Below are positions 1-64,000 of a DNA stretch of 64,000 nucleotides, piece by piece. A program made the translations under genes and the position numbers. The notes beneath the pieces were generated by a model. The model was given only the letters and a program-made list of their open reading frames with translations. It was not told the origin of the DNA and did no database searches. The stretch covers positions 4,246,001-4,310,000 of the forward strand of contig NZ_CP016634.1 of assembly GCF_002741075.1 (NCBI RefSeq), read 5' to 3'. Within the stretch, counting starts at the first letter, position 1; each line of letters starts with the position of its first letter. The DNA is from Pseudomonas putida. GTDB taxonomy: Bacteria; Pseudomonadota; Gammaproteobacteria; Pseudomonadales; Pseudomonadaceae.

Positions 1-303
1 CGCAGGCTCCATGCCCACCAGGGGCCAGTCCGGGTACAACTCGCGCAGGTCGGCCACCGCGGCCACGGTCGCGGTGTTGCAGGCCAGGACCATCGCCTTG
101 GCACCCCGCTCGCGGAAGAACCCGGCAATGTGGCGTAGGCGCTGGCGGATGTAGTCCGGTGATTTTTCGCCGTACGGCACATGACCGCTGTCGGCAACAT
201 ACAGCAGTGATTCGTTGGGCAGCAGACGCTGGATCTCGGCGAGCACCGACAGGCCGCCGACCCCGGAGTCCATCACGCCGACCGGCGCCGAACGCTCAGC
301 CAT
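1..303 (-). CDS. murI: Glutamate racemase, N-terminal part (runs off the left edge)
   Basis: Makes D-glutamate from L-glutamate for peptidoglycan precursors in the cytoplasm. The first 101 codons are visible, reading leftwards from an ATG at 303; the C-terminal half lies outside the window. The N-terminus carries the family motif VMDSGVGG, with the catalytic aspartate at residue 12, then the [13 protein letters not shown] stretch and the LACNTA motif holding the first catalytic cysteine. The ATG overlaps the end of moeB by 8 bases, so the two genes are probably translated from one message. The identification rests on directly visible motifs and on synteny with moeB-prmC-prfA-hemA. Confidence 0.93.
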
Positions 304-1051
304 GCCGGCTGCCACAGACCGCGCACGCCGGGTCGCGCTTGACCCGCAGCTCACGCATGCGTGTGCCCAGCGCATCGATCAACAACAGGCGCCCCACCAG
401 TGGATCGCCGAAGCCGGCCAGCAGCTTCATCGCCTCCAGCGCTTGCAAACTGCCCACCAAGCCCACCAACGGACCTAGCACGCCCGCCTCGCTGCAGGTC
501 AGCTCGGCCTCGCTGCCATGGCCGTAGAGGCAGTGGTAGCAGGGGCTGTAGTCACGACGAGGGTCGAACACCGACAACTGCCCTTCCAGGCGAATCGCCG
601 CGCCACTGACCAGCGGCTTGCCTGCGGCGACACAGGCGGCATTGACCGCTTCGCGGGTGGAGAAATTGTCGGAGCAGTCCAACACCACATCGACCGCACC
701 GACGGCCGCGGCCAGGGAATCTTCGTCCAGGGCCTCGCGGTGCGGGACCAGCTTGACCTCGGGGTTGATCGCTTCCAGGCGCTTGCACGCCGAGTCGACC
801 TTGCTCATGCCCACGCTGTCGCTGTCATGGATGACCTGGCGCTGCAGGTTGGTCAGATCGACCGTGTCGAAGTCGGCCAGGTGCAGCTCGCCCACACCCG
901 CGGCGGCCAGGTACAGGGCCACCGGCGAGCCAAGCCCACCGAGCCCGACCACCAGCGCCTTGCTGCGCTTGAGCCGCAACTGGCCGTCGATATCCACCTG
1001 AGCCAGCAGGATTTGCCGGCTGTAGCGCAACAGTTCCTGATCACTCAGCAT
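296..1051 (-). CDS. moeB: Molybdopterin-synthase adenylyltransferase (MoeB/ThiF/HesA family)
   Basis: E1-like enzyme that adenylates the C-terminal glycine of a ubiquitin-like sulfur carrier (MoaD in molybdopterin synthesis). The 251-residue protein has the nucleotide-binding motif [14 protein letters not shown] near residues 35-50 and two Cys pairs, CYHC and the C-terminal CAVC, that form the structural zinc site of the family. The start overlaps the prmC stop by 7 bases, pointing to translational coupling in the hemA-prfA-prmC-moeB-murI operon. MoeB and ThiF cannot be fully separated by sequence alone; MoeB is preferred from length and from this neighbourhood in pseudomonads. Confidence 0.88.
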
Positions 1052-1875
1052 GGCAGTCGTCCCATGGAAATACGTTCGTGCCCGGCCAGGTCCAGACGGC
1101 TGGCCACGTCGATGAAGCCGTGGCGGGTGAGCAGCTCACGCACAGCCATGGCCTGGTCGTAACCGTGTTCGAGCAGCAGCCAGCCACCGGCCGCTAGATG
1201 ATCTGGCGCCTGGGCGATGATCACCCGCAGGTCATCCAGACCATCCTGGCCCGCCACCAGGGCACTGCTGGGCTCGAAGCGGACGTCACCGGCAACCAGG
1301 TGCGGATCGTCAGCGGCGATGTACGGCGGGTTGCTCAGGATCAAGTCGAAGCGCCCGCCAGCCACCGCGTCGTACCAGTGGCTCAGCCGTACCTGCGCAT
1401 TGGCCAGCCCGAGGCGCTCCCGGTTGCGCTCGGCCAAGGCCACGGCTTCCGGCACGCGGTCCAGCGCCGTCACCTGCCAGGCCGGGCACTCGCTGGCCAG
1501 GGCCAGGGCGATGGCGCCCGTGCCGGTGCCCAGATCAAGCACCCGCGCAGGTCGCGCGGGCAGCAGCTCCAGCGCAGCTTCCACCAGCAGTTCGGTTTCA
1601 GGGCGCGGGATCAGGGTGTGTGGCGCGACCTCCAGGTCAAGCTTCCAGAAACCCTGCTGGCCCAGGATGTACGCCACCGGTTCACCGGCCCGGCGACGCG
1701 CCAGGTAGCCGGCGAAGGTCTCGGCCGCTTCGCTGCTGACGATGCGCTCGGGCCAGGTGTGCAGGTAGCTGCGCGACTTGCCCAGGGCGGCAGCCAGCAA
1801 CAGCTCGACGTCCAGGCGCTCGGTCGGGGAATCCGGCAGCTGCGCGTCACGCAGCAGGCTGGCGATGATGGTCAT
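1045..1875 (-). CDS. prmC: Peptide chain release factor N5-glutamine methyltransferase
   Basis: SAM-dependent methyltransferase that modifies the glutamine of the GGQ motif in RF1 and RF2. The 276-residue protein has the SAM motif LDLGTGTGAIALALA near residue 115 and the substrate-binding NPPY motif (LSNPPYIAAD) near residue 182, both diagnostic. It lies directly downstream of prfA with no gap (prfA stops at 1876), so modifier and substrate are made together, a conserved arrangement. The length matches the family. Confidence 0.95.
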   Translation of the reverse strand: MTIIASLLRDAQLPDSPTERLDVELLLAAALGKSRSYLHTWPERIVSSEAAETFAGYLARRRAGEPVAYILGQQGFWKLDLEVAPHTLIPRPETELLVEAALELLPARPARVLDLGTGTGAIALALASECPAWQVTALDRVPEAVALAERNRERLGLANAQVRLSHWYDAVAGGRFDLILSNPPYIAADDPHLVAGDVRFEPSSALVAGQDGLDDLRVIIAQAPDHLAAGGWLLLEHGYDQAMAVRELLTRHGFIDVASRLDLAGHERISMGRLPC

Positions 1876-2958
1876 TCAATCCCCCAGGGCGGCCAGCTGA
1901 TCGGCCTGGTATTCGGCGAGCAAGGGCTCGATGACCGCATCGACGCCCCCGGCCAGAATGTCATCCAGGGAGTACAGCGTCAGGTTGATGCGATGATCGG
2001 TCACCCGGCCCTGTGGATAATTGTAGGTGCGAATGCGCTCGGAGCGATCGCCCGAACCCACCAGCAGCTTGCGCTCGGAGGCAATGGCATTCTGCGCGGC
2101 GCTGGTCTGCATGTCGTTGAGCTTGGCCGACAGCCAGGACATGGCCCGGGCGCGGTTCTTGTGCTGCGACCGCTCCTCCTGACACTCGACCACGATACCG
2201 GTGGGCAGGTGAGTGATGCGGATCGCCGAATCGGTCTTGTTCACGTGCTGACCACCGGCGCCCGAGGCGCGGTAGGTATCGATACGCAGGTCGGCCGGGT
2301 TGATCTCGATCGCGACCTGCTCGTCAGGCTCCGGCAGCACGGCAACGGTGCAAGCGGAGGTGTGGATACGCCCTTGTGACTCAGTCTCCGGCACCCGCTG
2401 CACGCGGTGCGCGCCAGATTCGAACTTGAGCTTGCCGTAGACACTGTCGCCTTCGACCCGGGCGATGATCTCCTTGTAGCCGCCGTGCTCGCCTTCGTTC
2501 TCGGAGAGAATCTCCAGGCGCCAGCCACGCTTTTCGGCGTAGCGCGAATACATGCGGAACAGGTCGCCCGAGAAGATCGCGGCCTCGTCGCCGCCGGTAC
2601 CGGCGCGGATCTCGAGGAACACGTTGCGCCCGTCGTTGGGGTCCTTGGGCAACAGCATGCGCTGCAACCGGGCCTCCAGGCCGACCAACTGCTCCTTGGC
2701 CTCACGCACTTCCTCGACAGCCATCTCGCGCAGGTCCGGGTCGCTGTCCTTCAGCAGCGCCTGGGCCCCGGCCAGATCGTCCTGGACCTTGCGCCACTCT
2801 TTATAGGCGTCGATGACCGGCTCGACCTCGGCGTATTCACGCGAGTAGGCGCGGAAACGGGTCTGGTCGGAAATGACCTCGGCATCGCCCAGGAGGGCGG
2901 TGAGTTCTTCGAAGCGGTCCTGGAGCGTGTCCAGTTTATTGAGCAGCGACGCTTTCAT
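1876..2958 (-). CDS. prfA: Peptide chain release factor 1
   Basis: Recognises UAA and UAG in the ribosomal A site and triggers peptide release. The 360-residue protein matches RF1 length. It contains the catalytic GGQ motif ([14 protein letters not shown], near residue 233) and the tripeptide that reads stop codons, here PET inside [13 protein letters not shown], corresponding to the PAT/PVT type of RF1. The start overlaps the hemA stop in an ATGA (2955-2958), so the genes are translationally coupled. Confidence 0.97.
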
Positions 2959-4232
2959 TGCGGGGTTTTGTCCGTCGAGCCCTCGTTGAGGGCAAAGAGT
3001 TCCTGGGCCATGGCCAGCGCATCGAGGCGGCCTTCGGCGGAGAGCTTTTTCAATTGCACGCTGGGTGCATGCAGCAGTTTGTTGGTCAACCCCCGGGCCA
3101 GTTGGGCCAGTACGTCTTCGGGGTTACCGCCGTTGGCGAGCAGGCGCTGGGCCTTTTGCAGTTCTTCGTCCCGCAGCCGCTCGCTTTGCTGGCGATAGGC
3201 CTTGAGCACATCCACCGCCGCCAGCTCGCGCAGGCGCGCCATGAAGTCCTCGGCACCGACCGACACCAGTTCCTCGGCGGCCTGGGCAGCGCCTTGGCGG
3301 CTCTTGAGGTTTTCCGCGACGACGTCATGCAGGTCATCGACTGTATAGAGGTAGACGTCATCAAGCTCGCCAACCTGCGGCTCGATGTCCCGTGGCACGG
3401 CGATATCGACCATGAAGATCGGCTTGTGCCGACGCTGCTTCAGGGCGCTTTCCACCGCACCCTTGCCGAGGATCGGCAACTGGCTGGCGGTGGAACTGAT
3501 GACGATGTCGCTGTTGGCCAGCTCCTGAGGGATGTCCGAGAGCAGCACCGCGTGGGCGCCGAACTGCTCGGCCAGGATGCTGGCACGCTCCAGGGTACGG
3601 TTGGCCACGACGATACGCCGTACGCCCTGCTCGTGGAGATGGCGGGCGACCAGGGTGATGGTCTCGCCAGCGCCGATCAGCAGCGCCTGGCTGCGCCCCA
3701 GGTCACTGAAGATCTGCTTGGCCAGGCTGACTGCGGCGAAGGCCACGGAAACCGGGTTCTCGCCGATGGCGGTATCGGTGCGCACCTGCTTGGCGGCGCT
3801 GAACGTGGCCTGGAACAGGCGCCCGAGCAGCGGGCCGATGGTGCCAGCCTCGCGGGCCACGGCATAGGCCGACTTCATCTGACCGAGGATCTGCGGCTCG
3901 CCCAGCACCAGCGAATCCAAGCCCGACGCCACGCGCATCATGTGCTTGACCGCGTCATGCTCTTCGTGGATGTAAGCGCTGGCCCGCAGCTCATCGAGGT
4001 TGAGCTGATGATACTCGGCCAGCCACTGCAGCACGGCGTCGGCGGCCAGGTGGTCCTGTTCGATATAGAGTTCACTGCGGTTGCAGGTCGACAGGATCGC
4101 CGCCTCACGGCTGGCGGTCAGTCGGCAAAGCTGCTGCAGGGCATCGACCAGTTGCTCTGGCGTAAACGCCACGCGCTCGCGTACGTCTACCGAGGCAGTC
4201 TTATGGTTGATACCAAGTGCAAGAAAGGCCAT
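2955..4232 (-). CDS. hemA: Glutamyl-tRNA reductase
   Basis: First enzyme of C5-pathway tetrapyrrole synthesis; reduces glutamyl-tRNA(Glu) to glutamate-1-semialdehyde using NADPH. The 425-residue protein opens with [16 protein letters not shown] and carries the nucleophilic cysteine in STCNRSELY near residue 50, followed by the NADPH-binding GAGETI motif near residue 190. It is the promoter-proximal gene of the leftward hemA-prfA-prmC-moeB-murI operon and diverges from the TPR lipoprotein operon across a spacer of 520 bases. The ribosome binding site in front of the ATG is weak, which is seen directly and could limit translation. Confidence 0.96.
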
Positions 4233-4414
4233 GCAAGGTCGCTGGTTGTGACGAGAAGCCGATAATTGTCCTACTTCGCAGGTTCCAGAACAACCACCGT
4301 TCGCTATTGTCGCGATACCTGGGGGCTATCGTCGGTAGCGGGCCGTTGCGCAGGCCAGAGGCGCCGGCTGCATAGCCCATAGAGCCCGCCCTCCACTTGC
4401 CCCTACCTTCGCTT

Positions 4415-4456
4415 GGCTTTGGCTTTGGCTTTGGCTTTGGCTTTGGCTTTGGCTTT
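4415..4456. repeat. Hexanucleotide microsatellite (GGCTTT)x7
   Basis: Seven exact copies of GGCTTT in tandem, preceded by an incomplete unit. The array lies in the hemA / TPR lipoprotein spacer. The unit is a multiple of three, so copy-number change would not shift frames but would change promoter spacing. Such arrays can vary by slipped-strand mispairing. Confidence 0.95.
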
Positions 4457-4547
4457 TCAGTGCACAGTGGCCCAGGCGCCGTCAGTTGCGACTTCAGGAG
4501 GCCGAGTGGAGGTGCCTTGACTATTTGTGCAATTAAAAAGCAAAGCA

Positions 4548-4605
4548 GATCGGGATCGGGATCGGGATCGGGATCGGGATCGGGATCGGGATCGGGATCG
4601 GGATC
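4548..4605. repeat. Hexanucleotide microsatellite (GATCGG)x9 plus a partial unit
   Basis: Nine exact GATCGG units followed by GATC, in the same spacer as the GGCTTT array and about 90 bases downstream of it. Each unit carries a GATC. The array ends about 147 bases before the lipoprotein start codon. Confidence 0.95.
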
Positions 4606-4752
4606 TCAGGCTATTGATTTCGACCGTTCAGAACAACGCGCTCATAGAATGGTCCGAACAATCCGAAACCTTGCAACCACGACCTTCGCTGGTGGGTTTG
4701 CCATCGCGCTTGTGTCATCATGCTCCGACCGCCGGTATCCAAAGCCTTCTTT

Positions 4753-6480
4753 ATGAACAAGTCCTACGCATTGCTGCTTGCCCTCGCCCTGCTACAGGGC
4801 TGCCAAAGCCTGGCCCCGCAGAAGAACGAGGCCGGGTCGCCCGTTGCCGAGGCTGGCAAAGGCGCGCCGGAAAAGCCCGTTGTGTACGGCTCGTTCAAGG
4901 AAGAAACACTCTATAGCCTGCTGGTGGCGGAACTGGCCGGGCAACGCAACCGCTTCGACATCGCCTTGGCCAATTATGTCGACCAAGCCGAGAAGACCCA
5001 GGACCCAGCCGTTTCCGAACGCGCCTACCGCATCGCCGAATACCTCGGTGCCGACGAGCCTGCGCTGGATACCGCACTGATCTGGGCACGCAATGATGCT
5101 CAAAACCTCGACGCCCAACGCGCCGCCGCCATTCAACTGGCCCGCGCCGGGCGCTACGACGAATCCATGGCCTACATGGAGAAAGTCCTGCAGGGCCAGG
5201 GCGATACCCATTTCGACTTCCTCGCCCTGTCCGCAGCCGAAACCGACCAGAACACCCGCGACGGCCTGCTGCAGAGCTTCGACCGCCTGCTGGTCAAGTA
5301 CCCGGACAACGGCCAGTTGGTGTTCGGCAAAGCACTGCTGCTGAACCAGGATGGCAAGACCGAGCAAGCCCTCGAGCTGCTCGAATCGCACCCACCGCAA
5401 AACGGCGAAGTCGCCCCGGTACTGCTGCGGGCCCGCCTGTTGCAGGCACTGGACCGTGGCTCGGAGGCCCTGCCGCTGCTGCGCGGCGCGATTCGTGACA
5501 ACCCGGATGACAAGCGCCTGCGCCTGACCTACGCCCGCACCTTGGTCGAGCAAGACCGCATGGCCGACGCCAAGGCCGAGTTCGAAAGCCTGCTCCAGCA
5601 ATACCCCGAAGATGACGAACTGCGCTACTCACTCGCCCTGGTCTGCCTGGAAACCAAGAACTGGGACGAGGCCGAGGGATACCTTCAGGAACTGGTCGAG
5701 CGTGACAGCAATGTCGACGCCGCCCACCTGAACCTCGGCCGTCTACGCGAAGAACGCGGCGACCCCGTGGCTGCCCTACGCGAATACGCCCTGGTTGGCC
5801 CTGGCCCCGATTACCTGCCTGCGCAACTGCGCCAGGCCGACATCCTCATCGCCAACGGCCGAGCCAGCGAAGCGTCGCGCCTGCTCGGCGAAGCCCGCGA
5901 GGCCCAGCCGGATTACGCCATCCAGCTGTACCTGATCGAAGCGGAAAGCTACGGCAACAACGGCAAGGAGGCCCAGGCCGAACAAATCCTGGCCCAGGCG
6001 ATCAAGCGCTACCCGGACGACCTCAACCTGCTTTATACCCGCGCCATGCTGGCCGAAAAGCGCGATGATCTGGGGCAAATGGAAAAAGACCTGCGCGCCA
6101 TCATCCAACGCGAGCCGGAAAACGCCATGGCCCTGAACGCGCTCGGCTATACCCTGGCCGACCGCACCACCCGCTACGCCGAAGCCAAGGCGCTGATCGA
6201 GAAAGCCCACCAGCTCACCCCGGACGACCCAGCCGTACTCGACAGCCTGGGCTGGGTCAATTACCGCATGGGCAACCTCGACGAAGCCGAACGCCTGCTG
6301 CGCCAGGCCCTGGAACGCTTCCCCGACCATGAAGTGGCTGCCCACCTGGGCGAAGTCCTCTGGGCCAACGGCAAACGCCGCGAAGCCCGCCAGGTCTGGG
6401 CCAAAGCCTTCGAAGGCCAGCCCGACAGCCAAATCCTGCGCAAGACCCTCCTGCGCCTGACCGGATCAGAGACCCTGTAA
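4753..6480 (+). CDS. TPR-repeat outer-membrane lipoprotein
   Basis: A 575-residue protein made almost entirely of tetratricopeptide repeats, a helical protein-interaction scaffold. The ATG at 4753 is chosen because it gives a clean lipoprotein signal peptide, MNKSYALLLALALLQGC, with the lipidated cysteine at residue 17; an in-frame ATG at 4720 would spoil it. Successive repeats are visible from about residue 70 to the end (for example ALNALGYTLADRTTRYAEA and LDSLGWVNYRMGNLDEAE). It is 3 bases upstream of lolB, in a TPR-lolB-ispE operon conserved in pseudomonads. The specific partner is unknown; a role in envelope assembly is inferred from position. Confidence 0.85.
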   Translation: MNKSYALLLALALLQGCQSLAPQKNEAGSPVAEAGKGAPEKPVVYGSFKEETLYSLLVAELAGQRNRFDIALANYVDQAEKTQDPAVSERAYRIAEYLGADEPALDTALIWARNDAQNLDAQRAAAIQLARAGRYDESMAYMEKVLQGQGDTHFDFLALSAAETDQNTRDGLLQSFDRLLVKYPDNGQLVFGKALLLNQDGKTEQALELLESHPPQNGEVAPVLLRARLLQALDRGSEALPLLRGAIRDNPDDKRLRLTYARTLVEQDRMADAKAEFESLLQQYPEDDELRYSLALVCLETKNWDEAEGYLQELVERDSNVDAAHLNLGRLREERGDPVAALREYALVGPGPDYLPAQLRQADILIANGRASEASRLLGEAREAQPDYAIQLYLIEAESYGNNGKEAQAEQILAQAIKRYPDDLNLLYTRAMLAEKRDDLGQMEKDLRAIIQREPENAMALNALGYTLADRTTRYAEAKALIEKAHQLTPDDPAVLDSLGWVNYRMGNLDEAERLLRQALERFPDHEVAAHLGEVLWANGKRREARQVWAKAFEGQPDSQILRKTLLRLTGSETL

Positions 6481-6483
6481 ACC

Positions 6484-7101
6484 ATGTTCCTGCGTCATTG
6501 CATCACCTTCACCCTGATCGCCCTGCTCGCCGGCTGCGCCGGTTTCGGTAGCCGCGAGTCCTTGCAAGGCCACGGCGACCCGCAGTTGTGGCGCGCCCAT
6601 AAAGAGCAGTTGAGCACCCTCGACGGCTGGCAGATCAACGGCAAGGTCGGCATTCGCGCCCCACGTGACTCCGGCAGTGGCACCTTGTTCTGGCTGCAGC
6701 GCCAGGACTACTACGACATCCGCCTGGCCGGCCCCCTGGGTCGCGGGGCGGCACGCCTGACCGGGCGCCCCGGTGGCGTGGTGCTGGAGGTGGCCAACCA
6801 GGGCCGCTACGAGGCACCGAGCCCCGAGGCACTGCTCGAAGAACAACTGGGCTGGGAACTGCCGGTGTCGCACCTGGTCTGGTGGGTCCGCGGCCTGCCC
6901 GCCCCCGACAGCAAGAGCCAGCTGACGCTGGACGGCGACAGCCGCCTGGCCAGCCTGACCCAAGACGGCTGGCAGGTGCAGTACCTGAGCTACACCCAAC
7001 AGAACGGCTACTGGCTGCCCGAGCGCCTTAAGCTGCACGGCCAGGACCTGGACGTCACCCTGGTGGTCAAGGACTGGCAGCCACGCCAGCTGGGGCATTG
7101 A
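6484..7101 (+). CDS. lolB: Outer-membrane lipoprotein receptor LolB
   Basis: Accepts lipoproteins from the periplasmic carrier LolA and inserts them into the outer membrane. The 205-residue protein has a lipoprotein signal peptide with lipobox LAGC (cysteine at residue 18) and the family's conserved [12 protein letters not shown] stretch near residues 43-54. Length and the adjacent ispE are as expected, since lolB-ispE-prs is a widely conserved order. It follows the TPR lipoprotein gene by 3 bases and precedes ispE by 3 bases. Confidence 0.94.
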
Positions 7102-7104
7102 TCG

Positions 7105-7950
7105 ATGACCATGCTCACGCTTCCCGCCCCGGCCAAGCTCAACCTGTGGCTGCACATCATCGGTCGCCGCCCCGACGGTTACCACGAGCTGGAAACCGTA
7201 TTCCAGTTTCTCGACCATGCCGATGAGCTGCGCTACAGCCTGCGTGAAGATGGTCAGATCCACCTGCGCACCGAGATCGCTGGCGTGCCCCACGACAGCA
7301 ACCTGATCGTGCGCGCCGCCCGCCAGCTACAGCAAAAATCCGGTTGCTCGCTCGGCGTCGACATCTGGCTGGACAAGATCCTGCCCATGGGCGGCGGTAT
7401 CGGCGGCGGCAGCTCCAACGCCGCGACCACCTTGCTGGCACTCAACCACCTGTGGCAACTGGGCTGGGACGAAGACCGTCTGGCCGACCTGGGCCTGGGG
7501 CTCGGCGCCGATGTGCCGGTGTTCGTCCGAGGCCACGCCGCCTTCGCGCAAGGCGTGGGTGAGCAATTGATCCCGGTGGACCCTGAAGAGCCCTGGTACG
7601 TCGTGCTGGTGCCGCAAGTGTCTGTCAGCACAGCGGAAATTTTTTCGCATCCAGAGTTGACACGTGATTCCCTCCCCCTTAAGATGCGCCCCGTTCCCGA
7701 GGGAAACAGTCGAAATGACTGCCAACCGGTGGTAGAGCAAAGTTATCCAGAAGTTCGCAATGCGCTGAATATGCTGGGTAAATACACTGAAGCTCGTCTA
7801 ACCGGCACTGGAAGTTGTGTGTTTGGGGCCTTCCCAAGCAAAGCCGAAGCTGATAAAGTTCTGGCCCTTCTTTCAGAGACCCAAACAGGGTTTGTGGCAA
7901 AGGGAAGCAACATTTCGATGTTGCATCGCAAGCTGCAGAGCCTGCTCTAG
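7105..7950 (+). CDS. ispE: 4-diphosphocytidyl-2-C-methyl-D-erythritol kinase
   Basis: ATP-dependent GHMP kinase of the MEP isoprenoid pathway. The 281-residue protein shows [17 protein letters not shown] at the N-terminus, the glycine-rich ATP loop [18 protein letters not shown] near residue 94, and a C-terminal [10 protein letters not shown] motif. A second in-frame ATG two codons downstream (7111) is an alternative start. It ends just before tRNA-Gln. Confidence 0.95.
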
Positions 7951-7984
7951 AAGTCGAGTATTCGGTACTCGCAGCAACAGATAC

Positions 7985-8059
7985 AGGGGCGTCGCCAAGC
8001 GGTAAGGCAGCAGGTTTTGATCCTGCCATGCGTTGGTTCGAATCCAGCCGCCCCTGCCA
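7985..8059 (+). tRNA. tRNA-Gln (anticodon TTG)
   Basis: A 75-base cloverleaf with encoded CCA end. The acceptor stem AGGGGCG pairs with CGCCCCT. The anticodon stem GCAGG/CCTGC encloses the 7-base loop TTTTGAT with anticodon TTG. The T arm carries GGTTCGAATCC. It lies between ispE and prs, its usual place in pseudomonads. Confidence 0.97.
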
Positions 8060-8106
8060 TTTTCCTTATACTCATCCAGGTTACCCTCAGCCTTCAGGTA
8101 CTGCGC

Positions 8107-9048
8107 GTGTCCAAGATGATGGTCTTCACGGGGAATGCCAACCCCGATCTGGCTCGGCGTGTCGTACGTCAGCTGCATATTCCACTGGGTGATGTTTCTG
8201 TCGGTAAATTCTCCGACGGTGAAATCAGTGCTGAAATCAATGAAAATGTTCGTGGTAAGGACGTTTTCATCATTCAGCCAACCTGTGCCCCTACCAACGA
8301 CAATCTGATGGAACTGGTAGTGATGGCCGACGCCTTCCGCCGCTCCTCAGCGTCACGAATCACTGCCGTGATTCCTTACTTCGGATACGCCCGCCAGGAC
8401 CGCCGTCCGCGTTCGGCACGTGTAGCCATCAGCGCCAAAGTCGTCGCTGACATGCTCACTGTCGTGGGTATCGACCGTGTTCTCACCGTCGACCTGCACG
8501 CTGACCAGATCCAGGGCTTCTTCGATATTCCCGTCGACAACATCTACGGCTCGCCCGTACTGGTCGACGACATCGAAGACCAGCGTTTCGAGAACCTGAT
8601 GATCGTCTCCCCGGACATCGGTGGTGTCGTGCGCGCACGTGCCGTCGCCAAGTCCCTGGGTGTCGACCTGGGTATCATCGACAAGCGCCGCGAGAAGGCC
8701 AATCACTCCGAAGTGATGCACATCATCGGCGACGTCGAAGGACGCACCTGCATCCTGGTAGACGACATGGTCGACACCGCTGGCACCCTGTGCAACGCTG
8801 CCAAGGCCCTGAAGGACCACGGCGCTGCCAAGGTCTACGCCTACTGCACGCACCCGGTACTGTCGGGCCGTGCGATCGAGAACATCGAGAAGTCCGTGCT
8901 GGACGAGCTGGTGGTTACCAATACCATCCCGCTGTCCGCCGCTGCTCAAGCCTGTGACCGTATCCGCCAGTTGGATATCGCACCGGTTGTCGCTGAAGCG
9001 GTTCGCCGTATCAGCAACGAAGAATCGATCAGCGCGATGTTCCGCTAA
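8107..9048 (+). CDS. prs: Ribose-phosphate pyrophosphokinase (PRPP synthase)
   Basis: Makes PRPP from ribose-5-phosphate and ATP for nucleotide, histidine, tryptophan and NAD synthesis. Starting at the GTG at 8107 gives 313 residues, the usual pseudomonad length, beginning [21 protein letters not shown] codons at 8116 and 8119 are alternatives. The class I catalytic region is visible ([23 protein letters not shown]), with the PRPP-binding loop [11 protein letters not shown] near residue 220. A strong terminator follows. Confidence 0.95.
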
Positions 9049-9072
9049 GCGGAACGCTCGCTGACGAAAAGC

Positions 9073-9109
9073 GCCCCGCCCCGGCATCTTGTCGGGGCGG
9101 GGCTTTTTT
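9073..9109 (+). terminator. Intrinsic terminator after prs
   Basis: A perfect 11-bp stem, GCCCCGCCCCG pairing with CGGGGCGGGGC, with a 9-base loop, followed by six T residues. It lies 24 bases after the prs stop and ends the transcript before rplY. Confidence 0.95.
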
Positions 9110-9168
9110 GCCAATCCCAATGGCGCTGGTCGCAAACGCCATTCGGGAGGCTATTTTGGAGAAGCAAA

Positions 9169-9765
9169 ATGACCAACTTCACCCTGAACGCCCAAGCGCG
9201 TACTGACCTGGGGAAAGGTGCGAGCCGCCGCCTGCGTCACTCCGCCAGCATCCCAGCCGTTGTCTACGGTGGTAACCAGGACGCCCAGTCGCTGACCATC
9301 GTCGCCAAGGAAATCGCCAAGCTGTTCGAAAACGAAGCTGCCTTCAGCCACGTTCTGGAACTGAACGTCGACGGCGCCAAGCAGAACGTTGTCGTCAAGG
9401 CCCTGCAGCGTCACCCAGCCAAAGGCTTCATCATGCACGCCGACTTCGTTCGCGTCGTTGCTGGCCAGAAGCTGACCGCCAAGGTACCGGTTCACTTCAT
9501 CAACGAAGAAGCCCCGGTCAAGAAAGGCGGCGAGATCTCCCACGTCGAAGCCGAGATCGAAGTTTCCTGCGAAGCCAAGGACCTGCCTGAGTTCATCGAA
9601 GTCGACCTGGCCAAGGCTGAAATCGGCACCATCATTCACCTGTCGGACCTCAAAGCTCCGAAAGGCGTAGAGTTCGTCGCTCTGGCCCACGGTGATGACA
9701 AAGCTGTTGCCAACGTCCACGCCCCGCGCGTAGCCGCTGACGCTGCTGAAGGCGCTGCCGAGTAA
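9169..9765 (+). CDS. rplY: 50S ribosomal protein L25 (bL25, Ctc long form)
   Basis: Binds 5S rRNA in the large ribosomal subunit. The 198-residue protein is the long (CTC/TL5) form: an N-terminal L25 domain (residues 1 to about 92, with [15 protein letters not shown]) followed by a C-terminal beta domain. The ATG at 9169 is preceded by a TTGGAG ribosome binding site. It is flanked by prs and pth, the conserved order. Confidence 0.95.
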
Positions 9766-9844
9766 TCCACTCGCACGCCGGCGTTGATCGGGTTACAGTG
9801 CCGCGCGCACCGTAACCCACCAACTCCAAGGAAGAGCCCCTGAC

Positions 9845-10429
9845 GTGACCGCCATCCAGTTGATCGTCGGCCTGGGTAACCCCGGCCCCGAATACGAACA
9901 GACCCGGCATAACGCAGGGGCTCTTTTCGTTGAACGCCTCGCCAGCGCCCAGCGTGTATCGCTGACCGCTGACCGCAAATATTTCGGCCTGACGGCTAAA
10001 TTCAGCCATCAGGGCCAAGACGTTCGTCTGCTCATTCCCACCACCTACATGAACCGCAGCGGCCAGTCCGTGGCGGCATTGGCCAATTTCTTCCGGATCC
10101 CGCCGGCGGCCATCCTGGTGGCGCATGACGAACTCGACCTGCCCCCGGGCGTCGCCAAGCTCAAGAAAGGCGGCGGCCATGGTGGGCACAACGGCCTGCG
10201 CGACATCATCGCGCAGCTCGGCAACCAGAACGACTTCCATCGCCTGCGGCTTGGCATCGGCCACCCGGGTGACGCCAAACTGGTTTCCAACTTCGTCCTG
10301 GGCCGCGCACCGCGTGCCGAGCAGGAGAAGCTCGACGCCAGCATCGATTTTGCCCTCGGCGTGATGCCCGACGTGCTCGCTGGCGATTTCGCCAAGGCGA
10401 TGCGCGAACTGCACAGCCAGAAGGCCTGA
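9845..10429 (+). CDS. pth: Peptidyl-tRNA hydrolase
   Basis: Recycles tRNA by cleaving peptidyl-tRNA released from stalled ribosomes. The 194-residue protein starts at a GTG (9845) behind an AAGGAAGAG ribosome binding site. It shows [19 protein letters not shown] with the catalytic histidine of the family, the TYMNRSGQ motif, and DELDLPPG. It lies 79 bases after rplY and 22 before ychF, so it is probably in the same operon. Confidence 0.95.
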
Positions 10430-10451
10430 TTTCCTAGAGAGGGGAATTCCC

Positions 10452-11552
10452 ATGGGTTTCAATTGCGGCATCGTCGGCCTGCCCAACGTCGGCAAGTCCA
10501 CCCTGTTCAACGCCCTGACCAAGTCCGGTATCGCGGCGGAGAACTTCCCCTTCTGCACCATCGAGCCGAACAGCGGCATCGTGCCGATGCCCGATGCACG
10601 CCTCGACGCCTTGGCCGAAATCGTCAAGCCTGAGCGCGTACTGCCCACCACCATGGAGTTCGTCGACATCGCAGGTCTCGTCGCCGGCGCCTCGAAGGGC
10701 GAAGGCCTGGGCAACAAGTTCCTCGCCAACATCCGCGAGACCGACGCCATCGCCCACGTGGTGCGCTGCTTCGAAGACGAGAACGTCATCCACGTCTCCA
10801 ACAGTGTCGACCCCAAGCGTGACATCGAGATCATCGACCTGGAACTGATCTTCGCCGACCTGGACAGCTGCGAGAAGCAACTGCAGAAGGTCGCGCGCAA
10901 CGCCAAGGGCGGCGACAAGGAAGCCCTGGCCCAGAAGGCCCTTCTGGAGAAGCTCATCGCCCACTTCACCGATGGCAAGCCTGCGCGCAGCCTGATGAAG
11001 AACATGAGCGTCGAGGAGAAGGCCGTGATTCGCGGCTTCCACCTGCTGACCAGCAAGCCGGTGATGTACATCGCCAACGTTGCCGAGGACGGCTTCGAAA
11101 ACAACCCGCACCTGGACGTGGTCAAGGCCATCGCCGAAGAAGAAGGCGCCGTCGTGGTGCCGGTGTGCAACAAGATCGAAGCCGAGATCGCCGAACTGGA
11201 AGAAGGCGAAGAGAAGGACATGTTCCTCGAGGCCCTGGGCTTGGAAGAGCCTGGCCTGAACCGCGTGATCCGCGCCGGTTACGCCCTGCTCAACCTGCAG
11301 ACCTACTTCACCGCTGGTGTGAAAGAAGTCCGCGCCTGGACCGTTCGCGTAGGTGCCACTGCGCCACAAGCCGCCGCCGTGATTCACACCGACTTCGAGA
11401 AAGGCTTCATCCGCGCCGAAGTCGTGGCCTATGACGACTTCATCCAGTACAAGGGTGAAGGCGGCGCCAAGGAAGCCGGCAAATGGCGTCTGGAAGGCAA
11501 GGACTACATCGTCAAGGACGGTGACGTGATGCACTTCCGCTTTAACGTCTAA
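10452..11552 (+). CDS. ychF: Redox-regulated ATPase YchF (OBG-family P-loop NTPase)
   Basis: Universally conserved ribosome-associated NTPase; the family prefers ATP because the usual NKxD specificity motif is altered. The 366-residue protein has the P-loop [15 protein letters not shown] at residues 8-22, a G2/G3 region with FPFCTIEPN and DIAGLV, the altered G4 as NKIE (PVCNKIEAE), and a C-terminal TGS-type domain. An AGAGGGGAA ribosome binding site precedes the ATG. A strong terminator follows. Confidence 0.95.
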
Positions 11553-11590
11553 TCGGGAATCGAGATCGCACCAGATCCTGATGGACATCA

Positions 11591-11626
11591 AAACCCCTTG
11601 AATCCAGCCGATTCAAGGGGTTTTTT
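11591..11626 (+). terminator. Intrinsic terminator after ychF
   Basis: A perfect 13-bp stem, AAACCCCTTGAAT with ATTCAAGGGGTTT, a 7-base loop and a T run. The A-rich left arm lets it act in both directions, so it may also terminate the leftward symporter gene that ends at 11647. Confidence 0.95.
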
Positions 11627-11646
11627 ATTGTCCGCGGGCGTCCGAT

Positions 11647-12951
11647 TCAAACACCCCCTTCGCTTGCCAAGGCGCTCGCAGGGCGCTCACTCGTAACGGC
11701 ACCAGGCTGCTCGGTAGGCGCTATTCGAAATTGGTTTTCCCACTTGGCGATCACCAAGGGAGCCAAGGCGTTGCCCAGCACATTCAATGCGGTGATCGGC
11801 ATGTCCATGAGGCGGTACACACCGGCGATGAAAGCGATGCCCTCCACGGGAAGCCCGGCACTGGTCAGCGTCGCGGTGAGGATGACGAACATCGCTCCCG
11901 GTACACCCGCCGCGCCTTTGGACGTCAGCACCATGATGAGCACCAGCACCGCTTGGTCAGCAAGGCTCAAGGGGATCTCATACAGTTGGGCGATGAAAAG
12001 CGTACCAATGCCCACGAAGAGCGATGCGCCATCCAGGTTGAATGAGTACCCGGTAGGAATCACCAACGTAGCAATGGACCTCGGGGCGCCGTAAGCCTCA
12101 ACCTTCTCGATAAGCTGTGGCATCACGGTAGCCGAGGTGGCGGTACTGAACGCCAGAATCAATTCATCCTTGATGAACTTGATCAGGTCGAAGATGTTAA
12201 TGCCGACGGCTTTTGCTATCCCGCCCAGCACGACCAGTCCGAACAACAGGACAGCGGCGTAAGTGACAAGAATCAATTTACCCAACGGCAACAGCGCAGA
12301 AAGCCCAAAGTTAGACACCGTCACGCCAATGAGGCCGAAGATGCCGATCGGCGAATAGTGCATGACAATGTGCGTGACTTTGAACATCGCCCCAGAAATG
12401 GCGTTGAACACAGCGATCAGCGGGCGCTTCTTATCCGCATCAAGCGCATTCACACCAAAACCGAACATGATCGAAAAGAACAAGATGGGCAGCAAGTTAC
12501 CCTGCGCCATTGCGTTCACGATGTTATCCGGAATGATAGCAAGCATCACATTCCCGAAATCGCCGCCCTCCGAGGAAGATGGCAGCGTCAGTGATTGGGC
12601 AGCCGAAAGGGTGCTCAAGTTTGCGCCGGTACCCGGCTGGGCCACATTACCTATGATCAAACCACAAACAATGGCGATACCCGTGACGACGAAGAAATAG
12701 AACATCGTTTTGACACCCACCCGCCCTATCGCCTTGCTGTCGCCATTACCGGCAACGGCACTGACCATGCAGGCAAAGACCAGAGGCGCCACGATCATTT
12801 TCATCATCTTGATGAAAATATCACCAGCCGGCTGCAGAACCTGACTACTCACCCATACCTTGTAATCTGGATAAATATTCAACAGGGCACCCACTAGAAT
12901 GCCCAGTACCAAGCCCACGATGATTTTTGTAACCAAACTCGTCTTAGCCAT
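11647..12951 (-). CDS. Dicarboxylate/amino acid:cation symporter (DAACS family)
   Basis: Inner-membrane Na+ or H+ coupled carrier of the GltP/DctA/SstT type. The ATG at 12951 is chosen because GGGAGG lies just upstream and because the next in-frame start would add a non-membrane tail. The 434-residue protein has about eight hydrophobic segments and two re-entrant regions. The family's substrate motifs appear as STATSATVMPQ near residue 270 and PTGYSFNLDGASLF near residue 300. The substrate (glutamate, aspartate or C4-dicarboxylate) cannot be told. It shares orientation with the VOC gene 203 bases upstream. Codon use is visibly less GC-rich than in the ychF block. Confidence 0.88.
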   Translation of the reverse strand: MAKTSLVTKIIVGLVLGILVGALLNIYPDYKVWVSSQVLQPAGDIFIKMMKMIVAPLVFACMVSAVAGNGDSKAIGRVGVKTMFYFFVVTGIAIVCGLIIGNVAQPGTGANLSTLSAAQSLTLPSSSEGGDFGNVMLAIIPDNIVNAMAQGNLLPILFFSIMFGFGVNALDADKKRPLIAVFNAISGAMFKVTHIVMHYSPIGIFGLIGVTVSNFGLSALLPLGKLILVTYAAVLLFGLVVLGGIAKAVGINIFDLIKFIKDELILAFSTATSATVMPQLIEKVEAYGAPRSIATLVIPTGYSFNLDGASLFVGIGTLFIAQLYEIPLSLADQAVLVLIMVLTSKGAAGVPGAMFVILTATLTSAGLPVEGIAFIAGVYRLMDMPITALNVLGNALAPLVIAKWENQFRIAPTEQPGAVTSERPASALASEGGV

Positions 12952-13154
12952 ATGTCCTCCCGTTATTATAATTTGGACTGTCAACTGGCTGGCAAACGTC
13001 GCGCACACTTAAGCATCTGCTCTTATCTGGCAGGCGTTGATGCTCATGATCTAGGCAACGCGTGTGGACCCTGGCATTGAAAGACTTTCACACCAGAATC
13101 ATTTGACCATTAACTTCTATCAAAACAAGGGGTCGGCTTGATCAAAGCATGCCC

Positions 13155-13568
13155 TCAAGCAGCAAAGACCCCTTTAAAGTCTTTGAAACCTTTTATCTCG
13201 ATTGGGTTGCCGCTTGGATCGAGGAAGAACATTGTCCGCTGCTCACCCGGCTGACCAGGAAAGCGCACAACGGGAGGAATATCGAACTTCACCCCATGGG
13301 CTTGTAGGCGCTCAGCCATCGCCATCCAGTCATCCAACTGAAGCACCAGGCCGATGTGCGGCATCAGCACCATGTGCTCGCCGACCTTGCCGGTGCGCGT
13401 AGTCGGAAATGGCGTACCTAGGTGAAGGGAAATTTGATGACCGAATAAGTCGTAATCGATGTACGTCTCGCTGGCGCGGCCTTCTTTACAGCCCAGCACC
13501 TCGCCGTAAAACTTACGAGACTCTTCAAGATTTGTTACATGGTAGGAGGCATGGAAAAATGCAGTCAC
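13155..13568 (-). CDS. VOC-superfamily (glyoxalase/dioxygenase-fold) protein
   Basis: Starting at the GTG at 13568, with GAGGG just upstream, gives 137 residues, a single VOC unit pair: HASYHVTNLEESRKFYGEVLG at the N-terminus and MFFLDPSGNPIEIKGF at the C-terminus, holding the likely metal ligands His and Glu. Members include glyoxalases, extradiol dioxygenases and fosfomycin-resistance enzymes; the reaction here cannot be assigned. It diverges from a LysR regulator 100 bases away, which suggests control by that regulator, and sits upstream of the DAACS symporter in the same direction. Confidence 0.8.
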   Translation of the reverse strand: MTAFFHASYHVTNLEESRKFYGEVLGCKEGRASETYIDYDLFGHQISLHLGTPFPTTRTGKVGEHMVLMPHIGLVLQLDDWMAMAERLQAHGVKFDIPPVVRFPGQPGEQRTMFFLDPSGNPIEIKGFKDFKGVFAA

Positions 13569-13668
13569 GGAAACGCCCTCTTGTTTACATGGGAATTTCG
13601 TGCAGCCTACCCTATCCTTTCTCGTGTTCTGGAGCGTGATTTTCCATCTCTGACCGAAAGGAATTGTT

Positions 13669-14535
13669 TTGGACATTCGATTTCTCGAAAGCTTGATCGC
13701 GGTTATTGAGACAGGCTCCATCGCGGCAGCCGCCCGCAGAGAAAACCTTACTGCACCTGCCGTCAGCCAGCGTATCCAAGCACTCGAGAAATCGCTCAGC
13801 TGTGAACTATTGAACCGTGGATCCCATTCGGTTGAGCCCTCAGAGCAATGCTTGGCACTCTTGCCGAAAATGCGCAACTTGATTCAGAGCGCCACCGAAC
13901 TCAGGGATGGACTCGACAGGAGTGGACTCACAGGTGATTTCAACTTAGGGGCTATTTCAACCGCATTGACAGGCTTACTGCCAGAGTTAATGCACCAATT
14001 AACGATAACGGCACCTCAGCTGAAACTAAGAATCACACCTGGCGATTCGCGCACACTGTATGAGCAGGTGGTATCGGGCGAACTCGATGCTGGGCTCATG
14101 GTCTGCCCCCCGTTTTCCGTACCGAAGTCCATTAAAATGCAAACACTGCGACATGAACCCTTGATGCTGTTGACAAAGGAACCCATTGAACCGATCAATA
14201 TAAAAAAGACCCTCCTCACCCACCATTTGATTCGCTACGATTCAAATGCCTGGGGCGGGCAGATAGCCCTGCAGTACTTGCATGACCACGATCTGAGCCC
14301 TGAACTCCTGTGTAACCTCGATGCACTTGATGCCATTTACATCATGGTAGAGAAAGGGATGGGCGTATCGCTCGTTCCCTCATGGGCAGGTTTGAAAAGT
14401 GGGGAAGTATTCGCCACGCCCGTCTCAGATTCCGATGACTACATACGCCAACTCGTTTTACTTTATAAATCCACCCCGCGAAGGCCCAAGGCGCTGGGCG
14501 CCATAAAAGAAATACTCAAGCGCACGACCTCATGA
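13669..14535 (+). CDS. LysR-family transcriptional regulator
   Basis: The 288-residue protein starts at a TTG (13669), 7 bases after an AAAGGA ribosome binding site; no ATG fits. The N-terminal winged helix-turn-helix is visible (ETGSIAAAARRENLTAPAVSQRIQALE, residues about 13-40), followed by a type 2 periplasmic-binding-like effector domain. It diverges from the VOC gene, the classical arrangement for a LysR regulator and its target. Base composition is distinctly more AT-rich than neighbouring core genes, which suggests transfer. Confidence 0.9.
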   Translation: MDIRFLESLIAVIETGSIAAAARRENLTAPAVSQRIQALEKSLSCELLNRGSHSVEPSEQCLALLPKMRNLIQSATELRDGLDRSGLTGDFNLGAISTALTGLLPELMHQLTITAPQLKLRITPGDSRTLYEQVVSGELDAGLMVCPPFSVPKSIKMQTLRHEPLMLLTKEPIEPINIKKTLLTHHLIRYDSNAWGGQIALQYLHDHDLSPELLCNLDALDAIYIMVEKGMGVSLVPSWAGLKSGEVFATPVSDSDDYIRQLVLLYKSTPRRPKALGAIKEILKRTTS

Positions 14536-14589
14536 TCCGCCCTCGATGAAACGGATACCGAGCCCTGCAGCTCCCAGACCTCCCCAAAC

Positions 14590-14625
14590 AACCCCTCGCG
14601 GCCTCCTCGCCTCAAGGGGTTTGTT
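14590..14625 (+). terminator. Possible terminator after the LysR gene
   Basis: AACCCCT (14590-14596) can pair with AGGGGTT (14615-14621), followed by a T-rich stretch. The stem is only 7 bp and the loop is 18 bases, so this is weak. The rest of 14536-14730 shows no gene. Confidence 0.35.
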
Positions 14626-14730
14626 GTGTCCTAAGACTCCTGCTCGAGCTGCTCACCACATCCGCCCGTACCCGGGCATCGCGGGTCCACGGAGCGCGGG
14701 AGTACGCTCAGACGAGGCCCCTGCGCCGGA

Positions 14731-15351
14731 CTACTTCGTCAGTGTGCTGAAGCTGGTCATCAGGTTGCGGTAGTCCGGGATGTGGTTGGAGAACAGCGTG
14801 CCCAAACCTTCGATGTCGTTGCGCCAATCGCGGTGCAGCTCGCAGGCCACGCCGAACCAGGTCATCAGTTGCGCACCGGCCGCTTCCATTCGGCGCCATG
14901 CCGAATCACGGGTCAATTCGTTGAAGGTGCCGGAGGCATCGGTGACCACGAACACATCGAAGCCTTCTTCCAGAGCCGACAGCGCTGGGAAGGCCACGCA
15001 CACCTCGGTCACCACGCCGGCGATGATCAGTTGCTTCTTGCCAGTGGCCTTCACCGCCTTGACGAAATCCTCGTTGTCCCAGGCGTTGATATTGCCGGGA
15101 CGGGCGATATACGGCGCATCCGGGAACTGCGCCTTGAGTTCGGGTACCAGCGGGCCGTTAGGGCCGTTCTCGAAGCTGGTGGTGAGGATGGTCGGCAGCT
15201 TGAAGTATTTGGCCAGGTCCGAGAGGGCCAGCACGTTGTTCTTGAAGCGGTCCGGTTCGATATCACGCACCAGGGAGAGCAGACCCGTCTGGTGGTCAAC
15301 CAGCAAGACAGCGGCGTCATTCTTGTCCAGACGCTTGTATTGGAAAGCCAT
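14731..15351 (-). CDS. ycaC: Isochorismatase-like hydrolase, YcaC family
   Basis: Cysteine hydrolase of the isochorismatase superfamily; family members form octameric assemblies, and the physiological substrate is unknown. The ATG at 15351 follows an AAAGGAG ribosome binding site and gives 206 residues, matching E. coli YcaC, which it resembles closely along its length (RLDKNDAAVLLVDHQTG, GNINAWDNEDFVKAVKATGK). Asp19 and the cysteine in VVTEVCVAFPAL (near residue 118) are the expected catalytic residues. It is monocistronic. Confidence 0.88.
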   Translation of the reverse strand: MAFQYKRLDKNDAAVLLVDHQTGLLSLVRDIEPDRFKNNVLALSDLAKYFKLPTILTTSFENGPNGPLVPELKAQFPDAPYIARPGNINAWDNEDFVKAVKATGKKQLIIAGVVTEVCVAFPALSALEEGFDVFVVTDASGTFNELTRDSAWRRMEAAGAQLMTWFGVACELHRDWRNDIEGLGTLFSNHIPDYRNLMTSFSTLTK

Positions 15352-15663
15352 GGCGATGCTCCTTTCTTCGGTGGAATTATTAGACGTACGCAATCCAGTT
15401 GTCGCCTGCCCACAATTGCTGTGCGGGACTATCAGCGTAGGCAATACCGGCCACGCCAAGCGACCGTCAGTCGGCTGGATTCGGCAGTCGGCGCCCCCTG
15501 TGAAACACAACGGGCATAACGTTGGTTCGAGCCGGTAGATGCCAAAATCGAACCCCTGCGTTCCATCAGGTGAACACTGACGCCCCGCCTTGCGAGCTGG
15601 CTATTTCACATCTTTACTCGTTCTAGACAGGCTCATGCCCCCTGAAGGAGCGCCAGCACCGCG
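15352..15663. other. Spacer between ycaC and the FemAB-like gene
   Basis: A 312-base divergent gap containing the promoters of ycaC (leftward) and the acyltransferase (rightward). I see no gene, strong hairpin or repeat in it. Confidence 0.5.
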
Positions 15664-16788
15664 ATGAAAGAACAGCTCGCCTTACTGGCCAGGCAGTGCA
15701 TTTCGCCGTCGACCCGCTTCGAAATCAGGGCCGCGTCGGCCCGGTTCAAAGACCTGCTCAGCCGCGCCTGCCTGTGGCGATGGGAGCGCAGCCGCTTCAA
15801 GCCCGGCCAGCAGAGCAGCCATGAGGTGGTCTACCTGGGCCGCAAAGCCCACCGGGACCTGGCCAAGCTGCTGATGGGTGCCACCACCCCAGCCAGCTCG
15901 ACCAGCGATGCCGTGGTCCTGGCCAGCGAGATGCCGGTGCCCGGTGCCTTGCAGGTGCCGCACTTTCTGAGCGCCGTGGTCCCACTGGGCCGCTCTCTGG
16001 ACAGCATCGTCGCCACCTACAACAGCGAGCTGCGGCGCAGCCTGCGCAAGCATCGGCCGCGCTATCACATGCGCCCGGCCGTGACCGACGAAGAGATCGC
16101 CCACGCCGACACGGCAATGCTGCAACCCTATGCCAAAGCGCGCCACGGGGAATCCGCCTCGCAGATTTCCACCGCCGAAGTCTTCAGGCTCGCCAAATCC
16201 GCCGGGCGGCTGGACCTGATTCTGCGCGACGATGAAGTGGTGGCCTGTCACCTGGGCTGCGTCATCACCCGCGCCGGCAAGCGCTACTGGAGCACCATCC
16301 GCTTCGGCTACCCGGAGTCGGTTTTCACCGATGCCAAGCAGCTGCGCGAGGTCAACTCGATCACCACCTTCATGGCCTTGGAGTGGGCACTGGACAACGG
16401 CTTCGACTATTACGACATCGGCTGTTGCCTGGCCCGACCCGACGATGGGCTGCTGGAGTGGAAAAGACGCCGTGGCGGCGATGTGGATACCTTGGGCAAC
16501 CATGCCCACTTCTTTGTGAGGCTCCCCCGCAGCGGCTCGGAATGGTTCCTGTGGAGCACGCCACTGTTCGCGGTGGAGGATGGCCGACTGACCCTGCACC
16601 TGGGCCTGCCCGAGGGGCCGAGTGACGAAGAGATCGCCAGCCGCTACCGGGAAATGGGTTTTGGCGGGTTATCCAAGGTGTACCTGCATTGCACCCGGGA
16701 ACCGAGCCCGTCGCTGATGGAGACCTTGCGCAGCCGCTACGCGCACCTGAATCCGATGCCGATGATCCAGACACGCCTGACTCGCTAG
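15664..16788 (+). CDS. FemAB-like GNAT acyltransferase flanking the EPS cluster
   Basis: The 374-residue protein resembles GNAT-fold proteins related to FemAB aminoacyltransferases: a charged N-terminal third, then YNSELRRSLRKHRPRY near residue 120 and a GNAT core from about residue 150 to 270 (LILRDDEVVACHLGC, then NGFDYYDIGC). Proteins of this kind occur beside exopolysaccharide loci, where a role in modifying the polymer or cell wall is supposed but not proven. It converges with the WcaJ-type gene, and the two stop regions overlap by 4 bases. GAAGGAG lies upstream of the ATG. Functional assignment is tentative. Confidence 0.65.
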   Translation: MKEQLALLARQCISPSTRFEIRAASARFKDLLSRACLWRWERSRFKPGQQSSHEVVYLGRKAHRDLAKLLMGATTPASSTSDAVVLASEMPVPGALQVPHFLSAVVPLGRSLDSIVATYNSELRRSLRKHRPRYHMRPAVTDEEIAHADTAMLQPYAKARHGESASQISTAEVFRLAKSAGRLDLILRDDEVVACHLGCVITRAGKRYWSTIRFGYPESVFTDAKQLREVNSITTFMALEWALDNGFDYYDIGCCLARPDDGLLEWKRRRGGDVDTLGNHAHFFVRLPRSGSEWFLWSTPLFAVEDGRLTLHLGLPEGPSDEEIASRYREMGFGGLSKVYLHCTREPSPSLMETLRSRYAHLNPMPMIQTRLTR

Positions 16789-18206
16789 TACGCCTGCTTG
16801 CCGGTGAACGCCGAAAGCGTGCGCACGAGAATGATGAAGTCCAGCCACACCGACCAGTTGTTGATGTACTCGATGTCCGAGTCGACCCGCTGGATCATCT
16901 GCCCGAGGTCCTTGGTCTCCCCCCGGTAACCGCGCACCTGCGCCAGCCCCGTCATGCCAGGCTTGATGTTGTTGCGCGCAAAGTAGTCGGCGATGTCCCG
17001 GGAATACTGGGTGTCGTGCTGGATGGCATGCGGGCGCGGCCCCACCAGAGACATCTCGCCCATCAGCACGTTGAACAGCTGCGGCAGTTCATCGAGGCTG
17101 GTACGGCGAATGAACGCGCCGACCCGGGTCATGCGCGGGTCGTTCTTCTGCGCCTGTTGGAGCACACCGGCTTCGGGCTGATGCACGAACATGCTCCTGA
17201 ACTTCCAGATGCGGAAGGTCTCACCGCTCCAGCCCATGCGCTCCTGGCGGAAGAACACCGGCCCCGGGCTGTCGAGCTTGATGGCCAGCGCGACGATCAG
17301 CAGTACCGGCGCGGCGCACAGCAAAATCAACGCGGCCAGGAGTTTGTCCTCGAGGTTCTTGAGGAACAGGCTGGTGCCGGTGAGTGGTGTTTCGGAAAGG
17401 GTGAGCACCGGAATACCGGCAATTTCACGCACGCTGTGGTTGATCAGCCGCAATGAGAAGATGTCGGGAATCCAATTGACCGAGACGCACTTGTCCAGCA
17501 GCCGCAGGTAGACATCGCGGATCAGCTGCGAGCCCTCCAGCGGCGTGACCAGGTAGACGGTCTTGATGCCATGGCGCACCACGATGTCATCCAGGTGGGA
17601 GATATCGCCCAGGATCACCGGGCCGCCCTCGCCTTCCTGCTCCCCCACTTTTACGTCCGTCTCGCCGATGTGCACGCAGCCGACGATCTTCTCGCCAAGC
17701 CAGGGGTTGTTGCTGATCTTCTTGTGAAGGAAGGTCGCCAATTCACCGGAACCGATGATCAAAGCGTTCTCCTGGCTGTAGGGCAGCGTCAGGAACTTCA
17801 CCTGGATTTCGCGTACCAGAAAATGCAGCAGCAACTGGATGAAATAGCCAATGACGAACAGCTCGCCCACCAGCAACCGCGAATACTGCTCGCTCTGCTT
17901 GGTGAGAAAGGCCATGGCCACGAGGAAACAGAACGTCACCGTCCACGCCTTGAACAGCTTGAACGCTTTGATCGACAGGCCCACGTTGCTGCGGTAGATG
18001 GCGTAATGGTCGTAGACCACCGCCAAGGCGCCGATCAGCAACAGCAGCATGATGACGTAATCGGGGGTGATGTAGCCGACATGCAGGTAGATCAGGTACC
18101 AGGCGACCCCGGTCACCGCGATGCCGTCGAGCCCGGCCTGGATGGCGTTGCTGATGCTGCGTCTGCGCTGGAGTAGGGAACGGTTACTTCTGGGTTCGAA
18201 AACCAT
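16785..18206 (-). CDS. Undecaprenyl-phosphate sugar-1-phosphate transferase (WcaJ type), EPS-initiating enzyme
   Basis: Transfers a hexose-1-phosphate from a nucleotide sugar to undecaprenyl phosphate, starting the repeat unit. The 473-residue protein has four or five N-terminal membrane helices, a central CoA-binding-like domain ([16 protein letters not shown] near residue 150), a further membrane segment near residue 275, and the catalytic bacterial sugar transferase domain: [40 protein letters not shown] and VGPRPHA. GAGGAC precedes the ATG. It is separated from the rest of the leftward EPS operon by 423 bases that include a REP pair, so it may have its own promoter. Glucose as the sugar is the usual case and is inferred. 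Confidence 0.9.
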
Positions 18207-18629
18207 TGTTCGTCCTCACTGATGCCGAGAAACCACACGCTTTCCTACCAAGCCAAGAACAACCGCATTCATCCTGAAAAGACAAAGACCCGACGCGCAC
18301 TCGGCGAGTGCCGCCTGGTCAATGACGTAGGAAGATCGTCCCCGTGACTATCGATCACCTGAGGCACACGCCAATGCGTGGACCGCTTCCCAGGGGCGAT
18401 AGTGCGACCCGTTTGCCGAGGATCCCCGACACAGGGTGCGTTTGATATCACTGTAGCAGTACTTTGGAATGACGCCGGGGGATTTGCACCCTTTGGGGTC
18501 GCTTCAGATATGTGTCACGCCCTTCGCGGGCAAACCCGCTTGCAAGAGGGTGTTTACTCACTCCACAGGTTCGGCGCAGGTCGTGTGGGAGCGGGTTTGC
18601 GAAGCAGACACCGCGCAGGTAGCGACCTG
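18207..18629. other. Spacer between the WecG-type and WcaJ-type genes
   Basis: A 423-base gap between two leftward EPS genes. It holds a pair of facing REP sequences at 18523-18603 and the upstream region of the initiating transferase. I see no gene. Confidence 0.6.
18523..18603. repeat. Pair of inverted REP elements
   Basis: TTCGCGGGCAAACCCGCTT (18523-18541) and, in opposite orientation, GTGGGAGCGGGTTTGCGAAG (18584-18603). Both match the P. putida REP core, and the pair forms a facing doublet. It lies just after the stop of the WecG-type gene, where a REP pair can stabilise or terminate upstream mRNA. Confidence 0.85.
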
Positions 18630-19373
18630 TCAGTGACTATGGAGCCGCGCATAGCTGAGCGTACGCCAGAGGAACAACGGATTGCCGACCACATACCGGC
18701 TGAACAGCCGCCTGGGCTCGCGCACCAGTCGGAACAACCATTCGCAGCCCAGGCGCCGCATCCACCCCGGTGCACGCGTCACCTTATTGCCGAGAAAGTC
18801 CAGGATCGCCCCGCCGCACACCACCACACAGGGCACGCCGCTTTGCGCCAACCGGGCAGCGACCGCCTCCTGCTTGGGCATGCCCATGCCCAGCACGATC
18901 AGCTCCGGTCGCTGCCGATGCGCCAAGGCCAGGTAGGTATCAACCTCATCGAAGCCATGATGAACCGACATCACCTGAACCCCGAACCGCGCTTCGCTGC
19001 TGCGCGCCGCGTTGTCCAGAAAAGGCGCTTCGGTGCCCCAGAACGCCACTCGCCGCCCTTTGAAGGCGGACAGTAACTTGGGAATGAAATCGGTGCCATT
19101 CATGTTCAACCCCGGCGTCAAGCCCAGCCGACGCAGCAGAATCGCCATGCCCGAGCCATCGCGCAGCAGCACGTCCGCCGAGGTCAGCGCCTGGTGATAA
19201 GCGCTGTCTCGGGTCACCAGGTTCATGGCATGGGCATTGACGAAGCCCAGCACCCGCTGCGCTCCGGGTGTGGACAGCTGCGCCAGCAAACGCTGCTCGT
19301 GCTCTGCGTCCTCCACCACCTGCAGCTTGTCGACGATGGTTTTCCAGTGGCCCTGCCAGATCGAGATAGGCAT
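18630..19373 (-). CDS. WecG/TagA/CpsF-family glycosyltransferase
   Basis: GT26 enzyme that adds a sugar to a lipid-linked acceptor. The 247-residue protein shows the family signatures FVNAHAMNLVTRD near residue 40, LRDGSGMAILLRRLG, NGTDFIPKLL, the Rossmann-like RRVAFWGTE, and VLGMGMPKQE near residue 160. It ends with a positively charged helix typical of membrane attachment. Its start overlaps the stop of the upstream GT2 gene by one base (TGATG), so the two are coupled. It is the last gene of the long leftward EPS operon before the REP pair. Confidence 0.9.
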   Translation of the reverse strand: MPISIWQGHWKTIVDKLQVVEDAEHEQRLLAQLSTPGAQRVLGFVNAHAMNLVTRDSAYHQALTSADVLLRDGSGMAILLRRLGLTPGLNMNGTDFIPKLLSAFKGRRVAFWGTEAPFLDNAARSSEARFGVQVMSVHHGFDEVDTYLALAHRQRPELIVLGMGMPKQEAVAARLAQSGVPCVVVCGGAILDFLGNKVTRAPGWMRRLGCEWLFRLVREPRRLFSRYVVGNPLFLWRTLSYARLHSH

Positions 19374-20560
19374 CAGCTGTCATCCCGTTTCGAACGCACC
19401 CAGTCCACCTGGCGCTTGACCAGGAACCCCAAGTAGATGGGGATCTTCTTTGCCGCATAGAGGGGCGCGTAGAGCAACACCGAAAACGCGATCAACCCTC
19501 GGCAGAACCGATACCAGGCCAGCAAGATGGCAATGCCCAGCAGCCCCAGCGCGCCGCTCGCCAACCAGAACGCCGCACTGACGTCCAGCAGCAACCAGGC
19601 CAGCCACGAAAGGCAGAAGACCCCGGTCAAGGCCAGCACCAACAAGGCCAGTGGTGGCACCATCAAGTCCAGCGCGAGCGCCAGCAGCGCCCCGTCGCGA
19701 CGAACGAGGCTTTCGATCAGCAACCGTGGCGCATCCTTGAGCAGAACGCCCAGATGCCCATGCTCCCAGCGCCGGCGTTGCGCGCCCAGGCCTTCGTCAC
19801 TGACGGGAAACCAACTGGTGACCAAGGCATCGGGACAGAACAGCGGCGCCTTGCCGATGCGGCACAGGTCCAGGCCCATCTTCACGTCCTCCACCAAATG
19901 CCCACTGGCAAGCTCCAGCGAGGCCAGGTCACGCCAGGTGAAGGCCATGCCGGCGCCCATCAACTGACAGGGCAGGCCAAGACGCGCCGAGCCGCGCGGG
20001 CGCACCAGGTTCTTCACCCGCCAGGCGAACTCGGCCACCCGGGTCTTGAGCCCTGCGCCGGCAGGCGCTTGCATCAGGTACAACGCCTGCACCGGGCGCC
20101 CGCTGTCGATGCAGCAGGTGGCAAGGCGTGTGAGCGCGCCTTCGCCCAGTTGGCAATCGGCATCCACCACGATGATCACCGGTGGTGGATCGAAACCCAG
20201 GTAGCGCACCCCGAAGTCCAGCGCATAGCCCTTGCCCCGCGCCTGTGCATCGAAGCGCTCGACCACCTCGGCACCGGCTGCCCGCGCAAGCGCTGCGGTG
20301 TCATCGGTGCAGTTGTCCGCCACCACCAGCAGCCGATCACCCTCGCACAGCTGCGCGCGGATGCTGTCCAGCGTCGCGGTGATGATCAAGGCCTCATCGT
20401 GGGCCGGCACCAGTACTGCCAACCGCGGGCGCGGCACCCGCGCCGCTGGCGGCATGCGCGCGGGCAGGCACGCCATCACCACCTCGACGAACAACACCAG
20501 CGTCGGCAACAGCACGAGCAACGCCAGCGCGCCCAGTACGCCCGCCACGAGCCACGTCAT
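19373..20560 (-). CDS. Membrane-anchored family 2 glycosyltransferase
   Basis: The 395-residue protein has an N-terminal membrane helix, a GT2 catalytic domain (LAVLVPAHDEALIITATLDS near residue 48, ADNCTDDT, the metal-binding IVVDADCQ near residue 130, and QRRRWEHGH near residue 265, a QxxRW motif), then three C-terminal membrane helices. The QxxRW and membrane layout are shared with polysaccharide-elongating GT2 enzymes. It is coupled to genes on both sides: its start overlaps the GT4 stop by 4 bases. Sugar specificity is unknown. Confidence 0.88.
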   Translation of the reverse strand: MTWLVAGVLGALALLVLLPTLVLFVEVVMACLPARMPPAARVPRPRLAVLVPAHDEALIITATLDSIRAQLCEGDRLLVVADNCTDDTAALARAAGAEVVERFDAQARGKGYALDFGVRYLGFDPPPVIIVVDADCQLGEGALTRLATCCIDSGRPVQALYLMQAPAGAGLKTRVAEFAWRVKNLVRPRGSARLGLPCQLMGAGMAFTWRDLASLELASGHLVEDVKMGLDLCRIGKAPLFCPDALVTSWFPVSDEGLGAQRRRWEHGHLGVLLKDAPRLLIESLVRRDGALLALALDLMVPPLALLVLALTGVFCLSWLAWLLLDVSAAFWLASGALGLLGIAILLAWYRFCRGLIAFSVLLYAPLYAAKKIPIYLGFLVKRQVDWVRSKRDDS

Positions 20561-21759
20561 GCCGGCGCCCTGAACAGTGCGGCCAGTTTGCCGGCCTCGG
20601 TGTCGATGTCATGGCGCTCCAGCACCCGCGCGTACGCCGCGTCGCCCATGCGCTGAAGCACCTCCACCGGTTGCTCCAGGCAATCGGCCATGGCCTGCGC
20701 CAGCTCCTCCACGGCCCCGGCGCAGAACAACCAGCCGTTCTCACCCTGGCGGACCAGCTCGGGAATGCCCGCCACATAGGTCGTCAAAACAGGTCGACGC
20801 AACGCCATGGCCTCCATGATCACCACCGGCAAACCCTCAGCGAAACTCGGCAATACCAACGCACGTGCCGCCAGGATCTCGGCACGCACCTGGGCGCTGC
20901 TGATCCAGCCGGTGATGCGCACCTGAGCGTGCAGGCCGTACCGGGCGATCAGCGTCTCGATGTCCGCGCGCATCTCGCCATCGCCCGCCAGCACCAGCTC
21001 GAAGGCCACGCCGCGTTCGGCCAGGCGCCGCGCCGCCTCGAGCAACAGCAACTGCCCTTTCTGCTCACACAGCCGCCCCACGCACACCAGCCTCGGCACA
21101 GCGGCGGCCGGCACCGCCGGCACCTCATGGAACATCCGCTCAAGACCGCAATGCACCACCTTCACCTTGGCCCAGTGCCCATGGGCCACCCAGCGGAACA
21201 ACTGGCTGCGCCCATAGGAGCTGATCGCCGCGACGAACGCCGCGCGCCGGACCTTCTCGCCCAAGTGGAGAAACTGAGGTTTGTCGAACTCTTCGGGGCC
21301 GTGCACCGTAAAGCTGTACGCCGGCCCGCCGAGGGCGTTGGCCAGCATCACCACTTCGGTGGAGTTGGTGCCAAAGTGTGCGTGCACATGCTCGCTGCCG
21401 AATGCCCGCAACCCCTGCAGCACCCAACAGGCTTCGGCCAGGTAGACCAAGTGATACGGCAAAGGCCGGTCGGCGCGCCGGCCCAGGCGCAGGGCCAGCC
21501 AGAGCGCGCTGAAAAACCGTCGAGGATCGGCCCGCAGCACCTGCAGCAAGGGTTTGATCAGGCCTTTCAGGCCACCCTGCAGGACGTACTGGGTCTGATC
21601 CCGCTCGGCCACGTCGTCGGCATCCAGCAACTGCGCATCCCAACCCCGCAAGGCCATGCGCTGGATGGTGAAGCCCTGACGCTCCAGCGCCAGGATTTCA
21701 CGGCGAATGAAGCTATGGCTGACCTTCGGGTACTGATTGACGAAATACGTAATGCGCAT
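20557..21759 (-). CDS. Family 4 glycosyltransferase
   Basis: Retaining GT-B enzyme of the EPS operon. The 400-residue protein has an N-terminal acceptor domain (YFVNQYPKVSHSFIRREILALE at the start) and a C-terminal nucleotide-sugar domain with VGRLCEQKGQLLLLEA near residue 235 and the catalytic EX7E-type segment EGLPVVIMEAMALRRPV near residue 312. No membrane helix is seen. It is 30 bases downstream of the VirK/YbjX-family gene. Sugar specificity is unknown. Confidence 0.9.
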   Translation of the reverse strand: MRITYFVNQYPKVSHSFIRREILALERQGFTIQRMALRGWDAQLLDADDVAERDQTQYVLQGGLKGLIKPLLQVLRADPRRFFSALWLALRLGRRADRPLPYHLVYLAEACWVLQGLRAFGSEHVHAHFGTNSTEVVMLANALGGPAYSFTVHGPEEFDKPQFLHLGEKVRRAAFVAAISSYGRSQLFRWVAHGHWAKVKVVHCGLERMFHEVPAVPAAAVPRLVCVGRLCEQKGQLLLLEAARRLAERGVAFELVLAGDGEMRADIETLIARYGLHAQVRITGWISSAQVRAEILAARALVLPSFAEGLPVVIMEAMALRRPVLTTYVAGIPELVRQGENGWLFCAGAVEELAQAMADCLEQPVEVLQRMGDAAYARVLERHDIDTEAGKLAALFRAPA

Positions 21760-21789
21760 AGGGACCCGGCTGAATGCGTGTTCGATTGA

Positions 21790-22764
21790 TTATGGGTGCA
21801 CTCCTGACTCAGGGTAGCCTGCCTCCTTCAAGCGCACCGATTGTTTACCCTGCAAGCGCAACGTGGCGTCAACCTGGGCGAACACATCGTCCAGCAGTTC
21901 ATGACGCCGGCGGTACATGGCGCGCTTCTTGGGCGCAATATCGTCCAGGCTGCGCCGGACCTCGTCGATCGGCATGGCGTAGAAGTCCTGACGCTGCGAA
22001 GGCAACGCGCCATGCTCCTGCCAGATGACGTCATAATTGGTCGCCAGCTCCTGGGCTTTTTCCGCGCCGAAGTAGGCATGGCGGTGATGCCGGTAGCCAT
22101 CCCCCACGGCGTACAGCCGCGCGACGCCAAGCCGCGTGGCCAGGTGGCGGAGCACCTCGATCAACAGGCTGCGGGGCCGCAGCCCTTCGAAATCCTTGGT
22201 CAATGTCCGGTAGATTGACAGCGACGTTTCGCTGTCGATGCCTTTGTGAATGCCCTGCACTGCGCCGATGAACACGCACAGCTCGCCCTCCTCCAGGCCC
22301 AGGCTGAAGGCCAGTGACGCCACCCGCAGATCGTGCTGGAACAGGTTCAGCACCAGCTCCCCTTCGCGCATGAACCAGAACGCGCGATCCAGCACCAAGG
22401 TGCATGCCGGCGAATAGCGCGACAGGTCATCGAGCAGCAGGCGCTCTTCGCGTCCGAGCAGCAGCAGGCTCGGGCACCGGCTGCTGACCACTTCGTAGTG
22501 CGAGGCCAGCGCATCGAAGCGCGTCGACGCCGGCCACTCCTTGCTGATGTAGGGCCACTGGACCAGGCCGATGCAATCGATGCCCAGCCGCTCCCGGCCA
22601 CGGTCGCCCAAGGCAAGCGACAGGCGCCGCTGGAAGGCATTGAGGCCAGACCATTCACGCGCCATGTGCTGCACCAGGCGAAGCTTGTTGTGCAGCGCCC
22701 GCAGCGAATAACCGGGGTGCAGGGTGAATACGCTTTTGACCAGTGACCGATATGTCATGGGCAT
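21790..22764 (-). CDS. VirK/YbjX family protein (DUF535)
   Basis: The 324-residue protein matches the VirK/YbjX (DUF535) family through the central region FDALASHYEVVSS, EGELVLNLFQHDLRVASLAFSL, FIGAVQGI and VGDGYRHHRHAYFG. Members have been linked to virulence and to resistance to antimicrobial peptides in enteric bacteria, but no reaction is known. Here it is embedded within an EPS operon between a GT4 and a GT2 gene, which suggests a role in making or modifying the polymer. A start 22 codons further in is possible but less likely. Confidence 0.8.
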   Translation of the reverse strand: MPMTYRSLVKSVFTLHPGYSLRALHNKLRLVQHMAREWSGLNAFQRRLSLALGDRGRERLGIDCIGLVQWPYISKEWPASTRFDALASHYEVVSSRCPSLLLLGREERLLLDDLSRYSPACTLVLDRAFWFMREGELVLNLFQHDLRVASLAFSLGLEEGELCVFIGAVQGIHKGIDSETSLSIYRTLTKDFEGLRPRSLLIEVLRHLATRLGVARLYAVGDGYRHHRHAYFGAEKAQELATNYDVIWQEHGALPSQRQDFYAMPIDEVRRSLDDIAPKKRAMYRRRHELLDDVFAQVDATLRLQGKQSVRLKEAGYPESGVHP

Positions 22765-22765
22765 C

Positions 22766-23743
22766 TCACTTGTATTCGATCAACACGGATTTTCCGACAC
22801 CGAACCTTTTCAGCAAGAACTTCACCTGCCCACACATCTCGGGAAATTTGCCCAATACCAAAAATCCCGCCTGCAACCCGTTCTGCTGCAACGACCCTCG
22901 CCCCCGGCGCATCAGCCGCACCACCTGCAGCGGATAGACCAGCAACAACAAAAGCCCGCCCCAACCGAACTGCACACAGGCCAGCAAGGTCGCCAAGGGA
23001 ATTGCCAGTCCCCATACCCAGGCCCGGCGTGACTCGCGCAGCCAATGGCGCTCCGGTGCAGCGCCATGCAGAAAAGCGCCTTCGGCAAAGGCGTAGCCAC
23101 CGCGCAGGCTGCGCCGCCACCACTGGCTGAAGCGGGTCATGGCGGCGTCGTGCAGGGTCATTTCGGCGTCCAGGCGCCAAATCTTCCAGCCCTGGGCACG
23201 CAGGCGCACGCACAGCTCAGGTTCTTCCCCGGCGATCAGGTCGGCGCGGTAACCGGCCGCCTGGATGAAGGCATCGGCGCGCATGAGCGCATCGCCGCCA
23301 CAGGCCTTGGCCAGGCCGACCGGGGTGTCCCATTCAAGGTCACACAGCTGGTTGTAGATCGAGCGTTTGGGGAATCGCTCGCGGCGCCGTCCACAGACCA
23401 CCGCGACGTCCAGATGCTGCTCGAGGAAGGCGCGGGCTGCAGGCAGCCAGCCGGCCACCACCTCGCAATCGCCATCGACGAACTGCACGTAGCGCACCTT
23501 AGGCATCAAGCGATGCAACCGGGTGAAGCCTTCGTTGCGCGCCCGTGCGGCGGTGAAGGGCTGTGTCATGTCCAGGGCCAGCACCTCGACGCCTCGCGCC
23601 TGGGCCATCTGCACCGAGCCGTCGGTGGAGCCTGAGTCGACGTACACCACCTGATCGGCCAAACCGGCCAACGAATCCAGGCAGCGCTCCAGCCGCGCGC
23701 CCTCGTTGCGGCCGATCACCACCACACCGATGCCAGTCATCAT
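22766..23743 (-). CDS. Family 2 glycosyltransferase with C-terminal membrane segments
   Basis: Starting at the ATG at 23743 gives 325 residues beginning directly with the GT2 fold (MMTGIGVVVIGRNEGARLE), 4 bases after the preceding acyltransferase stop; a longer frame from 23815 would add a non-homologous leader. Motifs are VYVDSGSTDGS near residue 37 and the metal-binding VQFVDGDCEV near residue 93. Two hydrophobic segments near residues 230-265 suggest inner-membrane attachment. It abuts the VirK/YbjX gene with a 1-base gap. The acceptor and sugar are unknown. Confidence 0.87.
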   Translation of the reverse strand: MMTGIGVVVIGRNEGARLERCLDSLAGLADQVVYVDSGSTDGSVQMAQARGVEVLALDMTQPFTAARARNEGFTRLHRLMPKVRYVQFVDGDCEVVAGWLPAARAFLEQHLDVAVVCGRRRERFPKRSIYNQLCDLEWDTPVGLAKACGGDALMRADAFIQAAGYRADLIAGEEPELCVRLRAQGWKIWRLDAEMTLHDAAMTRFSQWWRRSLRGGYAFAEGAFLHGAAPERHWLRESRRAWVWGLAIPLATLLACVQFGWGGLLLLLVYPLQVVRLMRRGRGSLQQNGLQAGFLVLGKFPEMCGQVKFLLKRFGVGKSVLIEYK

Positions 23744-23747
23744 GGGC

Positions 23748-24257
23748 TTACCCGCCACTGCGTCGGGGTTTGATGATCGCGGGCACGCCGACAGCCAGCG
23801 AATCGTCGGGCACATCGGTCAACACCACCGCGTTGGCCCCAATGATCACGTTGTTGCCGATGCGGATATTGCCCAGCACCTTGGCGCCGGTGCCGATATC
23901 GACATTGTTGCCGAACACCGGCGCGATGGGCTCCTGCACGTTCTTCAAACCCACCACCACGCCATTGCGGATGCGGCAGTCGTCACCGAAGCGGGCATAG
24001 CCGCTGACCACGATGCCGCCAAAATGGTCGATGACGAAGTTGCGCCCCAGCTCCACCTCGCAGGGCAGCTCGATGCCGGTGAGGATCTGCACCAGCTTGA
24101 ACAGCACCTTGTAGACGAACGACAGCAGCTTGCGCAGCAACGCCGGCCGCACCCCGTAGCGCCAGCGTCCGAAACGGTAGACCAGCATCACCCAGAAGCC
24201 CTGGGCCGCCCAATCGCCTCCATGGGCCCGCAGGTCCGCGCGAACGTTTTCGAACAT
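23748..24257 (-). CDS. Serine acetyltransferase-like (left-handed beta-helix) acyltransferase
   Basis: The 169-residue protein has an N-terminal helical part (residues 1-65) and hexapeptide repeats forming a left-handed beta helix from about residue 70 to 155 (VIDHFGGIVVSG, GNNVDIGTGAKVLGNIRIGNNVIIGANAVV). It resembles CysE-type O-acetyltransferases but is short. In an EPS operon it most likely O-acetylates the polymer or a precursor rather than serine. It sits 8 bases after the GT2 gene upstream and 4 before the next GT2. Confidence 0.8.
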   Translation of the reverse strand: MFENVRADLRAHGGDWAAQGFWVMLVYRFGRWRYGVRPALLRKLLSFVYKVLFKLVQILTGIELPCEVELGRNFVIDHFGGIVVSGYARFGDDCRIRNGVVVGLKNVQEPIAPVFGNNVDIGTGAKVLGNIRIGNNVIIGANAVVLTDVPDDSLAVGVPAIIKPRRSGG

Positions 24258-24265
24258 ACGGCCCC

Positions 24266-25222
24266 CTAGCGCGTTGGCTGACTGGCAAAGCGAGTGTCGA
24301 AGAGCAACGCCCAGGTTGCCCGGGCATGCTTCCAGCTGGCTTTGACGGCCCCCCAGCCGCGACGTTTGAGCAATGCCTTGAGCGCCAGCAAGGTGTCACC
24401 GAGGCTCACCAGCAGCATGTGCAGCGCAAGTCCGGGCACGCCATGGTGCTTGCGAAAGTACAGCAGCTCGCTTTCGATCTGCATCACCGAGATCTGCCGG
24501 CTGGCCGCTTCGAGCTCGGTGACCGACTTGGAACTCTCACCGCCGATATGCACCACCGTGGTGTAGGGGTAGTACACGACTTTCCAGCCGGCCTGTTTGA
24601 CCCGTTTGCAGTGGTCCACCTCCTCGTAATAGAGGAAGTAGCGCGGGTCGAACAGGCCGACCTGTTCGATGACCTCACGCCGCACCAGGTAGAAGCACCC
24701 CGGCAGCCAGTCGCATTCACGCACCGAGTCGTGGTCCCAGTTCATCTCATCGATGGTCTGCAGCCCGGGGAAGAAGTGCTCCAGCCCCGTGCGCGCGGCA
24801 AACATGTTCAGCGGCGTCGGAAAGTACCGGCAGCTGGGCTGCAAGTCTCCCTCACGCCCCACCAGACGCACGCCGAGCACGCCGCACTCCGGGTGCGCCT
24901 CCATGTACTCGACCGTGCGCGCCAACGTGTCGTCCGCGACGAAGGCGTCGGTGTTGAGCAGCAAGGCGTACTTGCCCCTCAGGTGCTCGACCAGTTGGTT
25001 GTTGGCGCGGCCGAAACCGACGTTCTTCGGATTGGCCAACAGCAGCGCCTCAGGACAGACCGCCGCCAGGCGCTCCAGGGAATCATCGACCGAGGCGTTG
25101 TCGACCACCAGATAGCTCGCCAGATCCGCACCCTCGCCACGGCGCAGGGCATCGAACATCGGCTGCAACAGCCCTGCGGTGTTGTAGTTGACGATCAGCA
25201 CATCGACGAGCTTTTCAGTCAT
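24266..25222 (-). CDS. Family 2 glycosyltransferase, rhamnosyltransferase-like
   Basis: The ATG at 25222 follows an AGGAG ribosome binding site and gives 318 residues beginning MTEKLVDVLIVNYNTAG; upstream in-frame starts lack a site. Motifs are VVDNASVDDS near residue 40, PKNVGFGRANNQ near residue 68, and the metal-binding LLNTDAFV near residue 90, followed by the WLPGCFYLVRREV segment, a pattern typical of WbbL-type rhamnosyl- and related transferases. Its start overlaps the preceding acyltransferase stop in an ATGA. Confidence 0.88.
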   Translation of the reverse strand: MTEKLVDVLIVNYNTAGLLQPMFDALRRGEGADLASYLVVDNASVDDSLERLAAVCPEALLLANPKNVGFGRANNQLVEHLRGKYALLLNTDAFVADDTLARTVEYMEAHPECGVLGVRLVGREGDLQPSCRYFPTPLNMFAARTGLEHFFPGLQTIDEMNWDHDSVRECDWLPGCFYLVRREVIEQVGLFDPRYFLYYEEVDHCKRVKQAGWKVVYYPYTTVVHIGGESSKSVTELEAASRQISVMQIESELLYFRKHHGVPGLALHMLLVSLGDTLLALKALLKRRGWGAVKASWKHARATWALLFDTRFASQPTR

Positions 25223-25839
25223 GTCTCCTGCCTCCCGGCCCCGTAGAAGTACTCGGCGCGCATGGCGGCCAGTTTCGGCTCCAGCTGTGGATCGAAGACA
25301 TCTGCGCGATTTTTGATCAGGTCGATCCAAGGGTAGGCCTCGCAACGCGCCTCGACCCGCTTGATCAGGTCTTCGAGCGTGCACAGTACCTTGGCCGGAT
25401 TGCCACCGACGACGGTACCCGGTGGCACGTCCTTGGTGACCACCGCCCCTGCGGCCACGATGGAGTTCGGCCCGATGGTCACCCGGGGCATGACGATCGC
25501 TCCGTGGGCGACCCAGCTGTTGTCACGGACATCGATGAAACCCACCGAATCGAGTTTCTTGCCGTAGACGGCCTCGATCAGGTCCACCACGCCGTCATGC
25601 CCGATCAGCGTGCAATCGGACAGCCCGCAATTGCTGCCCAGGCGCACCAAGGTAGGGTCGGTGATATTGCACCCCGGGTTTATATGGACGTTGTTGCCGG
25701 TGGAATAGAACTGTCCCCAACGTGTCATGAACTGGCCCCACTCCATTGCGGTCGGTCGGCACAGGCGCCTGTACAACCCGCGTCCACGTCCGGTGGACAT
25801 GGCGTAGTGCCTCACGATTTTCTTCAACAATCCCATCAT
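25219..25839 (-). CDS. Hexapeptide-repeat acyltransferase (left-handed beta-helix)
   Basis: The ATG at 25839 is chosen for the GAGGG site upstream and gives 206 residues. After a basic N-terminus (MMGLLKKIVRHYAMSTGRGRG), hexapeptide repeats run from about residue 50 to 155 (NVHINPGCNITDPTLVRLGSN, DNSWVAHGAIVMPRVTIGPNSIVAAGAVVTKDV), ending with VVGGNPAKVL, the usual end of xenobiotic/sugar acetyltransferase helices. It probably adds acetyl groups to a sugar of the repeat unit. It is the second such gene in the operon. Confidence 0.82.
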   Translation of the reverse strand: MMGLLKKIVRHYAMSTGRGRGLYRRLCRPTAMEWGQFMTRWGQFYSTGNNVHINPGCNITDPTLVRLGSNCGLSDCTLIGHDGVVDLIEAVYGKKLDSVGFIDVRDNSWVAHGAIVMPRVTIGPNSIVAAGAVVTKDVPPGTVVGGNPAKVLCTLEDLIKRVEARCEAYPWIDLIKNRADVFDPQLEPKLAAMRAEYFYGAGRQET

Positions 25840-25965
25840 GCTGTCGCCCTCACACACCTATCGATATCGAACCGAACCCAGGCCACGCGCCCCTCGCGCA
25901 CGGTACCTGCCCCCATCAGCGCAGCTGCGAAACATCCACAGGTTGCAGACACGCTGTCACACTCT

Positions 25966-27432
25966 TCAGGCGACTTCGCCCGCCTGAGACTTCATCTTTG
26001 CATCCAGATGGTCCGCCAGTCGCAAGGCGAACTGGAGCAGCGGCATCGTCGGATTGCTGGCCCCGCCCTTGGCGAAGATGCTGCTGCCAGCGATGTACAG
26101 ATTGTCCGTGCCGAACACCTTGCAGTCCGGGTCGACCACGCCGGCATCCGGCGAGGCCGCCATGCGCGTCGTACCCATGTGGTGCGCGTGAGGCGACATT
26201 TTCAGTGGCAGGGTGGTGTCGTAGACGAAGTCGTTCAACTTGACGAAGGCCAGCCCGTTCTCGGCGAAACGCTTGGCCAACTCAACGCCAATGCACTTGA
26301 TGGTCTGGCGGTCATCGCCGCTCAATACCCAGTGCATGTTCACCTTGGCCACGCCCAGCGCGTCTTTCTCCTCCAGCGTCGAAAGACGGCTCTGCAGGTT
26401 CGGGAACTGTTCGATCATGGTGCTCAGCACCCCATCGCCGGGGCAGTTGAACTTGGCGATGAAGTCGATCTTGTGGGCGATCCCCATATCGCAACTGAGG
26501 GTTTCGAGGAAATCCTTGACCTGAGCGGTCCGGCCGTAGTTCGTCACCTCGTCCAGCACCGTCGCGGAGACATTGCCTTTGCCCGCGTGATACTCGGCCA
26601 CGAATGCATCGGTGGTGAAGTACTGACGAGGCTTGTCCACCTTCCCGCTGTTGAGGATGAACGTGCCCAGGTCGACATTCAGGTGCTCCATGAAACAGCG
26701 CCCCACGAATCCCTCTTGCTTGACAACGCCTGCGGCAGCGAGGGATTGGCTATTGAGCAACTGCCGGGCATTTTCGACAGCGCCCATGGCCAGCACGAAC
26801 TGTCGGGCGATCACCCGCTCACGGTGCTGATCGTAATCGGACACCACTACAGCCTTGACCCTATCGGCCGCGTGATCGAATTCCAGGTCAACGCAATTGC
26901 AGTGGATGAACACATCGAGCCCTGGCGTCTGCTCCAGCGCCTTGCCGTACTTCTGGGCAAACCGTGTGGGCGGGCTGAGCAAGAACTCATCGGGCACGAA
27001 GTCATCACCGAGCCGACTGACATTGATCGCCTGGAAGTGCGCGCCCTCCGGCAGGTCGACGATGGCCATGGCGGCCGGCAGGTAACGCTCGATCTCGGCA
27101 TAGGCGATGGGCCAGCCAGGAATGCCGCCCGGAGGAGGGACAGAAAAGTCCGAGGCTTCAAATGGCCGGCAACGCCCGGCCCAATGGTTGGAAGTGCCCC
27201 CCAGAAAGCGCAGGCGCGTATCGTGGACATACGCCTCCAGACCGGAGGAACTGCATTGATAGAGGTCCTGGGACTGCTGGGAATACTCGTGCCCGCCGCC
27301 TTCGAGCAGCACCACGCGCCAGCCTGCTTCGGCCAGGCGCAAGGCCAGGGTGATGCCCGCAGGTCCCCCGCCGATGATGCAAAAGTCGTAATCGTCACGC
27401 AGTTCTTTGTGCGTCTGATAGTCCTTGATCAT
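25966..27432 (-). CDS. GMC-family FAD oxidoreductase in the EPS operon
   Basis: The 488-residue protein (ATG at 27432 with GGAAGGCG upstream) is a glucose-methanol-choline flavoprotein: the FAD motif DYDFCIIGGGPAGITLALRLAE at residues about 13-34, the LRFLGGTSNHWAGRC segment near residue 80, and the C-terminal HHMGTTRMA ... GSSIFAKGGASNPTMPLLQFALR region with the catalytic His/Asn area. It has no signal peptide of its own. The gene directly upstream, ending 2 bases before this start, encodes a tiny Tat-signal protein, so co-export like that of gluconate or fructose dehydrogenase subunits is a reasonable inference. A role in oxidising a sugar or polymer residue is not proven. Confidence 0.87.
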   Translation of the reverse strand: MIKDYQTHKELRDDYDFCIIGGGPAGITLALRLAEAGWRVVLLEGGGHEYSQQSQDLYQCSSSGLEAYVHDTRLRFLGGTSNHWAGRCRPFEASDFSVPPPGGIPGWPIAYAEIERYLPAAMAIVDLPEGAHFQAINVSRLGDDFVPDEFLLSPPTRFAQKYGKALEQTPGLDVFIHCNCVDLEFDHAADRVKAVVVSDYDQHRERVIARQFVLAMGAVENARQLLNSQSLAAAGVVKQEGFVGRCFMEHLNVDLGTFILNSGKVDKPRQYFTTDAFVAEYHAGKGNVSATVLDEVTNYGRTAQVKDFLETLSCDMGIAHKIDFIAKFNCPGDGVLSTMIEQFPNLQSRLSTLEEKDALGVAKVNMHWVLSGDDRQTIKCIGVELAKRFAENGLAFVKLNDFVYDTTLPLKMSPHAHHMGTTRMAASPDAGVVDPDCKVFGTDNLYIAGSSIFAKGGASNPTMPLLQFALRLADHLDAKMKSQAGEVA

Positions 27433-27434
27433 GC

Positions 27435-27623
27435 TCACGCCTTCCGGAAGTACTCGGCGGGCAGTACCCATCCGTTGATGACGACAAAGCCCCCGGCCTG
27501 AGCGGTTTTTCGGGTATCACTACCGGAAAGTCCGAAGACCAACCCTCCCACGCCCAACACCGCGCATCCCTGGAGAAAGCCCCTGCGTCCTAGCAGCGGG
27601 GAAACAGAGTCATGCTTTCCCAT
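27435..27623 (-). CDS. Tiny twin-arginine signal protein coupled to the GMC oxidoreductase
   Basis: A 62-residue protein (67 if it starts at 27638) with a Tat signal peptide: GRRGFLQG followed by the hydrophobic CAVLGVGGLVFGLSG. Only about 30 residues remain after the membrane segment (ending GWVLPAEYFRKA). Its stop is 2 bases before the start of the GMC oxidoreductase gene, so translation is probably coupled. Small Tat-bearing subunits carry cytoplasmically folded flavoprotein dehydrogenases across the membrane in gluconate and sugar dehydrogenase complexes; this one would be an unusually small version. That role is inferred from position and signal, not from homology. Confidence 0.7.
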   Translation of the reverse strand: MGKHDSVSPLLGRRGFLQGCAVLGVGGLVFGLSGSDTRKTAQAGGFVVINGWVLPAEYFRKA

Positions 27624-27701
27624 GATTCCAAGACCCATGCCGTGAAATTGACTTTGAATTCTAGGTTTCCGACGGCGACAGACAGAGTATTCGCGATGGA
27701 A

Positions 27702-29078
27702 TCAGAACCCGTTGAAAAGCCGCGTCACCAGCTCACCACACAACGCGCCGACCGCGATGATCGGCAGGACCATCAGCTCACGCTTGAGGCTGAATATCTC
27801 CAACTTGCGATTGACGTAAAACACCAGGATCAAGGTGGGGAAGGTATGCAGCGCAACCCACCAGATCGCGTAATCCACGCCGCCGAGGGCCAGCATCAGC
27901 GGCATCCCCACCCAGAGCGAAACGGCCCGGATGATGTTGTCCATGGCCTGGTACTTGGTCAGCCCCACGGCCAGCCACACCTGGTGGGCCAGGCTGTAGC
28001 GCAATGTGAAGAACGACCATGAAAGAATAGCCAAGATCCGGCCCGCGTCCTGGTAACGGTCGTCGTACAGCCAGCTGATGATCAGCGGGCTGACGGTGAG
28101 GAACAGGCCACAGGCGAACAGGCAGGCCGTGTCGAAGTACAGCCTGAAATGGTTGTACAGCTTGAGCAGGCGTGGCTTGTCACCGGCGCGGGTGGCCTCG
28201 CTGAAGGCCGGCAGCACCACCGCTCCGCCCAGTTTCAGCAAACCGACCTGCACGGCGGAGAGAATCAGCACGGCGATGGAATAGACACCCATGTCGAAGG
28301 TGGACATGACCCCGCCGAACCAGATGCGGTCACCGTTCATGGCCAGCACGCCCACCATCGAGGACAGCAGGATCCAACGGCCATAGTTGATCAGCTCGGT
28401 CAGCGCGGACTTGTCCCAGCACAGGCGGCTGCGTGGCCCTTCGAACAGCAGGTGGCTCATCACGGTGGAGACGAGGGTGGAGACGATCCCTGCGGCCACC
28501 AGCGACCAGATCGAACGGGTGAGGTAACCGAACACCAGCATGACCAGCAATCCGACGAACTGCGCCGTGAGTTCGAGAATCACCACGCGTTTTTGCTGGA
28601 ACGCGCGCACGGCCAGGTCGATGGTGTTGGACTGCAAGCCATAGATCACTGCGGAAATACCGGTGACCGCCAGCACCAGCGGCAGCTCCGGTGCGGCATA
28701 CGAGGAGCCGGCTGGCCACAGGTTGATCTGCTGGGTCACCCAGGAGCCGAAGGCGATGAGCAGCGTCACGGCGAACAGTAGGATGCCGCGCAGCAGTTGC
28801 ACGGTCCAGGCGGTATTGAGGAACAGCGGATCGTCGCCGCGCGGGCTTTGGATGATGTTCTGGCGCAGCCCGACATCCGATAGCAGGTGCAGGACCACCG
28901 ACAAGGTGGTGGAGATGGCCATGATGCCGAACATGTCCGGCACCAACAGCCGCGCCATGATCAGGTTGCCGCCAAGGCGCAAGGCCTGCGTACCGACCAG
29001 GGAGACCATGTTCCACGCACCCGCTCCCAATGCGCGTTTGCGCAGACTGGTCGGCGGCGATAAGTCGACTGACGGCAT
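27702..29078 (-). CDS. Wzx-type polysaccharide flippase
   Basis: Translocates lipid-linked repeat units across the inner membrane. The ATG at 29078 follows AGGGA and gives 458 residues; the longer frame upstream reads into the promoter region. About 12 to 14 hydrophobic segments are visible, starting with the family's N-terminal pattern AWNMVSLVGTQALRLGGNLIMARLL. It is the first gene of the leftward EPS operon and diverges from the polymerase gene across about 97 bases, which must hold promoters for both. Confidence 0.87.
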   Translation of the reverse strand: MPSVDLSPPTSLRKRALGAGAWNMVSLVGTQALRLGGNLIMARLLVPDMFGIMAISTTLSVVLHLLSDVGLRQNIIQSPRGDDPLFLNTAWTVQLLRGILLFAVTLLIAFGSWVTQQINLWPAGSSYAAPELPLVLAVTGISAVIYGLQSNTIDLAVRAFQQKRVVILELTAQFVGLLVMLVFGYLTRSIWSLVAAGIVSTLVSTVMSHLLFEGPRSRLCWDKSALTELINYGRWILLSSMVGVLAMNGDRIWFGGVMSTFDMGVYSIAVLILSAVQVGLLKLGGAVVLPAFSEATRAGDKPRLLKLYNHFRLYFDTACLFACGLFLTVSPLIISWLYDDRYQDAGRILAILSWSFFTLRYSLAHQVWLAVGLTKYQAMDNIIRAVSLWVGMPLMLALGGVDYAIWWVALHTFPTLILVFYVNRKLEIFSLKRELMVLPIIAVGALCGELVTRLFNGF

Positions 29079-29175
29079 GACTACATTCCCTGACCTATTG
29101 GCTAAAGTCACTATAGTCTCAATCTGCCATGCCGCTAGCTGTCGTCCATCACAAAGGGACAGGTCATTACCGACT

Positions 29176-30702
29176 ATGCCAGAACATCTTCGCGCACTGA
29201 TCGTCATCCTGTTCCTGGCCACCGTGGTGTTCACCATGGCGCGACGGCCAGCGCAGGACCTGATCCGCCCAGCCGACTACAAGCGTCGGCGCAACCTCTG
29301 GTTCACCCTGACCTTGCTGGTATTCGTCTCCGGCAATTTCTGGATCTACTCAGCCATTGCGGTGCTGGTGCTGCTGGTGGTCGGGCGGCGTGAGCGCAAC
29401 CCGATGGCGCTGTTTCTGATGCTGCTGTTCCTGATGCCGGCAGCGGCGATACCAGTACCTGGTTTTGGCGTGATCAACTACCTGGTCGACCTGGACCATA
29501 TCCGCCTGCTCAGCCTGAGCGTGTTGCTGCCCGCAGCGCTCGCCCTGCGCCAGGAGTCCGATACGCTGCCGTTCGGACGCACCTGGCCTGACCGCTTCCT
29601 GCTGGGCAGCCTGGTGCTGATGAACCTCTTGTACCTGCGTGAAACCAGCCTCACCGACACCTTGCGCCAGACGCTGTACCTGTTCCTGGATATCTTCCTG
29701 CCCTACTACGTGGCCAGCCGGGCACTCAAGGAACTCAGCCATTTCAAGGACGCGCTGCTGAGTTTCGTGATCGCCACCATGCTGTTGGCGCTGATCGGCA
29801 CCTTCGAGTACGTGCGCCATTGGCTGCTGTACAACGCGTTGACCTACGTGCTGGGCATCCAGATGGACATGACCAGCTACCTGAGCCGTGGCGGTTCGCT
29901 GCGCGCCAGCGCCACCACGGGCCAGGCGATCGTCCTGGGTTACGTGATGATGGTCGGCATCGGCTTGTACCTGTTCGTCCAAGGCTACGTGCGCAGCACC
30001 CTGCAGCGCACCCTGGGTGCCCTGTTGCTGGCCGCCGGCCTGTTCGTGCCGATGTCGCGCGGACCCTGGGTCGGCACCGGGGTGATCATCGTCGTGTTCA
30101 TCGCCACCGGGCGTGGCGCCGTCAAGCGCCTGGCGATGCTCGCGGTGGCCGGGATGCTCTCGCTGCCCCTGCTGGCCGTGGTGCCGGGGGGCGAGAAAGT
30201 GATCGACATGCTGCCGTACATCGGCACGCTGGAAAAAGACAACATCACCTACCGGGAGCGGTTGCTCGACAACTCGCTGATCGTCATCGAACGCAACCTC
30301 TGGCTAGGTTCGTTCGATTTCCGCAAGACCCCGGAAATGCAGTCGATGGTCCAGGGCCAGGGCATCATCGATATCGTCAACACCTACCTCAACCTGGCCC
30401 TGCGCTTTGGCGTGATCGGCCTGTCCTTGTTCATCGCCTTCTTCGCCTCCACGGTGCTGAGCCTGCGCAAGACACTGCGTACGTTTGCCGACAAGGACGA
30501 GCACCTGTGTCGGCTCGGGCGCTGCCTGTTGGCGACCCTGCTCGGCATCCTGATCACGATCTTCACCGTCAGCAGCATCACGTTCATCCCCGTGGTGTAC
30601 TGGTCCCTCGCCGGCGTGGCCGTTGCCTATGTGCAGATGGTGCGCCGACACAAACTCGCCCACGCTGCCGGCATCGTTGGTGCCGGCCTGCCCGCCCGGT
30701 GA
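29176..30702 (+). CDS. O-antigen ligase/polymerase-like membrane protein (probable Wzy)
   Basis: The 508-residue inner-membrane protein has about 11 to 12 hydrophobic segments and a large periplasmic loop near residues 330-410 (ITYRERLLDNSLIVIERN, then FGVIGLSLFIAFF), the layout of the Wzy/WaaL superfamily. It probably polymerises flipped repeat units. The ATG at 29176 is chosen because it begins a membrane segment (MPEHLRALIVILFLATVVF); frames that extend further left overlap the divergent flippase gene. The stop overlaps the GTG that could start the next gene. Confidence 0.83.
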   Translation: MPEHLRALIVILFLATVVFTMARRPAQDLIRPADYKRRRNLWFTLTLLVFVSGNFWIYSAIAVLVLLVVGRRERNPMALFLMLLFLMPAAAIPVPGFGVINYLVDLDHIRLLSLSVLLPAALALRQESDTLPFGRTWPDRFLLGSLVLMNLLYLRETSLTDTLRQTLYLFLDIFLPYYVASRALKELSHFKDALLSFVIATMLLALIGTFEYVRHWLLYNALTYVLGIQMDMTSYLSRGGSLRASATTGQAIVLGYVMMVGIGLYLFVQGYVRSTLQRTLGALLLAAGLFVPMSRGPWVGTGVIIVVFIATGRGAVKRLAMLAVAGMLSLPLLAVVPGGEKVIDMLPYIGTLEKDNITYRERLLDNSLIVIERNLWLGSFDFRKTPEMQSMVQGQGIIDIVNTYLNLALRFGVIGLSLFIAFFASTVLSLRKTLRTFADKDEHLCRLGRCLLATLLGILITIFTVSSITFIPVVYWSLAGVAVAYVQMVRRHKLAHAAGIVGAGLPAR

Positions 30703-30707
30703 CCCGC

Positions 30708-33335
30708 ATGACACGACGCTGCCTGTTTTCCTCCTTGCTACTGACCCTGCTGTTGGCACTGACGCCCGTCACCCACGCCGAGGACTGGGTCGCCAGCATC
30801 GACGAAAGCCAGGGCCTGCCGCAGTTGACCCGCGGCGGAAACCTGGCGATGCAGGCGAAGTTCAAGTTCTTCGCAGCCAACTGGGCGTGGGCGAACTTCG
30901 ACAGCGGCGCGTTCAAGGTGGACGCGCCCTACACCTACAGCCTGCAGGCCAGGAACTCGACCTTGGGGTTCGACCTCAAGGCCCAGATCGCCAAGTCCTC
31001 TGAGCAAAGCCTGACCTGGGACTTCGACCTGCAGGCGCACAGCCGCAAAAGCAATGTGATGGGCGGCGGCATCTCGTTCCAGTTCGACCGCGCCCTGTTC
31101 GCCGAGATGGGCAAGCCCACTCTGCTGCCGGGCAACCGCGGCTGGACCTGGGGCGACCGCGCCAAGGGGCCGTACATCGAGATGCGCTTCGACCCACCCC
31201 TGACGAGCGTGTACATCGAGCCCATCGACGACGCCCAAGTGCGGGCGTTCTTCTACAAGGACCAGATTGCCCCAGGCACCCAGAAGATCAAGGGCGTGCT
31301 CACCGTCTCGCAGGGGGTCGAGCTGGCCCAGACCTCCGAGGAGCGCTTCGGCCTGGGCGACACCAGCCGCTGGCCGCTGGACCAGACCGATTGGCGCAGC
31401 TCGCCGGTAGACCTGTCGTTCCTCAATGCCGGGGAAAAGCCGGCCGGCAAGCGGGGCTTCGTCAAGGCGGTGGGTGACCAGCTGCAGTTCGCCGATGGCA
31501 CCCCGGCGCGCTTCTGGGGTACCAACGTCTCGGCCTATGCCCTGTTCAACACCTCGGACGAAGAGATCCGCGCCCAGGCCAAGCGTCTGTCGGCCCTGGG
31601 CTTCAACCTCGTGCGCCTGCATCACCACGACTCGTACTGGGTGACGCCAAGCATCTTCGGCAGGCACGACCAAGTGCGTGACACCCAGGACCTGAGCCCT
31701 GAGTCACTGCAGAAGATCGACTGGTGGATCAAGTGCCTCAAGGATGAAGGGATCTATGTGTGGCTGGACCTGCACGTCCAGCGCGCCCTCATGGCCAGGG
31801 ACAATATCCTCGGTTTCAAGGAACTGCCCAAGCGCGACGGCTTGACCGACCGCGACGGCAAACCCATCGCCGACCTCAAGGGCTACAACTATGTGAACGA
31901 CACCATCGCCCAGGCGATGAAGCGCTTCGCCGAGCAGTACCTGGGGCACGTCAATGCCTACACCGGCCTTGCCTACAAGGACGAGCCGGCCATCGCCGCG
32001 GTGCTGATCACCAATGAAAACGACCTCACCGGGCACTACGGCAACGCCCTGCTCCCCGACAAGAAACCGACCCAGCACATCAAGCGCTACATGGAGCAGG
32101 CCGAGGCCTTCGCCAACCAACATGGGCTCCCAAAGGAGCAGACCTGGCGCGCCTGGGAACATGGCCCCTCCAAGCTGTTTCTCAACGAACTGGAACGACG
32201 CTTCGACCAGCAGATGATCGATCACCTGCGCGGGCTTGGGGTCAAGGTTCCGATCGTCACCACCAGCACCTGGGGACGCAACGGCCTGAGCGCCTTGCCA
32301 GCCCTGACCAGTGGCGACCTGATCGACGTCCACAGCTATGGCGGCGCGGGGCAGTTGGAGAAGAACCCGCTGACCAGCGACAACCTGGTCGACTGGCTCG
32401 CTGCCGCCCAGGTCGTGGGGCGGCCGCTGAGCGTGACCGAGTGGAACAACGAATGGCAAAGCGATACCCAGCCAGTCGCTGACCGCCACACGTTGCCACT
32501 TTATGTCGCCGCCACGGCGCGCTATCAGGGCTGGGACGCCTTGATGCATTACGCTTACAGCCAGGAGCCGTTCCGCGAGCAGGACCGCTCGGCGAGCAAC
32601 TGGCACGCCTACAACGACCCCAGCCAATTGGCCACGCTCCCAGCCGCCGCCCTGATCTACCGGCGGGGCGATGTGCGCGAAGCCGGCCAGAGCTACGTCT
32701 TCGCCCCCACCTCGGACACCTTGTTCAACCAGTCCATCTCGCCGGCTGATTCGGTGCTGCTGCGCACGGCCATGGAAAAGGGCAAGTTGCAGATCGCCAT
32801 GCCAAAGACACCGGCGCTGCCGTGGCTGCAGGCCAGCGCATTGCCGGCCGGTGCGAAAGTTATCCAGGACCCCAATCAGTCCCTGCTACCGGCCAATGCC
32901 AGCGAGGCCCGCAGCGACACCGGCGAGCTCAGGCGCAACTGGCAGCAAGGGCTCTATACCATCGACACACCTCGGACCCAGGCGGCCACCGGCTGGCTCG
33001 GCGACAAGACGCTCACGCTCGGTGATATCCAGGTCAAGCTCAAGACCCCCAGCGCCAGCGTGGTGGTGCAGAGCCTGGACAGCAAACCGCTGAAGCAGTC
33101 GCGAAGCCTGTTGATTTCCCTGGGCTCGCGGGCGGAGCCCCAGGCGAACAAACGGACACCGTTTCGCGTCGAGCCGCTTGAAGGCACCTTGGCGATCAAG
33201 GCCGTCGAAGGCTTGAAGCTGTTCAGCCGAAACGCGCAGGGGCAGCTTCAGGAACACCCCGTCAGCTACCAGGACGGCCGCTACCTGATCCGTTTCGACG
33301 GTAACCAGATGACGAATTGGCTGTTCTTGAAATAG
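30708..33335 (+). CDS. Secreted clan-A glycoside hydrolase-like protein of the EPS cluster
   Basis: The 875-residue protein starts with a Sec signal peptide (MTRRCLFSSLLLTLLLALTPVTHA). An N-terminal beta-rich domain (to about residue 240) precedes a TIM-barrel region with the pattern of GH5-like clan-A enzymes: FWGTNVSAYALF, LGFNLVRLHHHD near residue 305, ITNEND with the likely acid/base Glu437, and SVTEWNNEW with the likely nucleophile Glu578. A C-terminal beta domain follows. Periplasmic hydrolases of this type trim or release EPS chains. A GTG at 30699 is an alternative start. It follows the polymerase gene almost directly and precedes galE. Confidence 0.8.
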   Translation: MTRRCLFSSLLLTLLLALTPVTHAEDWVASIDESQGLPQLTRGGNLAMQAKFKFFAANWAWANFDSGAFKVDAPYTYSLQARNSTLGFDLKAQIAKSSEQSLTWDFDLQAHSRKSNVMGGGISFQFDRALFAEMGKPTLLPGNRGWTWGDRAKGPYIEMRFDPPLTSVYIEPIDDAQVRAFFYKDQIAPGTQKIKGVLTVSQGVELAQTSEERFGLGDTSRWPLDQTDWRSSPVDLSFLNAGEKPAGKRGFVKAVGDQLQFADGTPARFWGTNVSAYALFNTSDEEIRAQAKRLSALGFNLVRLHHHDSYWVTPSIFGRHDQVRDTQDLSPESLQKIDWWIKCLKDEGIYVWLDLHVQRALMARDNILGFKELPKRDGLTDRDGKPIADLKGYNYVNDTIAQAMKRFAEQYLGHVNAYTGLAYKDEPAIAAVLITNENDLTGHYGNALLPDKKPTQHIKRYMEQAEAFANQHGLPKEQTWRAWEHGPSKLFLNELERRFDQQMIDHLRGLGVKVPIVTTSTWGRNGLSALPALTSGDLIDVHSYGGAGQLEKNPLTSDNLVDWLAAAQVVGRPLSVTEWNNEWQSDTQPVADRHTLPLYVAATARYQGWDALMHYAYSQEPFREQDRSASNWHAYNDPSQLATLPAAALIYRRGDVREAGQSYVFAPTSDTLFNQSISPADSVLLRTAMEKGKLQIAMPKTPALPWLQASALPAGAKVIQDPNQSLLPANASEARSDTGELRRNWQQGLYTIDTPRTQAATGWLGDKTLTLGDIQVKLKTPSASVVVQSLDSKPLKQSRSLLISLGSRAEPQANKRTPFRVEPLEGTLAIKAVEGLKLFSRNAQGQLQEHPVSYQDGRYLIRFDGNQMTNWLFLK

Positions 33336-33469
33336 GCATCTAGGCTCCAAGAAACCAGGGTTGTGCCAAGCAGATGGGCGACCCGCTGATGACCCGATCC
33401 GCTTGCTAGGGATGACCGCCCGGACCCTCCGGAGCGCGCTTGCACATCAACAGATTCCAGGAGGCTTGG

Positions 33470-34441
33470 ATGAAGTTCTTGGTTGTCGGCGGCGCGGGCT
33501 ACATAGGCTCGCACATGGTCAAACACCTGCGTTGCGCAGGTCACCAAGTCATGGTGGCGGACAACTGCGCCTGCAGGCCACGTCCAGACTGGGTCAGGCT
33601 GGACATCGCCGATGCCCATGCCCTGGATGCCTTGTTCACCCAGCATCGGTTCGACGCGGTGTTTCACTTCGCCTCGTTCATCCAGGTGGGCGAGTCGGTG
33701 ATCGAGCCGTCCAAGTACTACCAGAACAACGTCGTCGCGACCCTGACCTTGCTTCAGGCCATGGTGCGCGCCGATATCCGTCACCTGATCTTTTCCTCGA
33801 CCGCCGCCGTGTACGGCGACCCGCAGCATGTGCCCATCGACGAAGCGCATCCCAAGCATCCGATCAATCCTTATGGACGCAGCAAATGGATGGTCGAGCA
33901 GATCCTCGAGGACTTCGACCGCGCCTATGGCCTGCGCTCGGTATGCCTGCGCTATTTCAATGCCGCGGGTGCGGATCCGGAAGGCGAGCTGGGCGAATGC
34001 CATGAGCCGGAGACCCACCTGCTACCCTTGATCCTGCAGGCGGCCTCCGGGCGGCGCGAGGCGATCACGGTGTACGGTCGGGACTACGACACGCCGGATG
34101 GCACCTGTATCCGCGATTACATCCATGTGGCCGACCTGGCCGCGGCGCATTCACTGGCGGTGGACTACCTGCTCGCCGGTGGCGCGAGCACGGCATTCAA
34201 CCTGGGCAATGGCCTGGGCTTCTCGGTGCAAGAGGTGATCGACACTGCCTGCGGCGTGACCGGCCGCAAGATCGCCACCAGCGACGCACCACGCCGCGCA
34301 GGGGACCCACCCCGGTTGGTGGCCGATGCCAGCCGGGCGAGGACCGTGCTCGGCTGGCGCCCGGCGTTCGCAGCGCTGGAGCAGATCGTCTCGCATGCCT
34401 GGCACTGGGAGCAGAAGTACCCGTGGTACACGCCCAACTGA
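33470..34441 (+). CDS. galE: UDP-glucose 4-epimerase
   Basis: Interconverts UDP-glucose and UDP-galactose, supplying precursors to the EPS transferases. The ATG at 33470 follows CAGGAGG and gives 323 residues. The Rossmann motif VVGGAGYIGSHMVKHL is at residues 5-20, the catalytic triad is seen as SSTAAVYG and YGRSK (Tyr and Lys near residues 142-146), and GADPEGELGE and RDYIHVADLA follow as in GalE. It lies 134 bases after the hydrolase gene, probably in the same rightward unit. Confidence 0.93.
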   Translation: MKFLVVGGAGYIGSHMVKHLRCAGHQVMVADNCACRPRPDWVRLDIADAHALDALFTQHRFDAVFHFASFIQVGESVIEPSKYYQNNVVATLTLLQAMVRADIRHLIFSSTAAVYGDPQHVPIDEAHPKHPINPYGRSKWMVEQILEDFDRAYGLRSVCLRYFNAAGADPEGELGECHEPETHLLPLILQAASGRREAITVYGRDYDTPDGTCIRDYIHVADLAAAHSLAVDYLLAGGASTAFNLGNGLGFSVQEVIDTACGVTGRKIATSDAPRRAGDPPRLVADASRARTVLGWRPAFAALEQIVSHAWHWEQKYPWYTPN

Positions 34442-34452
34442 TCAGCAATCCT

Positions 34453-34480
34453 CACCGGCCCATTCGCGGGTAAACCCGCT
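34453..34480 (+). repeat. Left part of a REP element split by the IS110 insertion
   Basis: CACCGGCCCATTCGCGGGTA and the following AACCCGCT match the P. putida REP up to its CCCGCT. The expected continuation CCCACAG is found 1172 bases later at 35653-35659, directly after the insertion element. Confidence 0.85.
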
Positions 34481-34489
34481 TGTATGGTG

Positions 34490-34684
34490 ATACTCGAAGG
34501 GGTGGTGGGACGAACAAACCGATTCTGACTGTTAGGCGCAGTACAGACCGTGGGAGACATCGCCCCACCCCTTCACCAAAGCGCCGATAAAGAATGCATC
34601 GTTTGCAAACGACGATAGAAGCAAGCCAGCGCCTCTTGGTGAAACCCCTCCGAGTTCAAAAACCATACCGTGGGAGTTCAGGCG
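34490..34684 (+). ncRNA. Candidate IS110 bridge RNA in the left non-coding end
   Basis: A perfect 10-bp stem (34496-34505 GAAGGGGTGG with 34565-34574) encloses an internal loop and a terminal hairpin (34525-34546). The right side of the loop carries GTGGGAG (34550-34556), complementary to CTCCCAC of the REP target including the CT core. The left side has AAACC (34516-34520), matching the target's left half. Further on, ACCATAC (34662-34668) is complementary to GTATGGT at the element's own left end, and ATAGAA (34615-34620) matches its right end. This is the order expected of target and donor guides. The structure was drawn by eye, so ends and details are approximate. Confidence 0.5.
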
Positions 34685-35647
34685 ATGGCAATGCGAGTAG
34701 ACAATTTCATCATCGGCATCGATGTCGCCAAGGCTGAGCTGGTCTGTTATTACGAAGACTCCGCCCAACAGCAGACCGTTAGAAACACCAAGCCTGAAAT
34801 CCAAAAGTGGCTGGCACTTCAGCCGGCCAATACCGCTATCTGCGTTGAAGCTACCAATGTTTACCATCTGGACCTGGTTGAGATGGCATACGAAAAGGGC
34901 TTCGCCGTCTATGTCGTCGACGGGTTTCAACTCAGCAACTACCGCAAGGGCGTTGGCGGACGCGTTAAAACCGATGCGTCCGATGCCTGCCTGCTGGCTC
35001 GCTTCCTGGATCGCGAGGGCAGTGCTCTTCGTCCTTGGTCGCCCCCTCCAGCTGTCTACGGCAAGCTCCAGAGCCTGCTCCGGCGCAGAGCAGCGCTGGT
35101 TTCGGCGCGGACAAGTCTGACTCAGAGCTGGGGCAATGAAATGTCGCTCAAAGAGGCGTTCAACAGCTTTGCCAAGCACTTCGAGTCGCTTGATCTTCTG
35201 ATCCAGAAACGCCTGAAGGTCTTGGTAAAAGAGGCTGGCCTAGCCGAACAAGTCGCCCGCTGTCAGAAAGTTGAAGGGATTGGCTTCCTGACCGCTGTTG
35301 CCCTCGTCACCGCATTTATTCGGGGCGAATTCAAGAACAGTGATTCATACATCGCTTTTCTAGGCATGGACCTGAAAGTTGCAGATTCCGGCCAAAAGGC
35401 CGGACGTCGACGGTTGACCAAGCGGGGTTGTTCAGAGATCCGTCGATTACTGCATAACGCCGCCATGGCGGCCAGTAGGTCTGCGGCCTGGAAAGACGTC
35501 TACGAGCACTATCGCCGGGCAGGTAAGGCAACGACTCAGGCCCTGGTTATCTTGTCACGCAAGCTCGCCAGAGTTGCATTCGCCTTGATGAAGACCCAAG
35601 GCGAATACGTCAGCAAAGGGGCAAAAAAGCTTTGCCCTCAACCATAG
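34685..35647 (+). CDS. IS110-family transposase (DEDD recombinase)
   Basis: The 320-residue protein has the N-terminal RuvC-like DEDD domain, beginning IIGIDVAKAELVCYY with the first catalytic Asp, the TDASDACLLARFL segment near residue 100, and the C-terminal Transposase_20 domain with VEGIGFLTAVALVTAF and GRRRLTKRGCSEIRRLL. It acts as an RNA-guided DNA recombinase in characterised members. The ATG at 34685 follows TTCAGGCG; a GTG at 34670 is an alternative. The stop TAG lies 5 bases from the right end of the element. The frame is intact, so it may be active. Confidence 0.93.
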   Translation: MAMRVDNFIIGIDVAKAELVCYYEDSAQQQTVRNTKPEIQKWLALQPANTAICVEATNVYHLDLVEMAYEKGFAVYVVDGFQLSNYRKGVGGRVKTDASDACLLARFLDREGSALRPWSPPPAVYGKLQSLLRRRAALVSARTSLTQSWGNEMSLKEAFNSFAKHFESLDLLIQKRLKVLVKEAGLAEQVARCQKVEGIGFLTAVALVTAFIRGEFKNSDSYIAFLGMDLKVADSGQKAGRRRLTKRGCSEIRRLLHNAAMAASRSAAWKDVYEHYRRAGKATTQALVILSRKLARVAFALMKTQGEYVSKGAKKLCPQP

Positions 35648-35660
35648 AATCTCCCACAGA

Positions 35661-35713
35661 TTGGACTGCCCCCAACAACAGGAGGGGTGTCCAATATATT
35701 GGGGGCAGTCCAA
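35661..35713. repeat. 15-bp perfect inverted repeat TTGGACTGCCCCCAA
   Basis: TTGGACTGCCCCCAA (35661-35675) and its exact complement (35699-35713) flank 23 bases. A third copy of the inner GGACTGCCCCCAA occurs at 35917-35929. The loop also contains GGGGTGTCCAA, a near-match of one arm. This could be the remains of IS ends or a hairpin terminator-like structure; it has no T run. Confidence 0.8.
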
Positions 35714-35832
35714 TGCTTGCAATGGAACTGTGAGCCTCCAGCGAGGCTGAAGGCTTGCAGTGAACCTGTGAGACCTGCAGTGAGCCTATGAGACTTGCAG
35801 TGAGACTAGAGGCTTGTAGTGAACCTGTGGGA
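35714..35832. repeat. Degenerate tandem repeats of about 20 bases
   Basis: Imperfect units resembling GCTTGCAGTGAACCTGTGAG occur about six times in succession, for example from 35714, 35752, 35772, 35792 and 35811. The last unit merges into the REP at 35825. The units differ at several positions, so the array is old. Confidence 0.7.
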
Positions 35833-35850
35833 GCGGGTTTACCCGCGAAG
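35825..35850 (-). repeat. REP element, leftward orientation
   Basis: CTGTGGGAGCGGGTTTACCC followed by GCGAAG is a complete P. putida-type REP in inverse orientation to the one split by the IS element. The two probably formed a facing pair before the insertion and repeat growth. Confidence 0.85.
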
Positions 35851-35973
35851 AAAACGCCACGGAACAAGACAGGTACGGACAAACGCAGGCCATAACGGAC
35901 TGCCGCGCCGAAAGCCGGACTGCCCCCAAGCCTCCCAGCACCGGTGCAAGTAACAAGGCCGTCGCCACCCGGG

Positions 35974-36765
35974 TCAGTAATAGGTGCGCGGCTGCTCCTC
36001 AGCCTTGTTCAACACCGTCCCGATCAGGTTGCTGGTCCCCAGGTGATAGAGGCTGTCCTCGATGTCCTTCTTGCTGTTCATGCCATTGGCCACCACCAGC
36101 AACACACAATCGAATTTCGGCAGCAGGGTGATGGCGTCATCGGAGCTCAGCAGCGGCGGCAGGTCGAAGATCGTGATGCGCGACTCGTAACGCTCACGCA
36201 ACTCGTAGATCAGGTCGCTCACCTGCGGCGAAGACAGCAACTCGGTGGACAGTGGAATGGGCTCGCGGGTCGGCAACACCACGAAACGTGGCAAGGTCGG
36301 GTTGACCATGGCATCGCACAGCTCGGCTTCGTTGACGAAGTAGTCGTTGAGCGCCTTTTCCATCGGCAGCCCAAGGCAGGCGCCGACGCGCGGCCTGCGC
36401 AGGTCGAAGTCCACCAACAACGCGGTCTTGGTGGTGTGGTGGGCGATACTCATCGCCAGGTTGATCGCCAGCACCGTCTTGCCTGCTTCGGGCGTCGGCG
36501 AGGTGATAGCCAGCGTGCGCCAGCCGTTCTCTTCCATGGCCTGCAGCACCTGGGTGCGCAGCAGGTCGAACGCCGAGCTGATCGCCGAGTTCTTCTTGTA
36601 GGCCACGATGCGGTGACGCTCCAGATGGTCCGGGCGCAAGGGCACGACCTTGGTGCGCACATAGTCGAACAGGCCTGGCACTTCCGGGTGCTTGACCGGC
36701 ACGATGGAGGAAGGCGCTGAGGCGCCTGACTTTTTCGTTTCGTCTATCGGCGTGATCTTGTTCAT
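35974..36765 (-). CDS. BY-kinase-type ATPase (CpsD/CapB-like) of the EPS export complex
   Basis: Cytoplasmic partner of the GumC-like co-polymerase. The 263-residue protein has a Walker A motif TSPTPEAGKT at about residues 89-97 and the Walker A' LVDFDLRRP near residue 128, the marks of bacterial tyrosine kinases of the Wzc/CpsD type. The usual C-terminal tyrosine cluster is reduced to the terminal TYY. AGGGATAG precedes the ATG. It lies 11 bases after the co-polymerase gene and so forms the split-type pair, as in CapA/CapB. Without a tyrosine cluster it may act as an ATPase switch more than an autokinase. Confidence 0.85.
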   Translation of the reverse strand: MNKITPIDETKKSGASAPSSIVPVKHPEVPGLFDYVRTKVVPLRPDHLERHRIVAYKKNSAISSAFDLLRTQVLQAMEENGWRTLAITSPTPEAGKTVLAINLAMSIAHHTTKTALLVDFDLRRPRVGACLGLPMEKALNDYFVNEAELCDAMVNPTLPRFVVLPTREPIPLSTELLSSPQVSDLIYELRERYESRITIFDLPPLLSSDDAITLLPKFDCVLLVVANGMNSKKDIEDSLYHLGTSNLIGTVLNKAEEQPRTYY

Positions 36766-36776
36766 CGCAGCTATCC

Positions 36777-38342
36777 CTATCCGAACCGACTCATGGCCTT
36801 CATCAGCAAGAGGTCAAACGGCATATAGAAGAAGTGCAGCAACACCCCCCCCAGCACCGCCAGCGCAAGGAACGCGATCACCAGCCACACGCGCCACCTG
36901 CGCCGCTGCGCAAGCTCGGCCTGGGTCGAGATATGCGGGATGCTGACCAGGACACGCTTGCCCACGATGCTTTCCAGAGCCCCCACACCCCGCACCCGCT
37001 GGTTGAGCATCTCCAGCACCATCACCAGTGCGCCACCGCCAGCCGGGGCCAGGACGAATCCCAACGCGACGATCTTCTTGCGGTTAGGCTTCACCGGTTT
37101 TTCCGGCATCATCGGCGGCTCCAGGAGCACGAAGCGCTCGGCTTTGTTCTCCTGCTCCAGGCTTTCGGAAATCTTCGCCGCCATTTGCTTGGCGCGGATC
37201 TCTTCGTACTTCTTGCGGGCGTTGTCGTGGTCGCGCATCAGGTTGACCAGGCCACGCTCGACCTGTGGCGCCTCGAGGATCTCAGCCTCGTAGGCGTTGA
37301 TCTTCTGCGACATGTCGCGCTTCTGCTGGGCCAGTGAGGCGATGCGCTCCTGCGCCGCGGCCATGCGAGTGCGTACCTTGGCCACGTCGAGGTTACCCTC
37401 GACGCCAATGCCACTCGCGCCACCGCCTGCTTTCAAGGCGTCTATCTTGCGCTTGACTGCACGTACGTCAGGGTGCGCTTCCTTGTAGCGGGACAGCAAC
37501 TGCGTGTACTCGGCCTGCAGGCTGGCCAGATCCTGCGGCGGCTCAGCCGCACGAGGCCTGCCGCCATCGAGGGTGCTAGGTACGCCGGCCTTGGCCCCGG
37601 CCAATTCCAGATCCAGGTAGCGCAACTCCTCCTGTGCCGCCTTGTAGTCGCGATCGATTTCCCTGAACTCCATCTCCGAGCGCGACAGCATGTTCATGCG
37701 CAGGGTCTGGTGTTCCGGCAAGGCGTTGGCGTGAGCTTGCTTAAAGTCGGCCAACTGATTCTCCAGGCTCTGAAGCTCGGCGCCCAGTTTGTCCGCTTCC
37801 TGGCTGAGGAACTCGGTGGTCTCGCTGGCGCGTTCGGTGCGCTGCTTGATGTTCTCGTTGAGGAACAGGGTCACCAACTCGTTGGCGACCTCCCTGGCCA
37901 CCTCGGGTTGCTTGTGCTCGAAGGACACATTGAAGGCGACCGTGGCCTCGCCACGTCCTTTGATGAACGTGCTGAGGGTCTCGACCACGATTGCGGTGCG
38001 CATCAGCTCAACCTTGTCGGCGTCACTGAGCTGACGGGCCTTGCTGGAGAACAGCCCGTACTTCTCGATGATCCGCAGCAGGTTTTCACGGGTCATCACC
38101 CGCTGGCGGATCACCTCGATGCGCTCGTCGGCGAAGCTGTTGTTGTTATTGGCGACCAGATCCGGAGATATCTGCTGGGACTCCACCAGGATGGTCCCGG
38201 TCGACTGGTAGACCGGCGGCACCGCCACGGCGACCGCCACGGTCGCCGCGAGGATCACCACGATGACGATCCCCAGCACCAGTGCCCGATCCTTGATGAT
38301 GGAGATGTAGTCCCTGATCGACAGCTCGTATTCAGATTTCAT
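36777..38342 (-). CDS. GumC/Wzz-type polysaccharide co-polymerase
   Basis: Inner-membrane protein that sets chain length and links polymerase to exporter. The ATG at 38342 gives 521 residues: a short cytoplasmic N-terminus (MKSEYELSIRDYISIIKDRA), a membrane helix at about 21-42, a Wzz domain, long charged coiled coils from about residue 170 to 400, the proline-rich EPPMMPEKPVKPNRKK, then two C-terminal helices. No kinase domain is attached; that is encoded by the next gene. A GTG three codons upstream is less likely. It sits 21 bases after the outer-membrane barrel gene. Confidence 0.88.
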   Translation of the reverse strand: MKSEYELSIRDYISIIKDRALVLGIVIVVILAATVAVAVAVPPVYQSTGTILVESQQISPDLVANNNNSFADERIEVIRQRVMTRENLLRIIEKYGLFSSKARQLSDADKVELMRTAIVVETLSTFIKGRGEATVAFNVSFEHKQPEVAREVANELVTLFLNENIKQRTERASETTEFLSQEADKLGAELQSLENQLADFKQAHANALPEHQTLRMNMLSRSEMEFREIDRDYKAAQEELRYLDLELAGAKAGVPSTLDGGRPRAAEPPQDLASLQAEYTQLLSRYKEAHPDVRAVKRKIDALKAGGGASGIGVEGNLDVAKVRTRMAAAQERIASLAQQKRDMSQKINAYEAEILEAPQVERGLVNLMRDHDNARKKYEEIRAKQMAAKISESLEQENKAERFVLLEPPMMPEKPVKPNRKKIVALGFVLAPAGGGALVMVLEMLNQRVRGVGALESIVGKRVLVSIPHISTQAELAQRRRWRVWLVIAFLALAVLGGVLLHFFYMPFDLLLMKAMSRFG

Positions 38343-38363
38343 AGTCACCACACCGCTGAAATA

Positions 38364-39479
38364 TCAGTAGTCGGGAAATCTATAGGTCAAGCTCAATCCG
38401 ATAATCGTGCCGGTGGCATCTGGCAGGTTGTCTTGCTGGCGTTCTCTGTACACCAAGGATAGGCGCGCCACCCAAAATGGCGAGAGTTCGCGACTGGCCC
38501 AAGCGCCGGCCGACCACAGCTTGTTGGGCGTCTGCCCTTTGCTGTCCTGCCAGCTGGCATCGAACCCGATCCGATCGGTATCGGCGACCAGGTAACTCCA
38601 GGAGCCACGCAGGGTATCGATTTCGGAGAATCCACCCTGACCGCTGGCCACCGAACTGCGGTCGGCCGCGATGTTGGCGTCCATCCGTTCGCCCCGATAG
38701 CGCAACGACACGCCCCCCTGCCCCTTGCGTCCACCGCCGTCGCCGGAAACTTCGTTGACACCGACGTTCACGCTTCCTTCCAGGCGCTCGGTGAACTGGT
38801 GCGTCAGGCCGATCACCGGCGTGTAGCTGTTCGACGCGATCGCCGCGTTGCGATCATCCGGCTCGTAGCGCCGGTAGATGAACCGGGTGAACAGGTCGGT
38901 GCGCTCAGTCCAGGCATAGGTGTAGCTCAGCCGGTTGGCGTACTCCTTGTAGCCGATCAGCGTTGACACGTCGTAGCTGGCGTCGTCGTACGAGGTCTCG
39001 TTTTCCAGAAGGCCCCGCTCGCTGAGCTGCCGGCTCCAGTTGCCGGTCAGGGTGTAGAGTTTCTGCGTGCCGTCCGTGGTGATCACACCGGTTTCCAGTA
39101 TCGCACTGGACAGCGTCGAACTCTCGACGTAGGTCCCTACCAGGCCATACCGGCCCTTGTCGTAATCCCGTTGCCACCCCAGCCGCACGCGTGGATCCTC
39201 GCGGTCGCCGAGGATGTTGCGATCGGATGAGCGCAACACATGGGCGCCGAGACCGAAGTCGAACTGGTCGCGATCGAACGTGCCCAACAGGCCGACTTCC
39301 GGATCGAGGTAAGTGCTGGTCACCGCCTTCTCCTGGGAGGTCAGCAGCAACGGGTTGCTGTCATGTTCGACGGTCATGGGTACGGCGACCGACGTGTGCC
39401 AGATAGCTGCCTGGACCAAGGCCGGGCACGGAAGAATCAGGATCGCCGCGGCGACCCGGGAAGTTTTCAATACAGACAC
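38364..39479 (-). CDS. Outer-membrane beta-barrel protein of the EPS operon
   Basis: The 371-residue protein has a signal peptide (MSVLKTSRVAAAILILPCPALVQA) and then many alternating amphipathic strands with aromatic girdle residues (for example YANRLSYTYAW, GGVSLRYRGERMDANI), ending TYRFPDY, as in barrels of the BBP2/porin type seen in EPS loci. It starts at a GTG (39479) with no clear ribosome binding site, so it may depend on coupling to the export gene ending at 39498. It probably provides or assists the outer-membrane exit of the polymer. Confidence 0.75.
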   Translation of the reverse strand: MSVLKTSRVAAAILILPCPALVQAAIWHTSVAVPMTVEHDSNPLLLTSQEKAVTSTYLDPEVGLLGTFDRDQFDFGLGAHVLRSSDRNILGDREDPRVRLGWQRDYDKGRYGLVGTYVESSTLSSAILETGVITTDGTQKLYTLTGNWSRQLSERGLLENETSYDDASYDVSTLIGYKEYANRLSYTYAWTERTDLFTRFIYRRYEPDDRNAAIASNSYTPVIGLTHQFTERLEGSVNVGVNEVSGDGGGRKGQGGVSLRYRGERMDANIAADRSSVASGQGGFSEIDTLRGSWSYLVADTDRIGFDASWQDSKGQTPNKLWSAGAWASRELSPFWVARLSLVYRERQQDNLPDATGTIIGLSLTYRFPDY

Positions 39480-39497
39480 GATAGGCTCAGAACAGGA

Positions 39498-40055
39498 TCA
39501 AGGTACGACCAGCGTATCGCCGGCCTGCAGTTGGAAATTGGTGGTCATGTCACGTCCGGAAATCAGGTCCCGGTAGCGCACGGGCAGCACTTGCTGGCTC
39601 TCGCCCTTGCGCCGAATCACTTTGATGGAGCCTTCATCAGCGAATTTGTCCAGGCCACCGGACATGCTCAGGGCCTGCAACACCGCCATGGGGCCTTCCA
39701 TCAGCACCGGGCCGGGCTTGAGCACCTTGCCCTGCACATAGACGAGGTTGCCGGCGATGCTGGTGACGACCACGCTGACGTTCGGCTCGGGCAGGAACTG
39801 CTCAAGTTTCTTGGCGATCTTCTGGGAGACCGTGCTGGCATCGAGGCCCGCTACGTCGACTCGCCCGGCCAGGGGGAAGGTAATGCTGCCATCGGGAAGC
39901 ACCTTCACCTCCTGGCGAAGGTTTTCCTCCTGCCAGACAGAGACCAGGATCACATCGCCCGGACTCAGCAGGTAGGCCGCATTCGGCTCAGTGGCGTTGG
40001 CCGCCGAAGGCAGGAGCATCAATGCGCAGAGTGTGGAGATCAGGAAACGGAACAT
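39498..40055 (-). CDS. Wza/GumB-like polysaccharide export protein
   Basis: Periplasmic or outer-membrane export protein. The ATG at 40055 follows GGAGGG and gives 185 residues: a Sec signal peptide (MFRFLISTLCALMLLPSAANA), a Poly_export domain (YLLSPGDVILVSVWQEENL, VLPDGSITFPLAG) and one SLBB domain (VYVQGKVLKPGPVLMEGPM). It is short, of the GumB type, and has no lipobox cysteine, so it would need the neighbouring barrel for outer-membrane passage. It is the first large gene of the leftward chain-length/export unit. Confidence 0.9.
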   Translation of the reverse strand: MFRFLISTLCALMLLPSAANATEPNAAYLLSPGDVILVSVWQEENLRQEVKVLPDGSITFPLAGRVDVAGLDASTVSQKIAKKLEQFLPEPNVSVVVTSIAGNLVYVQGKVLKPGPVLMEGPMAVLQALSMSGGLDKFADEGSIKVIRRKGESQQVLPVRYRDLISGRDMTTNFQLQAGDTLVVP

Positions 40056-40419
40056 CGGGATCCCTCCGGTCAAGTAGCCATGCCCAGCGCTACACAAAAG
40101 AACGGGGCGAAAACGCTCGCCTTTGCCGTAAAACAAGTACCGACCGCAATCGCCTCGACCGTCCTGGAGGATGTTTCCGCGATGAGACACATCGACGAAG
40201 CTCCCTGCTCCGACGCGCCCGCTGGGGGCGCCGACAAATGGAATATAGCAACGGCTTGGGATTCCACAAGCCATTGCTCAGCCCTGATAAAAACGCGGGG
40301 TCTTCCAGAACTTTCACATCTTTTTCACTTATTGGCGCAGGGCAATACACCGCACGCCAACTTTAAATCGTACGCATTAAAACAAAAGTGCTAGTGCCGG
40401 GGAAGGCGAATAACTTTCA
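40056..40419. promoter_or_regulatory. Long leader of the export operon with a hairpin
   Basis: A 364-base gap between the small secreted protein gene and the export gene, both leftward. An 11-of-12 bp hairpin (40247-40258 with 40267-40278, loop of 8) lies about 190 bases before the export start. No gene is convincing. If both genes are on one transcript this is an untranslated spacer; otherwise it holds a promoter. Confidence 0.45.
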
Positions 40420-40596
40420 CTATATTTTCGATCGGTTGGCGAGTGCGATAAACCCAATCACCGCAAAGAAAAACAGCCATCCCGCCGTCGCGGCAGGTAC
40501 TACACTCGCCTTGCTGATATAGGAGTCCGCAGCACCGGCCGCGCCACTCATCAGCACCAACAAGAAAATCGACTTGATGATCAGTGTCGAGCGCAT
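40420..40596 (-). CDS. Small secreted protein with a PEP-CTERM-like C-terminal tail
   Basis: A 58-residue protein starting at an ATG (40596) with an excellent AGGGAGGGG ribosome binding site. It has an N-terminal signal peptide (MRSTLIIKSIFLLVLMSGAAGA), about nine mature residues (ADSYISKAS), then VVPAATAGWLFFFAVIGFIA and a short basic end ALANRSKI. The VP-x-A-x-x-WLF pattern, membrane helix and basic tail resemble the VPLPA/PEP-CTERM sorting signals recognised by exosortases in EPS-producing bacteria. No exosortase gene is seen in this window. It may instead be a small structural or anchoring protein. Codon phase and ribosome binding site support a real gene; the function is inferred. Confidence 0.7.
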   Translation of the reverse strand: MRSTLIIKSIFLLVLMSGAAGAADSYISKASVVPAATAGWLFFFAVIGFIALANRSKI

Positions 40597-40662
40597 GATC
40601 CCCTCCCTGAAAGAGGATTGGAACTGTTTAATGGGGAAACAGCTTTCTTTTTATATGGGTTG

Positions 40663-40690
40663 AGTATGGGGCACCATGACACTACGTCAA
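40663..40690 (-). promoter_or_regulatory. Candidate sigma-70 promoter for the small secreted protein
   Basis: On the minus strand TTGACG (40690-40685) and CATACT (40668-40663) are separated by 16 bases. The predicted transcript would have a leader of about 60 bases before the ATG at 40596. The rest of 40597-40939 shows only a REP-like remnant (CTGTGGGAGCCGGCGAA, from 40810) and the upstream region of the rightward gene at 40940. Confidence 0.4.
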
Positions 40691-40939
40691 TAGACCGCCA
40701 CCATGATAAATCTCAATGGGGCCCGCCCTGCCTCGTCAAAATCTCGACAGCCATTCTGTGGCTGAAAAACACGCACTGTTTCAGCAACGTTGCAGAGCCC
40801 CTGCTGACCCTGTGGGAGCCGGCGAAATGACTTGGTTCACAAATTCCTGAACTGATTATTTATCTCCAGCGATTTTCCCCCCCGCCAAGGCTCACCAGAA
40901 TCGCTTCACCACAATCACAATAACCGTGAGGCCACTCCC

Positions 40940-41329
40940 GTGGACCAAACCCTCCAGGTGCGCCAGGCCGCCGCCGAACTCGTCGCCGCCTTCGCCAGTA
41001 ACGATACCGCCCGCTATTTCGCCTGTTTCAGCGAAGACGCCACCTTCCTCTTCCATACCCTGGCGCAACCGCTGCTGTCACGCCGCGCGTATGAGCAACT
41101 GTGGGCGCAGTGGCAGGCCGAAGGCTTCGCCGTGCTGGCGTGTCAGTCCAGCAACCAGCACGTGAGCCTGCAGGGTGACGTGGCGATCTTCATGCACGAT
41201 GTCGCCACCCGAATCCGCATCGCAGGCCAGGAGCACGCGCTGGCCGAGCGCGAGACCATCGTCTTGCGCCGCCACGACGAAGGCTGGCTGGCCTGCCACG
41301 AGCACCTGTCGGTCGTCTCCGACACCTGA
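40940..41329 (+). CDS. NTF2-like/SnoaL-fold protein
   Basis: The 129-residue protein starts at a GTG (40940) with GAGG upstream and has the small cone fold of the NTF2/SnoaL/DUF4440 group (AAAELVAAFASNDTARYFACFSEDATFLFH at the N-terminus). Such proteins serve as hydrolases, isomerases or small-molecule binders; the reaction cannot be named. It is 89 bases upstream of an NCS1 permease and an aldehyde dehydrogenase in the same direction, which suggests a shared catabolic task. Confidence 0.75.
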   Translation: MDQTLQVRQAAAELVAAFASNDTARYFACFSEDATFLFHTLAQPLLSRRAYEQLWAQWQAEGFAVLACQSSNQHVSLQGDVAIFMHDVATRIRIAGQEHALAERETIVLRRHDEGWLACHEHLSVVSDT

Positions 41330-41418
41330 CGTTTTGCGCGGCCTTGCCGCACTGCCAACGCAACCACAATAGGGTCGCGCCCCGCGCCGACCTACAACAT
41401 ACGCGCTGGAGCCTTGCC

Positions 41419-42918
41419 ATGAGTCAATCGACCGGTATCGAGACCAACGGCGTCGAGCAGATCCCCGACGATCAACGCGACGCCTCCCCGCTGGACCTGT
41501 TCCGCCTGATCTTCGGCGGCGCCAACACCTTCGCCACCGCCGTACTGGGCAGCTTCCCGGTACTGTTCGGCCTGTCGTTCCAGGCCGGCGTCTGGGCGAT
41601 CCTGCTCGGCGTCGGGGTCGGCGCCCTGATCCTGGCGCCCATGGGCCTGTTCGGCGCGCTCAACGGCACCAACAATGCAGTGTCGTCGGGTGCGCACTTC
41701 GGTGTGCATGGGCGCATCGTCGGTTCGTTCCTGTCGCTGCTCACCGCCGTGGCGTTCTTCTCGCTGTCGGTGTGGAGTTCGGGCGACGCCCTGGTCGGCG
41801 GCGCCAAGCGCCTGGCCGGGCTGCCGGAAACCGACCTGACTTTGGGCCTGGCCTACGGCCTGTTCGCGGTGCTGGTGCTGGTGGTGTGCATCTTTGGCTT
41901 TCGCTTCATGCTGTGGGTCAACAAGATCGCGGTGTGGGCGTCGAGCCTGCTGTTCCTGCTGGGCATCGTGGCCTTCGCCGGCCCCTTCGACATGAACTTC
42001 GCCGGCAGCGTCAACCTCGGCCAGCCAGGCTTCTGGGCGGCATTCGTGGGCGCAGCGATCCTGGCCATGAGCAACCCGGTGTCGTTCGGTGCCTTCCTGG
42101 GTGACTGGTCGCGCTACATCCCGCGCCAGACGCCCAAGGCGCACATCATGCTGTCGGTGATCGCCGCCCAGGTGGCGACGCTGATTCCGTTCCTGTTCGG
42201 CCTGTGCACCGCGACCTTGGTCGCCACCCAGGCGCCGGACTACATCGCGGCCAACAACTATGTCGGCGGCCTGCTGGCGATCTCGCCGGGCTGGTTCTTC
42301 CTGCCAGTGTGTTTGATCGCAGTGATCGGCGGTATGTCCACCGGCACGACAGCGCTGTACGGCACGGGGCTGGACATGTCCAGCGTGTTCCCGCGTCTGC
42401 TCAGCCGCGCTGGCGCCACGCTGCTGATCGGTGTCGCCGCCATTGCCTTCATCTTCATTGGCCGCTTCACCTTCAACCTGGTGCAGAGCGTGTCGACCTT
42501 CGCCGTGCTGATCATCACCTGCACCAGCCCGTGGATGGTGATCATGATCCTCGGTCTGATCACTCGCCGCGGCTTCTACCACGCCGATGACCTGCAAGTG
42601 TTCACCCGCGGCCAGCGCGGCGGCCACTACTGGTTCCTGCACGGCTGGAACTGGCGCGGCATGGGCGCCTGGATCCCCAGCGCGGCGGTGGGCCTGTGCT
42701 TCGTCAACCTGCCGGGGCAGTTCGTCGGCCCCCTGGGCGAGTTGGCCGGCGGCATCGACCTGAGCTTGCCGGTCACCTTGGGCCTGGCGGGCGTGCTGTA
42801 CCTCATTCTGCTCAATCTGTTCCCTGAACCTGCTGGCGTCTATGGCCCGAACGGCCCGCGCTGGGTGCGCTGCAAAAACGCACCGCGCACGCCTGTGATC
42901 ACCGCCGAAATCGCCTGA
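41419..42918 (+). CDS. NCS1-family cytosine/purine/vitamin permease
   Basis: Inner-membrane symporter with about 12 hydrophobic segments over 499 residues. The ATG at 41419 follows GGAG. The NCS1 pattern is visible: SPLDLFRLIFGGANTFATAVLG at the start, LNGTNNAVSSGAHFGVHG near residue 75, and GAFLGDWSRYIP near residue 228. The substrate is unknown; with the aldehyde dehydrogenase 13 bases downstream, a nitrogenous compound broken down through an aldehyde is likely. Confidence 0.85.
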   Translation: MSQSTGIETNGVEQIPDDQRDASPLDLFRLIFGGANTFATAVLGSFPVLFGLSFQAGVWAILLGVGVGALILAPMGLFGALNGTNNAVSSGAHFGVHGRIVGSFLSLLTAVAFFSLSVWSSGDALVGGAKRLAGLPETDLTLGLAYGLFAVLVLVVCIFGFRFMLWVNKIAVWASSLLFLLGIVAFAGPFDMNFAGSVNLGQPGFWAAFVGAAILAMSNPVSFGAFLGDWSRYIPRQTPKAHIMLSVIAAQVATLIPFLFGLCTATLVATQAPDYIAANNYVGGLLAISPGWFFLPVCLIAVIGGMSTGTTALYGTGLDMSSVFPRLLSRAGATLLIGVAAIAFIFIGRFTFNLVQSVSTFAVLIITCTSPWMVIMILGLITRRGFYHADDLQVFTRGQRGGHYWFLHGWNWRGMGAWIPSAAVGLCFVNLPGQFVGPLGELAGGIDLSLPVTLGLAGVLYLILLNLFPEPAGVYGPNGPRWVRCKNAPRTPVITAEIA

Positions 42919-42931
42919 CTGGAATCCGATC

Positions 42932-44362
42932 ATGACCACACCTCACTACATCGACGGCCGCTGGGTCGAAGGCCAAGGCAACGACTGCATCACCGTGAAC
43001 GACCCGTCGCTCGGCCAGCCGTTCGCCGAATTGATGTCGGCCAGCGCGGCTCAGGTCGACCAGGCCGTGGCCGCCGCCCGCCGCGCCCTGCCCGCCTGGA
43101 AGACCACTTCCCCGACACAACGCGCCACCTTGCTGCGCGGCTTCGCCGAGCAGCTCGGTCAGCGCCGTGAAGCGCTGATCACCCTGCAGATGCGCAACAA
43201 CGGCAAGCCGCGCCACGAAGCCGAGATCGACCTGGACGACGCTATCGCCACCTTCGGCTACTACGCAGACCTTGCCGAGCAACTGCCTGAAAAGAACCGC
43301 GACGTTCCCCTGGCCGCCCCAGGCTTCACCGCCCGCACCCGCCTGGAGCCGGTCGGCGTGGTCGGCCTGATCGTGCCGTGGAACTTCCCCCTGGTGACCA
43401 GCGCCTGGAAGCTCGCCCCGGCCCTGGCCGCAGGCTGCACCGTGGTGCTCAAGCCCTCGGAGGTCACACCGCTGATCGAACAGGCCTATGGCCAGATCGC
43501 CGACGCCCTGAACCTGCCTGCCGGCGTACTGAACATCGTCAACGGCAAGGCCGAGACCGGCGCAGCCCTGAGCGGCCACAACGGCCTGGACAAGCTGTCG
43601 TTCACCGGCAGCAATGGCGTCGGCAGCCAAGTGATGCGCGCCGCCGCGGCCCAATGCCGGCCGGTGACCCTGGAGCTGGGGGGCAAGTCGGCGATCGTGG
43701 TGTTCGACGATTGCGATGTGGACCAGGCGGTGGAGTGGATCGTCGCTGGCATCACCTGGAATGCCGGCCAAATGTGCTCGGCCACCTCTCGCCTGCTGGT
43801 GCAGGACGGCATTGCCGATGCCCTGTTGCCACACCTGCAGGCCGCCCTGGAACAGATGCAGGTGGGCAATCCGCTGACCGAAGAAGTGGCGATGGGCCCG
43901 CTGACCAGCCAGGCGCAATGGCTCAAGGTCGCAGGCTACTTCGCCACGGCGCGCGAAGAAGGCCTGCGCTGCCTGACCGGCGGCCAGGTGTTGGACCGTG
44001 ATGGCTGGTTCGTCAGCCCCACCCTGTATGCGGACGTCCCCGAAACAAGCCGCCTGTGGAGCGAGGAAATCTTCGGCCCGGTGCTCTGTGCCCGTCGCTT
44101 CACTACGGAAGACCAGGCCATCGCCCAGGCCAACGACAGCCGCTTCGGGCTGGTCGCCACGGTCTGCAGCGCCGACCTCGAACGCGCCGAGCGCGTGGCC
44201 GATGCGCTGGAGGTCGGGCATGTGTGGATCAACTCAGTCCAGGCGGTGTTCGTCGAGACGTCCTGGGGCGGCACCAAGGGCAGCGGCATCGGCCGTGAAC
44301 TGGGGCCGTGGGGCTTGTCGGCCTATCAGTCGGTCAAGCATGTGACGCGCTGCCTGGGTTGA
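42932..44362 (+). CDS. NAD(P)+-dependent aldehyde dehydrogenase (betaine-aldehyde dehydrogenase-like)
   Basis: Oxidises an aldehyde to a carboxylic acid. The 476-residue protein shows PWNFPLVTSAWKLAPALAAG near residue 150, the cofactor site FTGSNGVGSQV, the catalytic glutamate in LELGGKSA near residue 250, and the nucleophilic cysteine in NAGQMCSATSR near residue 285. EIFGPVL and a C-terminal GIGRELGPWGL follow, which are typical of the betaine/aminoaldehyde dehydrogenase branch. It forms an operon with the NCS1 permease. The exact substrate is not determined by sequence. Confidence 0.88.
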   Translation: MTTPHYIDGRWVEGQGNDCITVNDPSLGQPFAELMSASAAQVDQAVAAARRALPAWKTTSPTQRATLLRGFAEQLGQRREALITLQMRNNGKPRHEAEIDLDDAIATFGYYADLAEQLPEKNRDVPLAAPGFTARTRLEPVGVVGLIVPWNFPLVTSAWKLAPALAAGCTVVLKPSEVTPLIEQAYGQIADALNLPAGVLNIVNGKAETGAALSGHNGLDKLSFTGSNGVGSQVMRAAAAQCRPVTLELGGKSAIVVFDDCDVDQAVEWIVAGITWNAGQMCSATSRLLVQDGIADALLPHLQAALEQMQVGNPLTEEVAMGPLTSQAQWLKVAGYFATAREEGLRCLTGGQVLDRDGWFVSPTLYADVPETSRLWSEEIFGPVLCARRFTTEDQAIAQANDSRFGLVATVCSADLERAERVADALEVGHVWINSVQAVFVETSWGGTKGSGIGRELGPWGLSAYQSVKHVTRCLG

Positions 44363-44375
44363 TAGCCGGACACGA

Positions 44376-44410
44376 AAAGCCCCTTGCTGACGGCTGTCAC
44401 AAGGGGCTTT
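44376..44410 (+). terminator. Intrinsic terminator after the aldehyde dehydrogenase gene
   Basis: AAAGCCCCTTG (44376-44386) pairs perfectly with CAAGGGGCTTT (44400-44410) around a 13-base loop. The T run is only three bases, so it may be partial. Confidence 0.8.
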
Positions 44411-44624
44411 CACAAACACCGGATTGGCTATCGAAGCGCCAGCTTCATCGTCTTGGATGACAGACGAGGAAAGTGTCTGAACCTCGCATACTTTGCGTGA
44501 GCGGGTGGACAACCAGCGCAACGCAACCCACCCGCATATTTCTGTGCCCCTGGTGACTTTTACCTACAACGGAAAAGTCCCACTCCTGGTAGCCCAACAA
44601 TCACAACACCAGGCCAGACCTCCC

Positions 44625-45842
44625 ATGCACCCGCAACGCACCGCCCTGCACAACGAGCTGCACGCCCGACCTTCGCTGTATTTCAACGAGCCCGCCCATG
44701 TCCATCACCTGGCTCTGCTGGGCGATGAGGCCGACTGCCAGGCTTTGCTGCAACGCTGCTGTCCGGATGCGCTGGACACCGATGCAGCCCAAGGCATCAC
44801 CCGGCTGGAGGGTCATCCGTTCAAATGGGAGCGTCACGCCGAGTTCTTCACCCTCACACTGGTGGTGCCCTGCGCCAGCCATGACACGGGCTGGCAGGGG
44901 CTGCCTCAGGTCCTGGCCGAGGCCATCGCGCCGCAGGCGGCGCAGGTGATCAATGCCGTGCAGGTGCTGGTGCGCGGCGATCAGGATCTGGATCTGACCC
45001 GCTACGGTTTCAAGGACCCGTGCGGCTCCTGCGTCGGCGGTGGCGACGCGGTGGTGTGGAGCGACTTTCGCCTGACCGAGGACGGCACCAACCGCCTGCT
45101 GTTCGTCAACCGGCGACTCAATGCCTACCGCCAGGGCCGAATGATCCGTCGCCTGCTGGAGATCGAGACCTATCGCATGATGGCCTCGCTGAGCCTGACC
45201 ACGGCCAAGACATTGAGTCAGGAGCTCGATGCTTTCGACAGAACCCTGGTGAGCCTCTCCGAGCGCAGCGCCAGCGTCGATGGCCATGACTCCAAGGCGC
45301 TGCTCGAAGCCATCGCCCACCTCTCGCGCCAGGTGGTCAGCCGCACGGTCAAGACCCGCCATCGCTTCGGCGCCACCCAGGCCTATGCACAGCTGGTGTT
45401 CGAGCGCCTGGGCGAGCTACGCGAAAGCCATGTGGGCGACTGCCAGCGCCTGGGGGTGTTCATCGAGCGGCGTTTCAAGCCGACCGTGCGTTATTGTGCG
45501 GCCACCGAGCAACGCCTGGAGCAACTGGGCAAGAACGTGGCCAACCTGGGCGATCTGCTGCAGGCACGGGTGCAGGTGGAGATGGAAGAACAGAACGCCG
45601 AGATCCTGCGCAGCCTCAATGCCCGGGCCGACGCCCAGGTGAAGATCCAGCGGGCAGTGGAAGGGCTGTCGATCATCGCCATCACCTACTACCTGCTGAA
45701 CCTGTTCAAACTGCTGTATGGCGGGCTGAACGTGCTGGGCGCGGGGCTGACCGCGCGCGAGGCGCTGCTGGGGATGGCAGTGCCGGTGATGCTGGTGCTG
45801 GGGATGATCCTGTTGCGGATCCGGCGGGCGAAACAGCATTAA
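44625..45842 (+). CDS. DUF3422 family protein with C-terminal membrane segments
   Basis: Starting at the ATG at 44625 gives 405 residues beginning MHPQRTALHNELHARPSLYF, the conserved start of the DUF3422 family; frames from 44493 add an unrelated leader. The middle contains WSDFRLTEDGTNRLLFVN near residue 145, then a predominantly helical segment with coiled-coil character (residues 200-330) and two C-terminal membrane helices. The function of the family is unknown. It follows the terminator of the aldehyde dehydrogenase unit and is monocistronic. Confidence 0.8.
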   Translation: MHPQRTALHNELHARPSLYFNEPAHVHHLALLGDEADCQALLQRCCPDALDTDAAQGITRLEGHPFKWERHAEFFTLTLVVPCASHDTGWQGLPQVLAEAIAPQAAQVINAVQVLVRGDQDLDLTRYGFKDPCGSCVGGGDAVVWSDFRLTEDGTNRLLFVNRRLNAYRQGRMIRRLLEIETYRMMASLSLTTAKTLSQELDAFDRTLVSLSERSASVDGHDSKALLEAIAHLSRQVVSRTVKTRHRFGATQAYAQLVFERLGELRESHVGDCQRLGVFIERRFKPTVRYCAATEQRLEQLGKNVANLGDLLQARVQVEMEEQNAEILRSLNARADAQVKIQRAVEGLSIIAITYYLLNLFKLLYGGLNVLGAGLTAREALLGMAVPVMLVLGMILLRIRRAKQH

Positions 45843-45853
45843 GGGGCGCCGAA

Positions 45854-45924
45854 GCGCCGCTCCCACAGGATCTACGCTGCTCCCAACACAACGCGGTGCC
45901 TGTGGGATTGGGCTATCCGCAAAG
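45854..45924. repeat. Degenerate REP pair between convergent genes
   Basis: GCGCCGCTCCCACAGG near 45854 and GCCTGTGGGATTGGGCTATC near 45898 are decayed REP halves in opposite orientation, between the DUF3422 gene and the mechanosensitive channel gene, which converge. Confidence 0.55.
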
Positions 45925-45950
45925 CAAACCCCACGGGCCTGCGATGGGCA

Positions 45951-48344
45951 TCACTGCGCTTCGTCCGCAGGGCGCGGGCTGTCCTGCAACAGCACCATGC
46001 TTTGCGGAGAAGACAGCGCGATGCCCTCGTCGCGCAAGCGCCCCAGCACCGTGAACAACAGGTCACTGCGCGCACCCGACACCTGACGAGGGCTGGACAC
46101 GTAGCCGCTGACGCTGAGCACCATGCCGCTGGCGGTGAGGTCCTTGAAGGTCACCGACGAGGCTGGCGCATCGAGGATCGCCTCATGTTCGCGGAAGGCC
46201 GTCAGCAGCAGTTCACGCACTTTGTTCGCATCGGTTTCCAGCGGCAGGGTCAGGGTGATGCCGACCACACCCAAGGCATTGCCCATGGTGACGTTGCGCA
46301 CGTTCTGCGAGATGAACTGGGAGTTGGGCACGATCACCGTGGAGCGGTCGGACATCTGGATTTCCGTGGCTCGCACATTGATCCGGCGGATATCCCCTTC
46401 GACCCCGGCCAGGCTCACCCAGTCCCCCACCTTGACCGGACGCTCAGTGAGCAGGATCAGGCCCGAGATGAAGTTCTGCACGATCTGTTGCAAGCCAAAA
46501 CCGATACCCACCGACAGGGCGCTGACCACCCAGGTGAGGCTGGTGAGGTTGATGCGCAAGGTCGTCATCACCAGCATGGCCAGGAACAGGAAGCCCAGGT
46601 AACCGACCAGGGTCACCAGGGAGGCGCGCATGCCGGCGTCCATGTCCGTCTCCGGCAGCAGGCGCTCGCTCAGCCAGCGCTTGACCACACGAATGGCGAA
46701 CAGACCGCCCAGGAACATGGCGACGGCGAGCAGGATGTCCTGGGGCACGATGTTCAGGTTACCCAGCAACTTGCCACCGGTGTCGTCCCAGTCCGCCAGG
46801 CTCAGCAGCAATTCGCCCGGGCTGGTGCCCGACGGCATGAGCACCAGCAAGGCGGCGACGAACAGCAAGAGCGTACGACCGATCCCTGCCAGGATCGTGC
46901 TGGCCTGGGCCTGGTGACGCTGCTGCAGCCCCAGCGCGGAGGCCAGGGCCAGGCCACCGGGCTGGCGTGGTGACAGGAGCGTTTCGCACAGGTCGCCGAA
47001 CACCGTGACCAGCAGGTAGGCGCAGGTGCCCACCACACTGACCCACAGCAGCTTGGCGGTGAGGAAGTAGGCCAGGGTCAGGTAACCGATGAGCAGCGCC
47101 AGCAGGATCAGCCCGACCCACACTACGATCACGAACGGGATCAGCCCCGCCAGCCCAGGCGCTCGCTCCAGCTGGTGCTGCTTGCGGGCACGGCGGTAGC
47201 ACACCAGCGCCGCGACGAAGATCAGCGACACCACCAACGCAGTCAGGCCATTAGTGGCCACGGTGAGCGCAAGGCTCGTGCCGATCACGCTGTTGATGCG
47301 CTCCTGGGTCAGCAGCACCATCAGGGCCAGGGCCAGGAGCTTGGGGAACCAGCCCAGGGCGCTGGCCACCTCGTCCGGGATCGGCGGCAACCGCCAGGAC
47401 GGGCGCTGGAGCATCAGCATGGCGCGGCCAAGGCCGGCGATGAAGGCACTGAACACCACCAGCGTCAGGATATGGTTGACCAGGCTGGCAATGTCGTTAC
47501 CCAGTTCGGCGCTGCTCTCCAGGCCCCACCGCACCAGCGACACCGAGCCGCCGATGGTGCTCAAGGTTGCCAGGCTGACACTCAAGGCCAGGGCGCTGCG
47601 GCGCAGGCGGCCCTCAGGCAACCAGCGGACCATGGCATTGGCCAGCAAGCGCTCAAGCAAGCGGCGTACCCATGTCCAGACCAAGAGCGCGGCCGCCAGA
47701 CTGCCAATGAACAGCCAACGGTGATCGGCACTGAAGGCACTGGCCACGGCGTCGGCCGCCTCGCCACGCAGATCGCGCAGACGGGCGACATCTTCGTCGG
47801 TCGGGCGGATCAGGCTCGACCAGAACGCCGGGTTCAGGGGGCTGGCGGCACGGGTGGTGACTTGGGAGTTGAACTGACTGCGGCGCAAGTTGACGATCTG
47901 CGTGGCCAGGTCGCGTGCCGACTGGGTCAGCTGGATGGCCTGCTGTTGCTCGGCCAGTACCTGTTTTTTCTCGTCACTGAGCTGCTTGCGCTGACGAGTG
48001 ATGCTTTCGGCTTCGTCCGGGAGCACCGGGCCGAGCACCTTGAGCTGGTCGTCCAGGCGTTCCACATCAGTGGTGCGTTGGGTGCCCACAGCATCGGCCT
48101 GCCGCTGTACTTGCAAGGCGGCCTGACGCAGCTGCGACAGCAGGTCGTCGTTGGCTTCGCTGGTCAGCCCTTGGCGAACCTGGTCAAGCCGATCGCTCAA
48201 TTGCTCCAGGCTGGCGTTTTCCTCCAGCGCCGGCAGCTCGTCCACGTTCAGTGGACCGACCGGTGCCGACCAGGCTGGTGTCGCCACCCACAGCAGCAAG
48301 GTGAGGATTCCTACGCAAAAACGGTAAAGGCTCAGGCGCCTCAT
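45951..48344 (-). CDS. Large MscS-family mechanosensitive channel (DUF3772 type)
   Basis: The 797-residue inner-membrane protein has a signal peptide (MRRLSLYRFCVGILTLLLWVATPAWSA), a periplasmic helical DUF3772 domain (about residues 30-190), about ten membrane helices, and the MscS core near residues 600-760 (VGIGFGLQQIVQNFISGLILL, then RPVKVGDWVSL and the beta domain with IRRINVRATEIQMSDRS). It opens on membrane tension to release osmolytes. Extended MscS paralogues of this kind are common in pseudomonads. Confidence 0.9.
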   Translation of the reverse strand: MRRLSLYRFCVGILTLLLWVATPAWSAPVGPLNVDELPALEENASLEQLSDRLDQVRQGLTSEANDDLLSQLRQAALQVQRQADAVGTQRTTDVERLDDQLKVLGPVLPDEAESITRQRKQLSDEKKQVLAEQQQAIQLTQSARDLATQIVNLRRSQFNSQVTTRAASPLNPAFWSSLIRPTDEDVARLRDLRGEAADAVASAFSADHRWLFIGSLAAALLVWTWVRRLLERLLANAMVRWLPEGRLRRSALALSVSLATLSTIGGSVSLVRWGLESSAELGNDIASLVNHILTLVVFSAFIAGLGRAMLMLQRPSWRLPPIPDEVASALGWFPKLLALALMVLLTQERINSVIGTSLALTVATNGLTALVVSLIFVAALVCYRRARKQHQLERAPGLAGLIPFVIVVWVGLILLALLIGYLTLAYFLTAKLLWVSVVGTCAYLLVTVFGDLCETLLSPRQPGGLALASALGLQQRHQAQASTILAGIGRTLLLFVAALLVLMPSGTSPGELLLSLADWDDTGGKLLGNLNIVPQDILLAVAMFLGGLFAIRVVKRWLSERLLPETDMDAGMRASLVTLVGYLGFLFLAMLVMTTLRINLTSLTWVVSALSVGIGFGLQQIVQNFISGLILLTERPVKVGDWVSLAGVEGDIRRINVRATEIQMSDRSTVIVPNSQFISQNVRNVTMGNALGVVGITLTLPLETDANKVRELLLTAFREHEAILDAPASSVTFKDLTASGMVLSVSGYVSSPRQVSGARSDLLFTVLGRLRDEGIALSSPQSMVLLQDSPRPADEAQ

Positions 48345-48400
48345 CGAATTCCCCTATTTACACACTCGATTTGGCGGGAATTCTACGCTGCTCCCAATGA

Positions 48401-49468
48401 TCACGTGAGTGCCGTTTCTCGCTCCAGCAACTGTCGCTTGCGTTCGACGCCCCAACGGTAGCCACTGAGATCGCCATCACGGCGTACCACCCGGTGACAA
48501 GGAATGGCCACGGCCAGGTGGTTGGCCGCGCAGGCCTGGGCAACCGCGCGCACGGCCTTGGGCGCGCCGATGCGCTGGGCGATGTCGGTGTAACTGACCC
48601 GGCTGCCCAAGGGCACCTCGCGCAGCGCCTGCCAGACCCGCTCCTGAAAGGCCGTGCCCTGCACATCAAGCGGCAAGGCCAACCCCAGCGCCGGCTGCTC
48701 GACGAAGCCCACCACCACCGCGACCAACTGCTCGAAACTGGCATCGCCCCCGATCAACTGCGCATTGCGAAACTGATCCTGCAACTCGCACAGCAGTTGC
48801 TCAGGGTCGTCACCCAACAGAATGGCGCAGATTCCGCGCTCGCTCTGGGCCACCAGGATCGCCCCCAGGGAGCACTGGCCGATGGCGAAACGAATGCGCG
48901 CTCCCGCCCCGCCAGCGCGATATTCACGCGGACGCATGCCCAGGCGCTGACCAGCACTTTCATAGAATCGGCTATTGGAGTTGTAGCCGGCGTCATAGAT
49001 CGCGTCGGTCACGGAACTGGCTTGATCATCGAGCCGCTCACGCAGGCGCCGGGCGCGGAAGGCCGAGGCATAGGCTTTGGGTGTAAGCCCTGTCTCGGCC
49101 TTGAACAGCCGATGCAGGTGGAAGGGACTGAGCGCCAGTTGCTCGCCCAGTTGCTCAAGGTTGGGCGCGGTGTCGCTGGCCTCGATCAATCGACAGGCCC
49201 GAGCAACCAGCTCGGTGCGTCGCGCAACCTGTTCGGCCTTGGCCTCGGTGCAGCGGCGACAGGCACGATACCCGGCCGCCTGGGCCGCCTCGGCGTCGGC
49301 GAAGAACTCGACGTTCTCGCGCTTGGCCAGGCGCGACTTGCAACCCGGCTGGCAGTAGACGCCCGTGGTGCGCACGGCATAGACGAAATGGCCGCAGGCC
49401 GCAGCGTCGCGGGCCTGCACGGCGAGCCAGCGGTCGGCATCGGTGAGGTAGGTTGAGGCAGGCTTCAT
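48401..49468 (-). CDS. ada: Ada: methylphosphotriester sensor, AraC-type regulator and O6-methylguanine-DNA methyltransferase
   Basis: Repairs alkylated DNA and activates the adaptive response. The ATG at 49468 has AGGAG at good spacing; the ATG at 49474 sits directly on that site. The 355-residue protein (E. coli Ada, 354) has the N-terminal zinc domain with cysteines in GVYCQPGCKS and YRACRRCTEA, the AraC helix-turn-helix (LALSPFHLHRLFKAETGLTP, residues about 115-135), and the C-terminal methyltransferase with the acceptor cysteine in IPCHRVV near residue 320. It is followed leftward by the channel gene and preceded by an AlkA-type glycosylase. Confidence 0.94.
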   Translation of the reverse strand: MKPASTYLTDADRWLAVQARDAAACGHFVYAVRTTGVYCQPGCKSRLAKRENVEFFADAEAAQAAGYRACRRCTEAKAEQVARRTELVARACRLIEASDTAPNLEQLGEQLALSPFHLHRLFKAETGLTPKAYASAFRARRLRERLDDQASSVTDAIYDAGYNSNSRFYESAGQRLGMRPREYRAGGAGARIRFAIGQCSLGAILVAQSERGICAILLGDDPEQLLCELQDQFRNAQLIGGDASFEQLVAVVVGFVEQPALGLALPLDVQGTAFQERVWQALREVPLGSRVSYTDIAQRIGAPKAVRAVAQACAANHLAVAIPCHRVVRRDGDLSGYRWGVERKRQLLERETALT

Positions 49469-49558
49469 GGGCATCTCCTGACTGCGGATGGTTCAAGCCT
49501 GACAGGATGGAAGGCGCGTGGCACTCCGATTCTTGCCGAGCAATGTGCGCTTGATCGC

Positions 49559-50185
49559 CTACGCTCGCCACAGGTACCAGGACGCCACCGTGCGGTAAGG
49601 GCTCCAGCCGCCGCCCAACGACCGCAACTGCGCAGGTGTTGGCGCCTTGTCCATACCCTTGAGCCGCCGGTACCCCTCTCGCACGCCAAAATCGTCCACC
49701 GGCAGAATGTCGGAGCGCTCCAGGCAGTAAATCAAGAGCATCTCCACCGTCCAGCGGCCAACACCGCGCAGGCTGACCAAACGCTCGATCAGCGCATCAT
49801 CCGTCAAGGCCAGGGCCTGTTCGCGGCTGGGCACGATACCGTCCAGCCGCGCCTGGGCGATGCCCTGCACGGTCGCCAGCTTGCTGGCGGAGAACCCACA
49901 GGCGCGCAGTACATCAGCCGGTGTGGCCAGCAACTGCTCAGGGGCGGGAAACGCAGCCTCAGGAAACAAGGCCAGCATCCGCGCCAGGATCGCCTCGGCC
50001 GCCCGGGCGTGCAGTTGCTGGTACGCCACCGCACGCACCAGCGCTTCGAAGGGTTCACGCTCGGGCGCCGCGCTGTGCAGGCAGGGGCCGATGGCAGCGA
50101 TATGCCGGGCCCAGTCCGGGTCCAGGGCGGCGAGAAAATCCGTGGCTTCACGGTAGGCCACGGGCGAGAGGTCGGCGTGGATCAT
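49559..50185 (-). CDS. DNA-3-methyladenine glycosylase, AlkA-like (HhH-GPD)
   Basis: Excises alkylated bases. The ATG at 50185 follows GGAGGG and gives 208 residues. The helix-hairpin-helix LRGVGRWTVEMLL is near residue 137 and the catalytic aspartate is in LPVDDFGVREG near residue 158. It is shorter than E. coli AlkA because the N-terminal beta domain is missing, as in the small bacterial and yeast Mag1-type enzymes. Its position just upstream of ada, in the same direction, suggests induction as part of the adaptive response. Confidence 0.87.
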   Translation of the reverse strand: MIHADLSPVAYREATDFLAALDPDWARHIAAIGPCLHSAAPEREPFEALVRAVAYQQLHARAAEAILARMLALFPEAAFPAPEQLLATPADVLRACGFSASKLATVQGIAQARLDGIVPSREQALALTDDALIERLVSLRGVGRWTVEMLLIYCLERSDILPVDDFGVREGYRRLKGMDKAPTPAQLRSLGGGWSPYRTVASWYLWRA

Positions 50186-50298
50186 GCGCAGTGCCCTCCA
50201 GTGATCGGAAAACACCCAGCTTAGACCAATCGCTTAGCGGCTAAACGACGGATCTTGCGCGGGTAATTTCGCTGTCAACGGCCTTACGCCGTGGCGCC

Positions 50299-50367
50299 TT
50301 CCTCGCGGGGAGCCCGCTCCCATTGGTATCCCTCAGGCCCGCTGGGAGCGAACTTATTCCGCGACGG
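50299..50367. repeat. REP-like element with degenerate inverted partner
   Basis: TTCCTCGCGGGGAGCCCGCT followed by CCCATT (50299-50324) is a REP variant. GCTGGGAGCGAACTTATTCC at 50341 with the following GCGACGG looks like a decayed inverted partner. It lies between two leftward genes. Confidence 0.6.
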
Positions 50368-50377
50368 CGCACCGCTC

Positions 50378-51538
50378 TCAGTCTGTCACAGCCCGCAGCT
50401 TGGCCGCCCGTCGATACGACTGCCGGGCAAAGCACACGAACAGCCCCGCCATCAGCGCCAGTGCCATCGGCAGCCCGTGGGGCGCCACATCCATCGCCGC
50501 GCCGCTGACCAGCGGCCCGACCAGGCTGCCGACACCCCACAGCAAGCCGACGCTGGCGTTGGCGGTGACCAGGTCCTGACCCTTGAAGCGCTGGCCGATC
50601 AGCACCAGCGCCAGGGTGTAGATGCCACCGGCCACCGCCCCCAGCAATACCAGCATTGGCCAGAGCAACCAGGTTGCCTGAAGCAGCCACGGCAGGCCGA
50701 TGCCGATCGACATGGCCACCAGGCCGCACACCAGGTGCAGCCCAGTGCGCTCGACCCGGTCTGCCAGCCAGCCCAGAGGCAATTGGAAGATCATGTCGCC
50801 GGCGAACACCACCGTCACCATCAGCGCCGCCACGCCTACGGCAAAGCCATGACTACTGGCATACACCGGCAGCAACGACAGCACCACGGCATCGAAGAAG
50901 GAGAAGAACAGCACCGCCACACACAGCGCTGGCGCCACGCGGAAGAAACCGGCCAGGGTGAAACTCTTTTCGCCCTCCTCGCCATGCTCCACATGATCGT
51001 TGGGCACCGTCAGCACGATGCACAGCAAGGCCAGACCATAGCAGGCCGTCACCACGCCGGTGACCCAAGGGCTGTTGGCACCGACCAGCGCCAGCATCGC
51101 CGGGCCCAGCACCTGGAAACCGGTGAAACTGGTGGCGTACAGCGCCATGATCTTGCCGCGATTGTGATCCGGGCACAGCTCGTTGACCCAGGATTCGCCC
51201 AGGATGATCGCGATCCCCATGCCAACCCCCAACGCCAGGCGCAGCAGCGCCAGGTGCCAAATTGAGGCGAACGACCATTCCAGCAAGGCGATGCTCAGGG
51301 TGCACGGACTGAAGCACAGCAGGTAGATGGTGCGCCGGGTCAGGTGCCGGCAGCAGGCGTCGACCATGAACGCCGAGAGCATCATCCCTGCCGCCGGAAT
51401 GGCCGAGATGATGCCGATTTCAAGGGTACTGGCCCCCGCCTCGTGAAGGCGCAACGAGACCAGCGGCAAGCTCGCCCCCAGGCTGAAGCCCACCACCGAC
51501 ACGGCGAACAACAGGCCCGCCAGCAAACGCATGTTCAT
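50378..51538 (-). CDS. MFS transporter (YcaD-like)
   Basis: The ATG at 51538 follows AAGGAG and gives 386 residues with about 12 hydrophobic segments and a central charged loop (VPNDHVEHGEEGEKS). The MFS signatures are visible near residue 75 (ALLRLALGVGMGIAIILGESW) and in the second half (GWLADRVER). It resembles the small putative exporters of the YcaD type. Substrate unknown. Confidence 0.75.
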   Translation of the reverse strand: MNMRLLAGLLFAVSVVGFSLGASLPLVSLRLHEAGASTLEIGIISAIPAAGMMLSAFMVDACCRHLTRRTIYLLCFSPCTLSIALLEWSFASIWHLALLRLALGVGMGIAIILGESWVNELCPDHNRGKIMALYATSFTGFQVLGPAMLALVGANSPWVTGVVTACYGLALLCIVLTVPNDHVEHGEEGEKSFTLAGFFRVAPALCVAVLFFSFFDAVVLSLLPVYASSHGFAVGVAALMVTVVFAGDMIFQLPLGWLADRVERTGLHLVCGLVAMSIGIGLPWLLQATWLLWPMLVLLGAVAGGIYTLALVLIGQRFKGQDLVTANASVGLLWGVGSLVGPLVSGAAMDVAPHGLPMALALMAGLFVCFARQSYRRAAKLRAVTD

Positions 51539-51899
51539 GTACCACTCCTTGCACGCCACCCGCCGGCACCCACGTGCGCCGGTCGGCTGGAAACCACTGA
51601 AAAGATGTGCGAACGCAGGCGCCCAGGCTCACGCCGAGAAGGCGAGGCACAGCCGAGCGCGAATCAGTTCAGGGCAAGGTGTGGCGAGAAAGTGAAGGCG
51701 AACAGCACGCTGCGTCGACGCTTGAGCACCGTGTCGCTCGGCCACGTGCGACGTGCAGCCTGGAAAGCAGGCTGGCGAACAAGGCGAAGGAACAGGGAAC
51801 AGCGCATTGCATCGACTACGTGGGAAGAAAAGAGGCGGCACTCTAGGCCAAGGGCCGCCGACTCGTCAATCTCGGGACCGCCAGGCGGTCCCAAGGTCA
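51539..51899. other. Spacer between the two MFS transporter genes
   Basis: A 361-base gap between two leftward genes. Reading frames through it are short, Arg/Glu-rich and without ribosome binding sites, so I call no gene. A 9-bp hairpin GGGACCGCC/GGCGGTCCC (51874-51892) lies just after the Fsr stop but has no T run. Confidence 0.5.
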
Positions 51900-53114
51900 T
51901 CAGCGCTTGCCGGTGGACGGCAAGAACACCGCCAGCAAACCGAACAACGGCAGGTACGAACACAGCCCGTACACGTACTCGATCCCCCGCAGGTCGGCCA
52001 GGTACCCGAGCAATGCTGCCCCGATGCCCCCGAACCCGAACATCAGGCCAAAGAAGATCCCGGCGATCATGCCGACACTCCCCGGTACCAGTTCCTGGGC
52101 GTACACCACGATCGCCGAGAAGGCCGACGCGAGGATGAAGCCGATCACGACACTGAGCACGGTGGTCCAGAACAGGTCGGCGTAGGGCAGCACCAGGGTG
52201 AATGGCGCCACGCCCAGGATGGAGAACCAGATCACCGCCTTGCGCCCGATGCGGTCGCCGATCGGCCCGCCAAAGAACGTCCCGGCCGCCACCGCGCCGA
52301 GGAACAGGAACAGGTGCAACTGGGAGCTGGCGACCGACAGGTCGAACTTCTCGATCAAGTAGAAGGTGAAGTAGCTGGTGAAACTGGCCATGTAGAAGTA
52401 CTTGGAGAACACCAGCAGGCCAAGCACCACCAGCGCCAGGATCACCCGCTGGCGGGGAATGCCATTGCTGGCCTGCACGGCCTTGCGCGCCTTGAGCTGG
52501 TTGAGGTGGCCGGTGTACCAGCGGCGCAGCAGCAAGGTCACGGCAAAGAAGAACAACCCGGCCAGGCCGAACCAGGCCACGTGGGTCTGGCCGAAGGGAA
52601 TGACAATGGCCGCCGCCAGCAGCGGGCCAAAGGCCGAGCCGGCATTGCCGCCGACCTGGAACGTCGACTGGGCCAGGCCAAAACGTCCGCCCGAGGCCAG
52701 CCGGGCGATCCGCGAGGTCTCAGGGTGGAAGGTCGACGAACCAATGCCTACCAGCGCCGAGGCCAGAAGGATCATGGGGAAACTGCCGACGAACGCCAGC
52801 ATCACGATCCCGACCAAGGTACACACCGTGCCCAGCGGCAACAGGTTCGGCGTCGGTCGCCGGTCAGTGAAGAAGCCCACCCAGGGTTGCAACAGCGAGG
52901 CGGTGACCTGGAAGGTCAGGGTGATCAGGCCGATCTGGGCAAAGCTCAGGTCATAGTTCGCCTTGAGCATTGGATAGATGGCCGGCAATACCGACTGGAT
53001 CAGATCGTTGATCAGATGCGCCAGCGCACAGAAGGCGATGATGCGCATCACCAGCGGGTTGGCTTGGGCCGTCGCGCTGGTGGCGGTGGAAGTCTGGGCG
53101 CTGCTGGTGGCCAT
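51900..53114 (-). CDS. fsr: Fosmidomycin resistance-type MFS exporter
   Basis: The 404-residue protein has about 12 membrane helices and the Fsr pattern: HLINDLIQSVLPAIYPMLK near residue 33, TLTFQVTASLLQPWVGFFTDRR, GIGSSTFHPETSRIARLASGG near residue 120 and VGGNAGSAFGPLLAA. E. coli Fsr exports fosmidomycin, the inhibitor of the MEP pathway enzyme Dxr. Natural substrates are unknown. An AGGGAGTCC lies upstream of the MATSS start outside the coding region, so the gene is probably monocistronic. Confidence 0.8.
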   Translation of the reverse strand: MATSSAQTSTATSATAQANPLVMRIIAFCALAHLINDLIQSVLPAIYPMLKANYDLSFAQIGLITLTFQVTASLLQPWVGFFTDRRPTPNLLPLGTVCTLVGIVMLAFVGSFPMILLASALVGIGSSTFHPETSRIARLASGGRFGLAQSTFQVGGNAGSAFGPLLAAAIVIPFGQTHVAWFGLAGLFFFAVTLLLRRWYTGHLNQLKARKAVQASNGIPRQRVILALVVLGLLVFSKYFYMASFTSYFTFYLIEKFDLSVASSQLHLFLFLGAVAAGTFFGGPIGDRIGRKAVIWFSILGVAPFTLVLPYADLFWTTVLSVVIGFILASAFSAIVVYAQELVPGSVGMIAGIFFGLMFGFGGIGAALLGYLADLRGIEYVYGLCSYLPLFGLLAVFLPSTGKR

Positions 53115-53417
53115 GGCAGGGAGTCCGTCCGCGAATTTGGGATCCGATTATCCGGAAACAAGTAGATAGATAGCTACCTTTTTATATCGTCGCCACAGCC
53201 TTTGCAGCGGCGTGTCAGTGATGACGTCAACCTCGCCCCCCACACAGCGCGCAGAACGCTTGGCTGGCGAACAGCATTTGCACCTGCCCAAGGTGCTCGG
53301 CCATTGCCTGGTGGTACGTTGATCCGGGCTTTCTGGCTAAGCGATTGAAAGCGCGTAAATTTTTTTTGAAATGAGTGTTGACACAATCGCGTTTCAGGCG
53401 AATAATGCGCGCCACTT

Positions 53418-53494
53418 GGCTACATAGCTCAGTCGGTTAGAGCACGGCATTCATAATGCCGGTGTCCGGGGTTCAAGTCCCTGTGTAGCCACCA
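53418..53494 (+). tRNA. tRNA-Met (elongator, anticodon CAT)
   Basis: A 77-base cloverleaf with encoded CCA. The acceptor GGCTACA pairs with TGTAGCC. The anticodon loop TTCATAA carries CAT, and the T arm contains GGTTCAAGTCC. The paired first base (G1:C72) shows it is the elongator, not the initiator. Confidence 0.96.
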
Positions 53495-53500
53495 TATTGA

Positions 53501-53530
53501 AAAGGGCTTATCGAAAGATAAGCCCTTTTT
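53501..53530 (+). terminator. Intrinsic terminator after tRNA-Met
   Basis: A perfect 12-bp stem AAAGGGCTTATC/GATAAGCCCTTT closed by a GAAA tetraloop and followed by T residues. The A-rich left arm makes it bidirectional, so it may also end the leftward LysE gene. Confidence 0.95.
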
Positions 53531-53565
53531 CTTTGCCCGCGAAAAACCGCACGTCCCGCCACAAC

Positions 53566-54183
53566 TCATCGCACCCCCGCCGCCATCATCGCGACACCCA
53601 GCCCGATCAGGGCCACGCCGATCACCCGATCAACCATCACCTGTCGCTCGATCATTGCCTTGCGCAGCACTGTACTGGAAAAAAACACTGCCACCAGACT
53701 GAACCACACCCAATGGGCGAACGACATGAACGCACCATAGGCAAAGTCCAGGGCCATCGGGCTTCCGGGCTGCACCACCTGGGTATAGGCACTGACCACG
53801 AACAGCATGGTCTTGGGGTTCAGCGCATTGGTCAGAAAGCCCGTGCGAAGTGCCTTCAGCGCGCTCACCTGGCCGGCCTGCGCAAGGTCGTCGAGACTGA
53901 TCCGCGCGGTGTTGGTCAGCGATTGATAGCCCAGGTAGATCAGGTACCCCGCACCCAGCACCTTCATGATCATGAACAACAGCGGGCTCTGACTGATGAT
54001 CACGGCAATGCCCAGAACCGTGTACAGCACATGCACCTGCACCCCCAAAGCGATGCCGACGGCGGCGGCAAGACCCGCCTTGCGTCCCTGTGCATAACTG
54101 CTGCGGGTGACCATGGCGAAATCGGCGCCGGGGCTGATGACAGCCAACACAGTGAACAGGGCGACAGCGATCAGTTCATTCAC
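53566..54183 (-). CDS. LysE/RhtB-family amino-acid exporter
   Basis: The 205-residue inner-membrane protein starts at a GTG (54183) behind GAGGAG. It has six hydrophobic segments and the family's ISPGADFAMVTRSSYAQGRKAGLAAAVG signature near residues 16-43. It exports an amino acid such as threonine, homoserine or lysine; the substrate is not determined. It diverges from a GcvA-type LysR regulator, a likely controller. Confidence 0.88.
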   Translation of the reverse strand: MNELIAVALFTVLAVISPGADFAMVTRSSYAQGRKAGLAAAVGIALGVQVHVLYTVLGIAVIISQSPLLFMIMKVLGAGYLIYLGYQSLTNTARISLDDLAQAGQVSALKALRTGFLTNALNPKTMLFVVSAYTQVVQPGSPMALDFAYGAFMSFAHWVWFSLVAVFFSSTVLRKAMIERQVMVDRVIGVALIGLGVAMMAAGVR

Positions 54184-54381
54184 GAAAAGCTCCTCGATAG
54201 GCGATGAAAAAACACAGATGCGCCAATTATCTAGGGCTTATCCACAGGCAAAAATCGATTTATAGTGCGATGAATCCGCTAGTTTTCTTCACAGATTGGG
54301 GAGCGGACTCACTCTCGAAGCCGCGGTGTTCTCCTCGCGCGGCTGAGCCCACTCCCACAAGGCTGTCGCGCCGATACGATC

Positions 54382-55275
54382 ATGAAACTGCCGCCACTTA
54401 CCGCTTTTCGTTACTTCGACATCGCCGCCGAAACCGAAAGCTTCGTGCGCGCCGCCGAGCGCCTGCATGTGACCCATGGCGCCGTCAGCCGCCAGGTGCG
54501 ACTGCTGGAAGAGAGCCTTGGCGTCGAACTGTTCGAACGACGCAACCGGGCGATCTTCCTCACCCCTGCGGGCCGGACGCTGCACAGCACCACCCAGTCG
54601 ATATTCGAGCAACTGGAAGGCACCGTGCAGCGCCTGCAAACACAGGAGCGCGATAACGTACTGGTGTTGTCATGCGAACCGACCATCGCCATGCGTTGGC
54701 TGATTCCGCGCCTGCCCCGCTTCCACGCCGCCCACCCAGACCTGCAACTGCACCTGGTAGCCGCCGGCGGCCCGGTGGACTTCGCCCGTGCCGGCGTCGA
54801 CCTGGCCCTGCGCCGTGACGACTTTCATTGGGACCGGCAACTGCATAGCCTGAAGATCTGCGACGAATGGATCGGCCCCGTCTGCCAACCCAACCTGAGC
54901 AGCAGGCTCGACGGGCAACGTCTGCTACACAGCGCCACCCGTCCCAACGCCTGGGCTACCTGGCTGCGTCTGAACGACAGGCAAACCCGAGATACCGAGC
55001 GAAGCGACTTCGAGCATTTCTACCTGTCCATCCAAGCCGCCAGCGCGGGCCTGGGCCTGGCGATTGCGTCGGCCCTGATGGTGCGCGACGAACTCGACAG
55101 CGGGCAGCTACAGGCGCCGTTTAGCTTCTTGCGCGATGGCTCTGCCTACCACCTGCTCAGCCCCCGACCATTGGAGGCCGGTGACAAGCGCCAGCGCTTT
55201 GCCACATGGGTGGTTCAAGAATGCCAGAGCTGCTTGGCTCACTTGGGCTTGATGCAAAACGACGAGCCCGAGTGA
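54382..55275 (+). CDS. LysR-family regulator, GcvA type
   Basis: The 297-residue protein has the N-terminal helix-turn-helix with the GcvA-type opening MKLPPLTAFRYFDIAAETESF and AAERLHVTHGAVSRQVRLLEE, then the effector domain. It diverges from the LysE exporter across 198 bases, where a decayed REP is also seen, and probably regulates it. Its last 37 bases overlap, tail to tail, the end of the leftward M15 peptidase gene. Confidence 0.9.
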   Translation: MKLPPLTAFRYFDIAAETESFVRAAERLHVTHGAVSRQVRLLEESLGVELFERRNRAIFLTPAGRTLHSTTQSIFEQLEGTVQRLQTQERDNVLVLSCEPTIAMRWLIPRLPRFHAAHPDLQLHLVAAGGPVDFARAGVDLALRRDDFHWDRQLHSLKICDEWIGPVCQPNLSSRLDGQRLLHSATRPNAWATWLRLNDRQTRDTERSDFEHFYLSIQAASAGLGLAIASALMVRDELDSGQLQAPFSFLRDGSAYHLLSPRPLEAGDKRQRFATWVVQECQSCLAHLGLMQNDEPE

Positions 55276-55823
55276 CCGTCGCCGCCCCACGTCCGAAACC
55301 CTGCAGTATCCAGATGGATGCGCCCCGTCGGGTAACGCCCCAGCCCCATGTTCCAGGCTTGGCCGTACTGCTGCCAGAAGCGGCATAGCGGATTGGGATC
55401 CGACCAGGCTGGCAGGAGCAGGTCGACGGCGAAGGCGCGCGCATGGGCACTGCCCACCGCTCCGCCCGCACAGGCGTTCAGGCGAGGATCGCGATAGGCC
55501 GAGACCACTTCGAACTGGCGCAGAACGCGTTGCTCGTCGAGCGTCTTGAGCAACGCCAGGGTAGAACGCACCTGAGGCCACTGGGCAGCCGGCGGCACGG
55601 CGAAGGGCGAGGCCCGGCACAGGCGCCAGTCCGACGCCGAGCGCAGCAGTTGGTGGATCGGCACCACGCCATATAGGCGCGCATCCACCAGCATCTGGCG
55701 AAAGGCACGGGTCTCATGGTCACCCGCCCACTGGGCGAACATCCACAGGTCTCGATCATCGGCGCAGGCTTGAGCGCCCATTACCAGACTTGCCGCCAGC
55801 GCCGCCAGTGTCGTGCCTTTCAT
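55239..55823 (-). CDS. Peptidase M15-family (D-Ala-D-Ala carboxypeptidase-like) secreted protein
   Basis: Starting at the ATG at 55823, with AGGGGTGG upstream, gives 194 residues with a signal peptide (MKGTTLAALAASLVMGAQACA). The M15 zinc motif is visible as VVSAYRDPRLNACAGG and SAHARAFAVDL (first His and Asp ligands) near residues 118-150, with a second His in GRIHLDTAG near residue 178. Periplasmic peptidoglycan trimming is the probable role. The 3' end overlaps the LysR gene by 37 bases. Confidence 0.78.
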   Translation of the reverse strand: MKGTTLAALAASLVMGAQACADDRDLWMFAQWAGDHETRAFRQMLVDARLYGVVPIHQLLRSASDWRLCRASPFAVPPAAQWPQVRSTLALLKTLDEQRVLRQFEVVSAYRDPRLNACAGGAVGSAHARAFAVDLLLPAWSDPNPLCRFWQQYGQAWNMGLGRYPTGRIHLDTAGFRTWGGDGHSGSSFCIKPK

Positions 55824-55886
55824 CTGCCACCCCTGTGCCCACCCTTTCATCGAGTAAAGCACGAGACCTGCGCCGCAGATGGCGGG

Positions 55887-56525
55887 TTACTCCAGAGGCC
55901 GCAGGCGATACTGGGGCGGCAACTGGGCAAAGCCGCTGATGGTGGTGTCCAGGCTCTTCCAGCGACCATCCTTGATGCCATAGATGCAGCCATGAATGGA
56001 CAGGTCCTGCCCTCGATGCCAGGCGTTCTGCACGATGCTGGTATGAGCCACGTTGGCGACCTGCTGGATGACATTGAGCTCGCACATCCGATCGACCTTG
56101 GCCTCTTCACTTTCCAACTTGGCCAACTCGCCGCGCTTTTCGTAGTACAGGTCGCGAATCGAACGCAACCAGCCATCGATCAGGCCCAACTGCCGGTCCT
56201 GCATGGCCGCCCGTACACCACCGCAGCCATAGTGGCCGGTGACCAGGATATGCTTGACCTTGAGTACCTCGACCGCGTACTGGATCACCGACAGGCAGTT
56301 CAGATCGGTGTGCAGCACCACGTTGGCGACGTTGCGATGCACGAACAAATCCCCCGGCAGCATGCCGACGATCTCGTTGGCCGGCACGCGGGCATCGGAG
56401 CAGCCGATCCAGAGGAATTCAGGGGTTTGCTGACGGGCCAGCTTGGCAAAGAAGTCCGGGTCGCGCTGCTTGATCGCATCGGCCCAGCGTTCGTTGTTGT
56501 CGATCAGTTCCTGCAAGTCATGCAT
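55887..56525 (-). CDS. can: Beta-class carbonic anhydrase
   Basis: Interconverts CO2 and bicarbonate with a catalytic zinc. The 212-residue protein has the zinc ligands in LWIGCSDARVPANEI (Cys and Asp near residue 42) and GHYGCGGVRAAM (His and Cys near residue 98). Length and motifs match E. coli Can (CynT2). Confidence 0.93.
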   Translation of the reverse strand: MHDLQELIDNNERWADAIKQRDPDFFAKLARQQTPEFLWIGCSDARVPANEIVGMLPGDLFVHRNVANVVLHTDLNCLSVIQYAVEVLKVKHILVTGHYGCGGVRAAMQDRQLGLIDGWLRSIRDLYYEKRGELAKLESEEAKVDRMCELNVIQQVANVAHTSIVQNAWHRGQDLSIHGCIYGIKDGRWKSLDTTISGFAQLPPQYRLRPLE

Positions 56526-56577
56526 GGTCGTTGCCTCATCAGGGTATGGCTGTGTGACACGACCTGGCCCTGCGAGG

Positions 56578-57033
56578 TCACTCTTCGAGCAGGGTGCAGG
56601 CCATCACCAGGGCGTCTTCGCGACCGCCCGCGACAGGGTAGTAATCCCGGCGCCGGCCGATTTCGTTGAATCCGTAGCGCTCATACAGACGATAGGCCGA
56701 CTGGTTGCTCGCGCGCACTTCCAGGAAGCATTCACGACCATTGAGCTGGTAGGCCCGCGCCATCAGGTGCTCGAGCAGGCGCAGCCCCAGGCCGCATCCC
56801 TGGTTCTCCGGCTTGACGGTGATATTGAGCAGGTGCGCTTCGTCGATGATCACATTGATCACGCCATGCCCCACCTGCTGCTGGCCGTCGAACATCAGCC
56901 ACACTTCGTAGGATTTGAGCGCATCCTGAAAGATCCCGCGGGTCCAGGGATGACTGAACGCGGCATATTCGATCTTAAGCACGGCATCCAGATCCGCCTC
57001 GGTCATCCGGCGGAAACTGATCGAGTCACTCAT
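56578..57033 (-). CDS. rimI: Ribosomal protein S18-alanine N-acetyltransferase
   Basis: GNAT enzyme that acetylates the N-terminal alanine of ribosomal protein S18. The 151-residue protein has the acetyl-CoA loop VKPENQGCGLGLRLLEHLM near residue 78 and the RimI segment FLEVRASNQSAYRLYERYGF near residue 103. The start overlaps the psi subunit gene stop in an ATGA, and holD-rimI is also adjacent in enteric bacteria. Confidence 0.93.
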   Translation of the reverse strand: MSDSISFRRMTEADLDAVLKIEYAAFSHPWTRGIFQDALKSYEVWLMFDGQQQVGHGVINVIIDEAHLLNITVKPENQGCGLGLRLLEHLMARAYQLNGRECFLEVRASNQSAYRLYERYGFNEIGRRRDYYPVAGGREDALVMACTLLEE

Positions 57034-57854
57034 TCAACGCTCTTCCAGCGCGCCATCAGCCGGCGCATCGCTTGCCAGACGTCCGCCTTGCGCTGCGGCT
57101 CGTCCATCAACAGTTCAAGGCCCGGCAAGGCCCAGGCATCGCCCAGGCCCTCGACCTTAAGTTCTTGGTAGTAGGCCTCGCCGTCGGCTTGGCCGGCGAA
57201 GCGCACGGCCGGCAGGCCGACCAGCCAGAGGCAGGTACAGGGCGCCTCTTCCAGGCGAGCCTGGATGAACCCTTGGACGAAATCCCGCGCCGCCTCAGGG
57301 CCCTGGTCCATGTTGCCACGCACCAACAATGGCCAGCGCACCGGTTCGCCGATGATCTGCGGTGCATCGGGCAGGCCGGCGGCACGTAGCATGTCCTTGA
57401 GCAGCAGGTAGGACGGGTCGCGACTCTGGAACGGCTGGCCGGTCGCCAGCTCCACCAACAGCAGGCAACTGCCCGCGCGCAGCAACTGCAGGGCGAAACG
57501 CGGCGGCGGGACAGGTGCAGGCCGAGGTGCCGGAGCCTGCTCCTCGGCTTCGACAGGTTTGCTGGCCGGCTTGGGCACACTGCCGGGGCGGGGAATCTCG
57601 ATCTTCGGTCGCTCGACCGAGCGGGCCTGGGGCCCAACTGGCGCCTCCCGGGACGGCTGTGCCGGTGGCTGCACGTCCCCGTGGAAATCCTCGACCGGCG
57701 CCAAGGGCGCCAGCAGCTCCGGACGCGATGGCGCGGCGAACGGCAATTCGGCGCGCGGCAGCCAATGCACCACTTGCATGGCGGAAAGGTAGGCGCGGCG
57801 GCGGGGCTCGGTCAGCAAGGCACAGGCATCCGGGGAACGAAAACAGTCGGCCAT
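57030..57854 (-). CDS. holD: Pseudomonad DNA polymerase III psi subunit (HolD-like)
   Basis: The 274-residue protein (ATG at 57854) has a proline-rich middle (residues 75-150) between an N-terminal SAMQVVHWLPRAELPF motif and a C-terminal domain with PSYLLLKDMLRAAGL and ALPGLELLMDEPQRKADVWQAM. The pattern resembles E. coli HolD, which ends with a similar PALTDL...RAALWQQI segment, and the gene is coupled to rimI as holD is in E. coli. A cryptic, divergent psi subunit encoded beside rimI is known from P. aeruginosa. An ATG at 57920 would extend it through a REP-like stretch. Confidence 0.72.
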   Translation of the reverse strand: MADCFRSPDACALLTEPRRRAYLSAMQVVHWLPRAELPFAAPSRPELLAPLAPVEDFHGDVQPPAQPSREAPVGPQARSVERPKIEIPRPGSVPKPASKPVEAEEQAPAPRPAPVPPPRFALQLLRAGSCLLLVELATGQPFQSRDPSYLLLKDMLRAAGLPDAPQIIGEPVRWPLLVRGNMDQGPEAARDFVQGFIQARLEEAPCTCLWLVGLPAVRFAGQADGEAYYQELKVEGLGDAWALPGLELLMDEPQRKADVWQAMRRLMARWKSVE

Positions 57855-57917
57855 TCTAACGCCGTTACCCTGCAAGCGCCGCAACTGGTCGGCGGAAATT
57901 TGTTGCCTGCTCTGCTC

Positions 57918-57935
57918 CATTCGCGGGTAAACCCC
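57918..57935. repeat. Degenerate REP half-site
   Basis: CATTCGCGGGTAAACCCC retains the REP core but not the following GCTCCCACAG. It lies in the divergent spacer between the psi subunit and MksF genes. Confidence 0.6.
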
Positions 57936-58107
57936 ATACAGCAGTCGCCACACGGCTTGTACTGTGCGTGGCACCTGGGCCCGCGAAGGGACCAATCAAC
58001 GCTCAGCAAGCCTTCAGGCCATACCTCATTACAGACCAAGGGGTGAAATCCTCCCCCCCGGATGCAGTACAATCGCCCCTTTTATTTGGCAACGAGTCGA
58101 CCCGCCA

Positions 58108-59385
58108 ATGATCGAACCCAAGCGCGTCCTGCGCGCCCTAGCCGAACACTGGGCCCTGATCGAGCCGCTGTGCGAGCGTTTCGACCAGGGCACCCTGAGC
58201 CTGGTCGAACTGCGCCAGCAACTGGCCCGGCAGCAGGTGGAGAGCACGCCGCAGGACATCACCCAGCTGCTGGACGTATGGATACGCCTGGATATCCTGG
58301 TGCCGGTGGCCAAGAGCCCGAACCGCTTCGAGCTCAACGCCCAGATCCATGACTTCCTCGCCTACCTGCGTCGCGAGCATCGCCTGGGTCTGTGCCTGGA
58401 GATCGAAGCCTACCTGCGCCACCTGGAGCGCCTGGCCGGGCACATCCAGGACGCCTTCGACAACCGCGACAGCGACGACCTGGCGCGCCAACTGCGCCTG
58501 CTCGACATGCGCGTGCGCGATGTCCTGAAGAAGCTCGACAACGACGAACAGGCGCTGGTCGCCGTGGCCGAACGGGCCAAGACCAGCAACCGCCAGATCC
58601 CCCTTCGCCAGCGTTACGCTGAAGTCCTGGCCACCTGGGACGAATACGTCGAGCCGATGATCCAACTGGTCAATGCCGACGGCGCCTTCGAGCAGGGCGT
58701 GCGCAAGGTCGAGACCGTGCTGCTGCGCCTGCTAGGCGAGCAGGCACGCTTGGGCCACCTGGTCGACGACGACATGCTGCTGCGCACCCACGCGCGTATT
58801 CTCGAAATGCAGACCAGCGCCCAGCTCACCTTGCGCCACGCCCGAGAGCTGCTGCTGCCACTGCGCGAAGAAGCGCGCCGGCACAACGCCGTCACCCGTG
58901 GCGCGGCCCTGGCCCTGTCGGTGATCCGCCGCAAAGGCATCGACGCCGTGCCCCATGCGGCCATGCCGATGTTCACCCGCCCGCAGAGCACCTTCCTCGG
59001 CAGCGCCAGCCAGGTCGAGGCCTATGTGTATGCCCTGGCCCGCTTCGAGCCCAAGCCCGCGCGCTTCCCCAAGGCGCATAAGAGCCAGAAGGGCCCTTTG
59101 CCCCGCGCCCCGCGCACGGTCAAGGAAATGCTCGAACGCTGCGAGGATGCCCTGCCGTTGCCAGATCTCATGGTCTGGCTGCTCGAGCAGGAGCCCGAAG
59201 GCGCCACCGACGAATTGCTGTACTGGTTCTCGCGCCTGTCGCGGGAGAAGCGCTTTAGCCGCGAACGCCTGGACCGCCGCGAGTACACCACCCGCGAGCA
59301 CCTGGTCAGCCTGCGCTCCTTCGCCCTGACCTCCAGCCGCGAAACCACGCCTGAATCCAACGCGAGCCCAGCCAATGCATCTTGA
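58108..59385 (+). CDS. mksF: Condensin subunit MksF (kleisin)
   Basis: The first gene of the MukBEF-like condensin operon. The 425-residue protein starts at 58108 (MIEPKRVLRALAEHW), with N-terminal winged-helix character, a long helical middle and a charged C-terminus (RLSREKRFSRERLDRREYTTREH). In P. aeruginosa the same order F-E-B encodes the Mks condensin, which organises the chromosome together with SMC-ScpAB. The frame ends 11 bases inside mksE, so the genes are coupled. There is little primary-sequence signature for kleisins, so the call rests on order and size. Confidence 0.8.
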   Translation: MIEPKRVLRALAEHWALIEPLCERFDQGTLSLVELRQQLARQQVESTPQDITQLLDVWIRLDILVPVAKSPNRFELNAQIHDFLAYLRREHRLGLCLEIEAYLRHLERLAGHIQDAFDNRDSDDLARQLRLLDMRVRDVLKKLDNDEQALVAVAERAKTSNRQIPLRQRYAEVLATWDEYVEPMIQLVNADGAFEQGVRKVETVLLRLLGEQARLGHLVDDDMLLRTHARILEMQTSAQLTLRHARELLLPLREEARRHNAVTRGAALALSVIRRKGIDAVPHAAMPMFTRPQSTFLGSASQVEAYVYALARFEPKPARFPKAHKSQKGPLPRAPRTVKEMLERCEDALPLPDLMVWLLEQEPEGATDELLYWFSRLSREKRFSRERLDRREYTTREHLVSLRSFALTSSRETTPESNASPANAS

Positions 59386-60082
59386 TCTTTCCGAACTGTC
59401 CCAGCTCGCGCCCATCTTCCGCGAGCTGTTCAAAGGCTTTCACATAAGCCGCCGCGACCCTGAGCTGTATGCCCAGCTGTCGAACTTCCAGGACCAATAC
59501 CGCACCCTGTTCAAGGCCCTGGGCTTCGAACTGGTGTGCGATACCCGCGGTTTCTATTACTTCGTGCCCGAGCAGGCCGCCGCGCAGGTCAACAAGACCG
59601 CCCAGCGCCTGTCGCTGTTCACCTTCATTCTGGTCGAGCACCTGGCCGACCAGGGGCGCGACCCGATGGCCGTGCTCGACGGCGGTAGCATCGGCCGCGA
59701 TGAGCTGCCTTCACTGCTGGAAAAGTACCGCGACCTGTTCATCCAGGCCGAAGTACAGACCGTCGACGAACTGGAAGAAAAGATCCTGCGCCGCATGACC
59801 CAACTGGGCTTCGCCCACGAGGAGGGCGGCATCTACCGCTTCCTGCCGCCAATGCATCGCTTCCTCGACGTCTGCCTGTCGGTCCAGCAGGACCGCGACC
59901 TGGCCGCCAGCCTGCACAGCGACCTGCCGCTGCCAACGCCGGTACTGGTCGAGGAAGAGAGCCCGGAAGAACTCAACCGCACCGACGACCCGCTCGACCT
60001 ATCACCGTTCGACGGCGAAGAGAGCGAGGAAGAAGCCCTGGCACGGGCCATTCGCGAAGAGCAACAGGAGATTGACGCATGA
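59375..60082 (+). CDS. mksE: Condensin subunit MksE
   Basis: The 235-residue protein, mostly helical with a winged-helix pattern (DELEEKILRRMTQLGFAHEEGGIYRFLPPM near residues 130-160) and an acidic C-terminus (LSPFDGEESEEEALA), matches the MksE/MukE partner that binds the kleisin. Its start overlaps mksF and its end overlaps mksB by 4 bases. Confidence 0.82.
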   Translation: MHLDLSELSQLAPIFRELFKGFHISRRDPELYAQLSNFQDQYRTLFKALGFELVCDTRGFYYFVPEQAAAQVNKTAQRLSLFTFILVEHLADQGRDPMAVLDGGSIGRDELPSLLEKYRDLFIQAEVQTVDELEEKILRRMTQLGFAHEEGGIYRFLPPMHRFLDVCLSVQQDRDLAASLHSDLPLPTPVLVEEESPEELNRTDDPLDLSPFDGEESEEEALARAIREEQQEIDA

Positions 60083-62910
60083 GCCAGGAACGCTACGGTA
60101 TCCGCCGCTTCGCACTGCTCAACACCGCCGGCTACAGTCTGGGCCTGTTCCCCCTGGAGCAGCCGCTGTCGGTCTACGGTGCCAACAACCTCGGCAAATC
60201 CGCCTCGATCAACGCGTTGCAGTTCCCGATCCTGGCGCGCATGTCCGACATGAGTTTCGGCAAGTACAGCCTGGAGCAGTCGCGCCGGTTCTACTTCGCC
60301 AGCGACACCAGCTACATCCTTTGCGAACTGAACCTGCCCCACGGCCCGCATGTGATCGGCGTTGTCGGTCGCGGCCCAGGCGGCGGCTTCGGTCACCAGT
60401 TCTTCGCCTACCAGGGCCAGCTGGACCTGGCGCACTACCAAAAGAACGACACCTGCCTACGTCAGAAAGAGCTGTTCACCAACCTCGAGCAGCACGGCCT
60501 GAAGGCCTATGAACTCAAGCCGGACGAACTGCGCCGACTGCTGGTCGGCGGCCACACGTCGGTGCCGCTGGACCTGACCCTGATCCCGCTGCGCTCGACC
60601 AGCGAACAGAGCCTCAAGACCTTCCGCTCGCTGTTCATCAACCTGCTGCACATGCGCGAAATCACCGCGGCCAAGCTCAAGCAGCTGTTCCTCGATGCCT
60701 TCGAGCACAGCCTGCGCTCGGGCAGCGTCGACTACATCGCCGCCTGCGAAGAAGCCTTCCGCGACGTGCGCCGCATGGAGCAGGACTACAACGCCCTGGT
60801 CGCCGCTGGCCCGCTGGTCGAGGCCCTGGCTGGTGGCGTCGCCCAGCGCGACATCCTGCGCGGCAAGCTGCACCGCCTTTCGCCCCTGCTCGACAACCTG
60901 CTGGGCACCTGGCAGGAATACGCCATGGCGCGCAAGGAAGAGCTGGTCATCCAGGCCGAGCACTTCCGGGGCGAGCAGGACCGTCTGCAGAACGATCAGC
61001 GTGGCGGCACTCAGGAACTGATGCGCCTGGAGCGCGAGATCACCGGCATCCAGCGCTGGCTCGGCGAGCTGTCGGTGCTCAAGCACCGCTTCGCCCTGGT
61101 CGAGGACGCCAAGGTCCTGGAGCAGCAACTGCTGGCTGCCAAGGACGCCCACGACGAACTGGCCGGCGCCCTGGCGCAGTCGCGCCAGTTCTCCGCTGAG
61201 GATCTCGACGAGCGCGTGCGCGATCTGGAAAAACGCCTCAAGCAGGTCAAGCAGCAGCTCGACCATGCCGACAACAACAGCTATGCCCGCCTGCGCGAGG
61301 AGTTCTCCCAGCAGGACGTCGATCGCCTGATGCGCCTGTTCAACGGTGCGCTGTTCAGCCTGCCACTGGGCGATCGCGGCATCGAGCTGGATGACAGCGA
61401 TATCTGGGTCAAGACCCTCGAAGCAGTGCTCGACAGTTTCAAGGGCGAGCGTTTCGAAGTGCCTGGCCTGTCCATCGACCTGTCGCACATCGACCCACCG
61501 GCCCTGCAGGCCCTGGCAGACCGCGCCGCCCTGCGCGACCAGAAAGAACGCCTGGAAAAAGAACTCAAGCAGCTCAAGACCCAGCAGGCCGTCGCTGCCG
61601 ACCGCAGCGCGAGCAAGGCCCAGACCGAGGCCCTGTACCAGCAGGTGCTCGATGCCCAGAAGGCCCTGGAGGACTTCCGCCGCAGCGAAACCCTGAGCGC
61701 CGAAGAGCCTGAAAAGATGGAGCAACTGGCGCAACTGGAAGCCGCCCAGGACGAACTCAAGCGCTCCAGCGACGCCTTCACCGAACGCGTCCAGCAACTG
61801 TCGGCCAAGCTGCAATTGGTCGGCCGCCAGATCGCCGACCTCGAAGCCAAGCAGCGCACCCTCGACGACGCCCTGCGCCGCCGCCAGTTGCTGCCGGCCG
61901 ATCTGCCGTTCGGCACGCCATTCATGGAGGCGGTCGACGACTCCATGGACAACCTGCTGCCACTGCTCAACGACTATCAGGACAGCTGGCAGGCGCTGCA
62001 ACGCGTGGACAACCAGATCGAGGCGCTGTACGCCCAGGTACGCCTAAAGGGCGTGGCCAAGTTCGACAGCGAAGACGACATGGAGCGCCGCCTGCAGCTA
62101 CTGATCAACGCCTACTCGCACCGCACCGAAGAGGCCCTGACCCTGGCCAAGGCCCGTCGCGCGGCGGTTACCGACATCGCCCGGACCCTGCGCAACATCC
62201 GCAGCGACTACGACAGCCTCGAACATCAACTGGCGCTGTTCAACCGCGAGATCAACAAGCGCCAGGTGTCCAACCTGGAAAGCTTCCGCGTGGTCCTTGC
62301 ACCGAACAAGGAAGCGCTCAAGCACATCGACCAGATCATCCACAGCGCCGGCCAGTACGAGGAAGGCGAGACCCTGTCGGTGTTCGATCTGACCCAGAGT
62401 GCCGAGCAGGATCACAAGAACGAAGAGGCCAAGGAATACCTGGCACGGCTGGTGGCGGCCAACCACAACCAGTTGGGCCTGAAGGACCTCTTCGAGCTGG
62501 CCTTCGAGATCACCAAGATCAACAGCCAGCCCGTGATCCACGCCGACATCGATGGCGCCGCGTCCAACGGCACCACCATGACCATCAAGGCGCTGACCAA
62601 CATGTACCTGTTGCTGCACCTGATGGACCGTGACCTGGCCGGGCGCATCCGTCTGCCCTACTACCTCGACGAAGCGGCGGACATCGACGAACGCAACCAG
62701 GCGGCATTGCTGGAAACCAGCCAGCAGTTGGGCTTCGTGCCAATCCTGGCGAGCGTCAAGCCGCAGGTGTCGGCGCGGGTGGCGATCGATCTGGAAGGCG
62801 GTAGCGGGCCGAACGGCATCTATATCGACGAGGCGGACTGGAAATTCATCAGCCGTATCGATGAAGTGAAGGCGATCGTGCGTGAGGATGAGGCCGAGGA
62901 GCTGGCCTGA
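60079..62910 (+). CDS. mksB: Condensin subunit MksB (SMC-like ATPase)
   Basis: The 943-residue protein has an N-terminal P-loop GANNLGKS (residues about 35-42) with the head domain, a long coiled coil from about residue 290 to 720 with a hinge-like break near 440-480, and a C-terminal head with SNGTTMTIKALTNMYLLL and the Walker B LDEAADID near residue 863. This is the MukB-like SMC layout in the short Mks form. No MksG nuclease gene follows, as in the chromosomal pseudomonad system. A terminator is 11 bases after the stop. Confidence 0.9.
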   Translation: MSQERYGIRRFALLNTAGYSLGLFPLEQPLSVYGANNLGKSASINALQFPILARMSDMSFGKYSLEQSRRFYFASDTSYILCELNLPHGPHVIGVVGRGPGGGFGHQFFAYQGQLDLAHYQKNDTCLRQKELFTNLEQHGLKAYELKPDELRRLLVGGHTSVPLDLTLIPLRSTSEQSLKTFRSLFINLLHMREITAAKLKQLFLDAFEHSLRSGSVDYIAACEEAFRDVRRMEQDYNALVAAGPLVEALAGGVAQRDILRGKLHRLSPLLDNLLGTWQEYAMARKEELVIQAEHFRGEQDRLQNDQRGGTQELMRLEREITGIQRWLGELSVLKHRFALVEDAKVLEQQLLAAKDAHDELAGALAQSRQFSAEDLDERVRDLEKRLKQVKQQLDHADNNSYARLREEFSQQDVDRLMRLFNGALFSLPLGDRGIELDDSDIWVKTLEAVLDSFKGERFEVPGLSIDLSHIDPPALQALADRAALRDQKERLEKELKQLKTQQAVAADRSASKAQTEALYQQVLDAQKALEDFRRSETLSAEEPEKMEQLAQLEAAQDELKRSSDAFTERVQQLSAKLQLVGRQIADLEAKQRTLDDALRRRQLLPADLPFGTPFMEAVDDSMDNLLPLLNDYQDSWQALQRVDNQIEALYAQVRLKGVAKFDSEDDMERRLQLLINAYSHRTEEALTLAKARRAAVTDIARTLRNIRSDYDSLEHQLALFNREINKRQVSNLESFRVVLAPNKEALKHIDQIIHSAGQYEEGETLSVFDLTQSAEQDHKNEEAKEYLARLVAANHNQLGLKDLFELAFEITKINSQPVIHADIDGAASNGTTMTIKALTNMYLLLHLMDRDLAGRIRLPYYLDEAADIDERNQAALLETSQQLGFVPILASVKPQVSARVAIDLEGGSGPNGIYIDEADWKFISRIDEVKAIVREDEAEELA

Positions 62911-62920
62911 TTCGGTAAAC

Positions 62921-62942
62921 AAGGGCCGCTTTGCGGCCCTTT
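62921..62942 (+). terminator. Intrinsic terminator after mksB
   Basis: AAGGGCCGC pairs with GCGGCCCTT around a TTT loop, followed by only two or three T residues. It is the likely end of the mksFEB transcript. Confidence 0.75.
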
Positions 62943-62995
62943 CGCGGCACAAGGCCGCTCACGCGCACTCGTCTAGGAGCGGCCTAGTGCCGCGA
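62942..62995. repeat. 19-bp inverted repeat between mksB and creA
   Basis: TCGCGGCACAAGGCCGCTC (62942-62960) and GAGCGGCCTAGTGCCGCGA (62977-62995) are complementary at 18 of 19 positions around a 16-base loop. The arm resembles a second, GC-rich palindrome class that is common in P. putida intergenic regions. It lies between convergent genes. Confidence 0.8.
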
Positions 62996-63023
62996 TAGGA
63001 GGCCAGAGGCCTCCCATTCGGTA

Positions 63024-63479
63024 TTACTGGGCCCACGGCAAGATCGGAATCGCCGTCACCGCATTCTGCGGGCTGCCTTCGATCAGCCGGTCGCTGTACA
63101 CCAGGTACACCAGCGTGTTGCGCTTCTTGTCGAGAAAGCGCACCACCTGCATGGTCTTGAATACCAGCGAAGTGCGCTCTTTGAACACTTCCTCGCCGTC
63201 CTTCAACTCGCCCTTGAAGTTGATCGGCCCCACCTGACGGCAGGCAATCGACGCCTCCGCCCGATCCTCGGCCAAGCCCAGCCCACCTTTCACACCGCCA
63301 GTCTTGGCCCGCGACAGGTAGCAGGTCACACCCTCGACCTTCGGATCGTCGAAAGCCTCGACCACGATACGATCGTTCGGCCCGAGAAACTTGAACACAG
63401 TGGATACCTGGCCGATCTCGTCGGCGCCGACCAACATCGGCAGCGCCAAGGCTGCCACGGCAATGATCCTTTTCAGCAC
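63024..63479 (-). CDS. creA: CreA family protein
   Basis: The 151-residue secreted protein starts at a GTG (63479) behind AGGAGG. It has a signal peptide ([19 protein letters not shown]), then the CreA region [25 protein letters not shown] and [15 protein letters not shown]. The function is unknown. It ends against the mksB terminator region and is 10 bases downstream of proB, so the two are co-transcribed. Confidence 0.88.
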
Positions 63480-63489
63480 ACCCACCTCC

Positions 63490-64000
63490 TCAGACCAGCA
63501 CCAGGTTGTCGCGGTGCACCAGCTCCGGTTCGGCGCTGTAGCCCAGCAGGCTCTCGATGGCGTCGGAAGGCTGGCCGATGATCTTCTGCGCCTCCAGGGC
63601 GCTGTAGTTGGCCAGGCCACGGGCCACTTCACGGCCATCGGGAGCTACGCAGACCACCATCTCGCCACGGCGGAAGCTGCCTTGAACGGTCTTCACGCCG
63701 ACCGGCAGCAGGCTCTTGTTCGATTCGCGCAGAGCCTTCACGGCGCCATCGTCCAGCACCAGCGTCCCGCGGGTCTGCAGATGGCCGGCCAGCCACTGCT
63801 TGCGTGCGGCGAGCATGCCGCGCTCGGGCGACAGCAGGGTACCCAGGCGCTCGCCGGCCTTCAGGCGATCCAGGACACGCTCGATGCGGCCACCGATGAT
63901 GATGGTATGAGCACCGGAACGAGCGGCCAGGCGGGCGGCGCGCAGTTTGGTCTGCATGCCGCCACGACCGAGGGCGCCACCGGTACCGCCGGCAACGGCA
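63490..64000 (-). CDS. proB: Glutamate 5-kinase, C-terminal part (runs off the right edge)
   Basis: First enzyme of proline synthesis; phosphorylates glutamate. The 170 visible codons include the end of the amino-acid kinase domain ([22 protein letters not shown]) and the whole C-terminal PUA domain ([26 protein letters not shown]). The N-terminal two thirds lie outside the window. It is upstream of creA in the same direction. Confidence 0.92.

What the first reader, a model, noticed from the sequence alone, without database searches (positions are those of the whole stretch)
34490..34684. Left end of the IS encodes a candidate bridge RNA with REP-specific target guides and donor guides
The 204-base left non-coding end folds into a 10-bp stem with an internal loop and hairpin. 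The right side of the loop, GTGGGAG, is complementary to CTCCCAC of the REP half plus core. AAACC on the left side matches the other REP half. Downstream, ACCATAC is complementary to the element's own left end (GTATGGT) and ATAGAA matches its right end. The order target-loop then donor-loop agrees with known bridge RNAs. The right non-coding end is only about 5 bases long, so an RNA from the left end is expected. This would explain why the element targets REPs.
Basis: partly seen in the sequence, partly recalled or inferred. Interest (0 to 1): 0.78.

Follow-up and report, generated by a model that had tools for sequence, protein, structure and literature searches.

The report
REP-targeting IS110 element with bridge RNA
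This is a small jumping gene, probably in a Pseudomonas, that very probably makes a short guide RNA steering it into a repeated palindrome of the chromosome, a mechanism already known from relatives such as IS621 of E. coli.

Summary
All seven genomic copies sit at one point of REP or REP-like sequence. Across 79 distinct guide/site pairs, the 5' side of the first loop tracks the left target half in one register (z 13.0); on the 3' side GTAGGAG replaces GTGGGAG where the site is CTCCTAC (8 of 8 left ends, against 4 of 66 others). AAAGAAT (34589-34595) and GCAAG (34621-34625) fit better, as in IS621. ACCATA instead resembles the -10 box of a conserved antisense promoter, as published for ISPpu9. 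Bridge-RNA guides were already predicted in print for ISPpu10, another REP-inserting IS110 element, so this is a new member of a known kind. RNA production and recombination were not tested.

The parts
34481..35652 (+). whole IS110-type element including the right-hand copy of core CT; the left-hand CT is 34479-34480
   Evidence: element start shared with relatives and right end ...ATAGAAT-CT shared; 7 full copies in the genome
34472..34480 (+). left target half AAACCCG plus core CT, in a REP
   Evidence: sequence; same point in 7 of 7 copies, left half AAACCCG in 6 and GAAGCCG in 1
35653..35657 (+). right target half CCCAC of the REP, after core CT
   Evidence: CTCCCAC in 6 and CTCCTAC in 1 of 7 copies
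34499..34573 (+). target-binding module: outer stem 12 bp, internal loop, hairpin
   Evidence: constrained comparative fold of 37 relatives
34515..34521 (+). left target guide CAAACCG (5 of 7 match to AAACCCG), followed by core guide AT at 34522-34523
   Evidence: register from 79 distinct guide/site pairs, z 13.0; coordinates
34550..34556 (+). right target guide GTGGGAG, complementary to CTCCCAC
34572..34643 (+). donor-binding module (34576-34639 in the comparative fold; TTCACCAA/TTGGTGAA can extend the stem in this sequence)
34589..34595 (+). probable left donor guide AAAGAAT (6 of 7 to ATAGAAT; the two core positions that follow, GC, do not match CT)
   Evidence: same side of the loop as in IS621
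34621..34625 (+). probable right donor guide GCAAG (pairs CTTG, then G with T)
   Evidence: [AG]CAAG in the 86 left ends parsed, which the parser required; conserved CAAG in the alignment; IS621 has GCAAG too
35644..35650 (+). left donor half ATAGAAT at the right end; overlaps the stop codon of the transposase gene
34481..34485 (+). right donor half TGTAT at the left end
34685..35647 (+). transposase/recombinase gene, 320 aa from ATG (a GTG start at 34670 is also open)
   Evidence: PF01548 and PF02371; NF033542 IS110 family RNA-guided transposase, 167.7 bits against cut-off 140; ISCro4 and IS621 in the PDB
34483..34488 (+). possible -10 (TATGGT) of a promoter formed in the circle with TTGCCC (35632-35637), spacer 17
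   Evidence: weak consensus, 8 of 12 positions
   Evidence: TTG[CT]CA-17/18-TAnnnT in 83 of 91 distinct left ends

Best explanation
The element is an IS110-group insertion sequence whose left non-coding end makes a bridge RNA. Inferred working: the element leaves as a circle that joins its right and left ends at core CT; a promoter across the joint transcribes the left end; [quoted passage not shown] the donor loop pairs through AAAGAAT and GCAAG with the joined ends ATAGAAT-CT-TGTAT; the DEDD recombinase exchanges strands at the CT. Shown here: the ends, the REP site, the two-loop design, and variation of both target guides together with the site. Inferred from IS621: transcription, the RNA-protein complex, the circle, donor pairing and strand exchange.
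For: Protein family. One insertion point in 7 of 7 copies. Fold: z -3.96; 91.9% of cells paired on 37 relatives against at most 52.9% in slid controls, 7 of 30 pairs with changes on both sides. Left guide: 79 distinct pairs, 75% identity against 54% in permutations, z 13.0, 0 of 1000; inside three sub-clades z 5.0, 5.8, 7.4. Right guide: GTAGGAG with CTCCTAC in 8 of 8 distinct left ends against 4 of 66 others, Fisher 3e-8. Donor and donor loop resemble IS621.
Against: The window's own left guide matches its target at only 5 of 7, and so do 25 of 88 sampled CTCC[CT]AC sites of the genome, so its copies alone cannot fix the register. Misfits: AGCTCGT 1-2 of 7, AAAGCCG against TGGCCCG 3 of 7, L077 2 of 7; TGACGCG 0 of 7, AAATCCG 3 of 7. 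GTGAGAG left ends sit at CTCCCAC, not CTCTCAC (2 of 2 distinct left ends). Offset -4 also has a small excess (z 2.8, 4 of 1000). The number of pair types in the fold does not exceed shuffles (14 against 14.4). The donor hardly varies, so donor pairing could not be tested by covariation. Permutations ignore most of the phylogeny. No RNA data.
Confidence: 0.93

Rival explanations
1. The structured left end is only a regulatory 5' leader that controls transposase translation, as argued for ISPpu9, and the protein alone recognises the REP.
For: ISPpu9 has a structured leader that limits translation and an antisense RNA that relieves it (PMC8450116, sections 3, 15 part 1 and 24 read). Here too a promoter-like antisense site lies over the start codon.
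Against: A leader would not be expected to vary base by base with the insertion site.
Confidence: 0.04
2. The donor guides are those of the first reader: ATAGAA (34615-34620) for the right end and ACCATAC (34662-34668) for the left end.
For: The letters are identical or complementary to the element's ends.
Against: A 7-mer complementary to the own left end after the donor loop occurs in 2 of 86 parsed left ends, ATAGAA in 24 of 86. ACCATAC lies outside the loop, and a -10-like box on the other strand accounts for ACCATA.
Confidence: 0.03

Closest known systems
ISPpu10 of Pseudomonas putida KT2440 (IS110 group)
   Same: IS110-type element that inserts at one point of the P. putida REP and leaves a 2-bp repeat (PMC1525189, section 4); listed among six elements with predicted guides, targets and donors in Extended Data Fig. 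10c of PMC11208160 (legend seen, figure not seen).
   Different: Not comparable here: no ISPpu10 sequence was retrieved and its paper is not held. The present element may be ISPpu10 itself or a close relative.
IS621 of Escherichia coli (founding bridge-RNA element)
   Same: Recombinase family, CT core, order target loop then donor loop, near-identical donor (ACAGTAT-CT-TGTAT against ATAGAAT-CT-TGTAT), GCAAG as right donor guide, REP targets (PMC11208160, passages).
   Different: IS621 RNA has a 5' stem-loop before the target loop (PMC11208158, passages); here only 18 nt precede the target module. No antisense promoter-like site was found near the IS621 start.
ISPpu9 of P. putida KT2440
   Same: IS110-type, same REP insertion point, long structured leader, antisense promoter over the transposase start whose -10 overlaps the ribosome-binding site (PMC8450116).
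   Different: Repeat reported as AG on the transposase strand (here CT); leader 244 nt; a second RNA, Ssr9, downstream. Its sequence was not compared.
ISPa11 and other IS1111-type elements with seekRNA
   Same: RNA with short matches to both target strands; ISPa11 targets REPs of P. aeruginosa (PMC11187229, passages).
   Different: [quoted passage not shown] here it is upstream.

Membership tests
IS110 family (IS110 group) | DEDD RuvC-like N-terminal domain (PF01548) and C-terminal PF02371 | tested here: met
   74 and 60.7 bits, both over the cut-offs; NF033542 over its cut-off
IS110 family (IS110 group) | catalytic D, E, D, D and a conserved serine | tested here: met
   D13, E55, D97, D100 and S235 are invariant in 15 relatives; that these are the catalytic positions is recalled from the family, not assayed
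IS110 family (IS110 group) | long left and short right non-coding end | tested here: met
   204 nt and 3 nt
Bridge-RNA (IS621-type) system | left end folds into a target loop and a donor loop in that order | tested here: met
   guide columns were held unpaired in the fold
Bridge-RNA (IS621-type) system | target guides vary together with the target | tested here: met
   left z 13.0; right 8 of 8 against 4 of 66
Bridge-RNA (IS621-type) system | donor guides match the joined ends | tested here: inconclusive
   6 of 7 and 4 of 5 plus a G-T pair, but the donor hardly varies, so covariation could not be tested
Bridge-RNA (IS621-type) system | promoter across the joined ends of the circle | tested here: inconclusive
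   match to TTGACA peaks at spacer 17 (mean 3.14 of 6), but only 26% of 73 distinct junctions reach 4 of 6
Bridge-RNA (IS621-type) system | 5' stem-loop before the target loop, as in IS621 | tested here: not met
   18 nt precede the target module. I treat this as a property of IS621 and not as defining; some relatives in other genera have a longer region there
Bridge-RNA (IS621-type) system | RNA is made, binds the recombinase and is required for recombination | not testable with these tools
   needs RNA sequencing and a recombination assay
ISPpu10 (same element) | sequence identity to ISPpu10 | not testable with these tools
   no ISPpu10 sequence retrieved; paper not held

The most novel reading that the evidence does not exclude
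This clade of IS110 elements (Pseudomonas, Alcanivorax, Halomonas) carries a conserved antisense promoter over the transposase start that makes an RNA complementary to the bridge RNA itself, so that the supply of bridge RNA, and not only transposase translation, is under antisense control. ISPpu9's Asr9 would then be an anti-bridge RNA.
Probability: 0.35. Interest if true: 0.55.

Novelty: new member of a known kind. Interest (0 to 1): 0.36.

Why it matters
It explains at base level why this element sits in REPs, and it offers a natural series of retargeted guides (39 distinct left guides), several of them on nearly constant backbones, from which targeting rules can be read. The conserved antisense promoter-like site, if real, would show how an RNA-guided recombinase is kept in check.

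Tried and rejected
The seven copies of the genome alone cannot decide the register: CAAACCG, and AAACCGA one base on, each match AAACCCG at 5 of 7. Rfam at gathering thresholds: only two tRNAs in the window, nothing on the element. Plasmid collection: no match to the element. The RNA model at phylum level gave, besides the own genome, one weak match (L153, E 8e-4); by eye it and L145 (E 0.007) look spurious. Unconstrained RNAalifold paired part of the right target guide. A terminator-like site for an antisense RNA at 34614-34597 is one hit against 0.4 expected and was not used.

Rows dropped: 2 of 135 loci could not be oriented (L008, L017). 27 loci were left out as second copies of loci fetched again; on recount 26 are such copies and one, L022, is a place of its own that was dropped by oversight (by eye its guide CAGTTCG stands against CAGTCCG, 6 of 7). 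L036 has no left flank and is missing. 37 of 56 distinct left ends went into alignment A1. In one search, 5 loci were skipped (L156, L162, L165, L193, L216), leaving 188, some of which are one place seen in an unnamed and in a named genome; others (distinct pairs; 148 distinct insertions) collapse them. In one search, 6 of 92 left ends did not parse (L048, L130, L142, L180, L207, L226); L142 and L180 do have donor-loop letters by eye. One search kept the best 80 of 282 relatives.

Full report
What is there. The element runs from T 34481 to core CT at 35651-35652. Its 320-aa product (ATG 34685, stop 35645-35647) matches PF01548 and PF02371, the NCBI model 'IS110 family RNA-guided transposase' above its cut-off (167.7 against 140 bits) and, by sequence, the solved ISCro4 and IS621 recombinases. 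The left non-coding end is 204 nt, the right one 3 nt before the core. The flanks rebuild a REP, GCGGGTAAACCCG-CT-CCCACAG; an intact copy stands on the other strand at about 35827-35850. The genome has seven full copies and one 57-nt fragment. The seven sit at the same point: left half AAACCCG in six and GAAGCCG in one, right half CTCCCAC in six and CTCCTAC in one; in L001 the rest of the left REP half is degenerate. The genus is inferred to be Pseudomonas: a 'same genus' contig has the same length, 232,937 bases, and the same flanks as a named P. triticifolii contig.

Structure. The single-sequence fold beats 200 of 200 shuffles (z -3.96). A comparative fold of 37 relatives, with presumed guide columns and the first 14 positions held unpaired, gives a target module at 34499-34573 and a donor module at 34576-34639. 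On it 91.9% of cells pair (87.0% in column shuffles), 7 of 30 pairs change on both sides, and slid versions reach at most 52.9%; the number of further pair types does not exceed shuffles (14 against 14.4). The structure was derived from the same alignment, which favours it.

Target guides. 93 of 398 genomes of the genus, the own one included, match the element's DNA. Lining up the 5' side of the first loop with the left flank gave 105 loci, 49 distinct pairs and an excess of identity at one offset (z 7.5; other offsets -3.2 to 1.6). With relatives from other genera and named genomes there are 188 loci and 79 distinct pairs: 75% identity over 7 positions against 54% in permutations (z 13.0, 0 of 1000); the other offsets lie between -4.4 and 2.8, the latter at offset -4 (4 of 1000). 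With one row per distinct guide (39) the mean is 5.38 of 7 against 3.46 (z 11.1). Permuting inside three sub-clades gives z 5.0, 5.8 and 7.4. On one backbone, guides AGGCTCG, AAGCTCG, AAGCCCG and AAGCCGG each have copies at the identical target. Misfits: AGCTCGT 1-2 of 7, AAAGCCG against TGGCCCG 3 of 7, L077 2 of 7, TGACGCG 0 of 7, AAATCCG 3 of 7. For the right half, GTAGGAG goes with CTCCTAC in 8 of 8 distinct left ends, while other right guides have CTCCTAC in 4 of 66 (Fisher 3e-8; related elements are counted apart); against it, GTGAGAG sits at CTCCCAC in 2 of 2 distinct left ends, and one GTGGGAG sits at CTCTCAC. So the window's guides are CAAACCG (34515-34521) and GTGGGAG (34550-34556). 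CAAACCG matches AAACCCG at 5 of 7. In 463 kb of the genome, 88 CTCC[CT]AC sites include 17 AAACCCG; 25 match the guide at 5 of 7 and none better.

Donor guides. The donor (right end, core, left end) is ATAGAAT-CT-TGTAT; IS621 has ACAGTAT-CT-TGTAT. In the donor loop the 5' side carries AAAGAAT (34589-34595; 6 of 7, the next two bases not matching the core) and the 3' side GCAAG (34621-34625). IS621 also has GCAAG, with a non-canonical pair between G161 and donor T12 (PMC11208158, passages). Of 92 distinct left ends 86 parsed: ACAAG 51 and GCAAG 35; ATAGAA on the 3' side 24; a 7-mer complementary to the own left end after the loop 2. The parser required GAAT and CAAG, so their conservation is better judged on the alignment. 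The donor hardly varies among relatives, so donor covariation could not be tested.

What ACCATAC is. On the minus strand ACCATA reads TATGGT, 18 bases after TTGCCA over the first codons; it is the only promoter-like site found in 34400-34800, 0.2 expected. Of 91 distinct left ends, 83 have TTG[CT]CA followed at 17 or 18 bases by TAnnnT, 2 have the first box alone and 6 lack it. TA...T is nearly absent at the other spacings from 8 to 39. Of 18 listed loci outside Pseudomonas or from unnamed other genera, 14 have it; L141, L142, L143 and L160 do not; it was not found near the IS621 start. Cautions: the -10 is weak (mean 2.9 of 6 to TATAAT, and spacing 22 reaches 2.8), the first box overlaps coding sequence and served as the search anchor, and the motif could be a sense-strand element. 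ISPpu9 has a mapped antisense promoter with -10 over the ribosome-binding site and -35 within the first eight codons, giving the stable RNA Asr9 (PMC8450116: abstract, sections 3, 24 and part 1 of section 15). The forward TATGGT at 34483-34488 may be the -10 of a circle-junction promoter: match to TTGACA peaks at spacer 17 (mean 3.14; next 1.96), though only 26% of 73 junctions reach 4 of 6.

Known or new. PMC11208160 (passages) describes IS110 elements with bridge RNAs, names REPs among their targets and lists ISPpu10 among six elements with predicted guides (Extended Data Fig. 10c, legend only). PMC1525189 (abstract, sections 4 and 13) shows that ISPpu9 and ISPpu10 insert at one point of the P. 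putida REP. The finding is therefore a new member of a known kind, possibly ISPpu10 or a close relative. A search for 'Asr9' or 'bridge RNA' found 74 papers; the ranking puts papers with both terms first and the first holds only one, so none of them holds both. 'IS110', 'antisense RNA' and 'transposase' gave 16 papers, 'bridge RNA', 'antisense' and 'IS110' gave 7, 6 listed; by title and start of abstract none connects an antisense RNA with a bridge RNA. This covers the open-licence library only, and most of these papers were not opened.

Noticed in passing
window 34662-34691, minus strand, and the same place in relatives: Promoter-like site TTGCCA-18-TATGGT pointing into the left end, conserved in 83 of 91 distinct left ends; it would make an RNA antisense to the bridge RNA.
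   Followed up: partly
L136:1587-1740 (E. coli NN5, IS621): The start of the IS621 left end is duplicated: a second left end begins right after ATCGGGC-CT, the left target guide of the first. This looks like insertion into the element's own guide; the five listed hits all match in two pieces over 249-262 bp.
   Followed up: no
L008, own genome C2:2309856-2309912: A 57-nt fragment of the element's right end, 98% identical, without the rest of the element.
   Followed up: no
L049 and L050 (positions 124208 and 125560 of one contig): Two copies of a relative stand in tandem, about 175 bp apart, each behind the same left target AAGCTCG-CT.
   Followed up: no
L261, own genome C1:11248-11670: The small contig C1 carries a different IS110-type transposase in an open frame of 393 aa.
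   Followed up: no
element ends: 34482-34488 and 35641-35647: The ends form a short inverted repeat that changes on both sides: ACCATAG with GTATGGT (71 insertions), AACATAG with GTATGTT (44), but also ACCATAG with GTATGCT (6), GCCATAG with GTATGGT (3) and GACATAG with GTATGTT (2).
   Followed up: partly
ISPpu9, literature only (PMC8450116): ISPpu9 leaves an AG repeat on the transposase strand, that is CT on the other strand, and its abundant stable RNA Asr9 is antisense to the leader. Whether Asr9 or the leader is its bridge RNA seems open.
   Followed up: no
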